Shown piece by piece: positions 1 to 64,000 of a stretch of DNA of 64,000 nucleotides. Numbering within the stretch: position 1 is the stretch's first letter; the number at the start of each line of letters is the position of its first letter. Both the position numbers and the translations under genes were made by a program. The stretch is from Saccharothrix sp. S26 (GTDB taxonomy: Bacteria; Actinomycetota; Actinomycetes; Mycobacteriales; Pseudonocardiaceae): positions 186,001 to 250,000 of the forward strand of contig NZ_JAJUWT010000004.1 of assembly GCF_021390395.1 (NCBI RefSeq). Direction: 5' to 3'. The notes beneath the pieces were generated by a model. That model ran no database searches and was not told the DNA's origin. It was given only the letters and a program-made list of their open reading frames with translations.

Positions 1-1505
1 GGCCGGGTGGTGAACAGCGGCACGTCGCCGGCCCACAGGTCCCGCACCTCGTGCGGCACCAGGGCGCGCGTCACCTCGTCGTCCACCGCGCCGTCCCACA
101 GCAGGTCGAGGACGTCCTGGCGGGCCGACGCGCCGCGCAGCGCGTCCGGGTGCGTGGACTCGTCCAGCAGCGTCGCGTACAGCTGCGTCATCCGCGGCAC
201 GAACCGCACCGGCAGGTCGGCGAAGCGGGCCAGCAGCCCGTCCGGGCCGAGCAGCTCGGCGCGGTGGTCGCACAGCGCGTCGTAGCCGATCCCGAACCCG
301 GCCAGCAGCGCGCCCTGGTAGTCGGCGGGCTCGGCCTCGCGGCCGTCCACGACGGGCCGGTTGTGCGCCGGGGCCAGCGGCGCGGGCCTGCGCACCAGCC
401 GCATCCGGTCGGTGCCGGCGTGCAGCCAGGCCACGCCGTCGGCCGGCAGCCGGTCGCCGCCCAGGCCGCCGACGTCCAGCGCGCCGTGCTCACCCAGCAG
501 CACGCGCGGCAGCACGGCGGTGCGGTGCACGGACCGCGACAACGCCCGCACCGCCGGATCGGTCGGCGTGCCGACCGTGGGGTGGAACAGCGTCTCGACG
601 TCCACCAGCACCGGCTGGTCGCCCGCCGCGATCAGGTTCTCGTAGTGCATGTCGGTGCCGTCCACCGCGTACAGCAGCGCGAGCAGCGCGCCGAGCCGCT
701 GGTAGAACCGGCCCACCTCGGTGACGTCCGCGCACGGGCGGTGCTCGACGAACTCCAGCCACCCGTGCCCCGGCCGGGCCAGCACGCGCGGCAGCCGCAG
801 GTCCAGCCCGGTGTGGCCGTCGAACCAGTCGACCAGGTCGGCGAACGCCCGGTGCAGCCGCACGGGCCGCGGCTTGTAGACGACCCGGCGGCCGTCGGTG
901 AACGTCAGCACGGCCACCGAGCGGCCACGCGCGTGAGGGTCGCCCCGGCCGGTCTCCACGTGCGCGAGCGCGCCGGGGTCGCGGCCGTCGAGCAGGGTCC
1001 GGACGATCTGCGCGCGGTCCGCGGCGAACCGGTCCAGCAGCTCGCGGTGCGCGTCGACCGCGTGCAGGCACGCCTGGCCGAGCAGCCGGGCCAGCACCGG
1101 GTAGCGGGCGAACAGCGCGGGCAGGTCCACGTGCCGGACGAAGTCGGTGAACCGCTCCTGCGGCGTGTCGCCGACGAGCCGGCCGCCGACCCGGTCGAGG
1201 TTGAGCTCCAGCACGAGGGTGCGCGCCGCGATCCGGGCCAGCCGCTTGCCCAGCGCGCGGGCGAAGTCGGCGTCCAGCCGGGGGTCCAGCGCCGTGGCGG
1301 CCCGCACCAGGGGGCGCAGCGCGAACGCGAACGCCTCGTCCCAGCTGCCGCCGGCGAAGTCTGCACGGGCCGCGGTCGTGGTGGCGCGTTCCACGAACGC
1401 GGCCCATGAGGGCCGTCCACGGGGGACGACCAGCTCGTGGGGGTTCCCGCGCACACCGCTGAGCCACCACGCTGCTGGCGGCCGGTCGACGGCGGAGGGG
1501 AACAC
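1..1505 (-). CDS. lanM: Class II lanthipeptide synthetase LanM, N-terminal part (cut by window edge)
   Basis: Translating the minus strand gives about 500 residues typical of the LanM dehydratase domain (DUF4135). Visible landmarks are AAWWLSGVRG near residue 12, VVYKPRPVRLHRAF near 210, DGTDMHYENLIAAGD near 290 followed by VDVETLFHPTVGTP, and GDVPLFTTRP at the window edge. Known LanM enzymes (about 900-1100 residues) phosphorylate and eliminate Ser/Thr in a precursor peptide and then form thioether rings with a C-terminal LanC-like domain; that half, with its zinc ligands, lies outside the window. The GTG start at 1505 gives VFPSAVDRPP; an in-frame TTG at 1514 is an alternative. No precursor peptide gene was recognised upstream, so it probably lies beyond the left edge. 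Family assignment is firm; product unknown. Confidence 0.88.
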   Translation of the reverse strand, partial: MFPSAVDRPPAAWWLSGVRGNPHELVVPRGRPSWAAFVERATTTAARADFAGGSWDEAFAFALRPLVRAATALDPRLDADFARALGKRLARIAARTLVLELNLDRVGGRLVGDTPQERFTDFVRHVDLPALFARYPVLARLLGQACLHAVDAHRELLDRFAADRAQIVRTLLDGRDPGALAHVETGRGDPHARGRSVAVLTFTDGRRVVYKPRPVRLHRAFADLVDWFDGHTGLDLRLPRVLARPGHGWLEFVEHRPCADVTEVGRFYQRLGALLALLYAVDGTDMHYENLIAAGDQPVLVDVETLFHPTVGTPTDPAVRALSRSVHRTAVLPRVLLGEHGALDVGGLGGDRLPADGVAWLHAGTDRMRLVRRPAPLAPAHNRPVVDGREAEPADYQGALLAGFGIGYDALCDHRAELLGPDGLLARFADLPVRFVPRMTQLYATLLDESTHPDALRGASARQDVLDLLWDGAVDDEVTRALVPHEVRDLWAGDVPLFTTR

Positions 1506-1534
1506 GCCGCACAACGTGTCACGGGGGCGCGGGG

Positions 1535-1597
1535 CCGCACATGGGGGCAGTGCCCCCAGATTTGCGGACGGGCCACGACGAGACCGCACATGTGCGG
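1535..1597. promoter_or_regulatory. Two palindromes upstream of lanM sharing a CCGCA/TGCGG frame
   Basis: At 1584-1597 there is a perfect 14-bp palindrome CCGCACATGTGCGG. At 1535-1567 the same outer arms (CCGCA...TGCGG) enclose a perfect inner hairpin TGGGGGCA-G-TGCCCCCA (1542-1558). Both lie 30-90 bp upstream of the lanM start. Their common outer sequence suggests a pair of regulator sites or a leader hairpin; the function is inference. Confidence 0.4.
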
Positions 1598-1704
1598 TGA
1601 ACCGCTTCGCCGCAGGTCAAGGACGCGGTGAACGGAGGTTGAACGGCGTGGTGCCCGGCCCCGTGCAGGCGGGACCGGGCACCGGACGACCTTCCGGGCC
1701 GAGC

Positions 1705-2321
1705 CTAGAAGGTCAGGTTCCACACATCGATGTAGCCGGTGTCGCCGGAGTAGACGTCGCGCGCCGGGGGTGGTCGTGCCCGCGTTCACCGTGGACAGGA
1801 CGCCGTTCTGCGGCGTGGTGATCGTGCCGGGCGTGTCGGTGGCCCGCCGCGTCTCGCCGCCCGGGGCCGCGATGTCGACCTTGGCGCCGTAGTGGGAGTA
1901 GAACGCCCGGTGGCCGTGCCCCACGCGCCGGGCACGTTCATGCCCGCGGTGGCCTCGAACAGGTCCCACTGCTTGGCGTAGTCGGTGTCGTTCGGGTCCG
2001 CCAGCGGCTGCATCATCAGGTCCGGCTCGACGTAGGCGACGTCCGGGTCGGACCTGAACTCCTCGATCGCCTCGGCGGCGGCCGCGCGGTCGGTGCCGCC
2101 GAGGTCGACCACGGTCGCGCCGGTGCCCAGGCGGCGGCGGTGTCCGAGCTCGCCGCCGCGGCGGTGGCCTGGTAGCCCACGATCAGCCGCTCGTACGGGC
2201 GGGTGTCACCGCAGGCCGGGGACGGCGCGGGTGCGGCGGTCACCGTCGCCGCCGTCACGCCGGACAGCAGCGTGACCGAGACGGCAGCCGCGCACAGCGC
2301 GGTGCGTCGCAATCCGTTCAC
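1705..2321 (-). pseudogene. Degraded secreted subtilisin-like (S8) protease
   Basis: The minus strand begins with a Sec signal peptide (MNGLRRTALCAAAVSVTLLSG...) and a propeptide start (CGDTRPYERLIVGYQ). It then shifts frame into DLGGTDRAAAAEAIEEFRSDPDVAYVEPD and QWDLFEATAGMNVPGAWGTATG, the I9 prodomain/mature junction of S8 proteases. The catalytic core with the Asp and His motifs is missing. A third frame gives SHYGAKVDIAAPGGETR and GVLSTVNAGTTTPGA, which normally precede the GTSMA serine motif, and the end reads DVYSGDTGYIDVWNLTF-stop. There are therefore at least two frame changes and two internal deletions, and no active protease can be made. It lies just upstream of lanM. Confidence 0.8.
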
Positions 2322-2381
2322 AGGGGTGGTTCCTTCCGACTGCAGGGACTTCGCCTGCCGTCGAGGGCATCAGGGGCCGGG

Positions 2382-2522
2382 TTGACCGACGAGAGCATCG
2401 CCCGCCAGCTCGGCCTCGGCCGGCGGACCGTGCAGCGGCGGGTGCGGCAGTTGATGGACCGGTGCGGCGCGCAGACGAGGTTCCAGGCGGGCGTGCAGGC
2501 GATGCGCCGCGGCTGGCTGTGA
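2382..2522 (+). pseudogene. Remnant of a LuxR-family C-terminal HTH domain
   Basis: About 46 codons read LTDESIARQLGLGRRTVQ followed by RRVRQLMDRCGAQTRFQ and a stop after AMRRGWL. This is the C-terminal helix-turn-helix of LuxR/NarL-type regulators, including the recognition helix and the usual TRFQAG tail. No sensor or receiver domain precedes it: the upstream frame is closed within a few codons and abuts the protease pseudogene. It is a decayed fragment, probably from the same rearrangement that damaged the neighbour. Confidence 0.65.
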
Positions 2523-2581
2523 GCCCGACACCTCCGCCCGCCGCTTGCTCGGCAGCACCGCCCGGCTCCTGCCGAGCGGCG

Positions 2582-2650
2582 GCCACTGAGCAGCGGCCAC
2601 TGAGCAGCGGCCAGCGGGCGGCGGCCAGCGGGCGGCGGCCACTGAGCGGC
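2582..2650. repeat. 14-bp tandem repeat, about five units
   Basis: Units GCCACTGAGCAGCG (twice), GCCAGCGGGCGGCG (twice) and a final partial GCCACTGAGCGGC lie head to tail. The array falls between the LuxR remnant and the 3' end of the lipoprotein gene and contains no gene. It is likely a slippage-generated repeat. Confidence 0.8.
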
Positions 2651-2674
2651 CCGCAGTCCGCGCGGCCGCGGCGA

Positions 2675-3220
2675 TCAGGCGCAGTTCTCGGCCTGCGGCG
2701 CGGCGGCGCGGAAGTCGTCCGGCAGGGAGACCACGGCCATCTTCTCCACTGCCTCGTTCATCACCGTGACGGCCTCGGTCATGTCCTGCATCACGGTGTT
2801 GAAGACGTCGGTGGTCATCTCCGGCGCGGAGTCGACGGTCGACTTGGCCGAGACGAACTTGTCCCGCGCCCTGGTCAGCGGCTCGCTGATGACCTCGACC
2901 GCGGTGTCGGCGGCGGGCGCCGGCGCCGGGGTCAGCTCGCCCAGGTCGTGCAGGACGACGTCGAGCACGTCGACCACGCGGCCGAGCGAGTCGCCGATGG
3001 CCTTCTTCGCTGCCGCCGGGTCCGTCTGCGTCTGGTCGAACTGCACCCCGCCCGAGGCGACCATGTACTTGGCCACGCCGCAGAAGTTGTTCATCCAGCG
3101 CACGACCTCGGCGCTCGCCCCGGCGGCGGACGACGTCGGGCCCGGTGACGGTTGCCCCGCCACGGGCACCGCGCACCCGGTCAGTCCGAACAACGCCACC
3201 GCTACCACCCACCGCTTCAC
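2675..3220 (-). CDS. Secreted lipoprotein, function unknown
   Basis: The predicted protein has about 181 residues and opens with VKRWVVAVALFGLTGCAVP, a lipoprotein signal peptide with lipobox LTGC (Cys16), so it should be anchored outside the membrane by a lipid. A short Ser/Thr/Pro-rich linker follows, then a mostly helical region (VVRWMNNFCGVAKYM; a long acidic stretch; VMNEAVEKMAVVSLPDDF). Four cysteines including the C-terminal ENCA may form disulfides. GTG at 3220 is chosen because the signal peptide starts there; the frame stays open upstream to 3292. No enzymatic motif was recognised. It is divergent from the crotonase-like gene with about 80 bp between starts. Confidence 0.7.
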   Translation of the reverse strand: MKRWVVAVALFGLTGCAVPVAGQPSPGPTSSAAGASAEVVRWMNNFCGVAKYMVASGGVQFDQTQTDPAAAKKAIGDSLGRVVDVLDVVLHDLGELTPAPAPAADTAVEVISEPLTRARDKFVSAKSTVDSAPEMTTDVFNTVMQDMTEAVTVMNEAVEKMAVVSLPDDFRAAAPQAENCA

Positions 3221-3301
3221 AGGGGATTTGTACCTCGCCGTCACCCGATAGTGGGGTGGAACATGACAACCGGGGGAATCCTCGGCCACCATGACCGCCT
3301 C

Positions 3302-3844
3302 ATGGCCGTCTCACTCGATGTCTCCGGCGGGATCGCGGTCATCCGGATCGGCGAGCCGTCGCCCACCGTCCTGGCCGACGTGCGCGCGGTGCTGCCGATG
3401 GCGGTCAGCGCCCGTGCCGTGGTCCTGCTGATCGACCCGCTGCTGTGCTCGATCGACATCAAACGGCTGGTCCGGGTGCCCGCGGCGCAGCGCGAGGCGG
3501 TCGCGGCGGCGTTGCGCGGGGTGCGGGACGAGGTGGTGGACCTGCCCGTGCCGGTGGTCGCGGCGATCGCCGGCTGCCCGTCCGGCGAGGTGGCCGAGCT
3601 GGCGATGGCCTGCGACCTGCGGGTGTTGTCGGCCGACGGCGGTCTCGGGTGGGTGACCGACTGCCGGGTGACCGGCGGTCAGGTGTTGGTGGCACGCCGG
3701 GTGACCGCCGACGAGGCGTTGCGCACCGGGCTCGTGGACCGCGTCGTGCCGCCGTGCTCGGTGCTGCGCGCCGCCCTCGAACTCGCAAACGAGCGCAAGT
3801 CAACGCAAGCGGAACGTAAATCCTGCCGTATAGTTGCTCCATGA
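3302..3844 (+). CDS. Short enoyl-CoA hydratase/isomerase-like (crotonase fold) protein
   Basis: The 180-residue protein carries the middle of the crotonase fold: DLPVPVVAAIAGCPSGEVAEL followed by AMACDLRVLSADGGLGW, the oxyanion-hole and CoA-binding region, and later ALRTGLVDRVVPPC, the conserved turn before the C-terminal helices. It is much shorter than usual (about 260 residues) and lacks the normal C-terminal trimerisation helices. The catalytic Glu positions are not obvious, so activity is doubtful. ATG at 3302 gives MAVSLDVSGG. Its stop overlaps the next ATG (ATGA), but the lacI gene has its own promoter inside the end of this gene, so the overlap does not prove an operon. Confidence 0.6.
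   Translation: MAVSLDVSGGIAVIRIGEPSPTVLADVRAVLPMAVSARAVVLLIDPLLCSIDIKRLVRVPAAQREAVAAALRGVRDEVVDLPVPVVAAIAGCPSGEVAELAMACDLRVLSADGGLGWVTDCRVTGGQVLVARRVTADEALRTGLVDRVVPPCSVLRAALELANERKSTQAERKSCRIVAP
3784..3840 (+). promoter_or_regulatory. Promoter of the lacI-type gene with three phased CGCAA repeats
   Basis: TATAGT at 3829-3834 is a good -10 box whose start point would fall on the ATG at 3841, implying a leaderless mRNA. Upstream, CGCAA(A/G) occurs at 3784, 3794 and 3804, exactly one helical turn apart. Its complement TTGCG recurs in front of the binding-protein gene at 4937 and 4958. These are candidate binding sites for the adjacent regulator (inference). Confidence 0.5.
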
Positions 3845-4842
3845 CGCAACGGCGGTTGGCGGAAGTGGCCGCGAAGGTCGGCGTGAGCGAGGCGACGGTG
3901 AGCCGGGTGCTCAACGGCAAACCGGGCGTGTCCGAGGCGACGCGTTCGGCCGTGCTCACCGCGCTGGACGTGCTCGGGTACGAGCGGCCGACGCAGCTGC
4001 GCGGCGAACGGGCCAGGCTGGTCGGCCTGGTGCTGCCCGAGCTGCAGAACCCGATCTTCCCGGCGTTCGCCGACGTGGTCGGCAACGCCCTGGCCCAGCG
4101 CGGCTTCACACCGGTGCTGTGCACCCGCACGGCGGGCGGCGTGACCGAGGCGGACTACCTGGAGCTGCTGTTCGAGCAGCACGTGTCCGGGGTGGTGTTC
4201 GCGGGCGGCCAGTACGCGCAGGCGGACGCCTCGCACGAGCACTACCGCCAGATGACGCGGCGCAAGCTGCCCGCGGTGCTGGTGAACGCCGCCATCGAGG
4301 ACCTCGGGTTCCCGCGCGTGTCGTGCGACGACGCCGTGGCGGTCGAGCAGGCGTTCGGGCACCTGGTGGCGTTGGGGCACGCGCGGATCGGGGCGGTGCT
4401 GGGACCGTCGGACCACATGCCGTCGCGGCGCAAGCTGACCGCGTTGACGTCGTGCGCGTCGGCGGCGGGGGTGGAGCTGTTCGAGGAGCACGCGATGTTC
4501 TCGCTGGAGGGCGGTCAGGCCGCCGCCACCCGCTTGCTCAACCGCGGCGTCACCGCGATCCTGTGCGCCTCGGACCCGTTGGCGTTGGGCGCGGTGCGCG
4601 CGGTGCGCCGGCACGGCCTCAAGGTGCCGCACGACGTGTCCGTCGTGGGTTACGACGACTCGCCGCTCATGACGTGCACCGAACCGCCGTTGACGACGGT
4701 CCGCCAGCCGATCGAGGCGATGGGCCGCGCCGCCGTCGAGCTGCTGGCCAACCAGATCTCGGGCACCCCGGTCCCCGACGAGGAACTGCTCTTCGAACCG
4801 GAGCTGGTCGTCCGCTCCTCCACCGCCCCCGCCCCTCGCTGA
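3841..4842 (+). CDS. LacI-family transcriptional regulator of the alpha-glucoside locus
   Basis: The 333-residue protein has the LacI N-terminal helix-turn-helix (RLAEVAAKVGVSEATVSRVL, then NGKPGVSEATR) with the hinge helix near residue 50. A periplasmic-binding-protein-like sensor domain follows (GLVLPELQNPIFPAFADVV; VVGYDDSPLMTCTEPPLTTV near the C-terminus). Such regulators repress sugar operons until a sugar or sugar phosphate binds. It sits directly upstream of, and co-directional with, a sugar-binding protein, two permeases and a GH13 alpha-glucosidase, so it most likely controls them. A terminator-like hairpin and separate promoter lie between it and the transporter genes. The probable ligand is an alpha-glucoside such as maltose or trehalose (inference). 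Confidence 0.88.
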   Translation: MTQRRLAEVAAKVGVSEATVSRVLNGKPGVSEATRSAVLTALDVLGYERPTQLRGERARLVGLVLPELQNPIFPAFADVVGNALAQRGFTPVLCTRTAGGVTEADYLELLFEQHVSGVVFAGGQYAQADASHEHYRQMTRRKLPAVLVNAAIEDLGFPRVSCDDAVAVEQAFGHLVALGHARIGAVLGPSDHMPSRRKLTALTSCASAAGVELFEEHAMFSLEGGQAAATRLLNRGVTAILCASDPLALGAVRAVRRHGLKVPHDVSVVGYDDSPLMTCTEPPLTTVRQPIEAMGRAAVELLANQISGTPVPDEELLFEPELVVRSSTAPAPR

Positions 4843-4858
4843 TCCCCGACCTTCCTCG

Positions 4859-4890
4859 CCGCCGTCCACCGACCGGGTGGGCGGCGGTTT
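4859..4890 (+). terminator. Intrinsic terminator after the LacI gene
   Basis: CCGCCGTCCACC (4859-4870) and GGTGGGCGGCGG (4876-4887) pair over 12 bp with one G-T pair and a 5-nt loop, followed by TTT. It lies 17 bp past the regulator stop. Confidence 0.7.
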
Positions 4891-4936
4891 CGTCTGCGTG
4901 CTTCCGGGGTCGAGCTTACGAGTTGATGTCGGGAAG

Positions 4937-5018
4937 TTGCGGATTTTCGTAGACATCTTGCGGGTCGGTGTCGGCGCGATTTAGCGTGTGCGGCACACCA
5001 CACCCGAGGAGGGTCCGC
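4937..5018 (+). promoter_or_regulatory. Control region of the alpha-glucoside transport operon
   Basis: TTGCGG occurs at 4937-4942 and 4958-4963, 21 bp (two helical turns) apart, matching in complement the CGCAA repeats at the regulator's own promoter. The second copy could also act as a -35 element, with TTTAGCG near 4980 as -10. A strong ribosome-binding site GAGGAGG precedes the ATG at 5023. Confidence 0.4.
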
Positions 5019-5022
5019 CCCC

Positions 5023-6381
5023 ATGAACTCATTCAGCCTCCGCAGAGCGGCGGGGTTGCTGCTGGCAGGCAGCCTGGGCCTCACCGCTGTCGCGTGCTCG
5101 CAAGCCGGTGACGGCGGCGCCACCGCCGGCGGCAAGGTCACGATCTCGGTCAACGGCCAGCCGCCGCAGACCCAGGCGTTCGAGCGCAAGGTCTTCGACG
5201 AGGACGTGGCCGAGTTCGAGGCCGCCAACCCGGACATCGACATCGAGCCGCACGAGGGGTTCATGGACCCCAAGACGTTCTCCGCGAAGCTCGCCGGCGG
5301 CCAGCTCGAGGACGTCTTCTACGCCTACTTCACCGACCCGGCCAACCTGATCGCCCGCAGGCAGGCGGCGGACATCACCGAGTACGTCAAGGACGTGCCG
5401 CACTACGACGCCATCCGACCCGAGCTGCGTGACGTCTTCAGCAAGGACGGCAAGGTCTACGGCGTCCCCACCGCCAACTACTCCATGGGCCTGCTCTACA
5501 ACCGCGCCCTGTTCACCCAGGCCGGCCTGGACCCCGACCAGCCGCCGAAGACGTGGGACGAGGTCCGCGAGGCCGCCCGGAAGATCGCCGCGCTGGGCGA
5601 CGGCAAGGTCGGCTTCGCCGAGTACAGCAAGAACAACCAGGGCGGCTGGCACTTCACCGCGTGGATGTACTCCGTCGGCGGCCGGATCGCCCGCCAGGAC
5701 GGCGACAAGTGGGTCGCCGACTTCAACAACGACAAGGGCCGCGAAGTCCTCCAGCACCTCAAGGACATGCGCTGGACCGACAACGCCATGGGCGAGAAGC
5801 AGCTCCTGGTCATCGAGGACGTCCAGCAGATGATGGGCGCGGGCCAGCTCGGCATGTACCTGGCCGCGCCGGACAACGTGCCGACCCTGGTCAACCAGTT
5901 CAAGGGCGACTACGCGAACTACGGCCTGACCGGCATCCCGGACGGCGAGGGCACGCTCATCGGCGGCGAGGGCTACATGCTCAACCCGAAGGCGTCGCCG
6001 GAGAAGATCAAGGCCGGGCTGAGGTGGATCGGGTGGAAGTACCTCAACCCGGACCGGTTCGAGCGCAACCTCCAGCGCTACAAGGACCAGGGCCAACCCA
6101 TCGGCCTGCCCGTGCCGCCCGTCGCCGACATCTGGACCGGTGACGTCGCCGCCAGGCAGACCGAGCTGAAGGAGCGCCTGGCCACGGTGCCGGTGGCGAA
6201 CTTCAAGTCCTACGTGGACGCCACGCCGAAGGGGCTGATCGAGCCGCCGAACGCCCAGCAGGTGTACGCGATCCTCGACAACGTCATGCAGGCCGTGCTC
6301 ACCAACCGCGACGCGGACGTCAGCCAGTTGCTGGCCGACGCGGAAGCCAAGGTGAACCCCGTCCTGGCCCAGGTCAAGTGA
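5023..6381 (+). CDS. ABC transporter sugar-binding lipoprotein (family 1), alpha-glucoside type
   Basis: The 452-residue protein starts with a lipoprotein signal peptide ending LTAVAC (Cys25). The body is a family-1 extracellular sugar-binding protein: FEAANPDIDIEPHEGFMDPK near residue 70, DVFYAYFTDPANLIARRQ, YGVPTANYSMGLLYNRALF, and PPKTWDEVREAARK near 180, where the second lobe begins. It would capture an oligosaccharide outside the membrane and deliver it to the two permeases encoded downstream with overlapping junctions. The GH13 alpha-glucosidase at the end of the operon indicates an alpha-linked glucoside. The start has a clear GAGGAGG ribosome site. Confidence 0.9.
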   Translation: MNSFSLRRAAGLLLAGSLGLTAVACSQAGDGGATAGGKVTISVNGQPPQTQAFERKVFDEDVAEFEAANPDIDIEPHEGFMDPKTFSAKLAGGQLEDVFYAYFTDPANLIARRQAADITEYVKDVPHYDAIRPELRDVFSKDGKVYGVPTANYSMGLLYNRALFTQAGLDPDQPPKTWDEVREAARKIAALGDGKVGFAEYSKNNQGGWHFTAWMYSVGGRIARQDGDKWVADFNNDKGREVLQHLKDMRWTDNAMGEKQLLVIEDVQQMMGAGQLGMYLAAPDNVPTLVNQFKGDYANYGLTGIPDGEGTLIGGEGYMLNPKASPEKIKAGLRWIGWKYLNPDRFERNLQRYKDQGQPIGLPVPPVADIWTGDVAARQTELKERLATVPVANFKSYVDATPKGLIEPPNAQQVYAILDNVMQAVLTNRDADVSQLLADAEAKVNPVLAQVK

Positions 6382-7250
6382 TGCGCCGCCGCGTCGCGGA
6401 GAACCTGACCGCGTACGGGTTCCTGTCCGCCGCGCTCGTGTGCTTCGCGGTGTTCTCCTGGTACCCCATCGCGCGCGGGGCCGTGCTCGGCTTCCAGCAG
6501 GCCGACTTCGTCACCGACCCCGCGTGGGTCGGCTGGGAGAACTTCGAACGCCTCTTCGCCGACCCCCTGTTCGCCACGGCGTGGCGCAACACCCTGCTGT
6601 TCACCGCGCTGGCGCTGGTGTTCGGCTTCGTGGTGCCGTTCCTGCTCGCGGTCGTGCTCAACGAGCTGCGGCACCTCAAGGCGTACTTCCGGCTCGTGGT
6701 GTACCTGCCCGTGATGCTGCCGCCGGTAGTCGCCGCGTTGATCTGGAAGTGGATGTACGACCCCGGCCCGGGCCTGCTCAACACCGCGTTGCGCGGGCTC
6801 GGGCTGGAGGGCGCGGCGTGGTTGGACAGCGCCGACACCTCGATGCTGTCGCTGGTGATCGTGTCGACCTGGGCCAACCTGGGCACGGCGACGCTGATCT
6901 ACCTCGCGGCGTTGCAGGGCATCCCCGGCGACCTGTACGAGGCGGCCGAGCTGGACGGCGCGAACGTGCTGCGCAGGCTCTGGCACGTCACCGTGCCGCA
7001 GACCCGGTTCGTGCTGCTGGTGCTGCTGCTGTTGCAGGTCGTGGCGACCATGCAGGTGTTCACCGAGCCGTACGTGATGACCGGCGGCGGTCCGGAGGAC
7101 TCCACGGTCACCGTGCTGCTCCTGCTGTACCGGTACGCCTTCTACTACAACGACTTCGGCACCGCGAGTGCCCTGAGCCTGTTGCTGCTGCTGGTGCTCG
7201 GCGCGTTCACCGCGCTGTACCTGCGGGTGACGCGGAAGGCGGACGCGTGA
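6381..7250 (+). CDS. ABC transporter permease, MalF-like
   Basis: This inner-membrane protein of about 289 residues has six predicted membrane segments. The permease EAA loop is read as DLYEAAELDGANVLRRLWH near residue 190, where the shared ATPase docks. The N-terminus (NLTAYGFLSAALVCFAVF, YPIARGAVLGFQQADF) is typical of the first sugar-ABC permease. Its start overlaps the binding-protein stop (GTGATG: GTG at 6378 or ATG at 6381) and its own stop overlaps the next start, so the genes are translationally coupled. No ATPase gene is present in the operon. Confidence 0.9.
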   Translation: MRRRVAENLTAYGFLSAALVCFAVFSWYPIARGAVLGFQQADFVTDPAWVGWENFERLFADPLFATAWRNTLLFTALALVFGFVVPFLLAVVLNELRHLKAYFRLVVYLPVMLPPVVAALIWKWMYDPGPGLLNTALRGLGLEGAAWLDSADTSMLSLVIVSTWANLGTATLIYLAALQGIPGDLYEAAELDGANVLRRLWHVTVPQTRFVLLVLLLLQVVATMQVFTEPYVMTGGGPEDSTVTVLLLLYRYAFYYNDFGTASALSLLLLLVLGAFTALYLRVTRKADA

Positions 7251-8086
7251 GGACGCTGATCGCGCCGGGACGCCACCGGGCCGGCTACTACGTCGCGCTG
7301 GCCGTCACGACCGTCGTGCTGACGGCGGTCTTCGTGGTGCCGCTGGTGTGGGTGGCGCTGTCGGCCATGAAACCCGCGGTGGAGCTGGCCCGCGTGCCGC
7401 CGACGGTCCTGCCGCGGACGTGGACGCCCGGCACGTACGCCGAGGCGTGGGACCTCATGGACCTCGGCCGGTACTTCCTCAACACGATCGTGGTGGCCGT
7501 GGGTGTGTGGGCGGTGCAGCTCGCGGTCGACGTGCCCGCCGCGTACGCGCTGTCGCGGCTCAAGCCCGTGCTCGGCAAGGGGATCCTCGGCATGATGCTG
7601 CTGACCCTGATGATGCCCGCCGCCGTGCTGCTGGTGCCGACCTACCTCACGATCGCCGACCTGGGGCTGCTCAACAACCCGCTGGCGCTGTGGCTGCTGG
7701 GCGCGGCCAACGCGTTCACGGTGTTCCTGCTCAAGCGGTTCTTCGACCAGTTGCCCGTGGAGGTGCTGGAGGCGGCGCGGATCGACGGCGCGGGCCAGCT
7801 CACCCTGCTGTGGCGGATCGTGCTGCCGCTGTCCCGGCCGATCCTCGCGGTCGTGTCCATCTTCGCGGTGGTGGCCGCGTGGAAGGACTTCATCTGGCCG
7901 CTGCTGGTGTTCTCCGACCCGGCGCGCCAGACGCTCAGCGTCGCGTTGCAGCGCTTCGCGCCCGACACACCGGTCAACCTGCTGCTGGCCGGCCTCGTGC
8001 TGTCCAGCGTGCCGATGATCGGCCTGTTCCTGGTGTTCCAGCGGCACGTCCTGGCGGGGCTCACCGCCGGCAGCGTGAAGGGCTGA
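7247..8086 (+). CDS. ABC transporter permease, MalG-like
   Basis: The 279-residue second permease is read from the GTG at 7247, which overlaps the preceding stop (GTGA). It shows six membrane segments, the periplasmic loop with WTPGTYAEAWDLMDLGRYFLN, and the EAA motif EVLEAARIDGAGQLTLLWRI near residue 180. It pairs with the MalF-like subunit to form the channel for the sugar. A longer open frame upstream is only the out-of-frame shadow of the MalF-like gene. The C-terminus GLTAGSVKG is the usual end of MalG-type permeases. Confidence 0.9.
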   Translation: MRTLIAPGRHRAGYYVALAVTTVVLTAVFVVPLVWVALSAMKPAVELARVPPTVLPRTWTPGTYAEAWDLMDLGRYFLNTIVVAVGVWAVQLAVDVPAAYALSRLKPVLGKGILGMMLLTLMMPAAVLLVPTYLTIADLGLLNNPLALWLLGAANAFTVFLLKRFFDQLPVEVLEAARIDGAGQLTLLWRIVLPLSRPILAVVSIFAVVAAWKDFIWPLLVFSDPARQTLSVALQRFAPDTPVNLLLAGLVLSSVPMIGLFLVFQRHVLAGLTAGSVKG

Positions 8087-8110
8087 CGCCATTACCGAGG
8101 GAGGATCCAC

Positions 8111-9631
8111 ATGAACTGGTGGCGCGGTGCGGCCATCTACCAGGTGTACCCGCGCAGCTTCGCCGACGGCAACGGCGACGGGATCGGGGATCTGGCGGGC
8201 CTGCGCCAGAAGCTCCCGTACCTCGCCGAGTTGGGTGTGGACGCGATCTGGCTCAGCCCCTGGTACCCCTCGCCGCTGGCCGACGGCGGCTACGACGTGG
8301 CGGACTACCGCGACATCGAGCCGGTGTTCGGCACGCTGGTGGAGGCGGAGAAGCTGATCGGCGAGGCGCACGCGGTCGGCCTGCGGGTGATCATCGACAT
8401 CGTGCCCAACCACTGCTCCGACCGGCACCCCTGGTTCCAGGAGGCGTTGGCGGGCCGGGGTCGGGACCGGTTCTGGTTCCACGAGGGCGACGAGCCGCCG
8501 AACGACTGGCAGTCGCGGTTCGGCGGACCGGCGTGGTCGCAGGCGCCGGACGGCTCGTGGTACCTGCACCTGTACAGCCCGCAGCAGCCGGACCTGAACT
8601 GGACCAACCCGGAGGTCCGGGCCGAGTTCGAGTCGATCCTGCGGTTCTGGCTGGACCGGGGCGTGGACGGGTTCCGCATCGACGTCGCCGACGGCCTGGT
8701 CAAGGACTTCTCCAAGCCGGACGCCGAACTGCCGTACTCCGACCAGGACGGCGTGCACGACATCTACCGGTCGTGGCGGAAGGTGCTCGACGAGTACCCG
8801 GACGAGCGGGTGTTCGTCGGCGAGATGTGGTTGCCCGACCCGGAGCGGTTCGCCCGCTACCTGCGGGCCGACGAGCTGCACTCGGCGTTCAACTTCGACT
8901 TCCTGTGCTGCCCGTGGGAGCCCGGCGAGCTGCGGCGGGTCATCGACGCCACGCTGGCCGCGCACGCGCCCGTCGGCGCGCCGCCCACGTGGGTGCTGTC
9001 CAACCACGACGTGACGCGGCACGTGTCGCGGATGGGGCGGGAGGACACGTCGTTCGACTTCGGGCGGCGGCAGCACCTCACGCCCACGGACCTGGAGCTG
9101 GGCACGAAGCGGGCCCGTGCGGCGATCATGCTGACCACCGCGCTGCCCGGTTGCGTGTACCTCTACCAGGGGGAGGAGCTGGGGCTGGAGGAGGTCGACG
9201 ACCTGCCCGACGAGCTGCGCGAGGACCCGGTGTGGGTGCGGTCGGGCCACACCGATCGCGGCCGTGACGGGTGCCGGGTGCCGCTGCCGTGGGGCGACGA
9301 CGGGCCGTCGTGGCTGCCGCGGCCGGAGCACTGGCGGTCGTTGTCGGTGGCGGCGCAGACCGGCGACCCCGACTCGATGCTCGCGCACTACCGGGCCGTG
9401 CTGGCGCTGCGCCGGTCGGAGCCGTCGTTGGGCGACGGCCCCATGGCGTGGCTGGACCTGGGGCCGGACGTGGTCGCGTTCACCCGCGGCGACGACTTCG
9501 CGTGCGTGCTCAACCTGTCCGCCGCGCCGGTCGCGCTGCCCGCGCACGACGCCGTGCTGCTGGCCAGCGGTCCGCTCGTGGACGGCGCCGTGCCGCCCGA
9601 CACGGCGGCCTGGATCAGGCCCGTTCGCTGA
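8111..9631 (+). CDS. GH13 alpha-glucosidase (oligo-1,6-glucosidase / trehalose-hydrolase type)
   Basis: The 506-residue protein has no signal peptide and should be cytoplasmic. It opens with WWRGAAIYQVYPRSFADGNG, the hallmark of the alpha-glucosidase subfamily of GH13. Catalytic elements are visible in order: DIVPNHCSDRHPWF (region I), DGFRIDVADGL (nucleophile Asp), VFVGEMWLPD (acid/base Glu) and VLSNHDVTRHVSRM (transition-state Asp). It would hydrolyse the alpha-glucoside brought in by the upstream transporter to glucose. ATG has a GAGGATC ribosome site 24 bp after the permease stop. Its last 17 bp overlap the 3' end of the convergent MarR gene. Confidence 0.9.
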   Translation: MNWWRGAAIYQVYPRSFADGNGDGIGDLAGLRQKLPYLAELGVDAIWLSPWYPSPLADGGYDVADYRDIEPVFGTLVEAEKLIGEAHAVGLRVIIDIVPNHCSDRHPWFQEALAGRGRDRFWFHEGDEPPNDWQSRFGGPAWSQAPDGSWYLHLYSPQQPDLNWTNPEVRAEFESILRFWLDRGVDGFRIDVADGLVKDFSKPDAELPYSDQDGVHDIYRSWRKVLDEYPDERVFVGEMWLPDPERFARYLRADELHSAFNFDFLCCPWEPGELRRVIDATLAAHAPVGAPPTWVLSNHDVTRHVSRMGREDTSFDFGRRQHLTPTDLELGTKRARAAIMLTTALPGCVYLYQGEELGLEEVDDLPDELREDPVWVRSGHTDRGRDGCRVPLPWGDDGPSWLPRPEHWRSLSVAAQTGDPDSMLAHYRAVLALRRSEPSLGDGPMAWLDLGPDVVAFTRGDDFACVLNLSAAPVALPAHDAVLLASGPLVDGAVPPDTAAWIRPVR

Positions 9632-10118
9632 CCCGACCGGGCCGGTGGGTCCGGGCCACCAGGTTGCACTCCAGCAGGCCGAGCACCTTCAAGGTCTCGG
9701 CCTGCTGGTCTTCGTCCAGGTCACCGACCGTGGCCTCCTCCAGCTCGCGCCACATGCGCTCGACCTCGTGCCGCAGCGCCTGGCTGGCGGCGGTCGGGGC
9801 GACGAGCACGGCGCGGCCGTCGTCGGGGTCGGGGGAGCGGCGCACGAAGCCCGCGCGTTCCAGGCGCTGCACCGTCCTGGTCATGGTCGGCGAGTCCGCG
9901 CCGAGCACGCCGCACAGTTCGGTGAGCCGCCGGGGGCCGCAGTCCCAGAGGTACATCATCACCATCTCCTGGCCTGGGTGCAGACCTGCCTGCCTGAGCA
10001 GTTGACTCGCCAGCAGGCGGTGGAGGCGGGCGACGCGGAAGATCGCGTGGCTGACCCGGCCGCTCTCGGCGACCTCCGGAACCGGCACTGACGTGGGATT
10101 TTGTCCTGTCGTGGCCAT
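9615..10118 (-). CDS. MarR-family transcriptional regulator
   Basis: From the ATG at 10118 the protein has 167 residues; a few more in-frame codons upstream are possible. It shows the winged helix of MarR proteins: LHPGQEMVMMYLWDCGPRRLT, SPTMTRTVQRLERAGFVRRS and the wing PDPDDGRAVLV. Long N- and C-terminal helices form the dimer interface. It is divergent from an Old Yellow Enzyme gene, and the intergenic DNA carries two inverted repeats, which suggests that it represses that reductase and responds to an electrophile or phenolic ligand (inference from the common MarR-OYE pairing). The stop lies inside the end of the GH13 gene. Confidence 0.85.
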   Translation of the reverse strand: MATTGQNPTSVPVPEVAESGRVSHAIFRVARLHRLLASQLLRQAGLHPGQEMVMMYLWDCGPRRLTELCGVLGADSPTMTRTVQRLERAGFVRRSPDPDDGRAVLVAPTAASQALRHEVERMWRELEEATVGDLDEDQQAETLKVLGLLECNLVARTHRPGRVSERA

Positions 10119-10143
10119 GGTTCGAGTGTAGCTCGCCGTCGGA

Positions 10144-10188
10144 GTGACGGCTGTCACGTTCGCTCGCGGGAATCATCCGAGTTCGGAT
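10144..10188. promoter_or_regulatory. Inverted repeats in the MarR/OYE divergent promoter region
   Basis: Two inverted repeats lie between the divergent starts: GTGAC-GGCT-GTCAC at 10144-10157 and a perfect ATCCGA-GT-TCGGAT at 10175-10188. The second is placed like an operator in front of the OYE gene. Binding by the MarR protein is inference. Confidence 0.5.
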
Positions 10189-10227
10189 TACTGTTCGAGC
10201 AGGTAAAGACAGCAACCTGGAGGAAGC

Positions 10228-11301
10228 ATGAGCACCGCGTTCGAGCCCCTGGACCTGGCCGGCACGACGTTGCCCAACCGGATCGTGATGTCACCGATGA
10301 CCCGCAGCCGGGCGTACGACACGGTGCCGACGCCCGTGATGGCCGAGTACTACGCGCAACGGGCCAGTGCCGGGTTGATCATCTCCGAGGGCATCCAGCC
10401 GTCCGTGGTCGGTCAGGGCTACCCGTTCACGCCCGGCCTGCACACCGACGAGCAGATCGAGGGCTGGCGCGTCGTCACCGACGCGGTGCACGCGGCGGGC
10501 GGGCGGATCTTCGCCCAGCTCATGCACGGCGGCCGGATCGGCCACCCGAGCCTGCTGCCCGGCGACCTGCACCCCGTGGGCGCGTCGGCGGTGCGTGCGG
10601 CGGGTGAGCTGTTCACCGGTGCCGGGATGGTGGAGTTCGTGACGCCGAGGGAGCTGAGCGGGGCCGAGGTCCAGGCCACCATCGCCGACTTCGCCACCGC
10701 GGCGCGCAACGCGGTCGAGGCCGGGTTCGACGGGATCGAGCTGCACGGGGCCAACGGCTACCTGCTGCACCAGTTCCTGGCCGACAACACCAACCTGCGC
10801 ACCGACGAGTGGGGCGGCTCGGTGGGCAACCGCATCCGGTTCGTGGTGGAGGTGGTCCGGGCGACGTCCGAGGCGATCGGCGCGCACCGCGTCGGCCTGC
10901 GGATCTCCCCGGCCAACCCCTACAACGACATCGCCGAGGAGTCGACCGACGAGCTGTACCCGGCGCTGGTGGACGCGATCAACCCGTTCGGCCTGGCGTA
11001 CCTGCACATCGGGGAGACGGGTGAGCGGGCGTTGACGCTGGAGCTGCGCAAGCGGTTCTCCGGCACGCTGATCCTCAACCCGTTCACGCCGGGCGGCGTC
11101 ACGGGCCCGGAGCACCTGCCGCTGCTGGACGACGGCACCGCGGACGCGCTGAGCTTCGGCGCGCTGTTCCTGGCCAACCCGGACCTGCCCGCCCGCCTGG
11201 CCACCGGCGGCCCGTTCAACACGCCGGACCCGTCCACGTTCTTCGGCGGCACGGAGAAGGGCTACACCGACTACCCGGTCCTGGCCGTCGCCAACGCCTG
11301 A
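10228..11301 (+). CDS. Old Yellow Enzyme family alkene reductase (NADH:flavin oxidoreductase)
   Basis: The 357-residue TIM-barrel flavoprotein is close to the NemA/OYE class. It shows NRIVMSPMTRSRAYD (FMN site), RIFAQLMHGGRIGHPS, GFDGIELHGANGYLLHQFL (substrate-binding His-Ala-Asn) and a GGSVGNRIRFVVEVV segment. It would reduce activated C=C bonds of enals, enones or maleimides with NAD(P)H. The start is an ATG preceded by GGAGG. It is divergent from a MarR regulator that probably controls it. The gene is followed directly by palindromic repeat copy A and then a strong terminator. Confidence 0.9.
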   Translation: MSTAFEPLDLAGTTLPNRIVMSPMTRSRAYDTVPTPVMAEYYAQRASAGLIISEGIQPSVVGQGYPFTPGLHTDEQIEGWRVVTDAVHAAGGRIFAQLMHGGRIGHPSLLPGDLHPVGASAVRAAGELFTGAGMVEFVTPRELSGAEVQATIADFATAARNAVEAGFDGIELHGANGYLLHQFLADNTNLRTDEWGGSVGNRIRFVVEVVRATSEAIGAHRVGLRISPANPYNDIAEESTDELYPALVDAINPFGLAYLHIGETGERALTLELRKRFSGTLILNPFTPGGVTGPEHLPLLDDGTADALSFGALFLANPDLPARLATGGPFNTPDPSTFFGGTEKGYTDYPVLAVANA

Positions 11302-11311
11302 CCGCCGACCC

Positions 11312-11434
11312 GAGCGTTGAACTCGGGGTACCTGGACGTAGGACTCACGCGTTCCGAACGTAGGACTCACGCGCGAGTCCTACGTTCAGGACGCGAGAGT
11401 CCTACGTTCGGAACGCGTGAGTTCAACGTTCGGG
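11312..11434. repeat. Palindromic intergenic repeat, copy A
   Basis: About 120 bp form a nested inverted repeat. The left arm is GCGTTGAACTC, then GGACGTAGGACTC, then GAACGTAGGACTC; the right arm returns GAGTCCTACGTTC twice and ends GAGTTCAACGTTC, so three blocks mirror three. Short CGCG-containing spacers separate them. It begins 11 bp after the OYE stop. The same element occurs at 21832-21951 and 63018-63140, with a half copy at 42800-42859. Confidence 0.9.
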
Positions 11435-11443
11435 CACGAACTG

Positions 11444-11476
11444 GAGGCCCCCGAGCCCATGTGACTCGGGGGCCTC
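11444..11476. terminator. Strong terminator hairpin
   Basis: GAGGCCCCCGAG (11444-11455) and CTCGGGGGCCTC (11465-11476) form a perfect 12-bp stem with a 9-nt loop, immediately after palindromic repeat A. No T-run follows, as is common in GC-rich actinobacteria. Confidence 0.75.
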
Positions 11477-11679
11477 GGCGCGTCGCGGGGTGGGATCGGG
11501 CAGGAAGTGGGGGCGGTTCGGGCACGGAACACCCCGATCGTGTGCGTTCGGTCAGGCGAAGCGGGCGGAACTCGGGCAGCGATCACCCGGCTGTGGCGCT
11601 GGCCACACCGAAACGGTGGTGTTAGACCTGAGGCGCGGCCCGAACGGGCAGCGACGGTCCGAGCGGGCAGGGAGGCGAC

Positions 11680-12441
11680 GTGCGGGCGGACGAGCGCAAG
11701 CGGCGGATCCTGGCCCGGGCGCGGGCGGACGGCCGGGTCGACGTGGCCGAGATCGCGGCCGAGCTGGGGGTCGCGCAGGAGACCGTGCGGCGCGACCTGC
11801 GCCTGCTCGACGAGCACGGCCTCGTCCGCCGCACGCACGGCGGCGCGTTCCCGGTCGAGAGCGCCGGCTACGAGACCGGGCTGAAGTTCCGCTCCGCGTC
11901 GAAGGTGCCGGAGAAGCGGCGGATCGCCCGCGCCGCCGCCGACCGCCTCGGCGACGCGGAGACCGTGTTCATCGACGAGGGCTACACACCCCAGCTGGTC
12001 GCCGAGGCCCTGCCCACCGGCAGGCCGTTGACGGTGATCACCGCGTCCCTGCCGACCGCCGCCGTGCTGTCGGAGGTGCCGTCCACGACCGTGCTGCTGC
12101 TCGGCGGACGGGTCCGCGGCCGCACGCTCGCGACGGTGGACCACTGGGCCACCCGGATGCTCGCGGAGATGGTGATCGACCTGGCCTACATCGGGGCCAA
12201 CGGCATCTCCCGCGAGCACGGCCTCACCACGCCCGACCCGGCGGTGGGCGCGGTGAAGGCGCAGGCACTGGCCTCGGCCCGCCGCACGATCTTCGTCGGC
12301 GTGCACACGAAGTTCGGCGTGTCGAGCTTCCACCGGTTCGGCGGCATCGCCGACCTGGAGGCCGTCGTCACCGACTCCGTGCTGCCCGCCGGTGAGGCGC
12401 ACCGCTACGCCCTGCTCGGACCGAAGGTCGTCCGGGCCTGA
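11680..12441 (+). CDS. DeoR-family transcriptional regulator of the polyol locus
   Basis: The 253-residue protein has a DeoR helix-turn-helix (RADERKRRILARARADGRV, then ELGVAQETVRRDLRLLDEHG and the RRTHGGA motif after it). A DeoRC sugar-phosphate sensor fold follows (VFIDEGYTPQLVAEAL, VLLLGGRVRGRTLATV, DLAYIGANGISREHGLTTPD). The GTG start at 11680 has GGGAGG upstream. It is co-directional with, and 92 bp ahead of, a binding protein, two permeases and a polyol-type dehydrogenase, so it probably represses that operon until a phosphorylated sugar binds. Confidence 0.88.
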   Translation: MRADERKRRILARARADGRVDVAEIAAELGVAQETVRRDLRLLDEHGLVRRTHGGAFPVESAGYETGLKFRSASKVPEKRRIARAAADRLGDAETVFIDEGYTPQLVAEALPTGRPLTVITASLPTAAVLSEVPSTTVLLLGGRVRGRTLATVDHWATRMLAEMVIDLAYIGANGISREHGLTTPDPAVGAVKAQALASARRTIFVGVHTKFGVSSFHRFGGIADLEAVVTDSVLPAGEAHRYALLGPKVVRA

Positions 12442-12480
12442 TCGGCACCCACCCCCCGATTCGCACCCACCCCCGAACGA

Positions 12481-12502
12481 GACCCCGGCAGCACCAGGGG
12501 TC
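12481..12502 (+). promoter_or_regulatory. Hairpin between deoR-type gene and transporter operon
   Basis: GACCCC (12481-12486) and GGGGTC (12497-12502) can pair around a 10-nt loop, 31 bp before the binding-protein ATG. It could be a weak terminator or an attenuating leader hairpin; the evidence is structural only. Confidence 0.3.
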
Positions 12503-12533
12503 TGGTTCCGCTCGCCCCGAGGAAGGCAAGACG

Positions 12534-13874
12534 ATGAAGCCATTGCGGTATGGCGGCCTGCTGGCCGCGGTGCTCCTGGCCACGACCGCGTGCGCCGGCG
12601 CGGGCGGCGCGGGAGGCGGCCAGAACTCGATCAACGTGCTGATGGTGAACAACCCGCAACTGCTGGACCTGCAGAAGCTCACCGCCGACAACTTCACCAA
12701 GGACACCGGCATCACGGTCAACTTCACCGTGCTGCCCGAGAACGACGTCCGCGACAAGATCAGCCAGGACTTCTCCAGCCAGGCGGGCCAGTACGACGTG
12801 GCCACGATCAGCAACTACGAGACGCCGATCTACGCTGAGAACGGCTGGCTCACCCCGCTGGACGACTTCGTCGCCAAGGACACCGCCTTCGACCAGGACG
12901 ACATCCTCGAGCCGATCCGCCAGTCCCTGACCGCCGCCGACGGCAAGGTCTACGCGCAGCCGTTCTACGGCGAGTCGTCGTTCCTCATGTACCGCAAGGA
13001 CGTGCTGGACGCCAAGGGCCTGACCATGCCGGAGAGGCCGACGTGGCAGCAGGTCGCCGACATCGCCGCCCGGGTCGACGGCGCGCAGCCCGGCATGAAG
13101 GGCATCTGCCTGCGCGGCCAGCCCGGCTGGGGCCAGCTCATGGCGCCGCTGACCACCGTGGTCAACACGTTCGGCGGCACGTGGTTCACCGAGGACTGGC
13201 AGGCGCAGCTCGACGCGCCGGAGTTCAAGCAGGCCACGGAGTTCTACGTCGACCTGGTCCGCGCGCACGGCGAGGCGGGCGCGCCGCAGGCCGGGTTCGC
13301 CGAGTGCCTGAACAACATGACCCAGGGCAAGGTCGCGATGTGGTACGACGCCACGGTCGCGGCGGGCCTGCTGGAGGCCGACGACTCGCCGGTCAAGGGC
13401 AAGCTCGGCTTCGCCCAGGCGCCGGTGGTCAGGACCGAGAGCTCCGCGTGGCTGTACACGTGGGCGTTCGGCATCCAGAAGGCCGGCAAGAAGGCCGAGA
13501 ACGCGTGGAAGTTCGTGTCGTGGGCGTCCGGCAAGGGCTACGAGGAGCTGGTCGGCCGGACGCTGGGCTGGTCCAGGCTGCCCGACGGCAAGCGCAAGTC
13601 GACCTACCAGCGGCCCGAGTACCTGGCCGCGGGCGGCTCGTTCGCCAAGCAGGCGGAGGTCGCCATCGCGAGCGCCAGGCCCACCGACCCGGGCGTGCAG
13701 CCGCGGCCCGCGAGCGGCATCCAGTTCGTCGGCATCCCCGAGTTCACCGACCTGGGCACGCAGGTGTCGCAGAAGATCAGCGCCGCCATCGCGGGCTCCA
13801 CCACGGTCGACGCCGCGTTGCGGGAGAGCCAGGCGCTGGCCGAGGTCGTGGCCGAGAAGCACCGGGGGAAGTGA
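12534..13874 (+). CDS. ABC transporter polyol-binding lipoprotein (sorbitol/mannitol type)
   Basis: The 446-residue family-1 solute-binding protein has a lipoprotein signal ending LLATTAC (Cys20). The mature start INVLMVNNPQLLDLQKLTAD, SQAGQYDVATISNYETPIYA and YGESSFLMYRKDVLDAKGL resemble SmoE/MtlE-type polyol-binding proteins, though this is recognition from memory rather than a database match. The DeoR regulator upstream and the zinc sorbitol-type dehydrogenase downstream support a polyol ligand. The ribosome site AGGAAGG precedes ATG. The stop overlaps a tiny ORF that bridges to the permease gene. Confidence 0.85.
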   Translation: MKPLRYGGLLAAVLLATTACAGAGGAGGGQNSINVLMVNNPQLLDLQKLTADNFTKDTGITVNFTVLPENDVRDKISQDFSSQAGQYDVATISNYETPIYAENGWLTPLDDFVAKDTAFDQDDILEPIRQSLTAADGKVYAQPFYGESSFLMYRKDVLDAKGLTMPERPTWQQVADIAARVDGAQPGMKGICLRGQPGWGQLMAPLTTVVNTFGGTWFTEDWQAQLDAPEFKQATEFYVDLVRAHGEAGAPQAGFAECLNNMTQGKVAMWYDATVAAGLLEADDSPVKGKLGFAQAPVVRTESSAWLYTWAFGIQKAGKKAENAWKFVSWASGKGYEELVGRTLGWSRLPDGKRKSTYQRPEYLAAGGSFAKQAEVAIASARPTDPGVQPRPASGIQFVGIPEFTDLGTQVSQKISAAIAGSTTVDAALRESQALAEVVAEKHRGK

Positions 13875-13909
13875 TGACGAACCCCACCCCCATCGGGCGG
13901 ACCCGGTGA
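13874..13909 (+). CDS. Possible 11-codon coupling ORF (MTNPTPIGRTR)
   Basis: An ATG at 13874 overlaps the binding-protein stop (TGATG), and its TGA at 13907-13909 overlaps the GTG start of the permease (GTGA). Translation of this 11-residue frame would carry ribosomes exactly from one stop to the next start, and the permease GTG has no good ribosome site of its own. It may be only a coupling device, or chance. Confidence 0.3.
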   Translation: MTNPTPIGRTR

Positions 13910-14880
13910 CCGCCGTGCGGGAGGCCCCGACCCGGGCCGAGCCCGCGCCACCGGCACGCACGGCGCAGTTGGCGGCGGCGGCGCGCTGGGCCCGGCGCGC
14001 CCCGCTCCTGCCCGCCCTCGTCTTCACGATCGTGGTCACCCAGCTGCCGTTCGTCGCCACGCTGGTGATCTCGTTGATGCGGTGGAACGCGCTGGACCCG
14101 GCCCACCGCGGGTTCGCGGGCCTGGACAACTACGCCGCCGTGTTCACCGACCCGGACCTGCGCGGAGCGATCGGCGTCACGGCTCTGCTCACCGCGACCG
14201 TGGTGCTGGTCAGCTTGGCCCTCGGGCTGGTGCTGGCGTTGCTGCTCGACCGGCGGTTCGCCGGCCGCGGGATCGTGCGCACGATGCTCATCGCGCCGTT
14301 CCTGGTGGTGCCGGTCGCCGCGGCGCTGCTGTGGAAGCACGCGCTCTACAACCCCGAGTACGGCCTGCTCAACGGCGTGCTGACGTGGGTGTTCGGTGAC
14401 GACGCGCCGCAGCCGGAGTGGATCAGCGGCATGCCGCTGCTCGCGGTCGAGGCGTCGCTGGTGTGGCAGTGGACGCCGTTCATGATGCTGATCCTGCTGG
14501 CCGGGTTGCAGAGCCGCCCGCAGGACGCGGTGGAGGCCGCGCGGGTCGACGGCGCGACGCCGTGGCAGGTGTTCCGCCACCTCACCCTGCCGCACCTGCG
14601 GCCGTACCTGGAGCTGGGCGCGCTGCTCGGCTCGATCTACGTCGTGCAGAACTTCGACGCCGTCTTCACCATCACCTCGGGCGGCCTGGGCACGGCCAAC
14701 CTGCCGTACACGATCTACCAGACCTTCTACCAGGCGCACGACTACGGCCAGGCGTCCGCCGCGGGCGTGGTCGTGGTGCTCGGCTCGATCGTCATCGCCA
14801 CGTTCGCGTTGCGCGTGGTGTCGTCGCTGCTGCGTGAGGACGACGGCCGAGCCGCGAATCGGACGGAGGTCCGAGCGTGA
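13906..14880 (+). CDS. ABC transporter permease, first polyol subunit
   Basis: The 324-residue membrane protein has a longer cytoplasmic N-terminus (residues 1-40, Ala/Pro/Arg-rich) and six membrane segments. The EAA loop reads AVEAARVDGATPWQVFRHLT near residue 215. NYAAVFTDPDLRGAIGVTAL is the usual first periplasmic region. It pairs with the next gene, whose GTG overlaps this stop, to form the channel for the polyol-binding protein. GTG at 13906 is chosen because it overlaps the small bridging frame; the next in-frame GTG (residue 3) is also possible. Confidence 0.85.
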   Translation: MTAVREAPTRAEPAPPARTAQLAAAARWARRAPLLPALVFTIVVTQLPFVATLVISLMRWNALDPAHRGFAGLDNYAAVFTDPDLRGAIGVTALLTATVVLVSLALGLVLALLLDRRFAGRGIVRTMLIAPFLVVPVAAALLWKHALYNPEYGLLNGVLTWVFGDDAPQPEWISGMPLLAVEASLVWQWTPFMMLILLAGLQSRPQDAVEAARVDGATPWQVFRHLTLPHLRPYLELGALLGSIYVVQNFDAVFTITSGGLGTANLPYTIYQTFYQAHDYGQASAAGVVVVLGSIVIATFALRVVSSLLREDDGRAANRTEVRA

Positions 14881-15677
14881 ACAGACTCCTCGGGTTGGCC
14901 GCGTGGACCGCCGGCCTGCTGTTCTTCGCGCCGGTGGCGTGGATGGTGCTGACCTCGTTGCACAGCGAGCCGGACGCGGCGACCAACCCGCCGTCCCCGG
15001 CCGCGCCGATCACGTTCGACTCCTACGCCGAGTTCTTCGACTCGAACCCGTGGCCGCCGTTGATCAACTCGCTGAGCGCGTCGGTCGGCTCCACGGCGCT
15101 GGTGCTGCTGCTGGCGGTCCCGGCGGCCTACGCGCTCTCGATCAAGAAGGTCGAGAAGTGGTCGGACGTGCTGTTCTTCTTCCTGTCCACCAAGATGCTG
15201 CCGGTCGTGGCCGGGCTGCTGCCGATCTACCTGGTCGCCCAGCACACGGGGATGCTGGACAACATCACGTTCCTGGCCGTGCTCTACACGTCGATGAACC
15301 TGCCGATCGCGGTGTGGCTGATGCGGTCGTTCCTGGCCGAGGTGCCCCGGGAGATCCTGGAGGCCGCCGCGCTGGACGGCGCGGGCCTGGTCACCACGCT
15401 GCGCCGGGTCGTCGCGCCGGTCGCCCTGCCCGGCATCGCGGCGACCTCGTTGATCTGCTTCATCTTCAGCTGGAACGAGCTGTTGTTCGCCCGTGTGCTG
15501 ACCGGCGTGGTCGCGGGCACCGCGCCGGTCTACCTCACCGGGTTCGTCACCAGCCAGGGCCTGTTCCTGGCCAAGGTGTGCGCCGCCGCCGTGGTGGTGT
15601 CGCTGCCGGTGCTCGTCGCCGGGTTCGCCGCCCAGGACAAGCTGGTCCAGGGCCTGTCTTTGGGAGCCGTGAAGTGA
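14877..15677 (+). CDS. ABC transporter permease, second polyol subunit
   Basis: The 266-residue MalG-like permease has six membrane segments. Visible motifs are TFDSYAEFFDSNPWPPLINS in the first periplasmic loop, EILEAAALDGAGLVTTLRRV (EAA loop, near residue 160) and the C-terminal LVQGLSLGAVK. Both ends overlap neighbours by GTGA, so the operon is tightly coupled. Like the alpha-glucoside locus, this operon lacks its own ATPase, and a shared MsiK-type ATPase elsewhere is the likely motor. Confidence 0.88.
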   Translation: MNRLLGLAAWTAGLLFFAPVAWMVLTSLHSEPDAATNPPSPAAPITFDSYAEFFDSNPWPPLINSLSASVGSTALVLLLAVPAAYALSIKKVEKWSDVLFFFLSTKMLPVVAGLLPIYLVAQHTGMLDNITFLAVLYTSMNLPIAVWLMRSFLAEVPREILEAAALDGAGLVTTLRRVVAPVALPGIAATSLICFIFSWNELLFARVLTGVVAGTAPVYLTGFVTSQGLFLAKVCAAAVVVSLPVLVAGFAAQDKLVQGLSLGAVK

Positions 15678-16663
15678 GAGCAGCCGTGATCACCGGTGTC
15701 GGCGAGGTGGAGGTGGCCGAGGTGCCCGACCCCGCGCCGGGCCCGCGCCAGGTCGTCGTGGACGTCGCGGCCTGCGGGCTGTGCGGGACGGACCTGCACA
15801 TCCTCCAGGGCGAGTTCGCGCCGACGCTGCCGGTCGTGCCGGGGCACGAGTTCGCGGGCGTGGTCGTCGAGGTGGGTTCCGCGGTGACGGAGCTGGCGGT
15901 CGGCGACCGGGTCGCGGTGGACCCCTCGCTGTACTGCCACGAGTGCCGGATGTGCCGGGCGGGGCGCGGCAACCTGTGCGAGCGGTGGGCCGCGATCGGC
16001 GTCACGACCGGTGGCGGCGCGGCCGAGTACGCACTCGCGCCGGTGGCGAACTGCGTGAAGCTGCCCGACCACGTGCGCACGGAGGACGCCGCGCTGATCG
16101 AGCCGCTGTCGTGCGCGGTGCGCGGGTACGACGTGCTGCGCGCGCGGCTGGCCGACCGGGTGCTGATCTACGGCTCGGGCACGATGGGGCTGATGATGCT
16201 CCAGCTCGGCAAGCTCACCGGCGCGTCGTCCATCGAGGTGGTCGACCTCAACCCCGACCGGCTGGCGACGGCCGAGCTGCTCGGCGTCACGGCCACCGCC
16301 ACGTCGCCGGACGAGCTGGACCGGCCGCAGGGGTGGGACGTCGTCATCGACGCCACCGGCAACGAGAAGGCTATCCAGGACGGGCTGGGCCGGGTCGCCA
16401 AGGGCGGCACGTTCCTGCAGTTCGGCGTCTCCGACTACGCGGCGCGGGTGACCATCGACCCCTACCGCATCTACAACCAGGAGATCACCATCACCGGGTC
16501 GATGGCGGTGCTGCACTCGTTCGAACGGGCGGCCGACCTGTTCGCCGCCGGTGTGCTCGACCCCGAGGTGTTCATCAGCGACCGCCTGCCGCTGGCGGAC
16601 TACGCCTCCGCGCTGGCGCGGTTCCGGTCGGGTCAGGGCCGCAAGATCCAGGTCCGGCCCTGA
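15674..16663 (+). CDS. Zinc-dependent medium-chain dehydrogenase (polyol/sorbitol dehydrogenase-like)
   Basis: The 329-residue MDR protein is read from the GTG at 15674 overlapping the permease stop. It has the catalytic zinc site (ACGLCGTDLHILQG and GHEFAGVVVEVG), a structural zinc lobe (CHECRMCRAGRGNLCERW with four cysteines) and a Rossmann domain (VLIYGSGTMGLMMLQLGKL). SGQGRKIQVRP at the end is typical of sugar-alcohol dehydrogenases. As the last gene of the transporter operon it probably oxidises the imported polyol to a ketose with NAD+. The exact substrate cannot be read from the sequence. Confidence 0.88.
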   Translation: MRAAVITGVGEVEVAEVPDPAPGPRQVVVDVAACGLCGTDLHILQGEFAPTLPVVPGHEFAGVVVEVGSAVTELAVGDRVAVDPSLYCHECRMCRAGRGNLCERWAAIGVTTGGGAAEYALAPVANCVKLPDHVRTEDAALIEPLSCAVRGYDVLRARLADRVLIYGSGTMGLMMLQLGKLTGASSIEVVDLNPDRLATAELLGVTATATSPDELDRPQGWDVVIDATGNEKAIQDGLGRVAKGGTFLQFGVSDYAARVTIDPYRIYNQEITITGSMAVLHSFERAADLFAAGVLDPEVFISDRLPLADYASALARFRSGQGRKIQVRP

Positions 16664-16669
16664 ACGCGG

Positions 16670-16711
16670 ACCGGCCCCGGTCACCCTCCGTGAAGGGTGA
16701 CCGGGGCCGGT
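16670..16711. terminator. Bidirectional terminator between convergent genes
   Basis: ACCGGCCCCGGTCACCCT (16670-16687) and its exact complement at 16694-16711 form an 18-bp perfect stem with a 6-nt loop. It starts 7 bp past the dehydrogenase stop and 11 bp before the convergent surface-protein stop. Confidence 0.9.
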
Positions 16712-16721
16712 GCGGTGGTCG

Positions 16722-17387
16722 CTAGTTCTTCGCCGCGCGCTTGCGCAGCACGATCAGCAGCGCCGCGCCGCCGCCCAGCAGGACCGCGCCGATCACCAGC
16801 GGGATCGCGATGCTCGCACCGGTGTTGGCCAGGCCGTCACCGGTGTCGGCGACCGGCACGACCGCCGGGGCGGTCGTGGTCGTGGTGGCCGGCGCGGAGG
16901 ACTCCGACGACGTGGTGCTCGTGCTCGACTCGGACGTCGGGGCCGTGGTGGTCGTGGTCGTCGCGTCCACCGTGGTCGTGGTGGTCGTCGTGGTAGTGGT
17001 GGTCGGGGTCGTGGTGGTCACCTGGGTGATGCACGCATCGACGGTCTTCGTCTCCTTGAAGGAGTACTTCTTGTCGTCGTACGCGGTCACCTCGACGACG
17101 AACACGCGCTTGACGTCGCCGCTGGCGGAGTAGGAGCCCTCGAAGGAAGCTCCGAAGGCCTTGTCCTCGAGCACCTTCTCCCCGTCGAGGGTGACCTTGA
17201 CGTGGTTGGCCTTCTGCTGGGTCTGCTGCGCGTAGGCCGTGAGCTTCACGCTCAGGGTGGTCTTGCCGTCGTGGCAGGCGGCGACGAGCTTCGGGGTGTG
17301 CGCGGAGGCGGGGGTAGCGGCGAAGACGGTCGCGGCGAGGGCGGCGACGGTGGCGCCGACCAGGGCACCGACTCTGGCGAACTGCAT
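16722..17387 (-). CDS. Cell-wall-anchored surface protein with LAxTG sortase signal
   Basis: The 221-residue protein has a Sec signal peptide (MQFARVGALVGATVAALAAT...ASA), then a beta-rich domain of about 90 residues with two cysteines (ACHDGKTTLSVKLTAY; VDACITQV). A Thr-rich stalk follows (runs of T near residues 130-180). The C-terminus is LANTG (186-190), a membrane segment (IPLVIGAVLLGGGAALLIVL) and a basic tail RKRAAKN. LAxTG is the sorting motif of class E sortases in high-GC actinobacteria, so the protein should be exposed on the wall. The ligand or role of the N-terminal domain is unknown. It is convergent with the polyol operon. Confidence 0.85.
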   Translation of the reverse strand: MQFARVGALVGATVAALAATVFAATPASAHTPKLVAACHDGKTTLSVKLTAYAQQTQQKANHVKVTLDGEKVLEDKAFGASFEGSYSASGDVKRVFVVEVTAYDDKKYSFKETKTVDACITQVTTTTPTTTTTTTTTTTVDATTTTTTAPTSESSTSTTSSESSAPATTTTTAPAVVPVADTGDGLANTGASIAIPLVIGAVLLGGGAALLIVLRKRAAKN

Positions 17388-17684
17388 GTGAGGGCTCCTG
17401 AGGGAAGGGCTAAGGAGAACCGCGTCACCCTATCGGGGGGTTTATAACAACACGATCCGGGGTTCGGTAACTACTTTCCGTAGGTCCGTGACCTGGCGCT
17501 GGAACCGTCGCCTGAGGACGGAGAGCAGGACGACCCCCGCCGCCCGGTGGCCTGTTCACACCGGAGCTTGGTCAATTCGGGTGACACACGCGCCCGGCCG
17601 TCACGCGGGCCGGCCCGGCGGGTAACCGGCGTAGGGCGGTGCGGTGGCCGGGAGCGCGACCCGCCACCACACCGCCCGCCGCGC

Positions 17685-18227
17685 TCAGCCCCTCGCGTAC
17701 ACGCCGCCCGACGTCACCGCCGAGACGCCGAAGCCGCCCGCGAAGAGCTGGTTCACCCGGTTCGCCTCCTGGGCGTTCGGGTAGGGGTTGCGGCACGACG
17801 TGCCCGCGCTGCCGCCCGACATCAGGTACGAGCAGATGCCGTTGTAGGTGTCCGGCAGGCCGAGGCCGTGCCCGATCTCGTGCGCCACGATCCGCAGCGA
17901 CGAGTGACCCGCCGCGATGTCACGCGAGTCGATGTAGATCGTGGCGCACCCGAGCCCGCAGGGATAGGCCCGGGAACCGCCGCCGGTGGTCGCGTGGATC
18001 CTGATCGTGGCACTCCCACCGCGGACCAGCCGCAGGTTCGGCACGCTGGAGTTCCAGATCTGCGCGGCCTGGTCGGCTTCCGCCGAGTAGCCGGAGGCGC
18101 TGTAGTAGACGGTCCTGGCCGGCGCCGGCGCGGGAGCGGCCGACGCCGGGCCGACCAGGGCGGTCCCCACCAGGGTGAGGGCCGTGACCAGCGCCCCGAG
18201 CACGAGGCGCAGCACTTTCTTCGTCAC
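17685..18227 (-). CDS. Snapalysin-family (M7) secreted zinc protease
   Basis: The 180-residue preprotein has a signal peptide ending GPASA and a very short pro-region. The catalytic sequence is VAHEIGHGLGLPDTYNG, the HExxHxxGxxD zinc site of metzincin snapalysins (the third ligand is Asp, as in Streptomyces SnpA). VYYSASGYSAEADQAAQIWN at the mature N-terminus and four paired cysteines also fit. It should be a small secreted neutral protease. The GTG start at 18227 has GGAG 8 nt upstream. About 300 bp without recognisable genes separate it from the surface-protein start. Confidence 0.9.
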   Translation of the reverse strand: MTKKVLRLVLGALVTALTLVGTALVGPASAAPAPAPARTVYYSASGYSAEADQAAQIWNSSVPNLRLVRGGSATIRIHATTGGGSRAYPCGLGCATIYIDSRDIAAGHSSLRIVAHEIGHGLGLPDTYNGICSYLMSGGSAGTSCRNPYPNAQEANRVNQLFAGGFGVSAVTSGGVYARG

Positions 18228-18298
18228 ACGATCTCCTTCGATGCAGGGTGGGAAGGTTCTCGTGTGTTACGACATTAAGAGCGGGTGAACGGCGAGCG

Positions 18299-21200
18299 TC
18301 ATAGGTTTTGGGCATAGGCGCCGTCGATGTCCCACCGATCGGCGTCGGCCATCAGGCCGATCATGCCCGAGACCAGGCGGAGCTGGTCGACGCCGCGGAT
18401 GTCGGCCTCCACCAGCCTCGGCGAGCACACCACGACCGCCACGGCCTGCGCCCGCGACAGCGCGACGTTCAACCGGTTGCGCGACAACAGGAAGTCCAGG
18501 CCGCGCGGCAGGTCCACCGCGGCCGACGACGTCATCGTGGTGATCACCACCGGTGCCTCCTGGCCCTGGAACCGGTCCACGGTGCCGACGCGCACGTGCT
18601 CGTAGCCGTGCTTCTCCAGCTCGCGCCGCACCAGGCGCACCTGGAGGTTGTACGGCGCCACCACGAGGATGTCCGAGTCGTCCAACGCGCGCGCGTCCGG
18701 CCCGTCCGTCCACATGCGACCCATGAGCGACCGCACCACGCCCACGACCGCCGTCGCCTCCTCGATGGACGACGTGGTGTTGTGCGCGTGGGGCACCGAG
18801 TGCACGTACACGCCCGACGGCACGCCGTCGATCCCGCGCGCGGCGGCGCTGGGGTGCGCGTGCAGGAGCCCGGCGTAGGACAGGTTGGACACCGGCGCGC
18901 ACACCGCCGGGTGCATCCGGCGCGTCTGGTCCAGGAAGTAGCCCAGCTCCGGGGGGATCACGTCGGCGTCGCCGATCAGGTGCCCCAACGCCGACGCCTC
19001 CGCGCCCGCCGGGTGCGTGCCCTGCACGACCTGCGGCAACTGCTGCGGGTCGCCCAGCAGCACGAGGTTGCGCGCGCACGTCGACACGGCCAGCGCGTCG
19101 GCCAGCGCGAACTGCCCGGCCTCGTCCACGATCAGCACGTCGAACGGCTGCTCGCGCAGCGCCGCGTTGGCGAACGTCCACGCCGTGCCGCCGACCAGGT
19201 GCCCGCCGCCCTGGTCGGCGCGCCACCGCACCAGCGCCGGGTTGTCGCGCGGCTGCTCCCACGCGCAGTCCTTCGCGGGCGTGCCCTTCGCCCGCTTCGC
19301 GGTCGGGATCGGCACCCCCAGCTCACGGCCCGCCGCCAGGGCCGCGCTCAGCACGTTCTCCACCGCCTTGTGGCTGGTGGACGTCACGCCGACGCTGCGG
19401 CCGCCGCGGATCAGGTGCGCGATCAGCCGCCCGGCCAGGTAGGTCTTGCCCGCGCCGGGCGGGCCCTGCACGGCCAGCGTGGAGCCGTCCAGCGCGTCCA
19501 CGGCCGCGATCACGTCGGCGATCAGGTCGTCACCGCGCGGCAGGGCGCCGGTCTTCAGTCGCGGCGGCGTGCGGCGGATCAGGTCGATGCCGGGGTGCGG
19601 CGGCAGCGCGGGCAACCCGTCCACGACCGACCGCGCCAGCTCGTAGACCGCCTCGTCCTTCGGCTTGGGCTGGACCGGGCTGCCCGGCAGGACCGCGACG
19701 GGCTGCTCGCCGTGCACGTCGTCGGGCGACACGCTCTCCTGCACCACCAGGTCCTCGGCCGACTCGGCGAGCACCACCGCGTCCCGGGTCACGTTCGGCG
19801 TGCCCGGGTAGAGCAGCCGCACCTGGTCGCCCTTCGCGAACGGGTGCGGCCGGTCCGGGTCGCACCACACCCGCAGCTCGCGCTTGGCCTTGCGGACCCG
19901 GCCGGACGGCATCTCCCAGTCCTGCGCCCGCACCGACACCGGCACCGCGCACGCGCTGTCGGATTCCAGCTCGCTCAGCGGCGCGGCCACCTGCCGGAAG
20001 AAGTCCCACCACGCCGGGTTGGTCTCCCGCCGGTGGTAGCCGACGGCGGCGGCCAGCAACGCCCGCGCCCGCTCGTCGTCGGTGGCCTCCGCCGGGTTGT
20101 CCGGCAGGCCCTCCAGCAGCGGGTCGACCACGGCGGCGAGGCGTTCGGCGCGCTCGGCCCGCCGCTGGGCGGCGATCTCGTCCTCGATCTCCTCGCCGAA
20201 CGACGGCTCGGGCACGTGCGGCTCGATGCCCGCCTCCGCGCGCACCTCCAGCAGGAACCGGTAGAGCCGCAGCGTGGAGACGCAGTCGTAGGTGTTGTAG
20301 TCGGCGATGCCGGTGAGCACGTCCTCGGCTCGGGCCGGGTCGACCTCGCGCAGGGACAGGAACTCCTCGTAGGCCTCGATGCTGGACACGGCCGTGGTGA
20401 CCTCGCCGCCGCGTGCCTCGGGCATGTAGAGCGGCTCGAGGTACTTGATCGAGTACGACCGCTGGGACACGCGCAGGGCCTTGCGGACCACGGCGTAGAG
20501 GTCGACCAGCGCGCCGGAGCGCAGCAGGTGGTCGACGGCGTCCTCACGGGTGCCGTGCAGGGCGGCGAGCTTCTTGAGCGCGTTCACCTCGTACGGCGCG
20601 TAGTGGTAGACGTGCGCGTCCGGGTGTTGTTCCAGCGTCCGGGTGGCGTGGTCGACGAACCGCTCGAACGCGACCTTCTCCTGCGGCCGGGTGTGCGCCC
20701 AGAACGGTGTGAACCGCTCGTCCGCGTCGACCACCCCGAACAGGTACTCCAGGCCCTGGCCGTCGAGGGCGAACGGGTCGCCCTCCATGTCGAAGAACAG
20801 GTCGCCGGGGCTGGGCCGGGGCAGCGTGGCCAGGGCTTCGGGCGCGACGACCTCGTAGGCCACCTTGCCGATCGGGTCGTCCTGGGTGCGCGAGTCGTCC
20901 TGGATGACCTGGAGCGCGGCCTGGGCGCGCAGGCCGGTGAACGTGGCCGCGGACATCGTGGCGGGCCGGTCGGCGCGGGTGGCGTTGGCCAGCGCGTCGA
21001 TCGTGCGCAGGCCCGCGGCGGCGAGCTTGCGGCGCTGGTCGGCGCGGATGCCGGCGACCAGGGACAGGTCGCGGTCGGCTTCCCGGCCGGTGGCGCAGTG
21101 CCGGCCGAACCGGCAGGTGGCGCAGGCGGGGCGTTCGTCGTCCCAGAGGCGTTCGGGCAGGGCGGCGGGTGCGGCGAGGCGGGCGGTCAGCCGGGTCCGC

Positions 21201-21748
21201 AGGTCGCGGACGAGCGGGAGGAAGTCGGCGACCTGGAACGTCTTGGTGGTGCCGTCGCCGAGCAGGAGGTGCATGGCGGGGCCGGCGTGGTGGGCCAGCG
21301 CGTCGGCGTAGGCGGTGAGCTGCACGACGGCGGCCGGGGTGGCGTGCCGGGCGAGCTTGGCGTCGTGCGGCTCGTAGCCGCGGTCGGTGGCGACGAGGAA
21401 GTCGGCGCGTCCGTGGAAGCCGTCGGCGTAGAAGACGGCCTGGTAGATCACCGGCGCGCGGTCCGCGATCGCCCGTGCCGTCTGCGCGGCGGCCAGGGTG
21501 AGGGCGTCGTGCGTCGGGGCGGGCTGCGGGATCTCGACCACGTCGTGCTCGGCGCGGAACCTCGCCAGGACGGCCTGCTCGTGGGCGTGGCCGTGCCGGG
21601 TGGCGAGGGTGTTCGGCTGCGGGTCGGGCACGGGCGCGCCGGGCAGGCCGACGGCCAGCGCCAGCGACAGCCGGCTGCGGTGGTCGCACTCCAACAGGTC
21701 CACCAGGTCCGCGGGGGAGTGCACCAGGTGGCCGTCGGCGGTGAGCAT
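18299..21748 (-). CDS. RecB-like nuclease (TM0106 type) fused to superfamily I helicase
   Basis: The 1149-residue protein starts at the ATG at 21748 (MLTADGHLVHSPADLVDLLE). The N-terminal half is a TM0106-type RecB-like nuclease: LECDHRSRLSLALAVGLP, HGRADFLVATDRG, and a cysteine cluster ACATCRFGRHC that may bind an Fe-S cluster with an earlier cysteine. The middle contains DEDDh-like exonuclease elements (DLFFDMEGDPFALDGQG). The C-terminal half is a DNA2/UPF1-like helicase: VQGPPGAGKTYLAG (Walker A, near residue 760), LIVDEAGQFALAD, LLGDPQQLPQVVQG, VDRFQGQEAPVVI and RLNVALSRAQ. It acts on DNA or RNA ends; its biological role is not established. Its upstream DNA is palindromic repeat B. Confidence 0.88.
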   Translation of the reverse strand: MLTADGHLVHSPADLVDLLECDHRSRLSLALAVGLPGAPVPDPQPNTLATRHGHAHEQAVLARFRAEHDVVEIPQPAPTHDALTLAAAQTARAIADRAPVIYQAVFYADGFHGRADFLVATDRGYEPHDAKLARHATPAAVVQLTAYADALAHHAGPAMHLLLGDGTTKTFQVADFLPLVRDLRTRLTARLAAPAALPERLWDDERPACATCRFGRHCATGREADRDLSLVAGIRADQRRKLAAAGLRTIDALANATRADRPATMSAATFTGLRAQAALQVIQDDSRTQDDPIGKVAYEVVAPEALATLPRPSPGDLFFDMEGDPFALDGQGLEYLFGVVDADERFTPFWAHTRPQEKVAFERFVDHATRTLEQHPDAHVYHYAPYEVNALKKLAALHGTREDAVDHLLRSGALVDLYAVVRKALRVSQRSYSIKYLEPLYMPEARGGEVTTAVSSIEAYEEFLSLREVDPARAEDVLTGIADYNTYDCVSTLRLYRFLLEVRAEAGIEPHVPEPSFGEEIEDEIAAQRRAERAERLAAVVDPLLEGLPDNPAEATDDERARALLAAAVGYHRRETNPAWWDFFRQVAAPLSELESDSACAVPVSVRAQDWEMPSGRVRKAKRELRVWCDPDRPHPFAKGDQVRLLYPGTPNVTRDAVVLAESAEDLVVQESVSPDDVHGEQPVAVLPGSPVQPKPKDEAVYELARSVVDGLPALPPHPGIDLIRRTPPRLKTGALPRGDDLIADVIAAVDALDGSTLAVQGPPGAGKTYLAGRLIAHLIRGGRSVGVTSTSHKAVENVLSAALAAGRELGVPIPTAKRAKGTPAKDCAWEQPRDNPALVRWRADQGGGHLVGGTAWTFANAALREQPFDVLIVDEAGQFALADALAVSTCARNLVLLGDPQQLPQVVQGTHPAGAEASALGHLIGDADVIPPELGYFLDQTRRMHPAVCAPVSNLSYAGLLHAHPSAAARGIDGVPSGVYVHSVPHAHNTTSSIEEATAVVGVVRSLMGRMWTDGPDARALDDSDILVVAPYNLQVRLVRRELEKHGYEHVRVGTVDRFQGQEAPVVITTMTSSAAVDLPRGLDFLLSRNRLNVALSRAQAVAVVVCSPRLVEADIRGVDQLRLVSGMIGLMADADRWDIDGAYAQNL

Positions 21749-21831
21749 GGCGGGCAGTATCGCGGCCGACCCGGCCAACCCCTTGGACCGCGCACGGCGA
21801 GTCGCCGGACTGCGGCCCGCACCACTGTCCT

Positions 21832-21951
21832 GAACGTTCAACTCGGGTGTCGTGAACGTAGGACACACGCGACCTGAACGTAGGACTCTCGCGCGAGTCC
21901 TACGTTCGGAACGCGAGAGTCCTACGTTCAGGACACCCGGGATGAACGTTC
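21832..21951. repeat. Palindromic intergenic repeat, copy B (most complete)
   Basis: The left arm GAACGTTCAACTCGGGTGT, then GAACGTAGGACACACGCG, then GAACGTAGGACTCTCGCG mirrors CGAGTCCTACGTTC, CGCGAGAGTCCTACGTTC and ACACCCGGGATGAACGTTC. The 3' end of the HEXXH gene runs into the element, and its stop codon (21928-21930) lies inside it. It therefore spans the junction between the HEXXH gene and the helicase gene. Confidence 0.92.
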
Positions 21952-23088
21952 GGGGAGCGGGCCGTGGGCGGCCTGCCAGCGGGCGCGGTGGGCGGCGGCC
22001 TCGGCGGCGGCGACGGCCTCGGCGGACGGTGGCAGGGGCTCGGCGCACCAGGCGCGCAGCACGGTGGCCATCTCCGCGACGAAGCGGACGCCGGTCGGGG
22101 TCAGCGCGTCGCCGGCCAGCAGGGTCTCGGCGGCGGTCAGCGCGGCCGAGCGCCAGCGCGCGTACTCCGCCTGCGCGGCCGGACCCGGCCGGGCACGCCA
22201 GAAGCCCGCCACGCCCAGGTGCGCGTACGTGCCGTGCAGCAGGCCGGCCGCCGGTCGCGGGTCTTCCCGCCACGGCGCGTAGAACAACGCCTCACCGCCC
22301 GGCTCGACCAGCGCGAACAGGTCCATCAACGCGACCAGCTTGCTGTGCTGCGCCTCGTGCGCCAGCGTCACGGCCACCGTCTCGGCGTCCGGCATCGGTG
22401 ACAGGAACACGCACCCGAACGCGTCGGCCAACGTCGCGCTGCTCGTCCCCGAACGCGACGACGGCATCGGCGTCACGACCGACACGACCTCGGCGCACTC
22501 CGCGGCCAGGTCCGGGTGGTCGCGGGTCAGCAGCTCCCACGCCGCGCCGAGCGCGTCACGCCACCGCGGCACGTCGACCGACGCGGCCACCGGCAGCCCG
22601 TCCGGCACACCGCCACCGGCCCACAGGTCCACCTGCACCGACCACCCACCCAGGTCGATCTCCGGCAGCGGCTCGTACGCCAACCCGGGCCCCACGACCA
22701 CACCCAACGACGGCAGCGAGAACACCTCCACCGGCGGGAACTCCAGCTCCACCGGCAGCCCCGCCCGCACCGCCGCCGCGGCCGCCGTGAACGCCAGTTC
22801 CGCCGGACGCGCCGCCGCACCCCGGCGCATCGCCACCGCCGTCCGCGTCGCCCAGGCGCCGACCGACGGGTGGTCCAGCACCCGGTCCACCTCACCCGGC
22901 GCGACCCGCGCCACCTCGCACAGCAGCCCGAACGCCGCCCGCGCCGCCGGGTCCGCCGCGATCGACCGGATCAGCAGCAACGTCCGGCTGCGCCGCGCCA
23001 GCCGCAACGTCCGCACCGCGGGCCCGCCACCGCCCCGCGCGAGCGCGGTGAAGTCCGAGGCCGACACCCGGAACGGCCCGACCGTCAC
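21928..23088 (-). CDS. HEXXH-motif peptide-modification protein of the FxSxx-COOH system
   Basis: The 386-residue protein begins at a GTG (23088) overlapping the radical-SAM stop by 4 bp. It carries a zinc-protease-like signature TLAHEAQHSKL near residue 243 and a following HGTYAHLGVAGFW segment, the pattern of the HEXXH domain found with RiPP radical-SAM enzymes. In FxsB proteins this region is usually fused behind the radical-SAM domain and its motif is described as inactivated. Here it is a separate gene with the motif intact, so it could be a working protease or hydrolase that trims the modified peptide (inference). Its last codons (ERSSRVS) come from palindromic repeat B. Confidence 0.8.
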   Translation of the reverse strand: MTVGPFRVSASDFTALARGGGGPAVRTLRLARRSRTLLLIRSIAADPAARAAFGLLCEVARVAPGEVDRVLDHPSVGAWATRTAVAMRRGAAARPAELAFTAAAAAVRAGLPVELEFPPVEVFSLPSLGVVVGPGLAYEPLPEIDLGGWSVQVDLWAGGGVPDGLPVAASVDVPRWRDALGAAWELLTRDHPDLAAECAEVVSVVTPMPSSRSGTSSATLADAFGCVFLSPMPDAETVAVTLAHEAQHSKLVALMDLFALVEPGGEALFYAPWREDPRPAAGLLHGTYAHLGVAGFWRARPGPAAQAEYARWRSAALTAAETLLAGDALTPTGVRFVAEMATVLRAWCAEPLPPSAEAVAAAEAAAHRARWQAAHGPLPERSSRVS

Positions 23089-24209
23089 GCCAGCGCCGCC
23101 AGGTCCGACGACACCCGCGACCGCACGTGCCCGATCAGCCGCGCCAGGTCCGGGCAGTACACCGACGGCCGGTCGAACCCGGCACCCTCCAGGAACCGGT
23201 GCGCCCGCAGCCCTCCGCCGCACGCCGACACCACGGGGCACCGGCGGCACCGCGCGGCCAACCCCGCCAACCCGGCTCGACCGGCGCGCACCTGCGGCAG
23301 CTCCCACGCCGCGTCGAACGCGTCACGCGCCACGTGCAGCCCCGTGGCCGAAGCCTCCGGCGAGGACGACGCCAGGATGTCCGACACCTCGATCGCGCCG
23401 TCGGTCTCCACCACCACCTGAGCCGACGGGCTCAACCCGATGCCCTCCACCCCGGAACGCCCGCCCAGCACCACCGACAGCAGCTCCTCGAACAGCCGCA
23501 CGCGCGTCACCGGCCGGTCGTACCAGACGTCGAACACCGCGATCAGCCAGTCGGCGTACGGCGTCGAGGCCGGGTCCGCGACCCGTCGGGGCGGCGGCGA
23601 CGACCAGTTGCCGTGCGGCAGCAGGAAATCCACCGCGGGCGGCGCGAACCCCAGCAACGACTCGTAGACGCGCAGCGGGTCTTCGCGCACGTCCACCACG
23701 CACAGCAGGCCGCCGTACACCTCGGGGAAGGAGCGCAACGACGTCAACGCCGCGCGCACCGCCGCCCAACTGCCGCCGCCGTCGGGCCGCACGCGGTGCC
23801 GGTCGTGCGCCCGCGGCGTGCCGTCCACGCTCACCCCGACCCGCACACCGAGCGCGGAGAACAGTTCGAGGAATTCGCGGTCCAGCAATGTCGCGTTCGT
23901 CTGCACGGTGAACCGCACGGTCGCGGGCACGACCGAGCGGAACCGCTCCACCAGCGACCCGATCGCGGCCCGTCCCGCCAACAGCGGCTCGCCGCCGTGC
24001 AGCACCACTTCCACGTCGGACAACCCGTGCCGCCGCACGTGCTCGGCCACCCGTGCGGCGGTGTGCGCGACGATCTCCGGCGACATCGCCCGAGGCCGGG
24101 AACGCCACCGCTGGTCGGCCAGTTCGTAGACGTAGCAGTAGTCGCACGCCAGGTTGCACCTGCTGTGCACCTTGAGCACGAACTGGCGGAACGCCAAGGC
24201 TTTTCCCAC
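23085..24209 (-). CDS. fxsB: Radical SAM/SPASM enzyme FxsB-like
   Basis: The 374-residue enzyme starts at GTG 24209 (VGKALAFRQFVLKVHSRC). The radical-SAM cluster motif is CNLACDYC (Cys18, Cys22, Cys25), with the glycine-rich VVLHGGEPLLAG near 80. A C-terminal SPASM-type cysteine set CRRCPVVSACGGG and a later YC would hold auxiliary Fe-S clusters. The FRQFVLKVHSRC opening is characteristic of FxsB proteins. It should install a radical-based crosslink or other modification near the C-terminal FESSL of the divergently encoded precursor; the product chemistry is not known to me. A longer start at 24263 is possible. It is coupled to the HEXXH gene. Confidence 0.88.
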   Translation of the reverse strand: MGKALAFRQFVLKVHSRCNLACDYCYVYELADQRWRSRPRAMSPEIVAHTAARVAEHVRRHGLSDVEVVLHGGEPLLAGRAAIGSLVERFRSVVPATVRFTVQTNATLLDREFLELFSALGVRVGVSVDGTPRAHDRHRVRPDGGGSWAAVRAALTSLRSFPEVYGGLLCVVDVREDPLRVYESLLGFAPPAVDFLLPHGNWSSPPPRRVADPASTPYADWLIAVFDVWYDRPVTRVRLFEELLSVVLGGRSGVEGIGLSPSAQVVVETDGAIEVSDILASSSPEASATGLHVARDAFDAAWELPQVRAGRAGLAGLAARCRRCPVVSACGGGLRAHRFLEGAGFDRPSVYCPDLARLIGHVRSRVSSDLAALA

Positions 24210-24279
24210 CCCCGATATTCCCGACGCGCCAAGCAATCTGCGACCCCACCTGCAATCAAACACAGCGCGCCGCCCGCTG

Positions 24280-24330
24280 CCTCCGCCAATCGGAGGATTC
24301 CCGACGGTGACCGTTGTCGTTCACTACGAT
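24280..24330. promoter_or_regulatory. Divergent control region between fxsB and fxsA
   Basis: CCTCCG-CCAAT-CGGAGG (24280-24296) is a perfect inverted repeat, followed by ACGGT-G-ACCGT near 24303-24313. A TACGAT near 24326 could be a -10 element for fxsA. These lie between the divergent starts and are candidate operator sites; no regulator gene is adjacent. Confidence 0.35.
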
Positions 24331-24411
24331 GGGAAGCGCGCCGCCGGCGTTGCCGGCAATCGGGGCGAGGAGCGAGAAATCCGCAGCACTGCGGTGAGGG
24401 GTAGGTCGGAC

Positions 24412-24579
24412 ATGGCTGCCGAACCCGTCCTGGAGTCGGAACTCCTGGACGTCACGGGCGTGGACCTGGCCCGGTTGGCCGAACTGCCGGACACCGCGCT
24501 GCGCGCCGCGCTGCACCGGATCCTCGCGGACAACGCCGAGCTGCCCAACCGGTTCGCGGCCTTCGAGAGCTCCTTGTGA
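24412..24579 (+). CDS. fxsA: FxSxx-COOH precursor peptide FxsA
   Basis: The 55-residue peptide ends RFAAFESSL-stop, exactly the F-x-S-x-x-COOH signature. The leader contains LLDVTGVDLARLAELPDTAL, which matches the usual FxsA leader, with an acidic stretch before it. As a ribosomally made substrate it would be recognised through the leader and modified at Phe/Ser near its C-terminus by the divergent radical-SAM enzyme. ATG at 24412 is preceded only by a weak GGTAGG-like site. The HEXXH and TPR genes on either side complete the known gene set. Confidence 0.9.
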   Translation: MAAEPVLESELLDVTGVDLARLAELPDTALRAALHRILADNAELPNRFAAFESSL

Positions 24580-24702
24580 CGGCTGCCGCGGCGACCGGTG
24601 GCGCGGAGGCTGCTGCCGTTCGGGTGAAACGCGGCTGAGTCGCGGGCGCGCGGCCCGCGTTCCCGGTATTCCCAAGTCCCCTCCGCCGCTCTGGAGCAGC
24701 AG

Positions 24703-27700
24703 ATGACCACGCCGCGCACCGCCCCGGGACACACCGGGGTCACCGCCTTCCTGTCGGCGACCGGGGGGACCGGCCGCACCAGCGCGGTGGCGAACCTGGC
24801 GTGGGTGTTGGCCGCGGCCGGGCAGCGGGTCCTGGTGGTGGACTGGGGTTCGGAGGTGCCGCGGGTGCGCGAGTACCTGGAGCCGTTCCTGGTGGCACGC
24901 CTGGGCTTGCCGGACGCGTTGGGCCGCGGGCTGATCGAGGCGTACCGGGCGGACGAGGCGCGCGACGACGACCCGCCGCCGGTCGTGGAGCGGTTCGCGC
25001 CGCCCGCGGGTGACGTCACCGCGCCGGGCCACGTGGACGTGGTGTCGGCGACGCCGGCCGACGCGGCGGGCCGGCCGCGGCACGGTGACGCGGGCGCGGT
25101 GGCCGAGCTGCGCGCGCGGCTGGCCGAGTCCGACTACGACCAGGTGCTGATCGACGCGCCGACGGGCGCGGGCGACGAGTCGTTGACGGTGATCGCGACC
25201 CTGTGCGAGCTGGCCGTGGTGTGCTTCCGCCCGCGTCCCCGGGCCATCGCGGACGCGGCGGACCTGGCGGCACGGCTGCGCAAGCGCGCGCCGATCCGGA
25301 TCGACGTCGTGCCGGTGGCGACGTTGTTCGACGACGCCGACGAGCAGTCGCGGGCGCAGCGCATCCGGTCGGCGATCCACGCCGCGTTCGCCGAGCTGCT
25401 GGCGGGCCAGGCGAAACGGGTGCCCCACGGCGGCGCGATCGAGATCCCCTACCGCCCGTACGACGCGTTCGACCCGCTGCTGGCGATCCTGGTGGAGGAG
25501 CCGTCCGGCGGCGGCGCGATGGAGGTCCAGTACGGCAGGCTCGCCGCGGCGGTGACCGGCGGCGCGGTCACCGAGGTGGCCCCGGTGTCACCGGTGCTGC
25601 GCGCCCGCTACCGGCGCGTGTTCGGGCTGACGTCGACCGTCGAGCCGGACCGCGTGGTCGTCGTGCACGCGCCGCGTGACCGGCCTTGGGCGGACTGGGT
25701 GCGCGGCCAGTTGGAGCGGGCGGGCGCGCGGGTGCGCCGCCTGGCGCAGGCGCGGGAGTGGTTCGAGGCCGACGTGCCGCCGGGCGTGGTGATCCTCTGG
25801 TCGCCGCACCTGGGCCCGGTGGAGCTGCCGGCCGTGCCGCTGACCGTGCTGCGGCTGCGGCTGGCCGAGGACGGCCCGTCGGACGGCGGGCTGTCGGTGC
25901 ACGAGCACTCGCCGGAGGCCTTGAGCGCCCGGCTGCTGAGCCACTTCGGCCTGATCGACCGGCCGGGCACGGTGCACGAGCCGGTGGTGCGGGTGCCCGG
26001 CAGCGAACCGGCGGTGTTCGGGCTGCCGCCGCGCCACCGCGGTTTCGTCGGCCGCGACGAGGACTTGGAGGCGTTGCGGGACCGGTTCGCGGCGGCGGGT
26101 GACGGGCACGTGGTGGTGACCGTCAGCGGCGTGCCCGGCGTGGGCAAGAGCGAGCTGGCGCTGGAGTACGCCTACCGCTTCTCGGCGGACTACGCGGCGG
26201 TGTGGTGGTTGTCCGCGCACGACCGGCAGTCGGTGCTGACCGGCCTGGCGGAGCTGGCGTCACGGCTGCGGCAGCCCGGCTCGACCGACTACGGCACGCT
26301 GTCCGCGCTGGAACGGCTGTCGAACGACCCGGCGTACGCCCGGTTCCTGCTGGTCTACGACAACGCCGACGACCCGGACGCGATCGCCGACCTGCTGCCG
26401 ACCGGCGCCACCGGCCACGTGCTGATCACCTCCGCGCCGGCGGGCGGGCCGGCGGTGGAGCTGGTGCCGATGAGCGCCGAGGACGGCGCGGGTCTGCTGC
26501 TGGACCGCGTGCCGGGGTTGACCGCGGACGACGCGCGGCGCGTCGCGGACGCCGTCGGGCACCTGCCGTTGGCGCTGGACCTGGTGTCGTGCTGGCTCGG
26601 CGAGACGGCGCGGACGGAGGTGGGCGCGGGCTCGCGGGACGCCGACGCGGCCACCTGGGCCACCCGCACCCTGTTCGAACGCCTCGACCGGTCCGACGCC
26701 GACGGGGTGGCGCGGGTCGTCGACGTCGCGGTGGAGGCGTTGCGGGTCAGCGCCACGGGCCGGTTGGCGGTGCTGGTGGCCGAGCTGTGCGCGTTCCTGT
26801 CGCCGGAGGGCGCGGACCTGGGGCTGGTGCGCTCGCCCGCGTTCCTCGGCCGGGTCGTCGTGGCGGGCGGCGTGGACGCGGAGCCGCTGGAGCTCGACGC
26901 CGCCGAGATCGACCGGGTGCTGTGGTACGGCGCGCGGCACGGGCTGTTCCGCGTCGACTGGGGCGACCAGTACTCCCTGCGGCTGCACCGCGTGGTGCAG
27001 CGCGCGCTGCGCGACCGGATGAGCCCGGAGACGCGGGAGGAGCGGCAGTCCGCCGTGCTCGCCGCGCTGGCCGCGGTGGCGCCGACGGAGGTGGAGGACA
27101 ACTCGCCGACCCGGCACGCCCGGTTCGCCGAGCTGCAGAAGCACGTCCTCCCGTCCGGCGCGCTGGGCAGCGACGACCCGAAGGTGCGCCGCTGGCTGGT
27201 CAACCAGGTGCGGTTCCTGTTCACCGACGGCGGCGCGGGCGTGCGGCGGGCCGCGCTGGGGCCGGGGCGCGCCCTGCTGGACGCGTGGACCCGGCGGTTC
27301 GGCCCGGCCGACCCGCTGCGCAACCGGCTGGCCACCGAGCTGGCCAACGTGCACCGCGTGCTCGGCGAGCCGACCGAGGCGTTGCGGCTGGACGACCTCG
27401 CGCTGGCCCAGCAGCGGCGGGCCCTGGACCTCACCCACCCGCGCCCGCTGATCACCGCCCGGGGCCGCGGCGGCGACCTGCGCGGCCTCGGCCTGTTCGC
27501 CGAGGCGCTGGCCGAGGACCAGGCCACCTGGGAGGGCCTGCGCTCGGTGCTCGGCGAGGACCACCCCGACACCCGCCGCGCCGCGAACAACCTGGCGTCC
27601 TCGATGTTCCTGTCCGGTGACGCGGCGGGCGCGCTCGCGCTGGAGGAGGACAACTACCGCAGGCGCCGGCGGCTGTTCGGCACGGGCGACGTGCGCACCT

Positions 27701-28425
27701 GGGCCACGCTCGCCCAGATCGGGCTGTACCAGCGGGAACTGGGCCGTTACCCGGAGGCGTTGGACTCGCTGCTGCACGCGTCGCAGCAGTTGCAGGCGCT
27801 GCGGCCCGGGCTCAACCAGCTCCAGGTCGGCGTGCAGTGGCACCGGGCCATCGCGTTGCGCCTGGTGGGCCGGGTCAAGGAGGCCAAGGAGCGCACCGGC
27901 AAGGCGTTGCGGGACTACCGCGAGCTCCTCGGCCCGCACCACCCGTACACGCTGGGCTGCGCGCTGGGCTTCGCCGCCGACCACCGCCGGGTCGGCGTCG
28001 ACCCCGAGCTGGCCGTGGAGCTCGCGCGGACCGCGTCGACCGGCTTCCAGCAGCACGTCGGACTCCGCGACGATCACCCGTTCGTGGCGTTGTGCAGGCT
28101 GGGCCTCGGCTTGGCGCTGCGCGCGGCGGGGGACCACGCGGGCGCGGTGAGCCACGTGGAGGCGGCGACGGCGGCGTTGCGCGCCCGGCTGGGCGACACG
28201 CACCCGTGGACGCTGGCGTCGGCCGTCGACGAGGCACGGGTGCTCGCCGCGGCGGGCGAGCCGGACCGGGCCGCCGAGCTGATCGCCGACACCCACACCG
28301 ACTGCCTGGAGTTCCTGGGGCACGATCACCCGCACACCGCCGCGGCGGCGCACAACCTGCGGCTCGCGGCGCACCCGACCGACCAGGACTGGCGGGAGTG
28401 CGATGTCGACATCCCGCACACCTGA
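24703..28425 (+). CDS. fxsT: FxSxx-COOH system tetratricopeptide protein FxsT (ATPase/TIR-like/NB-ARC/TPR)
   Basis: This 1240-residue multidomain protein begins with a ParA/MinD-like ATPase (FLSATGGTGRTSAVANLAWV near residue 15; VLVVDWGSEVPRVREY; later VLIDAPTGAGDESLTVIA). Residues about 315-405 look like a TIR domain (VVVVHAPRDRPWADWVRGQL, GVVILWSPHLGPVELP). An NB-ARC domain follows (VSGVPGVGKSELALEYAY near 475; FLLVYDNADDPDAIADLLP near 547). From about 860 to the end are TPRs of the long CHAT/kinesin-light-chain kind (LGEDHPDTRRAANNLASSM). Such architectures sense and assemble, as in STAND conflict proteins. Its exact role with FxsA/FxsB is unknown. It lies 123 bp after fxsA. Confidence 0.88.
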   Translation: MTTPRTAPGHTGVTAFLSATGGTGRTSAVANLAWVLAAAGQRVLVVDWGSEVPRVREYLEPFLVARLGLPDALGRGLIEAYRADEARDDDPPPVVERFAPPAGDVTAPGHVDVVSATPADAAGRPRHGDAGAVAELRARLAESDYDQVLIDAPTGAGDESLTVIATLCELAVVCFRPRPRAIADAADLAARLRKRAPIRIDVVPVATLFDDADEQSRAQRIRSAIHAAFAELLAGQAKRVPHGGAIEIPYRPYDAFDPLLAILVEEPSGGGAMEVQYGRLAAAVTGGAVTEVAPVSPVLRARYRRVFGLTSTVEPDRVVVVHAPRDRPWADWVRGQLERAGARVRRLAQAREWFEADVPPGVVILWSPHLGPVELPAVPLTVLRLRLAEDGPSDGGLSVHEHSPEALSARLLSHFGLIDRPGTVHEPVVRVPGSEPAVFGLPPRHRGFVGRDEDLEALRDRFAAAGDGHVVVTVSGVPGVGKSELALEYAYRFSADYAAVWWLSAHDRQSVLTGLAELASRLRQPGSTDYGTLSALERLSNDPAYARFLLVYDNADDPDAIADLLPTGATGHVLITSAPAGGPAVELVPMSAEDGAGLLLDRVPGLTADDARRVADAVGHLPLALDLVSCWLGETARTEVGAGSRDADAATWATRTLFERLDRSDADGVARVVDVAVEALRVSATGRLAVLVAELCAFLSPEGADLGLVRSPAFLGRVVVAGGVDAEPLELDAAEIDRVLWYGARHGLFRVDWGDQYSLRLHRVVQRALRDRMSPETREERQSAVLAALAAVAPTEVEDNSPTRHARFAELQKHVLPSGALGSDDPKVRRWLVNQVRFLFTDGGAGVRRAALGPGRALLDAWTRRFGPADPLRNRLATELANVHRVLGEPTEALRLDDLALAQQRRALDLTHPRPLITARGRGGDLRGLGLFAEALAEDQATWEGLRSVLGEDHPDTRRAANNLASSMFLSGDAAGALALEEDNYRRRRRLFGTGDVRTWATLAQIGLYQRELGRYPEALDSLLHASQQLQALRPGLNQLQVGVQWHRAIALRLVGRVKEAKERTGKALRDYRELLGPHHPYTLGCALGFAADHRRVGVDPELAVELARTASTGFQQHVGLRDDHPFVALCRLGLGLALRAAGDHAGAVSHVEAATAALRARLGDTHPWTLASAVDEARVLAAAGEPDRAAELIADTHTDCLEFLGHDHPHTAAAAHNLRLAAHPTDQDWRECDVDIPHT

Positions 28426-28444
28426 GCGCGCAGGAAGGACCGGC

Positions 28445-29407
28445 GTGGAGCTGCACGAGGAGCAGGCCGAGCACGTCGGCCCCGAGTTCGAGCCGGCCAG
28501 GCAGGCGTGCCGCGAGGCGGTCGTGGACAGCCCGGCCCTGCACTACCTCGCGCACTACAGCAGCGGCGTGTTCGACTTCGGCGTGGACGTCCTCGGCGAC
28601 CCCGGACCCGCGCCCGACGCGCTGCCCGGCGGCACCCGCCGCGAGGAGCTCAAGCGGCTGGGCAGGCACCTGACGTTCCAGGTCGCCTCGCTGGACCGGG
28701 CCTTGCAGGAGGTGCGCACGGGCCGGCTGATCCGCACCGTGCTGCACACCGAGGAGGGCGCGTTGTTCTGCGACTCCGTCGTGCCGACCGAGCACGTCGT
28801 CGGCCTGGTGCTCGACCACGCGGGCGCGGGGCCGCTGTTCGGCCACCCCGCCGTGGAGGAGGCGGACCGCGCGGTGGCCGGGCTCGCCACCCGGCTGCGC
28901 GCCCAGCTCAGCCTCGGCTCGCTCAACCCCGGCGGGTGGCAGAGCGCGGCGGGCGTCGAGCCGCTGCCGGTGGAGCGGGACGTGGCGGCGCACGTGACGG
29001 TGGGGGAGGGCCCGCTGACCGCGTGCCTGGCGGCGGTGCGCGCGCAGGACCTGCACCTGGTGGCGCACGTCGTCGGCGGCGAGGTGCGGGCCATGGTCGA
29101 CTGCCTGGGCGACCCGTCGCTGGCGCCGTTCTTCCGGCAGGTCGCGGTGGACGCGCGCCGCCGGTTCTACCACGGGTTCGTGCAGGAGCTCGGCGCGGTG
29201 GCGACCAGGCTGAACCGGGCGGTGAACCCCGTCGTGGGCGGGCTGATGGCCCGGCTCGTGCTGGACGTCGAGATGGGCGCGATCTACTACTACCGGTTGC
29301 GCGCGGGGGAGTACCTCGCCGGCGTGACGCTCGACCAGTCGCGGGTCCGCGCGGCGGACGACCGGATGTCCGCGCTGGTCGACGAACTCACTCCGATCGG
29401 TCCTTGA
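28445..29407 (+). CDS. Unrecognised protein encoded behind fxsT
   Basis: The 320-residue protein is read from GTG 28445, which has AGGAAGG 7 nt upstream; the in-frame ATG at 28403 inside fxsT is less likely. I recognise no family. The sequence is soluble and mixed, with segments [60 protein letters not shown] and a helical C-terminus with [18 protein letters not shown]. The 20-bp gap suggests cotranscription with fxsT, so it may be an accessory gene of the FxSxx-COOH system. No signal peptide or membrane segment is seen. Confidence 0.75.
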
Positions 29408-29438
29408 ACGCTCATCCACCCCTGCCTACCGTGGAGCG

Positions 29439-30635
29439 GTGACGCCCGTGATCCGCTCGGCCGCCCTCCTGTCGGCCCTCGGCGCGGGGTGGCTCGCGGC
29501 GTGGTGGTCCGGCTGGCACGACGTCGACCGGTCGCCGGCCTACGGGTTCTTCATCACCGCCCTGCTCGGGTTCGGGCTGTACGCGAGCACGAGCGGGATC
29601 GTGATCGCGGAGTTCCGCCGGCAGCTGGGCACGGTGCTGCTCGCGGTCACGCTCGGGGTGCTGGCGAAGGTCGCGCTGATCTTCGGCGTGATGCTCCTGG
29701 CGTTCGGCGAACCGGGCCACTTGGTGCTCGCGGTGGCGGTCGCGCAGATCGACCCGCTGTCGGTGGCCGCGATGCGGGCCAAGTCGCGGATGTCGGACTC
29801 GGCGAAGGCGCTGCTGGCGGCGTGGGCGTCGTTCGACGACCCGATCACCGTGCTGCTGACCGTGTACATCACGGCGTTCGCGGTGCGGGGCGGCGCGGCC
29901 GGCGGTGTGGGGTCGTTCGCGGTGAACCTGGTGCTCAACCTGGCGTTGGCCGGGGTGGCGTTCCTGCTGTGGGCGCTGGTGCGCGGGCGGGTGCGGCGGG
30001 CCGAGGCCGGTGGCCGCGCGGTCCGGTACGCGGTGCGCGCGGTGATGGTGGTGGCCGTGCTCGCCCTCGGGTTCGTCGCGGTGCAGCAGTCGTTGTTGCT
30101 GGCCTTGGCGTTGCTGGGGTTGTTCTTCCGGCCGAACCTGGGTCGGTGGGTCGACGGGTTGGCGCAGGCGGGCATGGCGTTGGCGCTCGTCGCGGTCGGG
30201 CTGGTGCTGGCGGCGGAGTTCAGCTGGGCGCTGGCCGGGGTCGGCGCGGTGCTCGGGGTGGCGGCGTTCGGCGCGCAGGCGGTGGTGGCGTTCGCGCTGA
30301 CCGCGCCGAAGCGGTGGCGCGGCGACCGGGTGCGGCTGGCGCTGGGGCAGCAGAACGGGCTGACCGCGATCATCCTGGCGTTGCTGCTGGAGCCGGCGTT
30401 CCCGGGGGCCATCGCGGTGGTCGCGCCCGCCGTCGTCGTGGTGAACCTGCTGCACGCGCTCGCCAACGGCGGCTACGACCGCCTGTCGCGGGTGATCCCG
30501 CCACCGGTGCCGGGCAGCGATTTCGGTCTGTCGGCCATCCCCGCGCCGGGGCCGGAACCGAAGCACGTGCCGCGGGTGCCGCTCCAGCCGGTGCCGCGGG
30601 TGGCGTCGACCTACCGGTCCAAGCCCACGCCCTGA
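29439..30635 (+). CDS. CPA-type sodium/proton antiporter
   Basis: The 398-residue protein has about 11-12 membrane segments across its length and a Pro-rich cytoplasmic tail. [16 protein letters not shown] near residue 130 carries the paired Asp typical of ion-translocating sites in CPA antiporters, preceded by [17 protein letters not shown] and followed late by [18 protein letters not shown]. It probably exchanges Na+ or K+ for protons at the plasma membrane. The GTG at 29439 has a GTGGAG ribosome site. It follows the unrecognised gene by 31 bp and could belong to the same operon. It is convergent with the AAA ATPase pair, 10 bp away. Confidence 0.75.
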
Positions 30636-30645
30636 CCGCCCGCGC

Positions 30646-32928
30646 TCACGCGGGGGACGACCGGAACACGGCACGGCGCACGCGCGGGCTCAGGTTGCGC
30701 AACGCCTCGTGCACGCGGGTGCGGCGCGAGCCCTGGCCCACCTCGGCCACCAGGCCGCCCGACCGCGCCGACCACGGCGGCATCTGCACCAGCGGGTCCA
30801 GCAGGAACAGCGGCAGGAACTCCACGATCCCGTCGTAGATGCCGCACAGCTCCTCCAGCCGCTCCTCCGCGTCGGCCTCGCCCGCCGTGGCGTACCACTG
30901 CGCCACCGCGGCCCGGAAGGCCCGCACGGCCTTCTGCATGATCACCGCCTGCGACGCGGCCCGGGTGAACTCCGGCGTCCGCAGCCGCCGGTGCACCGCC
31001 TCCTGCGTGGCGGTCGGCGCGTGGTCGAACGCCTCCTCGAACATCACGTCGACCTGCGTCAGGTCCTCCAACACGTCCACCGCGTCCCGGAACAGCCGCT
31101 CCACCTCGCCGGGCAGCCTGCCCGGCGTCGCCTCCGCCACCCGGCCGGGCGTGCCGGCCAACGCCCCGAGCTGCCGCTGGATCGCGCCGAGCTGCCGGTC
31201 CGCCGACGCCCGCACGCCGTCCATGTGCTCGGCCAGGTGCTCGATGAACCCGTAGATGCTCGACTGCTGCTTGGCCAGCTGGTCCATCCGCCACCGCAGC
31301 GCCGACAACGGGTCGGTGTCCTGGCCCGGCCGCCGGCCCGTGGCGCTGATCAGCGCCTTGAAGTCCTCGGCGAACGTCCGGTCGACGTACACCAGCGGCT
31401 CGCGGCCCAGCAGCTCGCGCAACTGGATCGCCACGCCGTCCGTCACCACGCCGTTGACCAGCAGGACCAGCTCGGCGTCCGGCTCGGCCTCGCGCACCGC
31501 CGAGATCCGCCGCACCACCGCGCCCACGTCGGCGTTGTCCAGCAGCGACCCGGTGATCAGCACGGCGCAGCCGCCCGCCTGCTCCGGGAACGTGACCCAG
31601 AAGTCCACCAACGACTCCTCGGCCACGCCGAGCAGGTGCCGGTGCAGGTAGTCCTGGCCGCCCGCGTCGAGCACCCGGCGCACTACGCCGTCGATGTCGT
31701 CCGAGCTCAACGACCCGAACAGGTCGCGCGCCGCCTGCCGCACCATGTCCTCGGTGACGACGAACTCGTGGCCGGGCGCGCGGGACAGGTCGTCGGCCAT
31801 CCGGAACACCCGGTGGCACAGCCGGATCACGTTGCGCGCGTTGCCCCGGGCGAGGTCGCGCAGGTACCGGGTGGTGTCGACGGTGAACGGCGCGAGCTGC
31901 CGCTCGCCGAACACCTGCTCCTGCGCCAGCTCGACGAACTCGCGCACCTCGCCCTGGCTGAGCCCGGACATCACCACCGTGTACGGGATGCGCTGCCGCA
32001 CCGCGGGCGGCAGCACGGCCTTGAAGTCGGGCAGCCCGCACAGCACCAGGCACGCCCCGGCCTTGGCGAACACCTGCAACAACGTCTGGAACGCGGCCAT
32101 CGTGCGGGCCTGCGGCCTCGAGTCGGCGGAGAAGATCTTGTCGAGCTCGTCGATCGCCAGCACGAACCGCCGCTGCCTGCCGCCGAACAGCAGGGCGAAC
32201 ACGCCCATCGCCTCCAGCGCGGCCACCTCGGTGTCGATGGGCGTGGCGATGCCGCGTTCGACCAGCACCTGGTCGGGTGTGCCGCCGAGCAGCCACGACC
32301 ACACCGCGTGCTCGAACCCGGGCCGCAGCAGCAGCGTGAGCGCGGTGCCGAAGTCCTTGTTGTTGGTCACCTCGCGCAGCGTGTCCTGGACCTTGCGCAG
32401 CAACGCGCTCTCCATCAGGCCCAGCCGTTCCACGACCTCCTGCGGCTCCAGCTGCCTGCTGCCGAGCCACTCCAGCATGTCGCTGGTCAGGCCGCTGCTC
32501 TGCAACGAGTCCGCGACGATGTCCGCGTAGTACTCGCTGACCTGCGCCCGCACGCCCTCGCGACCGAGCTTCTGCATGAACCGCCGGTACAGCTCGATGA
32601 AGCTCTCGGCGGTAGCGTCGAGGTACAGCGCATGCGTCGGGTCGGCCAGCGCCTGCCGGGCGTGCCGGACCAGCCGCACGGCCAGGTGCGTCTTGCCCGT
32701 GCCGTAGTCGCCGAGCACGGCCACCACGGTGCCGGTGCGGTCGCGGCCGCCGCGCGCGGGCGGCGCGTCGAGGTAGGACGTGAGGTGCGCGAGCGCCTGC
32801 CGCGCCGCGTCGGTGGTGATCGCCACGTCGACCGCGTCGGGATCGGCGTCGAAGTCCGTGATCCGGGCGACCGCCATCGGCGAGAAGGGGTTCTTCCGCG
32901 TGGGCGGGAGGTCGCTGCTACCGCTCAT
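30646..32928 (-). CDS. Large AAA+ ATPase of a two-ATPase pair
   Basis: The 760-residue protein opens with KNPFSPMAVARITDFDADPD. Its ATPase module has VVAVLGDYGTGKTHLAVRLV (Walker A, near residue 70), FVLAIDELDKIFSADSR (Walker B, near 260) and LARGNARNVIRLCHRVFRM (sensor/arginine region, near 380). The C-terminal half (about 400-760) contains an RMDQLAKQQSSIYGFIEHLA coiled region and no recognised catalytic domain. It overlaps the smaller ATPase by ATGA and is translated with it. The family resembles ORC/KAP-like P-loop proteins, but I cannot name it. It is likely cytoplasmic and may be a regulator or a conflict-system motor (inference). Confidence 0.75.
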   Translation of the reverse strand: MSGSSDLPPTRKNPFSPMAVARITDFDADPDAVDVAITTDAARQALAHLTSYLDAPPARGGRDRTGTVVAVLGDYGTGKTHLAVRLVRHARQALADPTHALYLDATAESFIELYRRFMQKLGREGVRAQVSEYYADIVADSLQSSGLTSDMLEWLGSRQLEPQEVVERLGLMESALLRKVQDTLREVTNNKDFGTALTLLLRPGFEHAVWSWLLGGTPDQVLVERGIATPIDTEVAALEAMGVFALLFGGRQRRFVLAIDELDKIFSADSRPQARTMAAFQTLLQVFAKAGACLVLCGLPDFKAVLPPAVRQRIPYTVVMSGLSQGEVREFVELAQEQVFGERQLAPFTVDTTRYLRDLARGNARNVIRLCHRVFRMADDLSRAPGHEFVVTEDMVRQAARDLFGSLSSDDIDGVVRRVLDAGGQDYLHRHLLGVAEESLVDFWVTFPEQAGGCAVLITGSLLDNADVGAVVRRISAVREAEPDAELVLLVNGVVTDGVAIQLRELLGREPLVYVDRTFAEDFKALISATGRRPGQDTDPLSALRWRMDQLAKQQSSIYGFIEHLAEHMDGVRASADRQLGAIQRQLGALAGTPGRVAEATPGRLPGEVERLFRDAVDVLEDLTQVDVMFEEAFDHAPTATQEAVHRRLRTPEFTRAASQAVIMQKAVRAFRAAVAQWYATAGEADAEERLEELCGIYDGIVEFLPLFLLDPLVQMPPWSARSGGLVAEVGQGSRRTRVHEALRNLSPRVRRAVFRSSPA

Positions 32929-33899
32929 GGCGCATTCACCGGTCCATTCCGGGACTTGGTGTTCAAGAACGCCCTGATGTCCTCGACGGTCACCAGATCG
33001 GCCTCGGAGTAGCCTAGTCCCGTTACCCGTTTGTGCTCGTAAGTGCCGTGCAGGAACCGCTGCAACATCGCGACCGACTGGCAGTGCTTGGCCACCAGTT
33101 CGATCGCGTCGTCACTCAGCCGCGGATAGGTCCCGGCGGCCGCGTGCCGAGCCAGCCGGTCCTCGGCGAACCGCTGCGCGTCACCGGGGTCGAGCGGGCC
33201 GACGTGCAGGGTGATCGGCGGTACCCACGTTTCCAGTTGGCGCACGACGTCGGCCACCTCGTCCGTGCCCAGGTAGGCGGACTCGGTCAGGAACAGCACC
33301 TTGGCGCTGTTGAGCGTGCGCGCGTAGCGGATCACCTCGTCGACCAGCTCGTTCGGGCTGGGCAGCAGCACGATCAGCGCGACCTCCTCGCGCAGCGCCC
33401 GGCCCAGGCGCGGGAACACGCGGCGCGGCACGTCCCGCACGGCGTCCAGCCGCTCCTCGCTCTCCGGGCGCAGCGCCCCCGCGTCCACGAGCAGGTCGAA
33501 CATGCGGTCGCACACCTCGGCGGTGCGCTGGTCGATGGACAGCTCCTGGTCGGTCGGCAGGCAGCCGGTCAGGTCGAGCACGACCCCGCGCAGGTCGCGC
33601 CGCCGCAGCTCGCCGACGACCCAGTCGGCGCACCGGTTGACCAGCGCGGTCTTGCCGCAGCCGGACTCGCCGGTGACCAGCGCGAGCCGGCCGTACTCCA
33701 GCATCACGGCCAGGTCGCCCATGGACTGCCGGAAGTGCTCGAACGCGGCCTCGGCGCCGTCCACGGGCACGTAGTAGTCGCGGTGCGCCGGCCGGTGCCA
33801 GGGGCGCAACGGCCGCATCGGCGTGCTTTCCCAGCCCGGCAGCGGGAACGGGTTGACGCGCGGCCGCGCGGCGGCTCGACCGGCCCGCCCGCCGTCCAT
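32925..33899 (-). CDS. Small AAA/ORC-like ATPase of a two-ATPase pair
   Basis: From ATG 33899 the protein has 324 residues. After an N-terminus with RVNPFPLPGWESTPMRPLRP, it shows RLALVTGESGCGKTALVNR (Walker A, near residue 90), EVALIVLLPSPNELVDE (Walker B region) and a C-terminal helical lid with DDAIELVAKHCQSVAMLQRF. The NPF-x-P motif near the N-terminus is shared with its partner, which may mark a common docking element. The upstream frame is open to 33962, but the ATG with a GGGG site upstream is preferred. Its stop overlaps the large ATPase start. Function unknown. Confidence 0.72.
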   Translation of the reverse strand: MDGGRAGRAAARPRVNPFPLPGWESTPMRPLRPWHRPAHRDYYVPVDGAEAAFEHFRQSMGDLAVMLEYGRLALVTGESGCGKTALVNRCADWVVGELRRRDLRGVVLDLTGCLPTDQELSIDQRTAEVCDRMFDLLVDAGALRPESEERLDAVRDVPRRVFPRLGRALREEVALIVLLPSPNELVDEVIRYARTLNSAKVLFLTESAYLGTDEVADVVRQLETWVPPITLHVGPLDPGDAQRFAEDRLARHAAAGTYPRLSDDAIELVAKHCQSVAMLQRFLHGTYEHKRVTGLGYSEADLVTVEDIRAFLNTKSRNGPVNAP

Positions 33900-34050
33900 G
33901 CCCACCCCCGTCGCCTCGCGGCGGCCTCGCGAAAGCTTCAGCCTACCGACGGAGAGTCGCACGCGGGCACCGTCGCGTTAACCGGTGCACCCCGATCGGC
34001 GCACCGGCGTTACTGCGGTCGGGAAAGGGTGGAACAGGCGCGTGACCTGC

Positions 34051-35448
34051 TCACCACGGCGCGGGCGCGTAGTCCTTCAGGAAGCACCCGTACAGGTCTT
34101 CGCCCAGTTCACCGCGCACGATCGGGTCGTACACCCTGGCCGCGCCGTCGACCAGGTCCAGCGGCGCGTGGAAACCCTCCGCGGCCAGCCGCAGCTTGGT
34201 CGGGTGCGGCCGTTCGTCGGTGATCCAGCCGGTGTCGACGGCGGTCATCAGGATGCCGTCGGTGGTCAGCATCTCCTCGGCGCTGGTGCGGGTGAGCATG
34301 TTCAACGCGGCCTTGGCCATGTTGGTGTGCGGGTGGCCGGGGCCCTTGTAGGCGCGGCTGAACTGCCCTTCCATCGCCGAGACGTTCACCACGTACTTGC
34401 GGCGCGCGGGCGAGGCGGCCATCGCCGGGCGCAGCCGTGAGATCAGGATGAACGGCGCGGTGCTGTTGCACAGCTGCACTTCCAGCAGCTCCACCGGGTC
34501 GACCTCCTCGACCCGCTGCACCCAGCTGTTGACCGGGGCCTCGTCGGGCACCAGGCCGCCCGCGTCGATCTCCTTGGAGCCGGCGGTCAGCGCCAGCGCC
34601 GTGACCGCGGGGATGGTGTCGGCCAACGTGCCCGCCAACGCCACCGGGTGCGCGGACACCGTGTGCCCGAACGTGACCAGCTCCGGCAGCGGCCCGGAGG
34701 GCAGGGGAGCGGACTCGGCGGCGACCAGCGGCGCGTACGCGCCCGCCGAGCGGCGCACGGTCTGCGCGGCGTTGTTGATGAGGATGTCCAACGGGCCCGC
34801 GGCGGCCACCGAGTCGGCGAGCTGCACGACCTGGGCCGGGTCGCGCAGGTCGATGCCGACCACGCGCAGCCGGTGCAGCCAGTCGGCGCTGTCGGGCATG
34901 GACGCGAACCGGCGGGCCGCGTCACGCGGGAACCGGGTGGTGATCGTGGTGTGCGCGCCGTCGCGCAGCAGCCGCAGCGCGATGTACATGCCGATCTTGG
35001 CCCGGCCGCCGGTGAGCAGGGCGCGCTTGCCGGTCAGGTCCGCGCTCTGGTCGCGCTTGGCGCGGTTGAGCGCCGCGCAGTCCGGGCACAGCTGGTGGTA
35101 GAACGCGTCGACCTCGACGTACCGCTTCTTGCACGTGTAGCAGGACCGGGCGCGCAGCAGCGTGCCCGCCTTCGCGCCGGGCTCGGGCTCGCGCAGCAGC
35201 AGGCCGCGGGTCTCGTCGTCGATGCGGGACGGCGAGCCGGTCGCGGTCGCCTCGATGACGGCGCGGTCGGCGGCGGTGACCGAGGCGCGGCGCTCGGCCT
35301 TGCGGCGCTTGCGGAGGTTCTTCCAGATGCCGGCGGTGGCCCGGCGGACGGCTACCGCGTCGGGGTGCTCGGTGTCCAGTTCGTCCACTTGGGCGAGCAC
35401 CCTTAGGGCGATTTCCAGCTCGGCGGGGTCAATCGACACGCCCAGCAC
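34051..35448 (-). CDS. SDR-family oxidoreductase with an N-terminal zinc ribbon
   Basis: The protein has about 465 residues from GTG 35448 (GTG 35439 also possible). Residues 1-100 are helical (LDTEHPDAVAVRRATAGIWK). A zinc ribbon follows (CYTCKKRYVEVDAF...LCPDC, CxxC twice) near residue 115. The C-terminal 320 residues are a short-chain dehydrogenase: GKRALLTGGRAKIGMYIALR (a G-rich cofactor loop), DILINNAAQTVRRS, YVVNVSAMEGQFSRAYKG with the usual catalytic Tyr/Lys displaced (HTNMAKAALNML carries the Lys). It appears NAD(P)-dependent. Substrate unknown. Confidence 0.75.
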   Translation of the reverse strand: MLGVSIDPAELEIALRVLAQVDELDTEHPDAVAVRRATAGIWKNLRKRRKAERRASVTAADRAVIEATATGSPSRIDDETRGLLLREPEPGAKAGTLLRARSCYTCKKRYVEVDAFYHQLCPDCAALNRAKRDQSADLTGKRALLTGGRAKIGMYIALRLLRDGAHTTITTRFPRDAARRFASMPDSADWLHRLRVVGIDLRDPAQVVQLADSVAAAGPLDILINNAAQTVRRSAGAYAPLVAAESAPLPSGPLPELVTFGHTVSAHPVALAGTLADTIPAVTALALTAGSKEIDAGGLVPDEAPVNSWVQRVEEVDPVELLEVQLCNSTAPFILISRLRPAMAASPARRKYVVNVSAMEGQFSRAYKGPGHPHTNMAKAALNMLTRTSAEEMLTTDGILMTAVDTGWITDERPHPTKLRLAAEGFHAPLDLVDGAARVYDPIVRGELGEDLYGCFLKDYAPAPW

Positions 35449-35515
35449 TCTACCTGCGGCGAAATCCGCCCCCGGACGGGTGAAATTCACGTGAGGCACC
35501 GCTAGGGTGCCCGGC

Positions 35516-36913
35516 ATGCCTACTGCGGGTACCGGCCCACGGGTGCGGCGACTGGCCCACCCCGACGCCGACGTCCGGGCGCGTGCCCTCGGCCTGCCCC
35601 GCGGCCGGCCGGTCCTGGCGGTGTTCGGCTCGGCGGGCCCGATGGACACCGAGCTCGCCGCCTCGGTGCTCCCGGTGCTGCGTGCGGTGCTCGCGGCGGC
35701 GGCGAGGGCGGACGCGGTCGTGATCACCGCGGGGGCCGACGTCGGCGTCACGCACCTGCTCGGCCTGGCCGCCGAGTCGCTGGACGGCCGGTGGCCGCGG
35801 CTGGTCGGCGTGGCCCCGTCGGGCCGGGTGGCGGCGGAGGACGCCGAGCCCGCCGCCGGTGAGGCACGGCTCAACGTGAACCACGACACGGCGGTGCTCG
35901 TGCCGGGCTCGAAGTGGGGCGAGGAGCTGCCCGCCCTGTTCCGCGCGGTGGACGCGGTGGCCGGGCCGAAGCGCCCGGCGCTCGCGCTGCTGATCGGCGG
36001 CGGCGACCTGGCGCGGTCCGCCCTGGTCGACCACCTGGGCCGCGACCGGCCGCTGCTGGTGCTGGCCGGCACGGGCGGCCTGGCGGACGAGATCGCGACC
36101 GGCAAGCCGAACCCCACCGCTCCCGTCGCCTCCGACCCGCCCACTCAAGCGCCCGCGTCCACCACCATCCCCACCGCCACTCCGGCCGCCGACCCGACCA
36201 TGTCGACCCCGGCCGCCAGGGGCGCGACCGTCGCCGACGAGCCCGCCCCCGCCTCGTCCACCGCGCGGACCACCGCCCCCGAGCGCGCCGACGACCTCGC
36301 GGTGCTGGTCCGCAGCGGCCAGGTCGCCGTGGTGCACCTGGCCGAGGGCGCGGACAAGGTGGCGGCGGTCCTGCGGCGGGTGTTGGGCAACCGGCCCGGG
36401 GCCGACCTGCACGCCGACGTGCCACCGCCCGCCGTGTGGCCGCGGCTGCGGTTCCGGGCACCCGAGCCGCAGCCCGTGATCGACCCCGGCTACGTGCTGG
36501 ACTACCCCTTGCTCGCCGACGCGATCCACGAGGCCAACCAGGTCGTCGCCCCCGCGTTGCACGAGTGCGAGGTCACCGCCCTCAGGGCACGGGAACGCGC
36601 CCGGCTGCTCGTGGTGCTCGCCATCGCCGCCGGCTTCGCCGCCACGGTGTCCGCCGCGTTGCAGGTCTGGCTGCGGGACGAGCCGTGGCCAGGCGTGCTG
36701 CTCGCCGTCGCCGGCGCGGCCGCGGCCGTGCTGGCGGTCGTGGCGCGCGGCGGCGAGGACCCGGACGCCAAGGTCCGCGCCGAGCGGTTGCGCGCCCTGT
36801 ACTTCGACCACCTGGCCGCGCCACCCGCCGCCGACGAAGCGGAGCGCGACGAGCGCGCCCGCGAGCTGGCGACCACCGTGGCACGGCTCCGGCACGACTC
36901 GGTGAGCCGCTGA
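35516..36913 (+). CDS. SLOG (LSDAT) domain protein with SLATT-like two-TM module
   Basis: The protein has about 465 residues. Residues 1-200 are a Rossmann-like SLOG/LSDAT domain: RGRPVLAVFGSAGPMDTELA, VVITAGADVGVTHLLGLAAE, ALALLIGGGDLARSALVDHL and VLAGTGGLADEIATGKP, the nucleotide-derivative-binding pattern also found in TRPM channels. A Pro/Thr/Ala-rich linker (about 200-245) follows. Residues 320-430 contain HEANQVVAPALHECEVTALR and two membrane helices (LLVVLAIAAGFAATVSAAL; VLLAVAGAAAAVLAVVA), a SLATT-type effector. In published predictions, SLOG proteins sense or make nucleotide signals and SLATT modules act at the membrane. The start could be GTG 35507 or ATG 35516. Confidence 0.78.
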   Translation: MPTAGTGPRVRRLAHPDADVRARALGLPRGRPVLAVFGSAGPMDTELAASVLPVLRAVLAAAARADAVVITAGADVGVTHLLGLAAESLDGRWPRLVGVAPSGRVAAEDAEPAAGEARLNVNHDTAVLVPGSKWGEELPALFRAVDAVAGPKRPALALLIGGGDLARSALVDHLGRDRPLLVLAGTGGLADEIATGKPNPTAPVASDPPTQAPASTTIPTATPAADPTMSTPAARGATVADEPAPASSTARTTAPERADDLAVLVRSGQVAVVHLAEGADKVAAVLRRVLGNRPGADLHADVPPPAVWPRLRFRAPEPQPVIDPGYVLDYPLLADAIHEANQVVAPALHECEVTALRARERARLLVVLAIAAGFAATVSAALQVWLRDEPWPGVLLAVAGAAAAVLAVVARGGEDPDAKVRAERLRALYFDHLAAPPAADEAERDERARELATTVARLRHDSVSR

Positions 36914-37329
36914 TGACCTCCCCGCTGGACGACCACCGCGAGCAGTTCCTCCGCGCCTACCTGCGCCACCGGCTCGGCGAACGGCTCGCCGGGTTCGAGC
37001 GGGCACGGGCCCGCTACACCGCGGCCCGCCGCTGGACCACCGGCCTGACCGTGCTGCTGTTCACCGCCGCGGCGGCGTTGGGCGCGGTGGCCGTGGCCGA
37101 CGACCGGCAGCGCGCGCTGTGGGCGTTCCTGGCGGCGGTCGCGGCGGCGCTGGCCACGGCGATCAGCGGCTACGAGGCCGCGTTCTCGTTCCACGCGCTG
37201 TCCCGCCGGTCCGCCCACGGCGTGGCGCTGCTGCACCTGCTCCAGGCGCACGGCGCGCCGGAGGGCGAGGACGGCGTGAACGCCTTCCGCACCGAGGTGG
37301 AGAGCGTGCTCCGGCACGCGGACCGCTGA
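36913..37329 (+). CDS. SLATT-domain membrane protein (two-TM effector candidate)
   Basis: The 138-residue protein starts at an ATG overlapping the SLOG stop (TGATG). It has an N-terminal helix (FLRAYLRHRLGERLAGFERA), two membrane helices (TTGLTVLLFTAAAALGAVAV; LWAFLAAVAAALATAISGYE) and a C-terminal helix with ALSRRSAHGVALLHLLQAHG. This is the layout of SLATT proteins, predicted pore-forming effectors of nucleotide-signal conflict systems. The tight coupling to a SLOG protein matches that prediction. No direct evidence of immunity function is visible. Confidence 0.72.
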   Translation: MTSPLDDHREQFLRAYLRHRLGERLAGFERARARYTAARRWTTGLTVLLFTAAAALGAVAVADDRQRALWAFLAAVAAALATAISGYEAAFSFHALSRRSAHGVALLHLLQAHGAPEGEDGVNAFRTEVESVLRHADR

Positions 37330-37332
37330 CCG

Positions 37333-37674
37333 GTGGCGACCGTCGACGACGTGCGCCGCATCGCCCGGTCGTTGCCGCGCACCGAGGAGGCCGTGGTCCG
37401 GGACCGGGTGAAGTTCCGCATCGGCCGGATCGTGTACCTGGCGCTCTCGCGCGACGAGCGGACGTTGGGTTTCGCGTTCCCGAAGGAGGAGCGGGACGCC
37501 CTGGTGGTCGCCGAACCGGCCAAGTTCCACCTGCCCGCGCCCTCCGACCTGCGCTACCACTGGGTCGAGTGCACCCTGGCCCGCGTCGACGAGGACGAGC
37601 TGACCGAACTCGTGGTGGACGCGTGGCGGATGTGCGTGCCCAAACGGGTGGCCGCCGCGCACCTCGGTCCATAG
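37333..37674 (+). CDS. MmcQ/YjbR family DNA-binding-like protein
   Basis: The 113-residue protein begins VDDVRRIARSLPRTEEAVVR and contains KFRIGRIVYLALSRDERTLG and FHLPAPSDLRYHWVECTLAR, then DAWRMCVPKRVAA. This is the compact CyaY-like fold of the MmcQ/YjbR family, with the characteristic TEE, F-R-x-G-K/R-I and W-V positions. Molecular function of the family is not settled. The GTG start lies 3 bp after the SLATT stop, so it may be read from the same transcript. Confidence 0.8.
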   Translation: MATVDDVRRIARSLPRTEEAVVRDRVKFRIGRIVYLALSRDERTLGFAFPKEERDALVVAEPAKFHLPAPSDLRYHWVECTLARVDEDELTELVVDAWRMCVPKRVAAAHLGP

Positions 37675-37728
37675 GTTCCGGCGGTGGTCCGTTCGGCGGC
37701 AACGCTTCCGCGTGCCGGCGAGCCGACG

Positions 37729-38676
37729 TCAGCTGGCCGCCGCGGCCAGCTTCGCCGTGCGCGGCCCGTGACCCCAGATCCGCTCCTGGTAGGCCCGCAA
37801 CAGCGCGGCGTGGATCTCGTCGACGTACTCCGCCGCCGCGCAATCCCGCCGCCACACCACCGTCACCCGCCGGTGCACGGGATTGCCCACGATCGGTTTC
37901 AACAGCACGCCCGGCAAGTCGTGCCCGGTGGGGAAGAAACACGCCACCGTGTGCCCGGAGCGCACCAGTTCCGCGGCCGCCGCGGGGTCCAACCCGAAAT
38001 GCGCGCAACGCGGCGTGAATCCGGCCGCCTCGCACGCCAGGTGAAGGTTCAACCTTCCGCCGCCGTAGCTCTCGTCCGAGACCGCCCATTCCTCGTCGGC
38101 CAGTTCGGACAGCCGAATCTCGTTGCGCCCCGACAACCGGTGCCCGGCCGCGATTCCGACCAACATCGGTTCCGTCACCACGGTCCGGCAGTCGGCCTGT
38201 TCGGGAATCCGCAGAGGGCTCTGCGGGTACTCCGTCACCAACGCCAGGTCCAACTTCCCGGCGCGCACCAACTCGAGCACGCCGTCGCTGGTGCGCTCGA
38301 CGTGCGTGGTGCGCGGGTGCGTCGGCAGCAGCGACCGCACCACCGCGACCAGCAACGGCGTCAGCGCACCGGCCACGCCGCCGAGCCGGATGCCCGTGAC
38401 GTCGCTCTCCGCGGCCAGCTTGCGCGCGGTGACCAGCAGGTCGTCGAACCGTTCCACCAGGTCACGGGATCGCAGCACGACGTGGCGGCCCAACTCGGTC
38501 AGCTCGACGCCGTCGGTGCGCCGCAGGAACAGCGGACCACCGAACCCCCGCTCGATGCGCCGCAGCTGCGCGGTCAACCCGGCTTGCGCGATCTTGAGCA
38601 GTGAGGCGGCCCGGCTGATGCTGCCCGCTTCCGCCACGGTCAGCACGACGTGGAGGTGCCTGAGCTCCATGTTCAC
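37729..38676 (-). CDS. LysR-family transcriptional regulator of the adjacent biosynthetic locus
   Basis: The 315-residue LysR protein has the N-terminal winged HTH ELRHLHVVLTVAEAGSISRA followed by ASLLKIAQAGLTAQLRRIER, and a two-lobed effector domain (GIRLGGVAGALTPLLVAVVR; KLDLALVTEYPQSPLRIPEQ). A leaderless GTG start at 38676 is supported by TAGGCT about 6 bp upstream on its strand; ATG at 38670 is the alternative. It is divergent from the griI-like gene with a symmetric ATAACT...AGTTAT site between them, so it probably activates that operon in response to a small aromatic or pathway intermediate (inference). Confidence 0.87.
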   Translation of the reverse strand: MNMELRHLHVVLTVAEAGSISRAASLLKIAQAGLTAQLRRIERGFGGPLFLRRTDGVELTELGRHVVLRSRDLVERFDDLLVTARKLAAESDVTGIRLGGVAGALTPLLVAVVRSLLPTHPRTTHVERTSDGVLELVRAGKLDLALVTEYPQSPLRIPEQADCRTVVTEPMLVGIAAGHRLSGRNEIRLSELADEEWAVSDESYGGGRLNLHLACEAAGFTPRCAHFGLDPAAAAELVRSGHTVACFFPTGHDLPGVLLKPIVGNPVHRRVTVVWRRDCAAAEYVDEIHAALLRAYQERIWGHGPRTAKLAAAAS

Positions 38677-38781
38677 TGCGGCAGCCTAGGGCAATAAGAC
38701 AAATCGAACACCGACCGTGCGTGTAGTGAAGACCACGACTGTGCGTCGAGCGGAACCTCCACCCGTTGCTCCAACAGGTGC

Positions 38782-38797
38782 ATAACTGAGGAGTTAT
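38782..38797. promoter_or_regulatory. LysR-type binding site in the divergent promoter region
   Basis: ATAACT-GAGG-AGTTAT is a perfect 16-bp inverted repeat (ATAAC-N6-GTTAT) about 100 bp upstream of both divergent starts, which fits a LysR-type target. Confidence 0.5.
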
Positions 38798-38882
38798 CGC
38801 CACCTCACACCTCCCGCCGCGCTCACCGGTTCGACCACCCTGCTGGATGGCCGGCACCGAATAGCGAGGAGGTGTGAGCGAC

Positions 38883-39680
38883 ATGACGAAAGCGATGCGC
38901 CTGCGGCGCCTTTCCCGTCCGCGCGACGACAGGTACCTCTTCGTCCCGCTCGACCACAGCGTCTCGGACGGCCCGGTGGTGCCGCGCGACCGGTGGCACG
39001 AGCTCATCGACTCGGTCGTCGTCGGCGGTGCCGACGCCATCATCGTCCACAAAGGACGCGTGCGCACGATCGACCCGGACGTGCTCGGCGGCTGCGCGCT
39101 GGTCGTGCACCTCAGCGCGGGCACCGCGCACGCCGCCGACACCAACGCCAAGGTGCTCGTCGGCGAGGTCGACGAGGCGCTGCGACTGGGCGCCGACGCG
39201 GTGAGCGTGCACGTCAACGTCGGCTCGGACACCGAGGAGCGCCAGCTCGCCGACCTCGGCGCGGTCGCCAAGGCGTGCGACGCGTGGAACGTGCCGCTGA
39301 TCGCCATGGCCTACCCGCGCGGCCCCCGCATCACCGACCCGAACGACGCGGCGCTGCTCGCGCACGTGGTCAACATCGCGGTCGACCTGGGCGCGGACAT
39401 CGTCAAGACCAACCTCGCGCGACCCGCGCAGCGGATGGCCGAGGTCATCGCCCACTGCCCGATCCCGGTGCTGGTCGCGGGCGGCCCCGCCACCGGCGGC
39501 AGCGTGGTCGACCACGCCCGCACCGCGATGGCGGTCGGCTGCGCGGGCCTCGCCGTCGGCCGCCGCGTGTTCACCGCGCCCGCACCCATGTCGCTGGTCG
39601 CCGAACTGGCCTCGATCGTGCACGACGACACCGAAGCGGACCTGGTCCGCGCGATGACGGGCGTCGTGGCCTCCTCATGA
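38883..39680 (+). CDS. griI: GriI-like aldolase (2-amino-3,7-dideoxy-heptulosonate synthase family)
   Basis: The 265-residue class I aldolase of the DeoC/FbaB (LsrF-like) superfamily has FVPLDHSVSDGPVVPRDRW, AIIVHKGRVRTIDPD, AVSVHVNVGSDTEERQLADL, LGADIVKTNLARPAQRMAEV (Schiff-base Lys) and VLVAGGPATGGSVVDHARTA. In Streptomyces griseus, GriI condenses aspartate-4-semialdehyde with dihydroxyacetone phosphate to a C7 amino sugar acid that GriH aromatises; the archaeal relative makes 3-dehydroquinate precursors. Here it is immediately followed by a GriH relative. ATG 38883 is chosen for the GAGGAGG site 10 nt upstream. Confidence 0.82.
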   Translation: MTKAMRLRRLSRPRDDRYLFVPLDHSVSDGPVVPRDRWHELIDSVVVGGADAIIVHKGRVRTIDPDVLGGCALVVHLSAGTAHAADTNAKVLVGEVDEALRLGADAVSVHVNVGSDTEERQLADLGAVAKACDAWNVPLIAMAYPRGPRITDPNDAALLAHVVNIAVDLGADIVKTNLARPAQRMAEVIAHCPIPVLVAGGPATGGSVVDHARTAMAVGCAGLAVGRRVFTAPAPMSLVAELASIVHDDTEADLVRAMTGVVASS

Positions 39681-39765
39681 CCCCGCCGCCCGCGGCCGCC
39701 GCCGGTCACCCGACCCGCGGCGGGGCCTTCGCACGCCGACCGGGCTCTCACCCCTTGGAGAACCG

Positions 39766-40839
39766 TTGAAGTTCGCCTGGATCGACCTCCGACCCGTCCC
39801 CGAAGCGCACCGCGAAGCCGTCGTGGACGCCGCCGTGCACGCCCGCCTCGCCGGCGTCGTCGCCGACGACCCCGCGCTGCTGGACACCCTGCCGCCGACG
39901 ATCACCCGGGTGCTCGTCGCCGACGCGGCGGTCGACAGCCCGCACCTGGTCACCGTGGCCGTGGACGACCAGGACGCGCTGGACCGGCTCACCACCGACG
40001 CGGCGTTCGTGCAGGTCCGCGACGACCGCACGCTCAAGCTCGCGTGCGCGGCGGCGGTGCGGCTCGGGCACACCGTGGTCGCGTTCACCGACCCGACCAA
40101 GATCCCGCTGGAGATCGTCATCGCCGCCGCCGACGGCGCGCCCGGCAAGCTCGTCACCGTCGTGGCCGACCTCGAAGAGGCCGCGATCGTGCTCGACGTG
40201 CTCGAACACGGCTCGGACGGCGTGCTGATGGCCCCGCGCGACGCCAACGACGTGTTCAAGCTGGCCCGGCTGCTGGAGGCGACCACGCCGCCGCTCACCC
40301 TGACCACGCTCACCGTCGAGGGCATCACCCACAACGGCCTCGGCGACCGCGTCTGCGTCGACACCGCCTCCCACTTCCAGGAGGACGAGGGCATCCTCGT
40401 CGGCTCGTTCTCCTCCGGCTTCATCCTGTGCTGCAGCGAGACCCACCCGCTGCCCTACATGCCGACCCGGCCGTTCCGGGTCAACGCCGGCGCCCTGCAC
40501 TCCTACGTGCTCGGCCCGGACAACCGCACCAACTACCTGTCCGAACTGCGTTCGGGCAGCACGGTGCTCGCCGTCAACTCCGAGGGCCGCACCCGCAAGC
40601 TCACCGTCGGCCGGGCCAAGCTCGAATCGCGCCCGATCCTGACCATCACCGCGCACTCGCCCGAGGGCGTCGAGGTGAGCCTGACCGTGCAGGACGACTG
40701 GCACGTGCGGGTGCTCGGCCCCGGCGGGAAGGTCCGCAACGTCACCGAGCTGCAACGCGGTGACGAGCTGCTCGGCTACATCGCGACCGAGCAGCGGCAC
40801 GTGGGCATCCCCATCGGCGAGTTCTGCAAGGAGACCTGA
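39766..40839 (+). CDS. griH: GriH-like 3-dehydroquinate synthase II family enzyme (3,4-AHBA formation)
   Basis: The 357-residue protein reads from a TTG at 39766 (KFAWIDLRPVPEAHREAVVD) with GGAG 5 nt upstream. It is an AroB-II family member: NGLGDRVCVDTASHFQEDEG, ILVGSFSSGFILCCSETHPL, MPTRPFRVNAGALHSYVLGP and YLSELRSGSTVLAVNSEGRT are the strongly conserved C-terminal blocks. In an actinomycete that has the normal shikimate pathway, and next to a GriI homologue, the expected product is 3-amino-4-hydroxybenzoic acid rather than dehydroquinate. The N-terminal half is more divergent. This pair defines the locus as secondary metabolism. Confidence 0.82.
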   Translation: MKFAWIDLRPVPEAHREAVVDAAVHARLAGVVADDPALLDTLPPTITRVLVADAAVDSPHLVTVAVDDQDALDRLTTDAAFVQVRDDRTLKLACAAAVRLGHTVVAFTDPTKIPLEIVIAAADGAPGKLVTVVADLEEAAIVLDVLEHGSDGVLMAPRDANDVFKLARLLEATTPPLTLTTLTVEGITHNGLGDRVCVDTASHFQEDEGILVGSFSSGFILCCSETHPLPYMPTRPFRVNAGALHSYVLGPDNRTNYLSELRSGSTVLAVNSEGRTRKLTVGRAKLESRPILTITAHSPEGVEVSLTVQDDWHVRVLGPGGKVRNVTELQRGDELLGYIATEQRHVGIPIGEFCKET

Positions 40840-40845
40840 GCCAAG

Positions 40846-42198
40846 ATGCGCGAGTTCGTCACCGACCTGTTGCGCCGCCACGGCGACGACGTGCCGGTGT
40901 TCAGCCACGAGCACACCGTGACCCGCGGCGCGTTGCGCGCCTCGGTCGCCGCCGAAGCGGGCCTGTTCGCCGCCTCCGGGGTGGGGGAGGGCAGCACCGT
41001 CGCGCTGCACGTGCCCCCGAGCTTCACCCAGCTGGAGGTGGTGCTCGCGCTGTGGAGCCTCGGCGCCAGGGTGATCTCGGTCGACCACCGCCTCACCCCC
41101 ACCGAGGTCGACGAGCTGCGCGCGCTGACCCGCCCGCAGTTCTTCGTGCGCGCCTCCGGTCGACCGGTCGGCATCTTCCGCGAGCGCTACGAGCTGGTGA
41201 CCGAACGCCGCTCCGACGGCGGACCCGCCACGACCCGGCACCGCCTGGTCCAGTTCACCTCCGGCTCCACCGGCCGGCCCAAGGTCGTCGGCCGCAGCAC
41301 CGAGTCGATCATCCGCGAGGTGCTGCGGTTCGGCGCGGCCGAGGGCATGCCGCGCTACGGCGAGCGGATGCTGGTGCTCAACTCCACCGCGCAGAGCTTC
41401 GGCCTGATGGGCGGGCTGCTGCACGCCCTGGCCTCGGGCGTGCACCTGGTGTTCGCCGGGAAGCTGTCGGCCGAGGACGTCCTGCGGACCGCCGCGCGGC
41501 ACGAGGTCGACTTCATCACCGGCACGCCGTTCCACTTCGACCTGCTGGCCTCCGCCGCCGACCGGCCGTCGTTGCGCACCGTGCGCGGCGCGTTCTCGGG
41601 CGGGGAGCTCATGCGGCCGGAGGTGGCCGAGCGGTTCGCCGCCGCCTACGGCTTCACCGTCGGCGAGTGCTTCGGCACCACCGAGACCGGCGCGCTGACC
41701 ATGGACGCGGCGGGCACGTCCCGCCCCTCGGTGGGCAAGCCCCTGTCCGACACCACGATCCGGGTGCGCGACGGGCTGGTCGAGGTGGCGCTGGACCAGT
41801 CGCCGTACCTCGACCACGACGACCCCACCCGTTACCTGGACGGGTGGTTCCGAACGGGTGACCGGGGCGAGTTCGACGCGCGCGGGAACCTGCGGCTGCT
41901 GGGCCGGGCCGACTCGCTCGTCGTGGTGCGCGGCAGCAACGTCGACCTGACCCAGGTCGAGGCGACGCTGCGCGCCCACCCCCTGGTCACGGAGGCGATC
42001 GCGGTGCACGACACGGTGATCGAGGCCTACGTGTCGACCGGGTCGGACGCGCTCACGCCCGACGAGCTGGCGGCGTGGTGCGCGCAGCGGTTGGCCGAGT
42101 TCAAGCGGCCCCAGCGGGTGCACGTGCTGCGTGCGCTGCCCCGCACGCCGACCGGCAAGCTCGTGCGCAACCCCAGGGTGCTCGCCGACGCGAGGTGA
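40846..42198 (+). CDS. Adenylate-forming acid-CoA ligase / stand-alone adenylation enzyme
   Basis: The 450-residue ANL-superfamily enzyme has the P-loop VQFTSGSTGRPKVVGRS, the aromatic/Thr region ECFGTTETGALTMDAAG, the hinge YLDGWFRTGDRGEFDARG and the C-terminal RTPTGKLVRN lysine. It is shorter than typical acyl-CoA ligases. Encoded 6 bp after the GriH-like gene, it most likely activates the aminohydroxybenzoate, either as AMP ester or CoA/carrier thioester. There is no carrier protein or condensing enzyme in the window. The amide-forming or esterifying partner would have to be elsewhere. Confidence 0.82.
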   Translation: MREFVTDLLRRHGDDVPVFSHEHTVTRGALRASVAAEAGLFAASGVGEGSTVALHVPPSFTQLEVVLALWSLGARVISVDHRLTPTEVDELRALTRPQFFVRASGRPVGIFRERYELVTERRSDGGPATTRHRLVQFTSGSTGRPKVVGRSTESIIREVLRFGAAEGMPRYGERMLVLNSTAQSFGLMGGLLHALASGVHLVFAGKLSAEDVLRTAARHEVDFITGTPFHFDLLASAADRPSLRTVRGAFSGGELMRPEVAERFAAAYGFTVGECFGTTETGALTMDAAGTSRPSVGKPLSDTTIRVRDGLVEVALDQSPYLDHDDPTRYLDGWFRTGDRGEFDARGNLRLLGRADSLVVVRGSNVDLTQVEATLRAHPLVTEAIAVHDTVIEAYVSTGSDALTPDELAAWCAQRLAEFKRPQRVHVLRALPRTPTGKLVRNPRVLADAR

Positions 42199-42222
42199 TC
42201 GACGGTGTGGCAGGGTGGGCGC

Positions 42223-42801
42223 GTGGAACAAGTCGTGCTCTTGGACGAGTCCGGTGCGGGGGTCGGTGTCGCCGACAAGGCCTCCGTGCACCACGCGTCC
42301 ACCCCGCTGCACCTGGCGTTCTCGTCGTACCTGTTCGACGCGGCGGGCCGGCTGCTGCTGACCCGGCGCGCCCTGCACAAGAAGACGTGGCCGGGCGTGT
42401 GGACCAACTCGTGCTGCGGCCACCCGGCGCCGGACGAGCCGATGGTGTCGGCGGTGTCGCGCCGGCTGGCCGACGAGCTGGGCCTGGTCGACGTCGACCT
42501 CGACCTGGTGCTGCCCGCGTTCCGCTACCGGGCGGTGATGGAGAACGGCGTCACGGAGAACGAGATGTGCCCGGTCTTCCGCGGCCTGCTCGCCACCGAC
42601 CCCGAGCCGAACCCGGACGAGGTGGACTCGTTCGAGTGGGCCCCCTGGACCGAGTTCGCCCCGGCCGTCCTGGCCGGCGCCCGCCCGGTGTCCCCGTGGT
42701 GCGCCCTCCAAGTGGCCGAACTGTGGGCCCTGGGCCCCGACCCGCTGGCCTGGCCCACCGCCTCCGCGTCCGCCCTGCCACCCGCCGCCCGCCTGTCCTG
42801 A
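42223..42801 (+). CDS. idi: Isopentenyl-diphosphate delta-isomerase, type I
   Basis: The 192-residue Nudix-fold enzyme has SSYLFDAAGRLLLTRRALHK, WTNSCCGHPAPDEP (active-site Cys and metal-binding His) and RAVMENGVTENEMCPVFRG (catalytic and metal-binding Glu). It interconverts IPP and DMAPP to supply prenyl units. Read from GTG 42223; GTG 42205 in frame is an alternative. The gene follows the ligase gene by 24 bp, which may tie prenyl supply to the aminohydroxybenzoate product. The extended Ala/Pro tail is unusual. Its stop overlaps the half copy of the palindromic repeat. Confidence 0.9.
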   Translation: MEQVVLLDESGAGVGVADKASVHHASTPLHLAFSSYLFDAAGRLLLTRRALHKKTWPGVWTNSCCGHPAPDEPMVSAVSRRLADELGLVDVDLDLVLPAFRYRAVMENGVTENEMCPVFRGLLATDPEPNPDEVDSFEWAPWTEFAPAVLAGARPVSPWCALQVAELWALGPDPLAWPTASASALPPAARLS

Positions 42802-42859
42802 GCGTTCACCTCACCCGTCCTGGACGCAGGACTCTCGCGTTCCGAACGCAGGATTCGTG
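42800..42859. repeat. Palindromic repeat family, half copy D
   Basis: GAGCGTTCACCTCACCC, GGACGCAGGACTCTCGCG and GAACGCAGGATTCG match the left arm of copies A-C with GTAGG changed to GCAGG. The right arm is absent; the element stops at the first LacI operator. It begins at the idi stop codon. Confidence 0.75.
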
Positions 42860-42960
42860 AGAGAGCGCTCTCTCGGCCGCCGTTACGGGATGACCGGAAC
42901 TGCCGCATTTCCTTGACTGACCTTGGGGGCCGCCTTACGTTCCGCTGTGAGAGCGCTCTC
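42859..42960 (+). promoter_or_regulatory. Promoter and twin LacI operators for the GH16/DUF1996 operon
   Basis: GAGAGAGCGCTCTCTC (42859-42874) and GAGAGCGCTCTC (42949-42960) are perfect palindromes with the CG-centred core of LacI-family operators such as CebR sites. Between them TTGACT (42913-42918) and TTACGT (42935-42940), spaced 16 bp, form a plausible promoter whose start would fall at the second operator. The regulator is probably the LacI protein encoded at the end of this locus. Confidence 0.7.
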
Positions 42961-42996
42961 TGAACCCTCCCTGCAAAGCCCTTCGAAAGGGGAGTC

Positions 42997-44259
42997 GTGA
43001 TCCCCACCATTCGCCGATGGCGTCGACTGGTCACCGCAACCACCGTCGCGGTGCTGACCGCGTCCGCACTGACCTTCGTCACCTCTCCCGCCTCCGCCGC
43101 CCCGGAACTGCTGTCCCAGGGCAAACCCGTGTCCGCCTCCTCCACCGAGAACGGCGGCACGCCCGCCTCCGCCGCCGTCGACGGCAACACCGGCACCCGC
43201 TGGTCCAGCGCCACGGCCGACCCCCAGTGGCTCCGGGTCGACCTCGGCACGTCCACCGCCATCAGCCAGGTCACGCTCAACTGGGAGGCCGCCTACGCGC
43301 GCTCCTTCCAGCTCCAGACCTCCGCCGACGGCAACACCTGGACCACCGTCGCCACCGCGTCGGGCAACGTCGGCGTGCAGAACCTCACCGTCTCGGCCAC
43401 CGCGCGGTTCGTCCGCGTCTACACCACCGCCCGCGCCACCCAGTACGGCGTCTCGCTGTGGGAGTTCCAGGTCTTCGGCGTGCCCAACAGCAGCGGCCCG
43501 ATCGTGCGGGTCGCCGAGTTCCTCGCCGAGTGCCCCTACAGCCACCGCCTGCCCGACGACCCGATCGTCGCGCCGAACCTGCCCGGCGCGTCGCACATGC
43601 ACAGCTTCTTCGGCAACACCACCACCAACGCCCGCTCCACCGTCCAATCGCTGCTGGCCGGCACCAGCAACTGCAACCCCGGCGTCGACCTGTCCTCCTA
43701 CTGGGTGCCCACCCTCTACGCGGACAACCAGCCCGTCGAACCGACCGGCACCACGTTCTACTACCTGGGCGAAGGCGTGCGCGACGACGTGATCGCGCGC
43801 ATCCAACCGTTCCCGCTCGGCCTGCGGATCGTCGCCGGCAACGCCAAGGCCACCGCGCCCGACGCCAGCACGATCTCGCGCTGGTCCTGCCTGCACGCCG
43901 GGCACGTCGGCGCTTCCAAGGACTTCGTCAACTGCCCCGCGGGCACCATGCTGGAGTCCTACCTGGACTTCCCGCAGTGCTGGAACGGCCGCGACCTCGA
44001 CTCGGCGGACCACAAGAGCCACATGGCCTACCCGGTGAACGCCGACTGCCCCTCGACCCACCCGGTGCCGGTGCCGAAGCTGCGCCAGGTGCTGCGCTAC
44101 CCCGTCAACGGCGACCCGGCGCGGTTCCGGCTCGCCTCCGGCCCCGGCTTCACCATGCACGGCGACTTCTTCAACGCCTGGCCGGAGGCCGAACTCGCCC
44201 GCCGGGTGCGCGACTGCATCAACCCGATCATCAAGTGCGGCGCGGACGGCCGCCCATGA
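42997..44259 (+). CDS. Secreted DUF1996 protein with N-terminal discoidin (F5/8 type C) domain
   Basis: The 420-residue secreted protein has a signal peptide ending SPASA. Residues about 40-160 are an F5/8 type C / CBM32-like domain (AAVDGNTGTRWSSATADPQW, then FVRVYTTARATQYGVSLWEF). The remainder is DUF1996: AECPYSHRLPDDPIVAPN, SHMHSFFGNTTTNARSTVQS, SCLHAGHVGASKDFVN and later GFTMHGDFFNAWPEAEL. DUF1996 proteins are found in fungi and actinomycetes near glycosidases; their activity is not established. GTG 42997 has AAGGGGAG upstream. Its stop overlaps the GH16 start. Confidence 0.85.
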   Translation: MIPTIRRWRRLVTATTVAVLTASALTFVTSPASAAPELLSQGKPVSASSTENGGTPASAAVDGNTGTRWSSATADPQWLRVDLGTSTAISQVTLNWEAAYARSFQLQTSADGNTWTTVATASGNVGVQNLTVSATARFVRVYTTARATQYGVSLWEFQVFGVPNSSGPIVRVAEFLAECPYSHRLPDDPIVAPNLPGASHMHSFFGNTTTNARSTVQSLLAGTSNCNPGVDLSSYWVPTLYADNQPVEPTGTTFYYLGEGVRDDVIARIQPFPLGLRIVAGNAKATAPDASTISRWSCLHAGHVGASKDFVNCPAGTMLESYLDFPQCWNGRDLDSADHKSHMAYPVNADCPSTHPVPVPKLRQVLRYPVNGDPARFRLASGPGFTMHGDFFNAWPEAELARRVRDCINPIIKCGADGRP

Positions 44260-45956
44260 GGACGCTCATCGGCGCAGTCGCCCTGCTCGCCGCCCTGGTC
44301 GTGCCCGTGACCGCGGCGGGGGCGGCGGAGTGCGGCACCGCCAACGCGGCGCTGAACGCACCCGTCACGGCGTCGTCGGTCGAACCGGGCAGCCCGTTCA
44401 CGGCCGCCTCCGCGGTGGACGGCAACGCGGGCACCCGCTGGTCCAGCGCGTTCAGCGACCCGCAGTGGCTGCGGGTCGACCTGGGCGCGAGCCGGGAGCT
44501 GTGCGGCGCGACGCTGCAGTGGGAGGCCGCCTACGCGACCGCGTTCCAGCTCCAGGTCTCGACGGACGGCACCACCTGGACCACCGTCCACCAGACCACC
44601 ACCGGCACGGGCGGCACGCAGAACGTCACCTTCACCGGCACCGGCCGTTACGTCCGGGTCTACACCACGGCGCGCGCCACGCAGTACGGCGTGTCCCTGT
44701 GGGAGTTCGCCGTCCGCACGGGCACGAACTCCGGTGGCGGCGGCGAGGGCCTGCTGTCCTACAACAAGCCGGCGTTCGCCTCGTCGTACCAGGACGACGG
44801 CGCGTGCCCGCAGTGCACGCCCGCCAAGGCGCTGGACTTCAACCCGGCCACCCGGTGGGCGACCAACGCCACCACCGGCTGGGTCGACCCGGGCTGGATC
44901 TACGTCGACCTGGGCGCGACCGCGCAGATCAGCAAGGTCGTGCTCCAGTGGGACCCGGCGTTCGCCACCGGGTTCGAGATCCAGACCTCCGCCAACGCCT
45001 CCACCTGGACCACGATCCACACCGTCACCAACGGCACCGGGTTCAAGCAGACGTTCGCGGTCAGCGGCACGGGCCGGTACGTGCGGGTGAACCTGACCAA
45101 GCGCAGCGGCCAGTACGGCTACTCGCTGTGGGAGTTCCAGGTCTACGGCACCGGCGGCAGCCCCACCCCGCCACCGCCGCAGGCACCCGACCCCGGCACC
45201 CCGCTGCGGCTGGTGTGGAGCGACGAGTTCAACGCGCCCTCGGGCACCCGCCCGGACGCGACCAAGTGGCGTCCCGAGGTCGGCACCGGCCAGAACGCGG
45301 AGCTGCAGTACTACACCGACAACCGCAACGCGTTCACCGACGGCGCCGGCAACATGGTGCTGGAGGCCAGGCGGGAGGTCACGCCGGGCTCGGCGTGCCC
45401 GGTCGACCCGGTCAGCGGCTCCGGCACGTGCCAGTACACGTCGGCCCGGATCATCACCGAGGGCAAGGCGTCGTGGACCTACGGCCGGTTCGAGGCCCGC
45501 GTGAAGGTCTCGGGCACCAAGGGCCTGTGGCCCGCGTTCTGGATGCTCGGCACCGACATCTTCAAGGGCACGCCGTGGCCCGCGAGCGGTGAGATCGACA
45601 TCATGGAGCACCTGGGCCGCGAACCGAACACCGCGTACCAGACGATCCACGGCCCGGCGTACTTCGGCGGCGGCGGGATCGGCAAGGTGCACGACATCGG
45701 CCAGGACTACGCGAACGCGTTCCACGTGTTCCGGGTCGACTGGAACAGCAAGGGCATGGTGTTCAGCATCGACGACGTGACCGTCCTCACCATCGACAAG
45801 GCGACGGTGGAGGCGACCCGCGGCCCGTGGGTGTTCGACAAGCCGTTCTTCATCCTGCTCAACAACGCGGTGGGCGGTGACTGGCCCGGTCCGCCGGACG
45901 CCACCACGGTCTTCCCGCAGCGCATGCTGGTCGACTACGTCCGCGTCTACCAGTGA
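44256..45956 (+). CDS. Secreted GH16 beta-glucanase with two discoidin domains
   Basis: The 566-residue secreted enzyme starts at an ATG overlapping the previous stop. After the signal peptide it has two F5/8 type C domains (AASAVDGNAGTRWSSAFSDP near residue 45; PAKALDFNPATRWATNATTG near 190) and a Pro-rich linker. The GH16 catalytic domain carries WPASGEIDIMEHLGREPN with the ExDxxE catalytic acids, and LRLVWSDEFNAPSGTRPDAT at its start. It probably cleaves beta-1,3- or mixed glucans (laminarinase type). It is co-expressed with the DUF1996 protein under LacI-type operators, and the nearly identical first discoidin domains suggest a shared target polymer. Confidence 0.9.
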   Translation: MRTLIGAVALLAALVVPVTAAGAAECGTANAALNAPVTASSVEPGSPFTAASAVDGNAGTRWSSAFSDPQWLRVDLGASRELCGATLQWEAAYATAFQLQVSTDGTTWTTVHQTTTGTGGTQNVTFTGTGRYVRVYTTARATQYGVSLWEFAVRTGTNSGGGGEGLLSYNKPAFASSYQDDGACPQCTPAKALDFNPATRWATNATTGWVDPGWIYVDLGATAQISKVVLQWDPAFATGFEIQTSANASTWTTIHTVTNGTGFKQTFAVSGTGRYVRVNLTKRSGQYGYSLWEFQVYGTGGSPTPPPPQAPDPGTPLRLVWSDEFNAPSGTRPDATKWRPEVGTGQNAELQYYTDNRNAFTDGAGNMVLEARREVTPGSACPVDPVSGSGTCQYTSARIITEGKASWTYGRFEARVKVSGTKGLWPAFWMLGTDIFKGTPWPASGEIDIMEHLGREPNTAYQTIHGPAYFGGGGIGKVHDIGQDYANAFHVFRVDWNSKGMVFSIDDVTVLTIDKATVEATRGPWVFDKPFFILLNNAVGGDWPGPPDATTVFPQRMLVDYVRVYQ

Positions 45957-45964
45957 CACCGCTG

Positions 45965-45992
45965 GTGCGGTCCCGCCTCGGCGGGGCCGCAC
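45965..45992 (+). terminator. Terminator after the GH16 gene
   Basis: GTGCGG-T-CCCGCC and GGCGGG-G-CCGCAC form a 13-bp stem with a T-G position and a 2-nt turn, 9 bp past the GH16 stop and just before the regulator's own promoter. Confidence 0.65.
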
Positions 45993-45999
45993 CGCCCGG

Positions 46000-46012
46000 T
46001 ATAAAGGCTGAC
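46000..46012 (+). promoter_or_regulatory. -10 box of a leaderless LacI-family gene
   Basis: TATAAA at 46000-46005 lies 7 bp before GTG 46013, so transcription should start at the initiation codon. Confidence 0.6.
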
Positions 46013-46999
46013 GTGGACCGCAGACCAGTCACGTTGGAAGAGGTCGCGCGGATCGCGGGGGTATCCCGGGCCACGGTGTCCCGGGTCGTCAACGGGGTCG
46101 CCACGGTGGACCGTGAGCTGCGCCAAGTCGTGGAGAAGGCGATCTCCACGACCGGGTACACACCCAACCGCGCGGCGCGTTCGCTCGTCACCCGCCGGGC
46201 CGGGGCCATCGGCCTCGTCCTGCCGGATGAGGGCCGCACCGTGCACGACCCGTACTTCGGCCGGGTGGTCAGCGGCGTCCTGCCGGTGATCCGCCCACTC
46301 GGCGTGCAACTGGTCCTGACCACCGGCGACCACCGCGAGGTCGTCGACGACATCCGCCAACACCGGCTCGACGGCGTGATCCTCATCCACACCCACGCCA
46401 CCGACCCCCTCCCGCGCCAACTGATCGAGGCCAACCTCCCGGTCGTCCTGGCCGCCCGCCCGGTCCGACCGATGTCGATCACCTACGTCGACGTCGACCA
46501 GGCCGCCGGCGCCGCCCTGGCCGCCGACCACCTGATCTCCTCGGGCTGCCGCCGCCTGGCCACCATCACGGGCCCACTGGAAACCCCCGCCGGCCAGGAC
46601 CGCCTGCGCGGCTTCCTGGACACCACCACCCGCCACGGCCTGCCCGAGCCACTCGTCGTGGAAGGCGACTTCTCCCGCGAGGGCGGCGCCGAAGCCGCCC
46701 GCCACCTGACCGACGCCGGCCTCGACGGCCTGTTCGTCGCCTCGGACCTGATGGCCACCGGCGCACTGCCGATCCTGCGCAACGCGGGCCTCCGCGTCCC
46801 GGAAGACCTCAAGGTCGTGGGCTTCGACGACAGCAGCCCCGCCGTCGAGTGCGACCCACCACTGACCACCGTGCGCCAACCGGTCGAGGACATGGCCGCC
46901 GAGATGGCCCGCCTCCTGGTCGACCGCGTAGACCGCCCAGACCGCCCGGTGAGCTCGGTCGTCTTCGCCCCAACCCTGGTCCTCCGCGAGTCCGCTTGA
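46013..46999 (+). CDS. LacI-family regulator of the GH16/DUF1996 locus
   Basis: The 328-residue protein starts at leaderless GTG 46013. The HTH is VTLEEVARIAGVSRATVSRV then VNGVATVDRELRQVV, with the hinge near residue 50 (GYTPNRAARSLVTRR). The sensor domain contains DPYFGRVVSGVLPVIRPLGV and VVGFDDSSPAVECDPPLTTV. It is encoded directly behind the glucanase genes, whose promoter carries two palindromes of the LacI type, so it should repress them until an oligosaccharide appears. A longer in-frame start overlapping the GH16 stop (45953) would read through the terminator and is less likely. Confidence 0.88.
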   Translation: MDRRPVTLEEVARIAGVSRATVSRVVNGVATVDRELRQVVEKAISTTGYTPNRAARSLVTRRAGAIGLVLPDEGRTVHDPYFGRVVSGVLPVIRPLGVQLVLTTGDHREVVDDIRQHRLDGVILIHTHATDPLPRQLIEANLPVVLAARPVRPMSITYVDVDQAAGAALAADHLISSGCRRLATITGPLETPAGQDRLRGFLDTTTRHGLPEPLVVEGDFSREGGAEAARHLTDAGLDGLFVASDLMATGALPILRNAGLRVPEDLKVVGFDDSSPAVECDPPLTTVRQPVEDMAAEMARLLVDRVDRPDRPVSSVVFAPTLVLRESA

Positions 47000-47073
47000 C
47001 CGCACCCCGCCCGAACCGCACCCCGCCCGAACCGCACCCCGCCCGAACCGCACCCCGCCCGAACCGCACCCCG
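46999..47073. repeat. 16-bp tandem repeat behind the LacI gene
   Basis: ACCGCACCCCGCCCGA is repeated four times head to tail from the last base of the stop codon, with a partial fifth unit. The next 230 bp (to 47304) show no gene I can support. Confidence 0.85.
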
Positions 47074-47304
47074 GGCTGCCCTTGCCACGCCTCCTCGCCG
47101 CCGGGCCGGCCGTTTTATCCGGCTAACGTGAGAAATGCGGTTCAGGTTGTCAAAGGTTGCACTCTTCCCCCGATCGAGCGTCACCACATCGGACCCGGAA
47201 CGAGGCCGGACTCAACCCCCGACCACCACATCCGCGCCCTGTCGACAACCTGTCGATCCCCACCAACCGGAACCCCACCCCACCCCTCGTCCGTTCTGTC
47301 CGTT

Positions 47305-48030
47305 GTGCCGACCGCCGACCCCACCTCGACCACCACCCCCTCCAACTCCCCGACCCGCTTCATCGCCCTCGCCGGCTCCCTCTCCGTCCTCCTCACCGTC
47401 GCCCTCGTCGGCGGCCTGGACCTGTACCGCCTCACCGACTCCACCAGGCACCTGCGCCGCACGATCAGCGAATACGCCCTCGGCCCGCACCGCTGGGTGT
47501 TCGACACCGCGGTCCTGTTGCTGGTGTTCGGGTCGGTCGCCATCCTGACCGTCCTGGTCCGCCGGGGCATCGCCGAGTGGAACTCCGCGGGCTCCGTGGC
47601 GTTCGCCGCGTGGTCGGTCGGCTTGACGCTGGTCGTGATCTTCCCGAAGAACAACTGGGCCATCGGCCCGAGCCTGAGCGGCAGCATCCACCGGTTCGGC
47701 AGCCTGCTCGCGTTCGTCGCCCTGCCGATCGCGGCCACCCTGCTCGCCCGCCCGTGGCGGCACGACCCGGTGTGGGGCGGGCACGCCCGGTGGACGTTCC
47801 GGTTCGGCCTGCTGTCGGCCCTGGCGTTCACGCCGATCCTGTACGCGATCGGCGTGAACGCGGTCGTCGGCACGTCGTGGTGGCGGGTGATCCCGCTGGG
47901 CTACGTCGAACGGCTGCTGGTGCTGACCGAGGTGGTGGCCGTCCTGGTCGCCGGCGCGTGGGCCATCGCCGTGGCGCGGAGCGCCCAGCCCTCGGCTCAG
48001 GAGTACAGGCCGTCCAGCACGTCCTGGTAA
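47305..48030 (+). CDS. DUF998 family membrane protein
   Basis: The 241-residue protein has a short Thr/Ser/Pro-rich N-terminus and about six membrane helices (FIALAGSLSVLLTVALVGGL; WVFDTAVLLLVFGSVAILTV; and others). RRTISEYALGPHRW and VIFPKNNWAIGPSLSGSIHR are typical of DUF998 proteins. Function unknown; a role in the membrane is all that can be said. GTG 47305 is the first reasonable start. Its last 34 bp overlap the convergent acyl-CoA ligase gene, unusual for two real genes, so the 3' end deserves caution. Confidence 0.7.
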   Translation: MPTADPTSTTTPSNSPTRFIALAGSLSVLLTVALVGGLDLYRLTDSTRHLRRTISEYALGPHRWVFDTAVLLLVFGSVAILTVLVRRGIAEWNSAGSVAFAAWSVGLTLVVIFPKNNWAIGPSLSGSIHRFGSLLAFVALPIAATLLARPWRHDPVWGGHARWTFRFGLLSALAFTPILYAIGVNAVVGTSWWRVIPLGYVERLLVLTEVVAVLVAGAWAIAVARSAQPSAQEYRPSSTSW

Positions 48031-49604
48031 CGCGACTCGATCTCCTTGCGCCGCATCTTCAGGCTCGCCGTGAGCGTGCCGTCGTCCACCGAGAAGTCCT
48101 CCGGCAGCACGGCGAACTTCTTGATCGTCTCGTGTCGCGCGAGCTTGCGGTTCGCCGCCTCGACGGCCCGCCCGACCTCGGCCTCCGCGTCCAACCCGGC
48201 AGGCGCCAGATCGGCGTCGATGGTGACCAGCGCCACGCAGTAGTTGCGCCCGTCGCCGTGCACGAGCACGTTGCCGATGTACGGGCTGCCCGCCTTGACC
48301 AGTCCCTCCACCGCCTGCGGCGCGACGTACTTGCCGCCGGAGGTCTTGATCAGCTCCTTCTTCCGGTCGGTGATGCGCAGCCGGCCGGCCTCGTCCAGCT
48401 CGCCGATGTCGCCGGTGTGCAGCCACCCGTCGCGCAACGTCGCGGCGGTCTCCTCGGGCAACCCCCGGTACCCGCGCATGATGCCGCGCCCGCCGATCAG
48501 CACCTCGCCGTCGTCGGCGATGCGGACCTCGGTGCCGGGCAACGGCTCGCCGACCGTGCCGAGCTTGTTCGCGCCGGGCCGGTTCACGAACGACGCCGCC
48601 GACGACTCGGTCAGCCCGTACCCCTCCAGGATCGTGATCCCGGCCCGGTCGAAGAACTCGCCGACCGGGCGCGACAGCGGCGCGGAGCCGGACACGAAGT
48701 ACTTGATCCGGCCGCCGACCCGGTCCCGCAGCTTGCTGAACACCAGTTTGTCGGCGATCCGGCGCCGCACGGTCCACTCCGGGTGCTCGGCCACCACCAA
48801 CGCCCAGTCGAACAGCTTCGCCTTCACCCCGCCCGCCTCGCGCATCGACGCCACCACCCGCTGGTGGATCTTCTCGAAGATCCGGGGCGCGGCGGCCACC
48901 ACGGTCGGCCGCAGCTCGAGCAGGTTGGCCGCGATGCGGTCCACGTCGCCGTCCACGGCGGTGGGCACGCCGGTCGCCAGCATCCCAACCTGGAGCACCT
49001 TGCCGAACGCGTGGGACATCGGCAGCCACAGGAAGTGGAGCTCGTCCGGCGTGAGCACGCCCAGCTCGCGGATCGCCTCGGCGGTGTACAGCCAGTTGTC
49101 GTGGGTCAGCTCGACGCCCTTGGGCGTGCCGGTCGTGCCGGACGTGTAGATCAACGTGGCCAGCCGGTCGGGCGTCAGCTCGTCCACCATCGCGTCGTAG
49201 TCGCCGTCGACCTCGTCGGGTTCCCAGTCGGGCGTGACGACCTTCGCATCGACCTTGCCGGCCAGCTCCGGGTCGGCGACCACGAGAACGCTTTCCGAGT
49301 CGCGCACGATGTGGGCGACGACCTCCGGCGTGCTGCTCGGGTAGATCGTCGTCGTCACGCCGCCCGCCGCGAGCACGGCCAGGTCGGTGAGGATCCAGTC
49401 CGCGCTGGTCGTGGCCATGATCGCGACCCGGGCCTCGTCCCGCACGCCGAGCTCGCGGAAGCCCAGCGCCCGCCTGCGCACGTGCTCGCCGACCTCGGCC
49501 CAGGTCAACGACGTCCACGCGGTCGCGGTCCGGTAGCGCAGCGCCTCGGCGTCCGGGGTCTCGCGCACGCGTTCGCGCAGCAGATCGGGGATGGAACGGG
49601 CCAC
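47997..49604 (-). CDS. Long-chain fatty acid-CoA ligase (FadD15-like)
   Basis: The 535-residue ANL enzyme has the P-loop LIYTSGTTGTPKGVELTHDN near residue 155, LEGYGLTESSAASFVNRPGA, GWLHTGDIGELDEAGRLRIT with the DRKKELIKTSGGKYVAP hinge, and the C-terminal catalytic Lys in SLKMRRKEIESRY. It activates fatty acids to acyl-AMP and acyl-CoA. It is divergent from a TetR regulator with an inverted repeat between the starts; that regulator probably senses acyl-CoA or fatty acid. Length is somewhat below FadD15 (about 600). Confidence 0.88.
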   Translation of the reverse strand: MARSIPDLLRERVRETPDAEALRYRTATAWTSLTWAEVGEHVRRRALGFRELGVRDEARVAIMATTSADWILTDLAVLAAGGVTTTIYPSSTPEVVAHIVRDSESVLVVADPELAGKVDAKVVTPDWEPDEVDGDYDAMVDELTPDRLATLIYTSGTTGTPKGVELTHDNWLYTAEAIRELGVLTPDELHFLWLPMSHAFGKVLQVGMLATGVPTAVDGDVDRIAANLLELRPTVVAAAPRIFEKIHQRVVASMREAGGVKAKLFDWALVVAEHPEWTVRRRIADKLVFSKLRDRVGGRIKYFVSGSAPLSRPVGEFFDRAGITILEGYGLTESSAASFVNRPGANKLGTVGEPLPGTEVRIADDGEVLIGGRGIMRGYRGLPEETAATLRDGWLHTGDIGELDEAGRLRITDRKKELIKTSGGKYVAPQAVEGLVKAGSPYIGNVLVHGDGRNYCVALVTIDADLAPAGLDAEAEVGRAVEAANRKLARHETIKKFAVLPEDFSVDDGTLTASLKMRRKEIESRYQDVLDGLYS

Positions 49605-49625
49605 GGTGACCTCCAGGGGAGCGAC

Positions 49626-49644
49626 GCTCTAGAGCGGTACTCTA
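49626..49644. promoter_or_regulatory. TetR-type operator between fadD-like and tetR-like genes
   Basis: TAGAG-CGGTA-CTCTA (49630-49644) is a perfect inverted repeat overlapping the palindrome GCTCTAGAGC (49626-49635). It covers the probable -10 of the TetR gene and sits 22 bp from the ligase start. Confidence 0.6.
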
Positions 49645-49649
49645 ACCCC

Positions 49650-50198
49650 GTGAGATCGACCGGTCGGCGGGCTGTCCTCGACGCGGCCCTCGCGCTGGTC
49701 GACGAGGGCGGGCTCGACGCGGTCACGATCAGCGCGCTGACCGCGCGGTCCGGCGTCTCCAACGGCAGCGTCTACCACCACTTCGGCAGCCGGGCCGGGC
49801 TGTTCGCCGTGCTGTACGGGGAGAGCTTCGCGCACTGCGTGGCGGCGATGCTGCCCGCGCTGGACCTCGGCGACGCGGAGAAGGCCGTGCGCGCTCTCGT
49901 GGCCCGATACCTCACGTGGGTGGTCGACCACCCCGGCCGGGCCCGGTTCCTCTACGCCGCGCCGTCCACCGCCGATCCCGCCGTGAAGGCGGAGGTGTTC
50001 GAGCCGGTCGCCCGCTGGTTCGCGGCCCGGATGGCGGCGGGCGAGCTGCGGGAGATCCCGTTGTGGGCGTTGGACCCCGTGGTGATGGGGCCCGCGCACG
50101 AGTGCGCCCGGCGCCACCTGACGGGTTCGCTCGACCTGGCCGCGGCGTCCGATCAGGTCGGTGATGCGGTGTGGTCGGTGGTCGCGCCCGTAGGGTGA
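49650..50198 (+). CDS. TetR-family transcriptional regulator
   Basis: The 182-residue protein has an HTH RRAVLDAALALVDEGGLDAV, then TARSGVSNGSVYHHFGSRAG, typical of TetR proteins. The C-terminal ligand domain is helical (ALVARYLTWVVDHPGRARFL). GTG 49650 sits close behind an operator-like inverted repeat with TACTCT at -10 spacing, so the mRNA may be leaderless. It likely regulates the divergent acyl-CoA ligase and itself. The next gene starts 5 bp after its stop. Confidence 0.87.
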   Translation: MRSTGRRAVLDAALALVDEGGLDAVTISALTARSGVSNGSVYHHFGSRAGLFAVLYGESFAHCVAAMLPALDLGDAEKAVRALVARYLTWVVDHPGRARFLYAAPSTADPAVKAEVFEPVARWFAARMAAGELREIPLWALDPVVMGPAHECARRHLTGSLDLAAASDQVGDAVWSVVAPVG

Positions 50199-50202
50199 TC
50201 GC

Positions 50203-50610
50203 ATGGCCACTTGGGGCGACCTCGCCGCATACGTGCACGACACCTATGACGTGATCGCGGAGAACGAGGACGAGATCCGGATCCTGTTCAACTTCGAGCA
50301 GTACGACGAGGACGACGAGCGGACGCAGGTGGTCATCCTGGTCCGCGAAGTGCTCGACAAGCTGCACGAGTGGGTGCAGATCGCCTCGCCGATCGGGTTG
50401 GCGGCGAACGTCGACCTGCACGCGTTCCTCGCCGAGGTCGGCAACTCGACCATCGCCTGCGGCGCGGCGATCATGGGCGACCACGTGGTGCTGCGGCACT
50501 CGTTGCCGTTGGCGGACCTGGACATCCACGAGTTCACCGAGCCGCTGGCGCTGCTCGCGGGCACGGCGGACCGGCTGGAGGAGACGTTCTTCGGCGGCGA
50601 CGACTACTAG
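50203..50610 (+). CDS. YbjN / type III chaperone-like domain protein
   Basis: The 135-residue acidic protein contains IRILFNFEQYDEDDERTQVV, VREVLDKLHEWVQIASPIGL and GAAIMGDHVVLRHSLPLADL, then a DDY C-terminus. This fits the alpha/beta fold of YbjN and CesT-like chaperone domain proteins, common in actinobacteria without a type III system. Function uncertain. It is probably cotranscribed with tetR. An iron box begins right after its stop codon. Confidence 0.7.
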   Translation: MATWGDLAAYVHDTYDVIAENEDEIRILFNFEQYDEDDERTQVVILVREVLDKLHEWVQIASPIGLAANVDLHAFLAEVGNSTIACGAAIMGDHVVLRHSLPLADLDIHEFTEPLALLAGTADRLEETFFGGDDY

Positions 50611-50612
50611 TG

Positions 50613-50631
50613 CTAACTTAGCCTTACCTAA
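50613..50631 (+). promoter_or_regulatory. Iron box (IdeR/DtxR-type operator)
   Basis: CTAACTTAGCCTTACCTAA, read on the minus strand as TTAGGTAAGGCTAAGTTAG, matches the 19-bp IdeR/DtxR consensus TTAGGTTAGGCTAACCTAA at about 15 positions. It lies 18 bp before the GTG of the next gene, a position where iron-loaded IdeR would block transcription. Confidence 0.75.
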
Positions 50632-50648
50632 CCGAGGGAAGGCGCCGC

Positions 50649-51053
50649 GTGTCCAGACGGCCTGTCGTGATCGCCGGGTACGAGTCCATGGCAGTGCAGG
50701 TGCGCGCGGGGCTGGGTGAGCGACGGTTGGTTGCCGCCGTGCGATCGCTGTTCGTGCGGCACGAGGTGCTGCGCGCCGACGGCTTCACGGCCGACTCGTG
50801 CGTGCGCCGGGTGGTGTTGCCCCCGGGCCTCGTGCCGCCGGCCGCCGTCGAGGACGCCTGGGGCGGAGTGCCGGGTGACGCGCCGCTGCGCGTGGTGTGG
50901 TTCGACGGCGGCGCGTCCGGCCGGATCGTGCTGGCCGTGCGCCGTGACGTGCTGCTCCGCCTGCCGTGGCACGTGCTGCTGCCCGGGCTGGTGTCGGCGT
51001 GGAGCGCGAGCGCCCACCTGCGGGCCCGTCCGGTCGCGATCCCGGTCGCCTGA
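50649..51053 (+). CDS. Small iron-box-controlled protein, unknown function
   Basis: The 134-residue protein reads from GTG 50649 with GAGGGAAGG 6 nt upstream. No family is certain. AVRSLFVRHEVLRADGF resembles the early helix (L-x-x-R-H-E-x-L-R) of NRPS condensation domains, and LRLPWHVLLPGLVSAWSA recalls a later region, but the catalytic HHxxxDG motif is absent. With an iron box in front, a role in siderophore production or uptake, or a condensation-domain remnant, is plausible. It has no signal peptide or membrane segment. Confidence 0.6.
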   Translation: MSRRPVVIAGYESMAVQVRAGLGERRLVAAVRSLFVRHEVLRADGFTADSCVRRVVLPPGLVPPAAVEDAWGGVPGDAPLRVVWFDGGASGRIVLAVRRDVLLRLPWHVLLPGLVSAWSASAHLRARPVAIPVA

Positions 51054-51057
51054 ACCG

Positions 51058-51115
51058 TTGACAGCGCACGTCCCGGGGTGCTGTGATCCCACGCAACAGA
51101 TAGGAAACTTTCCTA
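51058..51115 (+). promoter_or_regulatory. Promoter and inverted repeat upstream of the GH5 cellulase
   Basis: TTGACA at 51058-51063 and TGTGAT 18 bp later form a promoter. TAGGAAA-C-TTTCCTA (51101-51115), a perfect inverted repeat, lies just after the probable start point and looks like an operator for a cellulose- or glucan-responsive regulator. Confidence 0.55.
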
Positions 51116-51169
51116 ACTGAACCGCCGTCACCACGTTCCACCTCACCCCTGCACCGTGGGAGGCACCCT

Positions 51170-52597
51170 GTGGCACCCCGATGGCCCGTACTTCCCCTCC
51201 TGGCACCGCTGGTCGCGGCCGTCCTGTCCGTGCCGACGGCCTCGGCCGACGTCCACGCGGCCGCCGTCACCGAGCACCAGGCCGAGAGCGCATCCATCTC
51301 CAACGGCGTGGTGGAGTCCAACCACGCGGGCTACACCGGCACCGGATTCGTCAACTACGACAACGGGACCGGCGCGTACGTCGAGTTCACCGCGACGGCC
51401 GCGTCGGCGGGCCCGGCGACCCTGTCCTTCCGCTACGCCAACGGCACCACCGCCAACCGCCCGGTGACCGTCACCGTCAACGGCTCGGCCGGCGTCAGCG
51501 TGGCGTTCCCCTCCACCGGCGCGTGGTCCACGTGGAGCACCGCCACCGCCACCGTGTCCCTGGCGGCCGGCACGAACCGCGTGCGCGCCACCGCCACCAC
51601 CTCCGTCGGCGGCCCGAACCTCGACCGGCTCACCGTCGACACCGGCACGACCGGCGTCGGCCGGCCCGCGGACGTCAACGGCCAGTTGCGGGTGTGCGGC
51701 GTGAAGCTGTGCAACCAGTACGGCAAGCCGATCCAGTTGCGCGGCATGAGCACGCACGGCATCCAGTGGTACGCCCAGTGCGTCAAGCCCGCGTCGCTGG
51801 ACGCGCTGGCGAACGACTGGGGCGCCGACGTGCTGCGCATCTCGATGTACGTGCAGGAGGGCGGCTACGAGACCAACCCCCGCAAGTTCACCGACCTGGT
51901 GCACGGCTACATCGAGGAGGCCACGCGGCGCGGCATGTACGCGCTGGTCGACTGGCACCAGCTCGACCCCGGCGACCCGAACGCCAACATCTCGTTGGCG
52001 CGCACGTTCTTCACCGAGGTCGCGCAGCGCCACCGCGACAAGACCAACATCATCTACGACATCGCGAACGAGCCGAACAACGTGTCGTGGGCGGCTATCA
52101 AGTCCTACGCCGAGCAGATGATCCCGGTGATCCGGGCGCAGGACCCCGACGGCGTGGTGTTCGTCGGCACGCACGGCTGGGGTTCGCTCGGCGTCTCCGA
52201 CGGGCGCAGCGAGCAGGACATCATCTCCAACCCGATCAACGCCACGAACTTCATGTACACGTTCCACTTCTACGCGGCGTCGCACCAGGACGAGTACTTC
52301 GCGGCGTTGCAGCGGGCGGCGGCGCGGCTGCCGATCTTCGTGACCGAGTTCGGCACCCAGACCTACACCGGTGACGGGGCGAACGACTTCACCTACAGCC
52401 AGAAGTACCTGGACTTCCTCGCCGCGAACAAGATCGGCTGGACGAACTGGAACTTCTCCGACGACTTCCGCTCGGGCGCGGTGTTCAAGGAGGGCACCTG
52501 CGCGGGCTCCACGTTCACCGGAACGGGTGTGCTCAAGCCCGCCGGCGTGTGGATCCGCGACCGGATGCGGACGCCGGACAACTTCCCGACGAGCTGA
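51170..52597 (+). CDS. Secreted GH5 endoglucanase with N-terminal CBM35/6-like module
   Basis: The 475-residue secreted enzyme has a signal peptide (VAAVLSVPTASA) and a CBM6/35-like beta-sandwich (AESASISNGVVESNHAGYTG; NLDRLTVDTGT) to about residue 165. The GH5 domain begins at GQLRVCGVKLCNQYGKPIQL. Catalytic residues are in NIIYDIANEPNNVSW (acid/base Glu) and PIFVTEFGTQTY (nucleophile Glu), with WHQLDPGDPN as the substrate-binding His region. It should cut cellulose or related beta-1,4-glucans outside the cell. GTG 51170 directly follows the operator-bearing promoter region. Confidence 0.9.
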   Translation: MAPRWPVLPLLAPLVAAVLSVPTASADVHAAAVTEHQAESASISNGVVESNHAGYTGTGFVNYDNGTGAYVEFTATAASAGPATLSFRYANGTTANRPVTVTVNGSAGVSVAFPSTGAWSTWSTATATVSLAAGTNRVRATATTSVGGPNLDRLTVDTGTTGVGRPADVNGQLRVCGVKLCNQYGKPIQLRGMSTHGIQWYAQCVKPASLDALANDWGADVLRISMYVQEGGYETNPRKFTDLVHGYIEEATRRGMYALVDWHQLDPGDPNANISLARTFFTEVAQRHRDKTNIIYDIANEPNNVSWAAIKSYAEQMIPVIRAQDPDGVVFVGTHGWGSLGVSDGRSEQDIISNPINATNFMYTFHFYAASHQDEYFAALQRAAARLPIFVTEFGTQTYTGDGANDFTYSQKYLDFLAANKIGWTNWNFSDDFRSGAVFKEGTCAGSTFTGTGVLKPAGVWIRDRMRTPDNFPTS

Positions 52598-52613
52598 TCG
52601 CTCCCGGTGGAGT

Positions 52614-52659
52614 GCGGCGTGCGCTGGACATCGCGCACGCCGCTCTCCCTTGAGGGGAG
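52614..52659 (+). terminator. Terminator after the GH5 gene
   Basis: GCGGCGTGCGC (52614-52624) and GCGCACGCCGC (52633-52643) form a perfect 11-bp stem with an 8-nt loop. A second small hairpin CTCCC-TTGAG-GGGAG follows at 52645-52659. Confidence 0.8.
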
Positions 52660-52683
52660 TGCCGCCGTGCGGGAGCATCGGAG

Positions 52684-53937
52684 GTGGGGGACGACGTCCG
52701 GGGGGCGCACGTGGGCAAGAAGGCGGACACCGGCGACACGGCGGCCGTGGTCGGTTTCGGGGTGGCCGCGGCGCGCAGCGGCAACGTGGCCGAGGCGGAG
52801 GTCTGGTACCGCGCCGCCGCCGACCGCGGTGACGTCGACGGCATGAACCTGCTGGCGTTGCTGTGCGAGGAGCGTGGCGCGTTCGCCGAGGCTGCCCGCT
52901 GGTACACCCGTGCCGCGCGCAGGGGTGACGTGGTCGCGATGCACGGTCTGGCCCGTCTCGCGCGGCAGGACGGCAGGCCGGACGACGCCGAGCGCTGGTA
53001 CCGGGAAGCCGCGGACCGCGGTGACGCCGAGGCCATGACCGCGCTGGCCGACCTGGCGCCGTCCCCGGACCGGTCGGACGAGTGGTACCGCCGTGCCGCC
53101 GAGTCGGGCGACCCGCGGGCGTTCGCGGTGCTCGGCACCCGGTTGCGGGCCAGGGGCGAGGTCGACGAGGCGGAGCGGTGGTTGCGCCGGGCCGTGGAGG
53201 CGACCGGTGAGCCGTTCTTCATGGTGGAGCTCGGTTCGGTGCTCGCGGGGCGCGGTGACGTGGACGAGGCGGAGACCTGGCACCGGCGTGCCGCCGAGGC
53301 CGGTCACGTCGAGGCGATGGGCTGCCTGGGCGCGGTGCTGGTGGCGAAGGGGGAGGTGGGGGAGGCCGAGGACTGGTACCGGAGGGCGGCCGGGGCCGGC
53401 CGGACGTCCGCGCCGGCGGACCTCGCGTTGCTGCTGGTGCACCGGGGTGACACCGCGTCGGCCGAGACCTGGCTGGAGCGGGCGTCGACCGCCGCCGGGG
53501 TCGAGGTGGACCAGGAGCTGTGGTCGGCCCTGCCACCCCTGACCTCCCGCGACCTGGACGACCGGGAACGCGCGGCGGGGCACCGGGTGCTCGTCGTGCT
53601 CGGTGTCCTGGCCCGGCGTGACGACGTCGACCGGGCGGAACGCTGCTTCCGGCGTGCGGCGGACGCGGGCGACACGCAGGCGATGTACGAGCTGGGGATG
53701 CTGTTGACGCGCTGGGGGAGCGCCGCCGACCGTGCGGCGAGCAACCGCCCGGGCCGACGGCTCCGGGACGCGTCCGACCGACCGGAAACCTGGTTCCACC
53801 GCGCCGCCGGGGGCGGCCACCCGGACGCCATGTTCAGCCTGTCGGCGCTGCACCAGGGAACCGCCGAGGGCGACCTGTGGTGGAACCGCGCCGTCGAAGC
53901 CCGCCAGTCCGACGCCATGCGATCCCTGCCCACCTGA
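52684..53937 (+). CDS. Sel1-repeat / TPR-like protein
   Basis: The 417-residue protein is built almost wholly of about 36-residue Sel1-like helical repeats of the type AEAEVWYRAAADRGDVDGMN, AAEAGHVEAMGCLGAVLVAK and AERCFRRAADAGDTQAMYEL, about ten in all. One region (near 265-320) is less regular. Such proteins form scaffolds for protein contacts. No signal peptide or enzymatic domain is seen. The start may be GTG 52684 or GTG 52711 (GKKADTGDTAAVV); both have a G-rich stretch upstream. It stands alone between terminators. Confidence 0.75.
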   Translation: MGDDVRGAHVGKKADTGDTAAVVGFGVAAARSGNVAEAEVWYRAAADRGDVDGMNLLALLCEERGAFAEAARWYTRAARRGDVVAMHGLARLARQDGRPDDAERWYREAADRGDAEAMTALADLAPSPDRSDEWYRRAAESGDPRAFAVLGTRLRARGEVDEAERWLRRAVEATGEPFFMVELGSVLAGRGDVDEAETWHRRAAEAGHVEAMGCLGAVLVAKGEVGEAEDWYRRAAGAGRTSAPADLALLLVHRGDTASAETWLERASTAAGVEVDQELWSALPPLTSRDLDDRERAAGHRVLVVLGVLARRDDVDRAERCFRRAADAGDTQAMYELGMLLTRWGSAADRAASNRPGRRLRDASDRPETWFHRAAGGGHPDAMFSLSALHQGTAEGDLWWNRAVEARQSDAMRSLPT

Positions 53938-54270
53938 CCACCGCCCGCCCTCAACCGTGCCTACGGCCGAACCTCTCCACGCCGACCAGCCACACCCGCC
54001 GAATGCCTGCCGTCCGACCAGGTGCCAACCGCCGCCCGACCCCGCTCAGCCGATCCCGGCCGACCGGCCCTTTAGCCGCTCAGACCGGGCCGACCACCCA
54101 GACCCGGGCCGACCGCGCCTGACCCGCGCCCACCGGCCGCTCGCCTACCAACCGCGCGCCCACCGACCGATCGCTCGCCACGCACTCCAACCGCGTGAAT
54201 GCTTCGCAGGGGTACTCGCCCAGGGGACCCCTGTTTTCATTCTGCCGGCGGGGTCCGACAATTCCGGGCG
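53938..54270. other. Noncoding stretch with a terminator-like hairpin
   Basis: The 333 bp are rich in GACC/CCGACC runs and hold no gene I can support. At 54208-54237 AGGGGT and ACCCCT pair around a 13-nt loop, followed by GTTTT, which resembles an intrinsic terminator for plus-strand transcription and ends 34 bp before the convergent ligase stop. Confidence 0.5.
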
Positions 54271-55749
54271 TCAGGACACCGGCCAGGTGTGCACCGGCTC
54301 GTTGCTGTGCATCAAATCCCGGTACGTGCGCAGCATCCGCCGCAGCGCCTCGGGCCGGTCCAGCGCGGTGTGGTCGTAGTGCCGGTGGAACGCCCGCGCC
54401 TGCCACGTCGCCCCGTTCACCCCGGTCAGGCAGCGCTGCTCGATCACGCCCAGCAGCCGGTCGCGCTCGGCCGGGTCCACCTTCATCCGCACCAGGCCCT
54501 CGTGCGCCATCGGCAGCAGCCGGCGCAGCACCAGCTCCGCCACGGGCACCGTGCCGAGCCCCGGCCAGTACACCTGCGCGTCGATCCCCGACCTCGCACC
54601 CGCCGTGAAGTTCTCCTCCGCCGCGCTGAACGACATCTGCGACCACAGGGGCCGCTCCTCCTCGGCCAGCACGCGCACCAGCCCGTAGTAGAACGCGCCG
54701 TTGGCCAGCATGTCGACCACGGTCGGCCCCGCCGGCAACGTCCGGTTCTCCACCCGCAGGTGCGGCTGGTCGCGCACGACGTCGTACACCGGCCGGTTCC
54801 AGCGGTAGATCGTGCCGTTGTGCAGCCGCAGCTCCGCCAACGAGGGCGTGTCGCCGCGCTCCAGCACCTGCAACGGGTCCTCCTCGTCGCAGATCGGCAG
54901 CAACGCCGGGAAGTAGCGCACGTTCTCCTCGAACAGGTCGAAGATCGACGTGATCCACCGCTCCCCGAACCACACCCGCGGCCGGACGCCCTGTTCCTTC
55001 AGCTCGTCGCTGCGCGTGTCCGTGGCCTGCTGGAACAACGCGATCCGCGTCTCCCGCCACAGCTCCTTGCCCAGCAGGAACGGCGAGTTGGCCCCGATCG
55101 CCACCTGCACGCCCGCGATGGCCTGGGCCGCGTTCCAGTACGCCGCGAAGTCCTCCGGCGACACCTGCAGGTGGAACTGCGTGCTGGTGCACGCGGCTTC
55201 CGGCACGATCGAGTCGGCCGTGAGCTGCAACCGCTCCACGCCGTTGATCGCGATGTGCAGGTCCTCGCCCCGCGCGGCCAGCACCTGCTCGTTGAGCAAC
55301 GTGTACCGCGGGTTGCCCGACAGCGCGTCCACGGCCAGGTGCTTGGGCTGCAACGTCGGCAGGATGCCGATCATCACCATGTGCGCGTCCACGCCGCGCG
55401 CCTTGTGCTCGGCCTCGTTCAGCGACCGCCGCACGACGTCCTCGAACGCCGAGATCCCGCCGCCGGTCAGCAGCCGGGGCGCGACGTTGATCTCCAGGTT
55501 CCACTGGCCGAGCTCGGTCACGAAGTCCGGGTCGGCGATCGCCTCCAGCGCCTCGGCGTTGCGCATCGTCGGGTCGCCCGCGTCGTCGACCAGGTTGAGC
55601 TCGATCTCCAACCCGGTCGTGGGCCGGTCGAACTCGAACCGGGACTCGCTGAGCATCCGGGCGAACACGTCCAGGCACCGGCGGACCTTCGTGCGGTACC
55701 GCGTCCGGTCATCTCGGGTGAACTCCTGCCGACCGACCTCGTCGCCCAT
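54271..55749 (-). CDS. Glutamate-cysteine ligase family enzyme
   Basis: The 492-residue protein has the GCS signature TTGLEIELNLVDDAGD near residue 40, and later GQWNLEINVAPRLLTGGG, STQFHLQVSPEDFAAYW and LRVENRTLPAGPTVVDMLAN. This is an ATP-grasp-like carboxylate-amine ligase family that joins glutamate to an amine, by family name cysteine. Because actinobacteria make mycothiol and ergothioneine rather than glutathione, the true amine acceptor is uncertain. ATG 55749 has GGAGG 6 nt upstream, which decides the start. The next gene lies 24 bp upstream on the same strand. Confidence 0.82.
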   Translation of the reverse strand: MGDEVGRQEFTRDDRTRYRTKVRRCLDVFARMLSESRFEFDRPTTGLEIELNLVDDAGDPTMRNAEALEAIADPDFVTELGQWNLEINVAPRLLTGGGISAFEDVVRRSLNEAEHKARGVDAHMVMIGILPTLQPKHLAVDALSGNPRYTLLNEQVLAARGEDLHIAINGVERLQLTADSIVPEAACTSTQFHLQVSPEDFAAYWNAAQAIAGVQVAIGANSPFLLGKELWRETRIALFQQATDTRSDELKEQGVRPRVWFGERWITSIFDLFEENVRYFPALLPICDEEDPLQVLERGDTPSLAELRLHNGTIYRWNRPVYDVVRDQPHLRVENRTLPAGPTVVDMLANGAFYYGLVRVLAEEERPLWSQMSFSAAEENFTAGARSGIDAQVYWPGLGTVPVAELVLRRLLPMAHEGLVRMKVDPAERDRLLGVIEQRCLTGVNGATWQARAFHRHYDHTALDRPEALRRMLRTYRDLMHSNEPVHTWPVS

Positions 55750-55773
55750 ACCGCCGCCCTCCACCAACCTTGA

Positions 55774-56433
55774 TCAGCGCGCGGGTACCGCGATCGCGGT
55801 CACCACAAACCCCTCCCGCGCGAGCCAGCGGCCGGTGAACCCGTCCAGCGCCACGCCGTCCACCACGGGCGGCTCGACGAGGATCCGCGCGGTGAACGTG
55901 CCGTCGTCCGGGTTGATGGCCACCTCCGCATCCTCGAACCCCAGCCACGTCCGCGCCAGCGGGAACCACGCCTTGTAGACGGCCTCCTTCGCGCTGAACA
56001 GCAGCCGGTCCCACGCCACCTTGTCGCCCGCCGCCCTCAGCTCACCCATCCGGGCCAGCTCGCCGGGCACCGCGATCGCCTCCAGCACCCCGTCCGGGGT
56101 CGGCTCGTTGGGCTCGGCGTCGATCCCGACCGTCCACACCTCGGACTTGCGGCCCACGGCCGCCGCCCGGTAGCCCTTGCAGTGCGTGATGCTGCCCACG
56201 ACCCCCTCGGGCCACGTCGGCTCGCGCTTCGGGCCGGGCAGCAGCGGCACGGGCGGGAAGCCGAGCTCGGCCAGCGCGGTCCGCGCGCAGTGCCGGCCGG
56301 TGGTGAACTCCTTGCGCCGTTTGTCCACCGCTCGGGCGATGTGTTCCTCCTCTTCGGGGAACAACATCACCCCGTCGGGGTCGTCGAACAGGTCGACCGC
56401 CGCCATGGGCGGCCCGAGCAAATCCCTGATCAC
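55774..56433 (-). CDS. 4'-phosphopantetheinyl transferase (EntD/Sfp type)
   Basis: The 219-residue protein has SITHCKGYRAAAVG, VGIDAEPNEPTPDGVLEAI (metal-binding Asp/Glu) and LLFSAKEAVYKAWFPL, the two PPTase signatures. It transfers phosphopantetheine from CoA to carrier proteins of PKS, NRPS or fatty-acid systems, so it could serve natural-product pathways in the genome. Its start overlaps the end of the phosphoesterase gene by 4 bp, a pairing common in actinomycetes. Confidence 0.9.
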   Translation of the reverse strand: MIRDLLGPPMAAVDLFDDPDGVMLFPEEEEHIARAVDKRRKEFTTGRHCARTALAELGFPPVPLLPGPKREPTWPEGVVGSITHCKGYRAAAVGRKSEVWTVGIDAEPNEPTPDGVLEAIAVPGELARMGELRAAGDKVAWDRLLFSAKEAVYKAWFPLARTWLGFEDAEVAINPDDGTFTARILVEPPVVDGVALDGFTGRWLAREGFVVTAIAVPAR

Positions 56434-57275
56434 CGCGCGTCCCCCTCACGCAGCACGTCCAGCAGCGGCGCGGCGGTCCAGCCCCGCGGCTGCCACTCCC
56501 GCGGGTAGCCGAGCGACACCTCGTCGAAGCGGACGCCGTCCTTGCGGATCGTGCGCGGGATGTGCAGGTGCCCGTAGACCATCACCGCCGCGCGGAACCT
56601 CACATGCCAGTCCGCGGTGCGCTCCGTGCCGCACCACAAGGCGAATTCGGGGTACCGCAGCACGAACGTGGGGTCGCGCACGAGCGGCCAGTGGTTGATC
56701 AGCACGGTGCGCAACGACTCGTCCACGGCGCGCAACCGGCGTTCGCTCTCCTCGATCCGAGCCGCGCACCACGCCTCGCGGCTCGGGTACGGGTCCGGGT
56801 GCAGGAAGTACTCGTCGGTGCAGATCACCCCGGCTTCCTGCGCCACCGCCAGCGCGGACGCCTTGTCCGTGGTGCCCGCCGGCCGGAACGTGTAGTCGTA
56901 GAGCGTGAACAGCGGCGCGACCGCCACCGGCCCGCCCGCGCCCTCGAACACCGCGAACTCGTCCTCGGGCGTGAGCACGTCGATGCCGCGGCACAGCTCC
57001 ACCAGCTGCTTGTAGCGCACCTCGCCGCGCGCCTGCGCCGGGTCGTCCTTGGTGGTCCACAGCTCGTGGTTGCCCGGCGACCAGACCACCTTGGCGAACC
57101 GGCTCCGCAGCACGCCCAGCGCCCACTCGACGTCGTCGAACTTCTCGGCCACGTCACCCGCCACGATCAGCCAGTCGTCGGGCGAGTGCGGGCGGATCGC
57201 TTCGACGAACTCGCGGTTCTGCTGGTACGTCACGTGCAGGTCGCTGGTGGCGAGGAGTCGCGGCGCAGTGCTCAC
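56430..57275 (-). CDS. Metallophosphoesterase
   Basis: The 281-residue protein has the calcineurin-like metal motifs ATSDLHVTYQQN, IVAGDVAEKFDDVEWAL, VVWSPGNHELWTT, VLINHWPLVRDP and VMVYGHLHIPR, in the correct order. It hydrolyses a phosphate ester; the substrate is unknown. It is coupled to the PPTase gene by ATGA, which suggests a link to CoA or phosphopantetheine turnover (inference). Confidence 0.9.
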   Translation of the reverse strand: MSTAPRLLATSDLHVTYQQNREFVEAIRPHSPDDWLIVAGDVAEKFDDVEWALGVLRSRFAKVVWSPGNHELWTTKDDPAQARGEVRYKQLVELCRGIDVLTPEDEFAVFEGAGGPVAVAPLFTLYDYTFRPAGTTDKASALAVAQEAGVICTDEYFLHPDPYPSREAWCAARIEESERRLRAVDESLRTVLINHWPLVRDPTFVLRYPEFALWCGTERTADWHVRFRAAVMVYGHLHIPRTIRKDGVRFDEVSLGYPREWQPRGWTAAPLLDVLREGDAR

Positions 57276-57470
57276 ACCTTCGAGGGTATCCGTGCGCGGA
57301 CGGTATCGGGGAGTGACCGTTCATCCGCTCGTCGCTCCTGTGGGGCCGTTCGACCGGGTGAGGGTGTCCGCGTGACGCTGGACCACTCCCGTTCGTCGCG
57401 CGTTCCCTTACCAGGGGGCTGCGGTGTTCCTAGCGTGATGGGCATCACGACGTCCTGGGCGGAGGACCTG

Positions 57471-58046
57471 ATGACCAACTACGTACGACCAGCGCAACCG
57501 TTCGGTCGGACGGTGGGCGCGGAGATCGCCCGCCAAGTGCAGCAGCACGCGCACCCCGCGGTCGCCCCCAGGCGCACCGACGACGCCGCCCTGGCCATGT
57601 TGCTGCGCGCCCGCCAGCGCGGCGACGCCCAGCGGCAGGAGCCGTGGGTGCGCCGGGCGCCGGAAGCGCCGCCCCGACCGCCGCACGCCGACGTGATCGA
57701 GCAACTGGCCGTGCGCCTGGTGCCGCCGTCGCTGTGGGCCGTGGTGGAGCCGCTGCTGCCGCCCGCGAAGGTGCGCCGCCAGGGCGGCGGCCGGGGCCGG
57801 GTGTCCGACCGGGCCATCTTCACCGCGATCGTGTTCGTCCTGACCAGCGGCTGCGCGTGGCGGCACCTGCCGCCGACGTTCGGCGTGACCGTGCCGACCG
57901 TGCACCGCCGGTTCCAGGAGTGGAGCGAGGCCGGGCTGTGGCTGCGGCTGCGGCGGGTGGTGGTGGACGGCCCGGCGGCCGACGCCGAGTGGCTGCGGCT
58001 GGTGCTGGAAGCAGCGGAACGACGCGGCGCGCGCGCCGTGGGCTGA
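57471..58046 (+). CDS. Orphan IS5/DUF4096-type transposase N-domain protein
   Basis: The 191-residue protein starts at an ATG with a strong GGAGG site (57461-57465). Residues about 85-165 match the N-terminal domain of IS5-like transposases (VPPSLWAVVEPLLPPAKVRR, RVSDRAIFTAIVFVLTSGCA then WRHLPPTFGVTVPTVHRRFQ and EWSEAGLWLRLRR). The catalytic DDE half is absent, and the protein closes in frame with a short tail. The first 80 residues (RTVGAEIARQVQQHAHPAV...) are not part of the transposase. No inverted repeats or target duplications are visible around it. It may be a domesticated DNA-binding gene or a remnant. Confidence 0.7.
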   Translation: MTNYVRPAQPFGRTVGAEIARQVQQHAHPAVAPRRTDDAALAMLLRARQRGDAQRQEPWVRRAPEAPPRPPHADVIEQLAVRLVPPSLWAVVEPLLPPAKVRRQGGGRGRVSDRAIFTAIVFVLTSGCAWRHLPPTFGVTVPTVHRRFQEWSEAGLWLRLRRVVVDGPAADAEWLRLVLEAAERRGARAVG

Positions 58047-58137
58047 ACGAGTACGGGAACGACGGTGGCAGCGCGGACGTCCCACGGAGTGAACCGGGAC
58101 GTCCGCCGCGCCGTTCGCCCCACTGGAGGTGTTCGAC

Positions 58138-58389
58138 ATGGACGAGTTGTCCAGACGCGAGGTCGCGCTGCTGAAGGCGACGGCCGCGAACCGGGTCGAC
58201 CTGACCGGCAGCGCCGAACCGGACGTGCGCGTGGACGGCCTGCCGTTCTGCGACCCGACCACGGCCCGCGCCCTGGTGCACGCGGGCCTGATCGAGGCGT
58301 CGCACCCGGTCGCACCGGGCGACCGCGCACCGGCCCGCCTGACCGCCGCCGGCGCCGCGGCCCTGGGCCTGGCCACGCTCGCCGCCTGA
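58138..58389 (+). CDS. Small hypothetical protein
   Basis: The 83-residue protein reads MDELSRREVALLKATAANRV, then FCDPTTARALVHAGLIEASH and LTAAGAAALGL, which suggests a small winged-helix-like fold. ATG 58138 is preceded by TGGAGGTG at good spacing. I recognise no family. It lies 91 bp after the orphan transposase-domain gene. Confidence 0.6.
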   Translation: MDELSRREVALLKATAANRVDLTGSAEPDVRVDGLPFCDPTTARALVHAGLIEASHPVAPGDRAPARLTAAGAAALGLATLAA

Positions 58390-58394
58390 CCGGC

Positions 58395-58418
58395 CGACCG
58401 CTGGAGCGCTCCCGGTCG
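58395..58418. terminator. Terminator between convergent genes
   Basis: CGACCG and CGGTCG flank the palindrome GGAGCGCTCC (58403-58412), giving an 11-bp stem with little or no loop between two convergent stop codons. Confidence 0.55.
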
Positions 58419-58423
58419 AACGG

Positions 58424-59596
58424 CTACGCGTGCACGCCGGCCTGGTACTTCGGCACCCTCACGCTGATCTTCGTGCCCAGCCCCTGGGCCGTTTCCACGA
58501 CCAGGCCGTAGTCGTCGCCGTAACAGCGCCGGAGCCGTTCGTCGATGTTGCCCAGCCCTATCCCGGCGGTCTCGCCGACCTGGCCCGCCAGGGTGCGGCG
58601 CAGGGCGTCGGGGTCCATGCCGATGCCGTCGTCCTCGATGGTGATGTGGGCCTCCTCGCCCGCGTCCGCCGCCAGGATCGAGATGTGGCCCGGCCCGACC
58701 TTGCCCTCCATCCCGTGCCGCACGGCGTTCTCCACCAACGGCTGGAGGCACAGGAACGGCACGGTCACCGGCAGGACCTCGGGTGCGATCTGCAACGTCA
58801 CCTTGAGCCGCTCGCCGAACCGCGCCCGTTCCAGCGCCAGGTACTGGTCGATCGACTTCAGCTCCTCCGACAACGTGGTGAAGTCGCCCGCCCGGCGGAA
58901 CGAGTAGCGGGTGAAGTCGGCGAAGTCCAGCAACAGCGTGCGAGCGCGCTCGGGATCCGTGCGCACGTAAGAGGCGATGGCCGACAACGAGTTGTAGATG
59001 AAGTGCGGCGAGATCTGCGCCCGCAGCGCCCGCACCTCCGCCTCCACCAGCCGGGTCCGCGAACGGTCCAGTTCGGCCAGTTCGAGCTGGCCCGACGCCC
59101 AGCGCGCCACCTCGTTCGTCGCCCGCACCAAGCCCGCCGACGCCTCCCGGCTGTAGGCCGCGAGCACGCCCACCACCCGTCCCTCCACGGTCAACGGCGC
59201 GAGCACGGCCGTGTGCACGGGGCAGTCGGGCGCGGAGCACGTGATGTCGAACGCCCGGGTCCGGCCGGTGTCGAAGACGTCGGCGGCCAGGCCCATCGCC
59301 TCGGCCGCGTGGTGCTCGCCCTCGCCCTCCCACGCCACGACCTCGGTCTCGTCGGTCAACGCGAGCGCGGGCGTGCCGAGCAGCGTGCGCAGGTGCTTGG
59401 CCGACTTCTTGGCCGCCTCCGGCACCAGCCCGGCGCGCAACGGGGGAGCGGCCGACCACGCGGTGTGCAGGGTCTCGAACGTGATGCGCTGCTCGTGGGT
59501 GAGGAAGTCGTTGCGGGTGCGGGAGGTCCACCACAGCGTGATCACCACCGCCAGGCCGACGACCAGGATCGCGCCCGCCGTGATCAGCGCGGTCAC
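58424..59596 (-). CDS. LytS-type sensor histidine kinase
   Basis: The 390-residue kinase starts at GTG 59596 overlapping the symporter stop. One membrane helix (LITAGAILVVGLAVVITLWW) precedes a GAF-like domain (about 60-200), then the LytS His-kinase module RALRAQISPHFIYNSLSAIA (phospho-His), PLVENAVRHGMEGKVG and GIGLGNIDERLRRCYG. It should phosphorylate the LytTR regulator encoded at the head of the operon. The order regulator-small membrane protein-symporter-kinase on one transcript links sensing to transport, as in bacterial pyruvate/acetate systems. Confidence 0.9.
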   Translation of the reverse strand: MTALITAGAILVVGLAVVITLWWTSRTRNDFLTHEQRITFETLHTAWSAAPPLRAGLVPEAAKKSAKHLRTLLGTPALALTDETEVVAWEGEGEHHAAEAMGLAADVFDTGRTRAFDITCSAPDCPVHTAVLAPLTVEGRVVGVLAAYSREASAGLVRATNEVARWASGQLELAELDRSRTRLVEAEVRALRAQISPHFIYNSLSAIASYVRTDPERARTLLLDFADFTRYSFRRAGDFTTLSEELKSIDQYLALERARFGERLKVTLQIAPEVLPVTVPFLCLQPLVENAVRHGMEGKVGPGHISILAADAGEEAHITIEDDGIGMDPDALRRTLAGQVGETAGIGLGNIDERLRRCYGDDYGLVVETAQGLGTKISVRVPKYQAGVHA

Positions 59597-61314
59597 AACC
59601 GGTCCTGACTGCGCAGACCCAGGTTCTCCGGCGCGTGCAAGCGCACCATGACGTGGTTCACCCCCGGCGGCACCTTGCGCGGCGTCAGCAGCGACACCAC
59701 GTACATCACGACGAACCCCAACGGCACGGTCCACGCGGCGGGCCGGGCCAGGAACACGTGGTACCACGCGCCGCCGCCGCGCGAGCTGATCGTCACCAGC
59801 CCGGCCACCAGCGCGGGCAGGCCGCCCGCGACCATCCCGGCCACCGCGCCGACCGTGGTGATGCGCGTGCTCCAGATGCCCAGCACCAGCAGCGGGCACA
59901 GCGAGGACGCGGCCACCGCGAACGCCAGGCCCACCATGTCCGCCACCGGCACCTTGCCCACCAGCCACGTCATGCCCAACGGCACCAGCACGGCCAGCAC
60001 CGTCGACACCCGGAACCCGCGCACGCCGCGCAACCGCAGCACGTCCCGGCTCAGCACGCCCGCCAGCGACACCATCAGGCCCGACGAGGTGGACAGGAAC
60101 GCGGCGAACGCCCCACCGGCCACCAGCGCGCCCAGCAGCTGCCCGCCCAGCCCGTCGATCATCCGGCTGGGCAGCACCAGCACCACCGCGTCCGTGTCAC
60201 CGGTCATCAGCAGCTCCGGCGTGTACAGCCGGCCGAGCGCGCCGTAGATCGGCGGCATCAGGTAGAACACGCCCAGCAGGCCCAGCACGATCAACGTGGT
60301 GCGGCGGGCCGCGCGGCCGTTCGGGTTGGTGTAGAAGCGCACGATCACGTGCGGCAGGCCCATCGTGCCCAGGAACGTGGCGATGATCAGCGAGTACACC
60401 GCGTAGAGCGGGAAGCGCTCGCCGCCGCGCATCGGCAGCGCCCACACGTCGTTGGTGTTCGACGGGATCGACCGCACGTGCGGCACGGCCGCGCCCTCGG
60501 GGAACGTCAGCCTGGTCCCGGCCGCCACCACGTGCTGCCCGGCGGTCAGCTCGCCGCCGCCGTCGACCCGCTGCCCGTCCACCCGTCCCGCCCCGTTGTA
60601 GACCGTCGAACGCGGCACGTCGACCGTCGTGTCGGAGTCGAACGCGACCGTGGTCTGCTTCGGGAACTCGGGGAAGCCCGGCCCGGTCAGGTCGCGCGCA
60701 CCGTGCGCGTGCCAGGCCATCACCAGGAACACCACCGGCACCGCGATCGCGGTCAGCTTGAGCCAGTACTGGAACGCCTGCACGAACGTGATGCTGCGCA
60801 TCCCGCCGGAGATCACGTTCGTGGTGACCACCACCGCCACCACCAGCGCGCCCACCCAGTCCGGCGCGCCCGTCACCGTGTTCAACGTCAGCCCCGCGCC
60901 CTGCAGCTGCGGCAGCAGGTAGAGCCACCCGATGCCCAGCGCGAACACGCTCGCCACCGCCCGCACCACCGGTGAGGCGAACCGCGCCTCGGCGAAGTCC
61001 GGCAGCGTGTACGCGCCGCTGCGGCGCAGGGGAGCGGCCACCAGTGCGAGCAGCACCAGGTAGCCCGCCGTGTACCCGACCGGGAACCACAGCATGTCCG
61101 GCCCGTGCGCGAAGATCAGCCCCGCGATGCCGACGAACGACGCCGCCGACAGGTACTCGCCGCCGATCGCGGAGGCGTTCCACCACGGCGAGACGGTGCG
61201 CGAGGCGACGAAGAAGTCCGACGTGGTCCGCGAGATCCGCAGCCCGTAGGTGCCGACCAGCATCGTGCCGACCGCCACGACCAGCACCGCGACGATGCCG
61301 TAGCCACTGCTCAC
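59593..61314 (-). CDS. Sodium:solute symporter (cation/acetate, ActP-like)
   Basis: The 573-residue membrane protein has 13 predicted helices. SRTVSPWWNASAIGGEYLSA then ASFVGIAGLIFAHG near residue 40 and VISGGMRSITFVQAFQYWLK near 170 are typical of the SSS family acetate/pyruvate branch. A longer extracytoplasmic loop (about 205-275) is present, as in ActP. It would import a short carboxylate with Na+. Its start overlaps the end of the small membrane protein gene, and its stop overlaps the kinase start. Confidence 0.88.
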   Translation of the reverse strand: MSSGYGIVAVLVVAVGTMLVGTYGLRISRTTSDFFVASRTVSPWWNASAIGGEYLSAASFVGIAGLIFAHGPDMLWFPVGYTAGYLVLLALVAAPLRRSGAYTLPDFAEARFASPVVRAVASVFALGIGWLYLLPQLQGAGLTLNTVTGAPDWVGALVVAVVVTTNVISGGMRSITFVQAFQYWLKLTAIAVPVVFLVMAWHAHGARDLTGPGFPEFPKQTTVAFDSDTTVDVPRSTVYNGAGRVDGQRVDGGGELTAGQHVVAAGTRLTFPEGAAVPHVRSIPSNTNDVWALPMRGGERFPLYAVYSLIIATFLGTMGLPHVIVRFYTNPNGRAARRTTLIVLGLLGVFYLMPPIYGALGRLYTPELLMTGDTDAVVLVLPSRMIDGLGGQLLGALVAGGAFAAFLSTSSGLMVSLAGVLSRDVLRLRGVRGFRVSTVLAVLVPLGMTWLVGKVPVADMVGLAFAVAASSLCPLLVLGIWSTRITTVGAVAGMVAGGLPALVAGLVTISSRGGGAWYHVFLARPAAWTVPLGFVVMYVVSLLTPRKVPPGVNHVMVRLHAPENLGLRSQDRL

Positions 61315-61697
61315 GAACGCTCCACGAGCTCGGCGAACTCACGCTCGTTGCGCTCGGCCTGGCGCACGTAGAACCAGCCCGCCAGCACGAACACCGGGAA
61401 CACCAAAAAACCCAGCAGCAGCCACGGCAGCGGCAGGCCCAGCAGCCGTTGCGCGCCGACGTCGGGCGCGAACGTGAACACCAGCGGCAGCGCCGCCACG
61501 CTGCCGCACACGACCGCGCACAGCAGCAGCCCGAGCCGCCGCTGGGTGCGGATCAGCGACCGCATGTAGACCGCGCCCAGCTCGCTCTGCTCGTCGATCT
61601 CCCGTGAGGCGGGGTACGGGCGGGGCGCGCGCGGCGCGCGGGTGCGCGGGCTCGTCACCACGACCCGCTGGGTGGGCGGTCGCTGCGGCGAGGTCAC
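61311..61697 (-). CDS. Small two-TM membrane protein (DUF485-like) partner of the symporter
   Basis: The 128-residue protein starts at GTG 61697 overlapping the regulator stop. After a basic, Pro-rich N-terminus it has LGAVYMRSLIRTQRRLGLLL with a membrane helix following, then LLGFLVFPVFVLAGWFYVRQ and AERNEREFAELVERS at the end. The two-helix plan and place in front of an acetate-type symporter match DUF485-type partner proteins of ActP. Accessory subunit role is inference. Confidence 0.75.
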   Translation of the reverse strand: MTSPQRPPTQRVVVTSPRTRAPRAPRPYPASREIDEQSELGAVYMRSLIRTQRRLGLLLCAVVCGSVAALPLVFTFAPDVGAQRLLGLPLPWLLLGFLVFPVFVLAGWFYVRQAERNEREFAELVERS

Positions 61698-62533
61698 GAC
61701 GGCTGCCGGTTGCGGCGCACCAGCAGTTGCCGCAGGTGCCGGGCGTGCCGCCGGCTGACCGGCAGCACCGCGCCGCCGATGTTGACGCTCAGGTGCCCGT
61801 CCTCCAGCCGCAGCTCGTCGATGTGGCCGAGCGACACCAGGTGGCTGCGGTGGATGCGCACGAACCCGGCCGAGCGCCACCGCTCCTCCAGCCCGTTGAG
61901 CGCGGCGCGGACCAGGCCGCTGCCGGTGGCCGTGTGCAGCCGGGCGTAGTCGCCGTGCGCCTCGACGTACCGGATGTCGGCCAACCGGATGAACCGGGTG
62001 ATGCCGCCCAGTTCGACCGGAATCACTTCGTCACCCACGTCGGGCGTTTTCTCGGCGGGCGCGGCGGCGGCCGGTTCCGGCGCCTTCGAATCGAGCACTT
62101 CGTGCACGATCCGGTGCACGGACTCGGCCAGCCGTTCGGCCCGGACGGGCTTGAGCAGGTAATCGAGCGCTTTCAGCTCGAATGCCTCGACCGCCGGTTC
62201 CTGGTGCGCGGTGACGAAAACGATGCGCGGCGGTTGGGCGAACCGGGACAGCACGCGGGCCAGGTCCAACCCGTCCAGGCCGGGCATCCGGATGTCGAGG
62301 AACACCGCGTCGACGGGCTGACCGGCGTCCATCGCGCGGTGCAGCGTCCGCAGCGCCTTGGTCGCGTCCGTGACGGCTTCGACGTGGGCGACGCGCGGGT
62401 CGGAGCGCAGCAGGTAGACGAGGTCCTCCAGCGCGGGGGCCTCGTCGTCCACGGCGAGCACCCTCAGTGTTCGTTCAAGCGCCCCACGGCGCTCCGGGCC
62501 CTCGCAGAGCGGGCAGGGAAGTCCTGAGGTCAT
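61694..62533 (-). CDS. LytTR-family response regulator
   Basis: The 279-residue protein has a receiver domain (VLAVDDEAPALEDLVYLLRS; phospho-acceptor Asp in DAVFLDIRMPGLDGLDLARV) and a LytTR DNA-binding domain (RFIRLADIRYVEAHGDYARL then GFVRIHRSHLVSLGHIDELR). It is the first gene of the four-gene overlapping operon and should be activated by the LytS kinase at its end. An N-terminal extension with CPLCEGPERRG precedes the receiver; an internal start is possible. Confidence 0.88.
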   Translation of the reverse strand: MTSGLPCPLCEGPERRGALERTLRVLAVDDEAPALEDLVYLLRSDPRVAHVEAVTDATKALRTLHRAMDAGQPVDAVFLDIRMPGLDGLDLARVLSRFAQPPRIVFVTAHQEPAVEAFELKALDYLLKPVRAERLAESVHRIVHEVLDSKAPEPAAAAPAEKTPDVGDEVIPVELGGITRFIRLADIRYVEAHGDYARLHTATGSGLVRAALNGLEERWRSAGFVRIHRSHLVSLGHIDELRLEDGHLSVNIGGAVLPVSRRHARHLRQLLVRRNRQPS

Positions 62534-62569
62534 GGAGTTCCAATGCGGTGTGGTCGGCAGCGTCGGCGA

Positions 62570-62878
62570 TTAGACCACCGGACGCCTATCCTCACCCTTC
62601 GGGGTGGCCAAGGGCAATGACCGGCGCGCTGCCTGGGCGTCACCCAGCGTCATCTCCAGTTCGAGGAACGCCTCCTCCGCCCGGCGCGCGGCCAGCGCGA
62701 CCGAGGCCGCGGCGGCGCTGCCGACCAGCCGCCGCGTCGGCTCGTGCAGCCCGCGCACCGCGTCCGACCACTCGTTGGCCAGCCGCGCCAACTCCGTGAG
62801 CGCGCAGACCAATTCGGCGGAAGTGCGTGGCGCCGGCCCCACGATCCGCGCCACGTCGACGTGCGGATCGGAATCCAT
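62570..62878 (-). CDS. Small helical protein, function unknown
   Basis: From ATG 62878 (MDSDPHVDVARIVGPAPRTS) the protein has 102 residues, almost all helical (LVCALTELARLANEWSDAVR; AAAASVALAARRAEEAFLEL). GGGGGA lies upstream of the ATG; the frame stays open to 62947. No family is recognised. It precedes the regulator gene by 36 bp on the same strand and could share its transcript. Confidence 0.6.
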   Translation of the reverse strand: MDSDPHVDVARIVGPAPRTSAELVCALTELARLANEWSDAVRGLHEPTRRLVGSAAAASVALAARRAEEAFLELEMTLGDAQAARRSLPLATPKGEDRRPVV

Positions 62879-63017
62879 GACATCCCCCACGAGTGAGCCG
62901 CCGAAGTATCGGAACTTGATGCTCTCGTTCACCGACCACCCGGTCAACGACCCGGAGGAGTGGTCTCAATTGGACCCCCCGGAAATCGCGGGTCGAACGC
63001 TCACGTCCCCCGTGCCC

Positions 63018-63140
63018 GAGCGTTGAATTCGGGGTACCCGGACGTAGGACTCTCGCGTCCCGAACGTAGGACTCGCGCGAGAGTCCTACGTTCGCGTCGC
63101 GTGTGTCCTACGTTCGGAACACCCGAGTTCAACGTTCAGG
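63018..63140. repeat. Palindromic intergenic repeat, copy C
   Basis: GAGCGTTGAATTCGGGG, GGACGTAGGACTCTCGCG and GAACGTAGGACTCGCGCG mirror GAGTCCTACGTTC, GTGTCCTACGTTC and CGAGTTCAACGTTC. The stop codon (63136-63138) of the TPR gene lies inside its outer arm. Confidence 0.9.
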
Positions 63141-64000
63141 TCAGGTCGGCCAGGGCGGTGGCGGCGTGGGACTCGAGCTCGGCGAAGCCGGCACGGGCGG
63201 CCAGGTCGCGGGCCACGCGGGCGTGGCGGAGGGCTTCGGCGCGCCGGCCGTCGGCGGCCAGGGCGCCGATCAGGTGCACGTGCGAGCGGGCGACGCCGTA
63301 GCGGTAGTCCGAGGACGTGGCCAGTTCCAGCGCGCGCAGGTGCGCGGCCACGGCACGGGCCGGTTTGCCCAGGTGGCGCAGGACCAGGCCGAGCGCGTTG
63401 TGCACCTCGGACTCGATGCGCGGGCTGCCGCCCAGCTCCTGCACCAGCGCCAACGACCGCTGCGCCGTCCGCAGCGCCTCCACGTGCTCGCCGGCCAGGC
63501 ACAACGCCGCCGCCAGGTGCGCCATCGCCTCGGCCCGCGCGTGCCGCGCCCCGGTCCGGTGCCACGCCGCCAACGCGTGCCGCAGCAGCTCCACGGCCCG
63601 CTCGTAGTCGCCCGCCGCCGTGTGGCACCGCCCGAGCAGCGCCGCGCACGCCGCCTCCAGGTTCAGCCCCTCCGCCGCGCGCGCCAGCTCCAGCCCCTCG
63701 GCCAGCAACGACCGCGCCAGCTCCGGCTCGCCGCGCATCATCCGCACCGCGCCCAGCCCGGCCAGCGCCCCGATCCGCACGTGCGGCCCGGCCCACTCCT
63801 CGTCGCTCAACGCCACCAGCCGCTCGAACGACGCGACCGCCGCCGGGAACTCGCCCAGCTCCAGGTGCACGACCCCGGCCAGCCCGGCGTGCAGCCACTC
63901 CGTGCGCCCGGACGGCCGCGCCGACCGCAGGTGCCGCCGCGCCGCGCGCAGGTCGCCCAGGTTGCGGTGCTCGGCCGCGAGCCACACCAGCATCGCCGTC
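63136..64000 (-). CDS. TPR-repeat protein, C-terminal part (probably of a large regulator)
   Basis: The 288 residues in the window are continuous TPRs: AVASFERLVALSDEEWAG, LARSLLAEGLELARAAEGLN, AVELLRHALAAWHRTGARHA and AVAAHLRALELATSS, ending HAATALADLT. The gene continues past the right edge. Such C-terminal repeats are common in AfsR/SARP-like or LuxR (LAL) regulators and other STAND proteins, but no N-terminal domain is in view to decide. The stop codon sits in palindromic repeat C. Confidence 0.75.
   Translation of the reverse strand, partial: TAMLVWLAAEHRNLGDLRAARRHLRSARPSGRTEWLHAGLAGVVHLELGEFPAAVASFERLVALSDEEWAGPHVRIGALAGLGAVRMMRGEPELARSLLAEGLELARAAEGLNLEAACAALLGRCHTAAGDYERAVELLRHALAAWHRTGARHARAEAMAHLAAALCLAGEHVEALRTAQRSLALVQELGGSPRIESEVHNALGLVLRHLGKPARAVAAHLRALELATSSDYRYGVARSHVHLIGALAADGRRAEALRHARVARDLAARAGFAELESHAATALADLT

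What the first reader, a model, noticed from the sequence alone, without database searches (positions are those of the whole stretch)
21928..28425. FxSxx-COOH peptide system with the HEXXH domain as a separate, motif-intact gene
A 55-residue precursor ends FESSL-COOH and is divergent from an FxsB-like radical-SAM/SPASM enzyme (CNLACDYC; CRRCPVVSACGGG). The HEXXH part usually fused to FxsB as an inactivated extension is here a free gene with HEAQH intact, coupled by a 4-bp overlap. This suggests either the ancestral split form or an active protease/hydrolase step acting on the modified peptide. The mature product of this system class is not known to me.
Basis: partly seen in the sequence, partly recalled or inferred. 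Interest (0 to 1): 0.78.

Follow-up and report, generated by a model that had tools for sequence, protein, structure and literature searches.

The report
Split cyclophane peptide system with hydroxylase
Saccharothrix bacteria carry a small peptide that two enzymes probably ring-close and hydroxylate beside an immune-receptor-like protein; the two-gene enzyme arrangement is common, but further genes of unknown purpose are inherited together with it.

Summary
At 21928-24579 lie a 55-aa FxSxx-COOH precursor (FxsA), an FxsB radical-SAM/SPASM maturase and, joined to it by a 4-bp GTGA overlap, a free HExxH gene with an intact motif; all pass their NCBIfam cut-offs. The interpretation needs correcting. 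The HExxH protein belongs to the alpha-ketoglutarate/iron peptide beta-hydroxylase family (ChlH, SjiH), not to a known protease family. The split form is not unusual: of 129 distinct FxsB loci, 89 are split, 14 fused, 22 have no HExxH gene in the stretch held, 4 have one elsewhere; only 4, all fused, have lost the motif. Fusion looks derived on a quick tree. The unexpected result is a larger cassette. Of 25 genus genomes, the same 19 hold FxsB, a Pfam-less protein predicted to contain Roadblock/LC7-like folds ('FxsX', my name), a polytopic membrane protein and an AAA ATPase; the same 6 lack all four. In the family draw 34 of 249 genomes have FxsX, and all 34 have FxsB. Three genomes hold a second cassette without FxsB. 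I read it as a two-step modified peptide serving an NB-ARC/TPR signalling module; the chemistry is supported by homology, the role is inference.

The parts
21928..23088 (-). fxsH: free alpha-KG-HExxH-type peptide beta-hydroxylase, 386 aa, GTG start
   Evidence: TIGR04267 167 bits over cut-off 40; predicted fold pLDDT 94.8 matches SjiH 22ob E 1.8e-18 and ChlH 8s5f E 4e-11
22345..22359 (-). HEAQH codons (residues 244-248)
   Evidence: sequence; motif kept in 103 of 107 HExxH proteins aligned
23085..23088 (-). GTGA 4-bp stop/start overlap fxsB-fxsH (likely translational coupling)
   Evidence: sequence; start codon at the same overlap in 76 of 89 split loci, at most 11 at any other offset tested
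23085..24209 (-). fxsB: cyclophane-forming radical SAM/SPASM maturase; start uncertain (GTG 24209 or TTG 24236)
   Evidence: TIGR04269 447.9 bits over cut-off 370; ChlB 9gm3 E 1.7e-76; possible starts
24412..24579 (+). fxsA: 55-aa precursor; predicted cyclophane F51-E52-S53, C terminus S54-L55
   Evidence: TIGR04268 52.2 bits over cut-off 28; tail FAAFESSL in all 19 loci of the genus
24703..28425 (+). fxsT: ParA/MinD-like domain with variant P-loop (GGTGRTS), weak TIR-like segment (below Pfam cut-off), NB-ARC/STAND-type NTPase (GVPGVGKS, LLVYDNADD), TPRs
   Evidence: NF040586 742.8 bits; Pfam (the NB-ARC model itself only 11.9 bits, AAA_16 39.2); motif positions
28445..29407 (+). 'fxsX' (name given here): predicted tandem Roadblock/LC7-like protein, 320 aa; an ATG at 28403 is a possible earlier start
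   Evidence: no Pfam, NCBIfam or PADLOC match; model pLDDT 89.7 matches MglB/Roadblock at E 9e-6 over about half its length; co-occurs with FxsB
29439..30635 (+). polytopic membrane protein, 398 aa
   Evidence: 13 overlapping hydrophobic stretches; no Pfam match; same 19 of 25 genus genomes as FxsB, in one of them (G012) only at the second cassette; in the same stretch as fxsX in 38 of 48 loci
30646..32928 (-). AAA ATPase, 760 aa
   Evidence: Pfam AAA_22; same 19 of 25 genus genomes; also in the three FxsB-less cassettes
32925..33962 (-). second P-loop ATPase, 345 aa, 4-bp overlap with the AAA gene; weakest claim to membership
   Evidence: homologues in L230-L232 and in L108, L129, L131, L132; Pfam AAA_22 and AAA_16 below cut-off

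Best explanation
A maturation-plus-signalling cassette. FxsB, a radical-SAM/SPASM maturase, joins the ring of Phe51 to the beta-carbon of Ser53 in the C-terminal F-E-S of FxsA. FxsH, translated in step with FxsB through the GTGA overlap, then uses Fe(II), alpha-ketoglutarate and O2 to hydroxylate a beta-carbon of the cyclophane-bearing tail; it is a free, motif-intact version of the domain fused to the rSAM in ChlBH. No leader peptidase or ABC exporter was recognised among the window's cassette genes, so the modified peptide probably acts inside the cell with FxsT, an NB-ARC/TPR protein of the kind built to sense a ligand and assemble, together with FxsX (Roadblock/LC7-like), a polytopic membrane protein and AAA ATPase(s) as likely output or control parts. 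Shown here: gene identities, motif intactness, fold matches, conserved overlap and co-inheritance. Inferred from characterised relatives: cyclophane, hydroxylation, order of steps. Inference only: intracellular ligand role, Roadblock and membrane outputs, conflict/defence purpose.
For: NCBIfam assignments over cut-off. FxsH fold matches the alpha-KG HExxH proteins SjiH and ChlH, the only matches with E up to 0.001. The motif is kept in 103 of 107 HExxH proteins aligned; outside the motif G225, W273, R278, P279 and G333 are identical in all 102 sequences that the script counted as motif-intact, and the 3 motif-lost forms that align at R278 have V there. FxsB to ChlB, E 1.7e-76. MscB of IPR026335 makes Phe C4 to Ser C-beta (PMC11002830, passages); ChlBH's HExxH domain needs a preformed cyclophane (PMC12636437, passages). 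76 of 89 split loci have the 4-bp overlap. The NB-ARC and TPR parts of FxsT each match in 86 of the 88 split loci other than the window. FxsX, membrane protein and AAA are in the same 19 of 25 genus genomes as FxsB, and absent from the same 6. FxsX: in 34 of 44 FxsB-bearing and 0 of 205 FxsB-lacking family genomes (Fisher p 2.6e-33, not corrected for kinship).
Against: No biochemistry. The hydroxylated residue is not identified: Q, E, N or D at the middle ring position is as common with HExxH (72 of 86) as without (8 of 10), p 0.67, and some intact systems have Gly there. The third iron ligand was not resolved. W273 and R274 persist in the motif-lost forms that align there, so their conservation is no proof of catalysis. 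PflC can act as a peptidase on leaderless substrate (PMC12636437), so hydrolysis is not excluded. FxsX is missing from 10 of 44 FxsB-bearing family genomes and matched in only 7 of 77 loci outside the family, and in 0 of 14 fused loci, so it is not core to all Fxs systems. FxsT parts match in fewer of the loci without HExxH (NB-ARC part 14 of 22). In some searches at most 7 and 9 candidates a genome were scored, so an absence is not proof. Peptidases and exporters were judged only from the window's own genes, not in all loci; the membrane protein might be an exporter.
Confidence: 0.62

Rival explanations
1. FxsH is a zincin-like metallopeptidase that cuts FxsA and releases a C-terminal peptide toxin or signal, as proposed in 2020 for FxSxx-type systems.
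For: eLife 2020 (PMC7159879, section 24 read) calls it a zincin-like metallopeptidase; PflC of the same family hydrolyses a leaderless substrate (PMC12636437, passages); a clostridial collagenase appears far down the fold list (4are, E 3.7).
Against: TIGR04267 and the significant fold matches are to alpha-KG HExxH proteins; no Pfam peptidase match; R278, conserved outside the motif, is V in the 3 motif-lost forms that align there, which fits a co-substrate role better than a peptidase, though W273 and R274 stay.
Confidence: 0.1
2. Classical secreted RiPP: FxsA is cyclised, hydroxylated, trimmed by an unlinked protease and exported as an antibiotic or signal; FxsT and its neighbours are regulators or immunity.
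For: FxsA is a TIGR04268 precursor; MscB and ChlBH chemistry is RiPP chemistry; a polytopic membrane protein is in the cassette and could export.
Against: No exporter or leader peptidase recognised among the window's cassette genes; an NB-ARC/TPR protein goes with FxsB in 86 of 88 split loci; the FxsA tail is the same in all 19 loci of the genus, unlike a diversifying antibiotic.
Confidence: 0.25
3. FxsH keeps its motif but acts mainly as a structural partner of FxsB (substrate binding), as the inactivated fused form may do.
For: Four fused forms lost the motif yet keep the domain; the two genes overlap by 4 bp in most split loci.
Against: 89 of 89 split copies retain HExxH (88 by script; the 89th, L105, by its printed sequence); the three FxsB-less cassettes keep it too (HELQH).
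Confidence: 0.08

Closest known systems
[quoted passage not shown] 2024 (known to me only as cited in PMC12636437 and PMC13060819; not held)
   Same: Both halves are homologous: FxsB to ChlB 9gm3 E 1.7e-76; FxsH to ChlH 8s5f by sequence E 3e-6 and fold E 4e-11.
   Different: Two genes here; different precursor; accompanied by FxsT, FxsX and the others.
SjiH (PDB 22ob, 22nu; 22ob released 2026)
   Same: Closest solved relative of FxsH: phmmer E 1.2e-31, fold TM 0.79 of query.
   Different: Depositors call the molecule a radical SAM core domain-containing protein, so it may come from a fused protein; 4 held papers contain the word SjiH, none on this subject by title.
MscB/MscA, FxsB-family triceptide maturase (IPR026335)
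   Same: Same InterPro family (that IPR026335 corresponds to TIGR04269 is recalled); Phe-x-Ser cyclophane (PMC11002830, section 16 passages).
   Different: The role of an HExxH partner is not described in the passages read.
Standalone FxSxx peptide-processing systems with AP-ATPase and MinD/ParA-like domain (PMC7159879, section 24)
   Same: Small peptide, HExxH protein, rSAM, NB-ARC/TPR protein with ParA-like domain.
   Different: That text calls the HExxH protein a peptidase; its main text has 0 occurrences of 'roadblock' and of 'antiporter' (figures and supplements not seen); FxsX, the membrane and AAA genes and the FxsB-less copies are not in the passages read.

Membership tests
FxSxx-COOH cyclophane-containing RiPP precursor (TIGR04268) | profile score over cut-off and C-terminal FxSxx | tested here: met
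   52.2 bits, cut-off 28; ends FESSL
FxsB cyclophane-forming maturase (TIGR04269) | profile score over cut-off, CxxxCxxC and SPASM cysteines | tested here: met
   447.9 bits, cut-off 370; motifs
FxsB cyclophane-forming maturase (TIGR04269) | makes the Phe to Ser cyclophane | not testable with these tools
   needs expression and mass spectrometry
alpha-KG-HExxH peptide beta-hydroxylase (TIGR04267) | profile score over cut-off, intact HExxH | tested here: met
   167 bits, cut-off 40; HEAQH
alpha-KG-HExxH peptide beta-hydroxylase (TIGR04267) | ChlH fold | tested here: met
   AlphaFold2 model, pLDDT 94.8, to 22ob and four 8s5f chains with E below 1e-9
alpha-KG-HExxH peptide beta-hydroxylase (TIGR04267) | Fe/alpha-KG-dependent hydroxylation | not testable with these tools
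   needs an in vitro assay
FxsBH inactivated-extension form (NF040587) | score over cut-off, fused, motif lost | tested here: not met
   76.7 bits against cut-off 225; separate gene; motif intact
zincin-like metallopeptidase | match to a peptidase family or fold | tested here: not met
   no Pfam peptidase match; no protease among fold matches with E up to 0.001, a collagenase only at E 3.7
FxSxx-system TPR protein (NF040586) | profile score over cut-off | tested here: met
   742.8 bits, cut-off 300
Roadblock/LC7 (FxsX) | sequence profile match | tested here: not met
   no Pfam match for the window protein; none to Roadblock in any of 33 members
Roadblock/LC7 (FxsX) | Roadblock fold (element order recalled) | tested here: met
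   model pLDDT 89.7; MglB E 9.2e-6, probability 1.00, TM of target 0.71 over about half the protein; fold resemblance, not family membership

The most novel reading that the evidence does not exclude
FxsA is not a secreted natural product but an internal, cyclophane-capped and hydroxylated 'password' peptide for an NLR-like guard. FxsT reads the state of the peptide's C terminus, which depends on SAM, Fe-S clusters, iron, O2 and alpha-ketoglutarate, and passes it to a Roadblock/membrane/AAA output; interference with the host's metabolism would change the modification and trip the guard. Second cassettes that lack FxsB borrow it in trans.
Probability: 0.15. Interest if true: 0.85.

Novelty: new variant of a known kind. 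Interest (0 to 1): 0.52.

Why it matters
It corrects the protease reading of a widespread actinobacterial gene, shows that the split overlapping FxsB-FxsH pair is common rather than odd, and gives a defined co-inherited gene set around an NB-ARC/TPR protein. FxsX, the membrane protein and the AAA gene are concrete handles for asking what FxSxx systems do; of the 3 held papers that contain 'FxSxx' only the 2020 one is on this subject by title, and it offers a hypothesis. The FxsB-less second cassettes offer a natural test of whether FxsH needs a preformed cyclophane made in cis.

Tried and rejected
Substrate residue by covariation: middle ring residue against HExxH presence gave nothing (p 0.67). 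Ser rather than Asn at the third ring position (61 of 86 with HExxH, 2 of 10 without, p 0.003) and exactly two residues after the ring (62 of 86 against 2 of 10, p 0.002) look associated, but the kinship-corrected test had only 3 independent pairs on well-supported branches (8 on all) and cannot reach significance; I treat them as leads only. These counts leave out loci with no FxsA hit at E 1e-4 or no [FWYH]-x-[SN] in the last 40 residues, and the OTHER class; they use one best FxsA per locus.

Rejected: FxsB as a viperin (PADLOC pVip, 41 bits; the TIGR04269 score is far higher). EspG5 as a relative of FxsX (E 0.62). AimP label on the membrane protein (18.5 bits, cut-off 35).

Sampling limits: 141 loci became 129 after removing identical FxsB sequences. 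Two of the 12 phylum-draw FxsB matches (G206, G047) were not fetched with flanks; their open frames (441 and 490 aa) are too short for a fusion. Some of the 22 NONE loci are cut by contig ends. L105 has an intact motif, but its HExxH frame opens well downstream of fxsB; one search counted it as motif-lost because the script took a weaker neighbouring hit. L124 was left out of the FxsX alignment because my extended frame held a stop. The 'invariant' motif residues are so by the way the set was chosen, so I count 103 of 107 instead. The FxsA model was built iteratively from my own hits. In the tree without outgroup the motif-lost group has 96% SH-aLRT, with ChlB 94%.

Papers: PMC7159879, section 24 and passages; PMC12636437, abstract and passages; PMC13060819, PMC11002830, PMC12257519, PMC10885120, PMC12026744, passages only; other papers only as search listings; Morishita 2024 and Phan and Morinaka 2022 seen only as citations (the first is not held; the second was not looked up by id).
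Full report
What is there. Reading leftwards from about 24209 are fxsB and fxsH on the minus strand; reading rightwards are fxsA, fxsT, a gene I call fxsX, a membrane-protein gene and, converging on it, two ATPase genes. NCBIfam assigns FxsA, FxsB, the HExxH protein and FxsT over their cut-offs. The stop of fxsB and the start of fxsH share GTGA at 23085-23088. The start of fxsB is uncertain (GTG 24209 or TTG 24236). The window's genome, 9.1 Mb, has one TIGR04267 match and one FxsB over the cut-off. The genus contains Saccharothrix: a contig of a genus genome (G017) has the length and match place of a record titled Saccharothrix sp. ALI-22-I.

What FxsH is. Its only solved relatives by sequence at E up to 1 are 22nu/22ob (SjiH) and 8s5f (ChlH), and the same proteins are the only fold matches of a confident model (pLDDT 94.8) at E up to 0.001 (1.8e-18 and 4e-11); 8s5f is titled a novel alpha-ketoglutarate dependent oxygenase. 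Of 107 HExxH proteins aligned, 103 keep the motif (102 by script and L105 by its printed sequence). Outside the motif G225, W273, R278, P279 and G333 are identical in all 102, and R274 (101) and D276 (99) nearly so; of the four motif-lost fused forms, the three that align there have V at R278 but keep W273 and R274. Related proteins beta-hydroxylate Asp and His on a preformed cyclophane (ChlBH, as told in PMC12636437), Gln (PflC, PosC) and Pro (PesO, PMC13060819); PflC can also hydrolyse a leaderless peptide. So hydroxylase first, protease second.

Split against fused. I gathered 141 FxsB loci (and the window), 129 after removing identical FxsB sequences. Split with a neighbouring HExxH gene: 89; fused: 14; no HExxH gene within the stretch held: 22; HExxH elsewhere in the stretch: 4. 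The motif is intact in 89 of 89 split copies (88 by script, L105 by its printed sequence) and in 10 of 14 fused. In the family draw of 249 genomes the 45 matches have frames of 361 to 631 aa, none of fusion length. A quick maximum-likelihood tree puts 13 of 14 fused rows on one side of a 99% SH-aLRT branch, the fourteenth (L179) elsewhere, and the four motif-lost rows together inside the fused group (96%). With ChlB as outgroup split rows branch first (deep branches 90-94%) and the fused group is nested; that outgroup has a very long branch and ChlBH is itself fused, so I call split-first likely, not shown. In 76 of 89 split loci a start codon stands at the exact 4-bp overlap; the next most frequent offset has 11 and the mean of the others is 1.9.

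The peptide. The tail FAAFESSL is the same in the window and all 18 other genus loci. Across loci with an FxsA hit the ring motif is mostly F-x-S or F-x-N, with some H, W or Y in first place. MscB, of InterPro family IPR026335, joins Phe C4 to Ser C-beta (PMC11002830, passages), so F51-E52-S53 is the expected ring. I could not find the hydroxylated residue.

The cassette. The NB-ARC and TPR parts of FxsT each match in 86 of 88 split loci other than the window; the NB-ARC part matches in 13 of 14 fused and 14 of 22 HExxH-less loci. FxsX matches in 18 of 18 other genus loci, 23 of 33 other family loci and 7 of 77 others; in 46 of 88 split, 0 of 14 fused and 2 of 22 HExxH-less loci. FxsB, FxsX, the membrane protein and the 760-aa AAA protein occur in the same 19 of 25 genus genomes and are missing from the same 6: G002, G008, G009, G011, G013, G024; in G012 the membrane protein is at the second cassette only. 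In the family draw 34 of 249 genomes have FxsX; all 34 are among the 44 with FxsB, and none of the 205 without a listed FxsB has it (at most 7 and 9 candidates a genome were scored). The membrane protein matches in the same stretch as FxsX in 38 of 48 loci (many stretches end within it). FxsX has no Pfam, NCBIfam or PADLOC match, and none of 33 relatives matches a Roadblock family. Its model (pLDDT 89.7) has two similar halves of helices and strands, and about half of it matches MglB and Roadblock domains (E 9e-6, TM of target 0.71). The membrane protein has many hydrophobic stretches and no database match; a likeness to cation/proton antiporters is my reading, not a test.

FxsB-less second cassettes. 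G023, G012 and G007 hold a second set: HExxH protein, FxsA-like peptide ending QYAAFQSSL, FxsT, FxsX and both ATPases, with the membrane protein in two of three, and no FxsB match in the 18-19 kb held. Each of these genomes has one FxsB at the main locus. Either FxsB serves both peptides, or FxsH acts on an uncyclised tail there.

Mechanism and role. Cyclisation by FxsB then hydroxylation by FxsH rests on characterised relatives. That the product acts inside the cell with FxsT rests on the frequent NB-ARC/TPR partner, the constant tail within the genus and the lack of a recognised peptidase or exporter among the window's cassette genes; a 2020 study already proposed a signal or toxin role for such peptides (PMC7159879, section 24). 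The NB-ARC P-loop and Walker B look intact by eye; the ParA-like P-loop is a variant (GGTGRTS) and the TIR-like segment is below the Pfam cut-off.

Novelty. FxsA, FxsB, FxsH and FxsT are members of named families, and separate peptidase-like and rSAM genes were described in 2020. New here, as far as the searches go, are the counts of split, fused and lost forms, the conserved overlap, the co-inherited FxsX/membrane/AAA genes and the FxsB-less copies. Supplements and most subscription papers, among them the two key Morinaka papers, were not read.

Noticed in passing
L230, L231, L232 (genomes G023, G012, G007): Second Fxs-type cassettes with FxsH, FxsA-like peptide (QYAAFQSSL), FxsT, FxsX and ATPases but no FxsB match.
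   Followed up: partly
18299-21877 (-): Large TM0106-type RecB-like nuclease fused to a helicase (TIGR03491 206 bits; PADLOC MkoA 137 bits), matched in the fxs stretch of all 18 other genus loci but in only 1 of 33 other family loci.
   Followed up: partly
21855-21945: Repeated and palindromic ACGTAGGACTCTCGCG-type sequence between the nuclease gene and fxsH (read by eye); possibly a terminator or a regulatory site.
   Followed up: no
genus genomes: All 25 genus genomes, also the 6 without FxsB, have at least one TIGR04267 match, so other HExxH peptide systems are common here.
   Followed up: no
L135, L136, L137, L222: Fused forms that lost HExxH have also lost the conserved Arg278 in the three that align there; one clade on the FxsB tree.
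   Followed up: yes
L139, L169, L177, L217: Some FxsB loci carry two FxsA-like peptides, or in L139 a repeated GNFNSFI tail.
   Followed up: no
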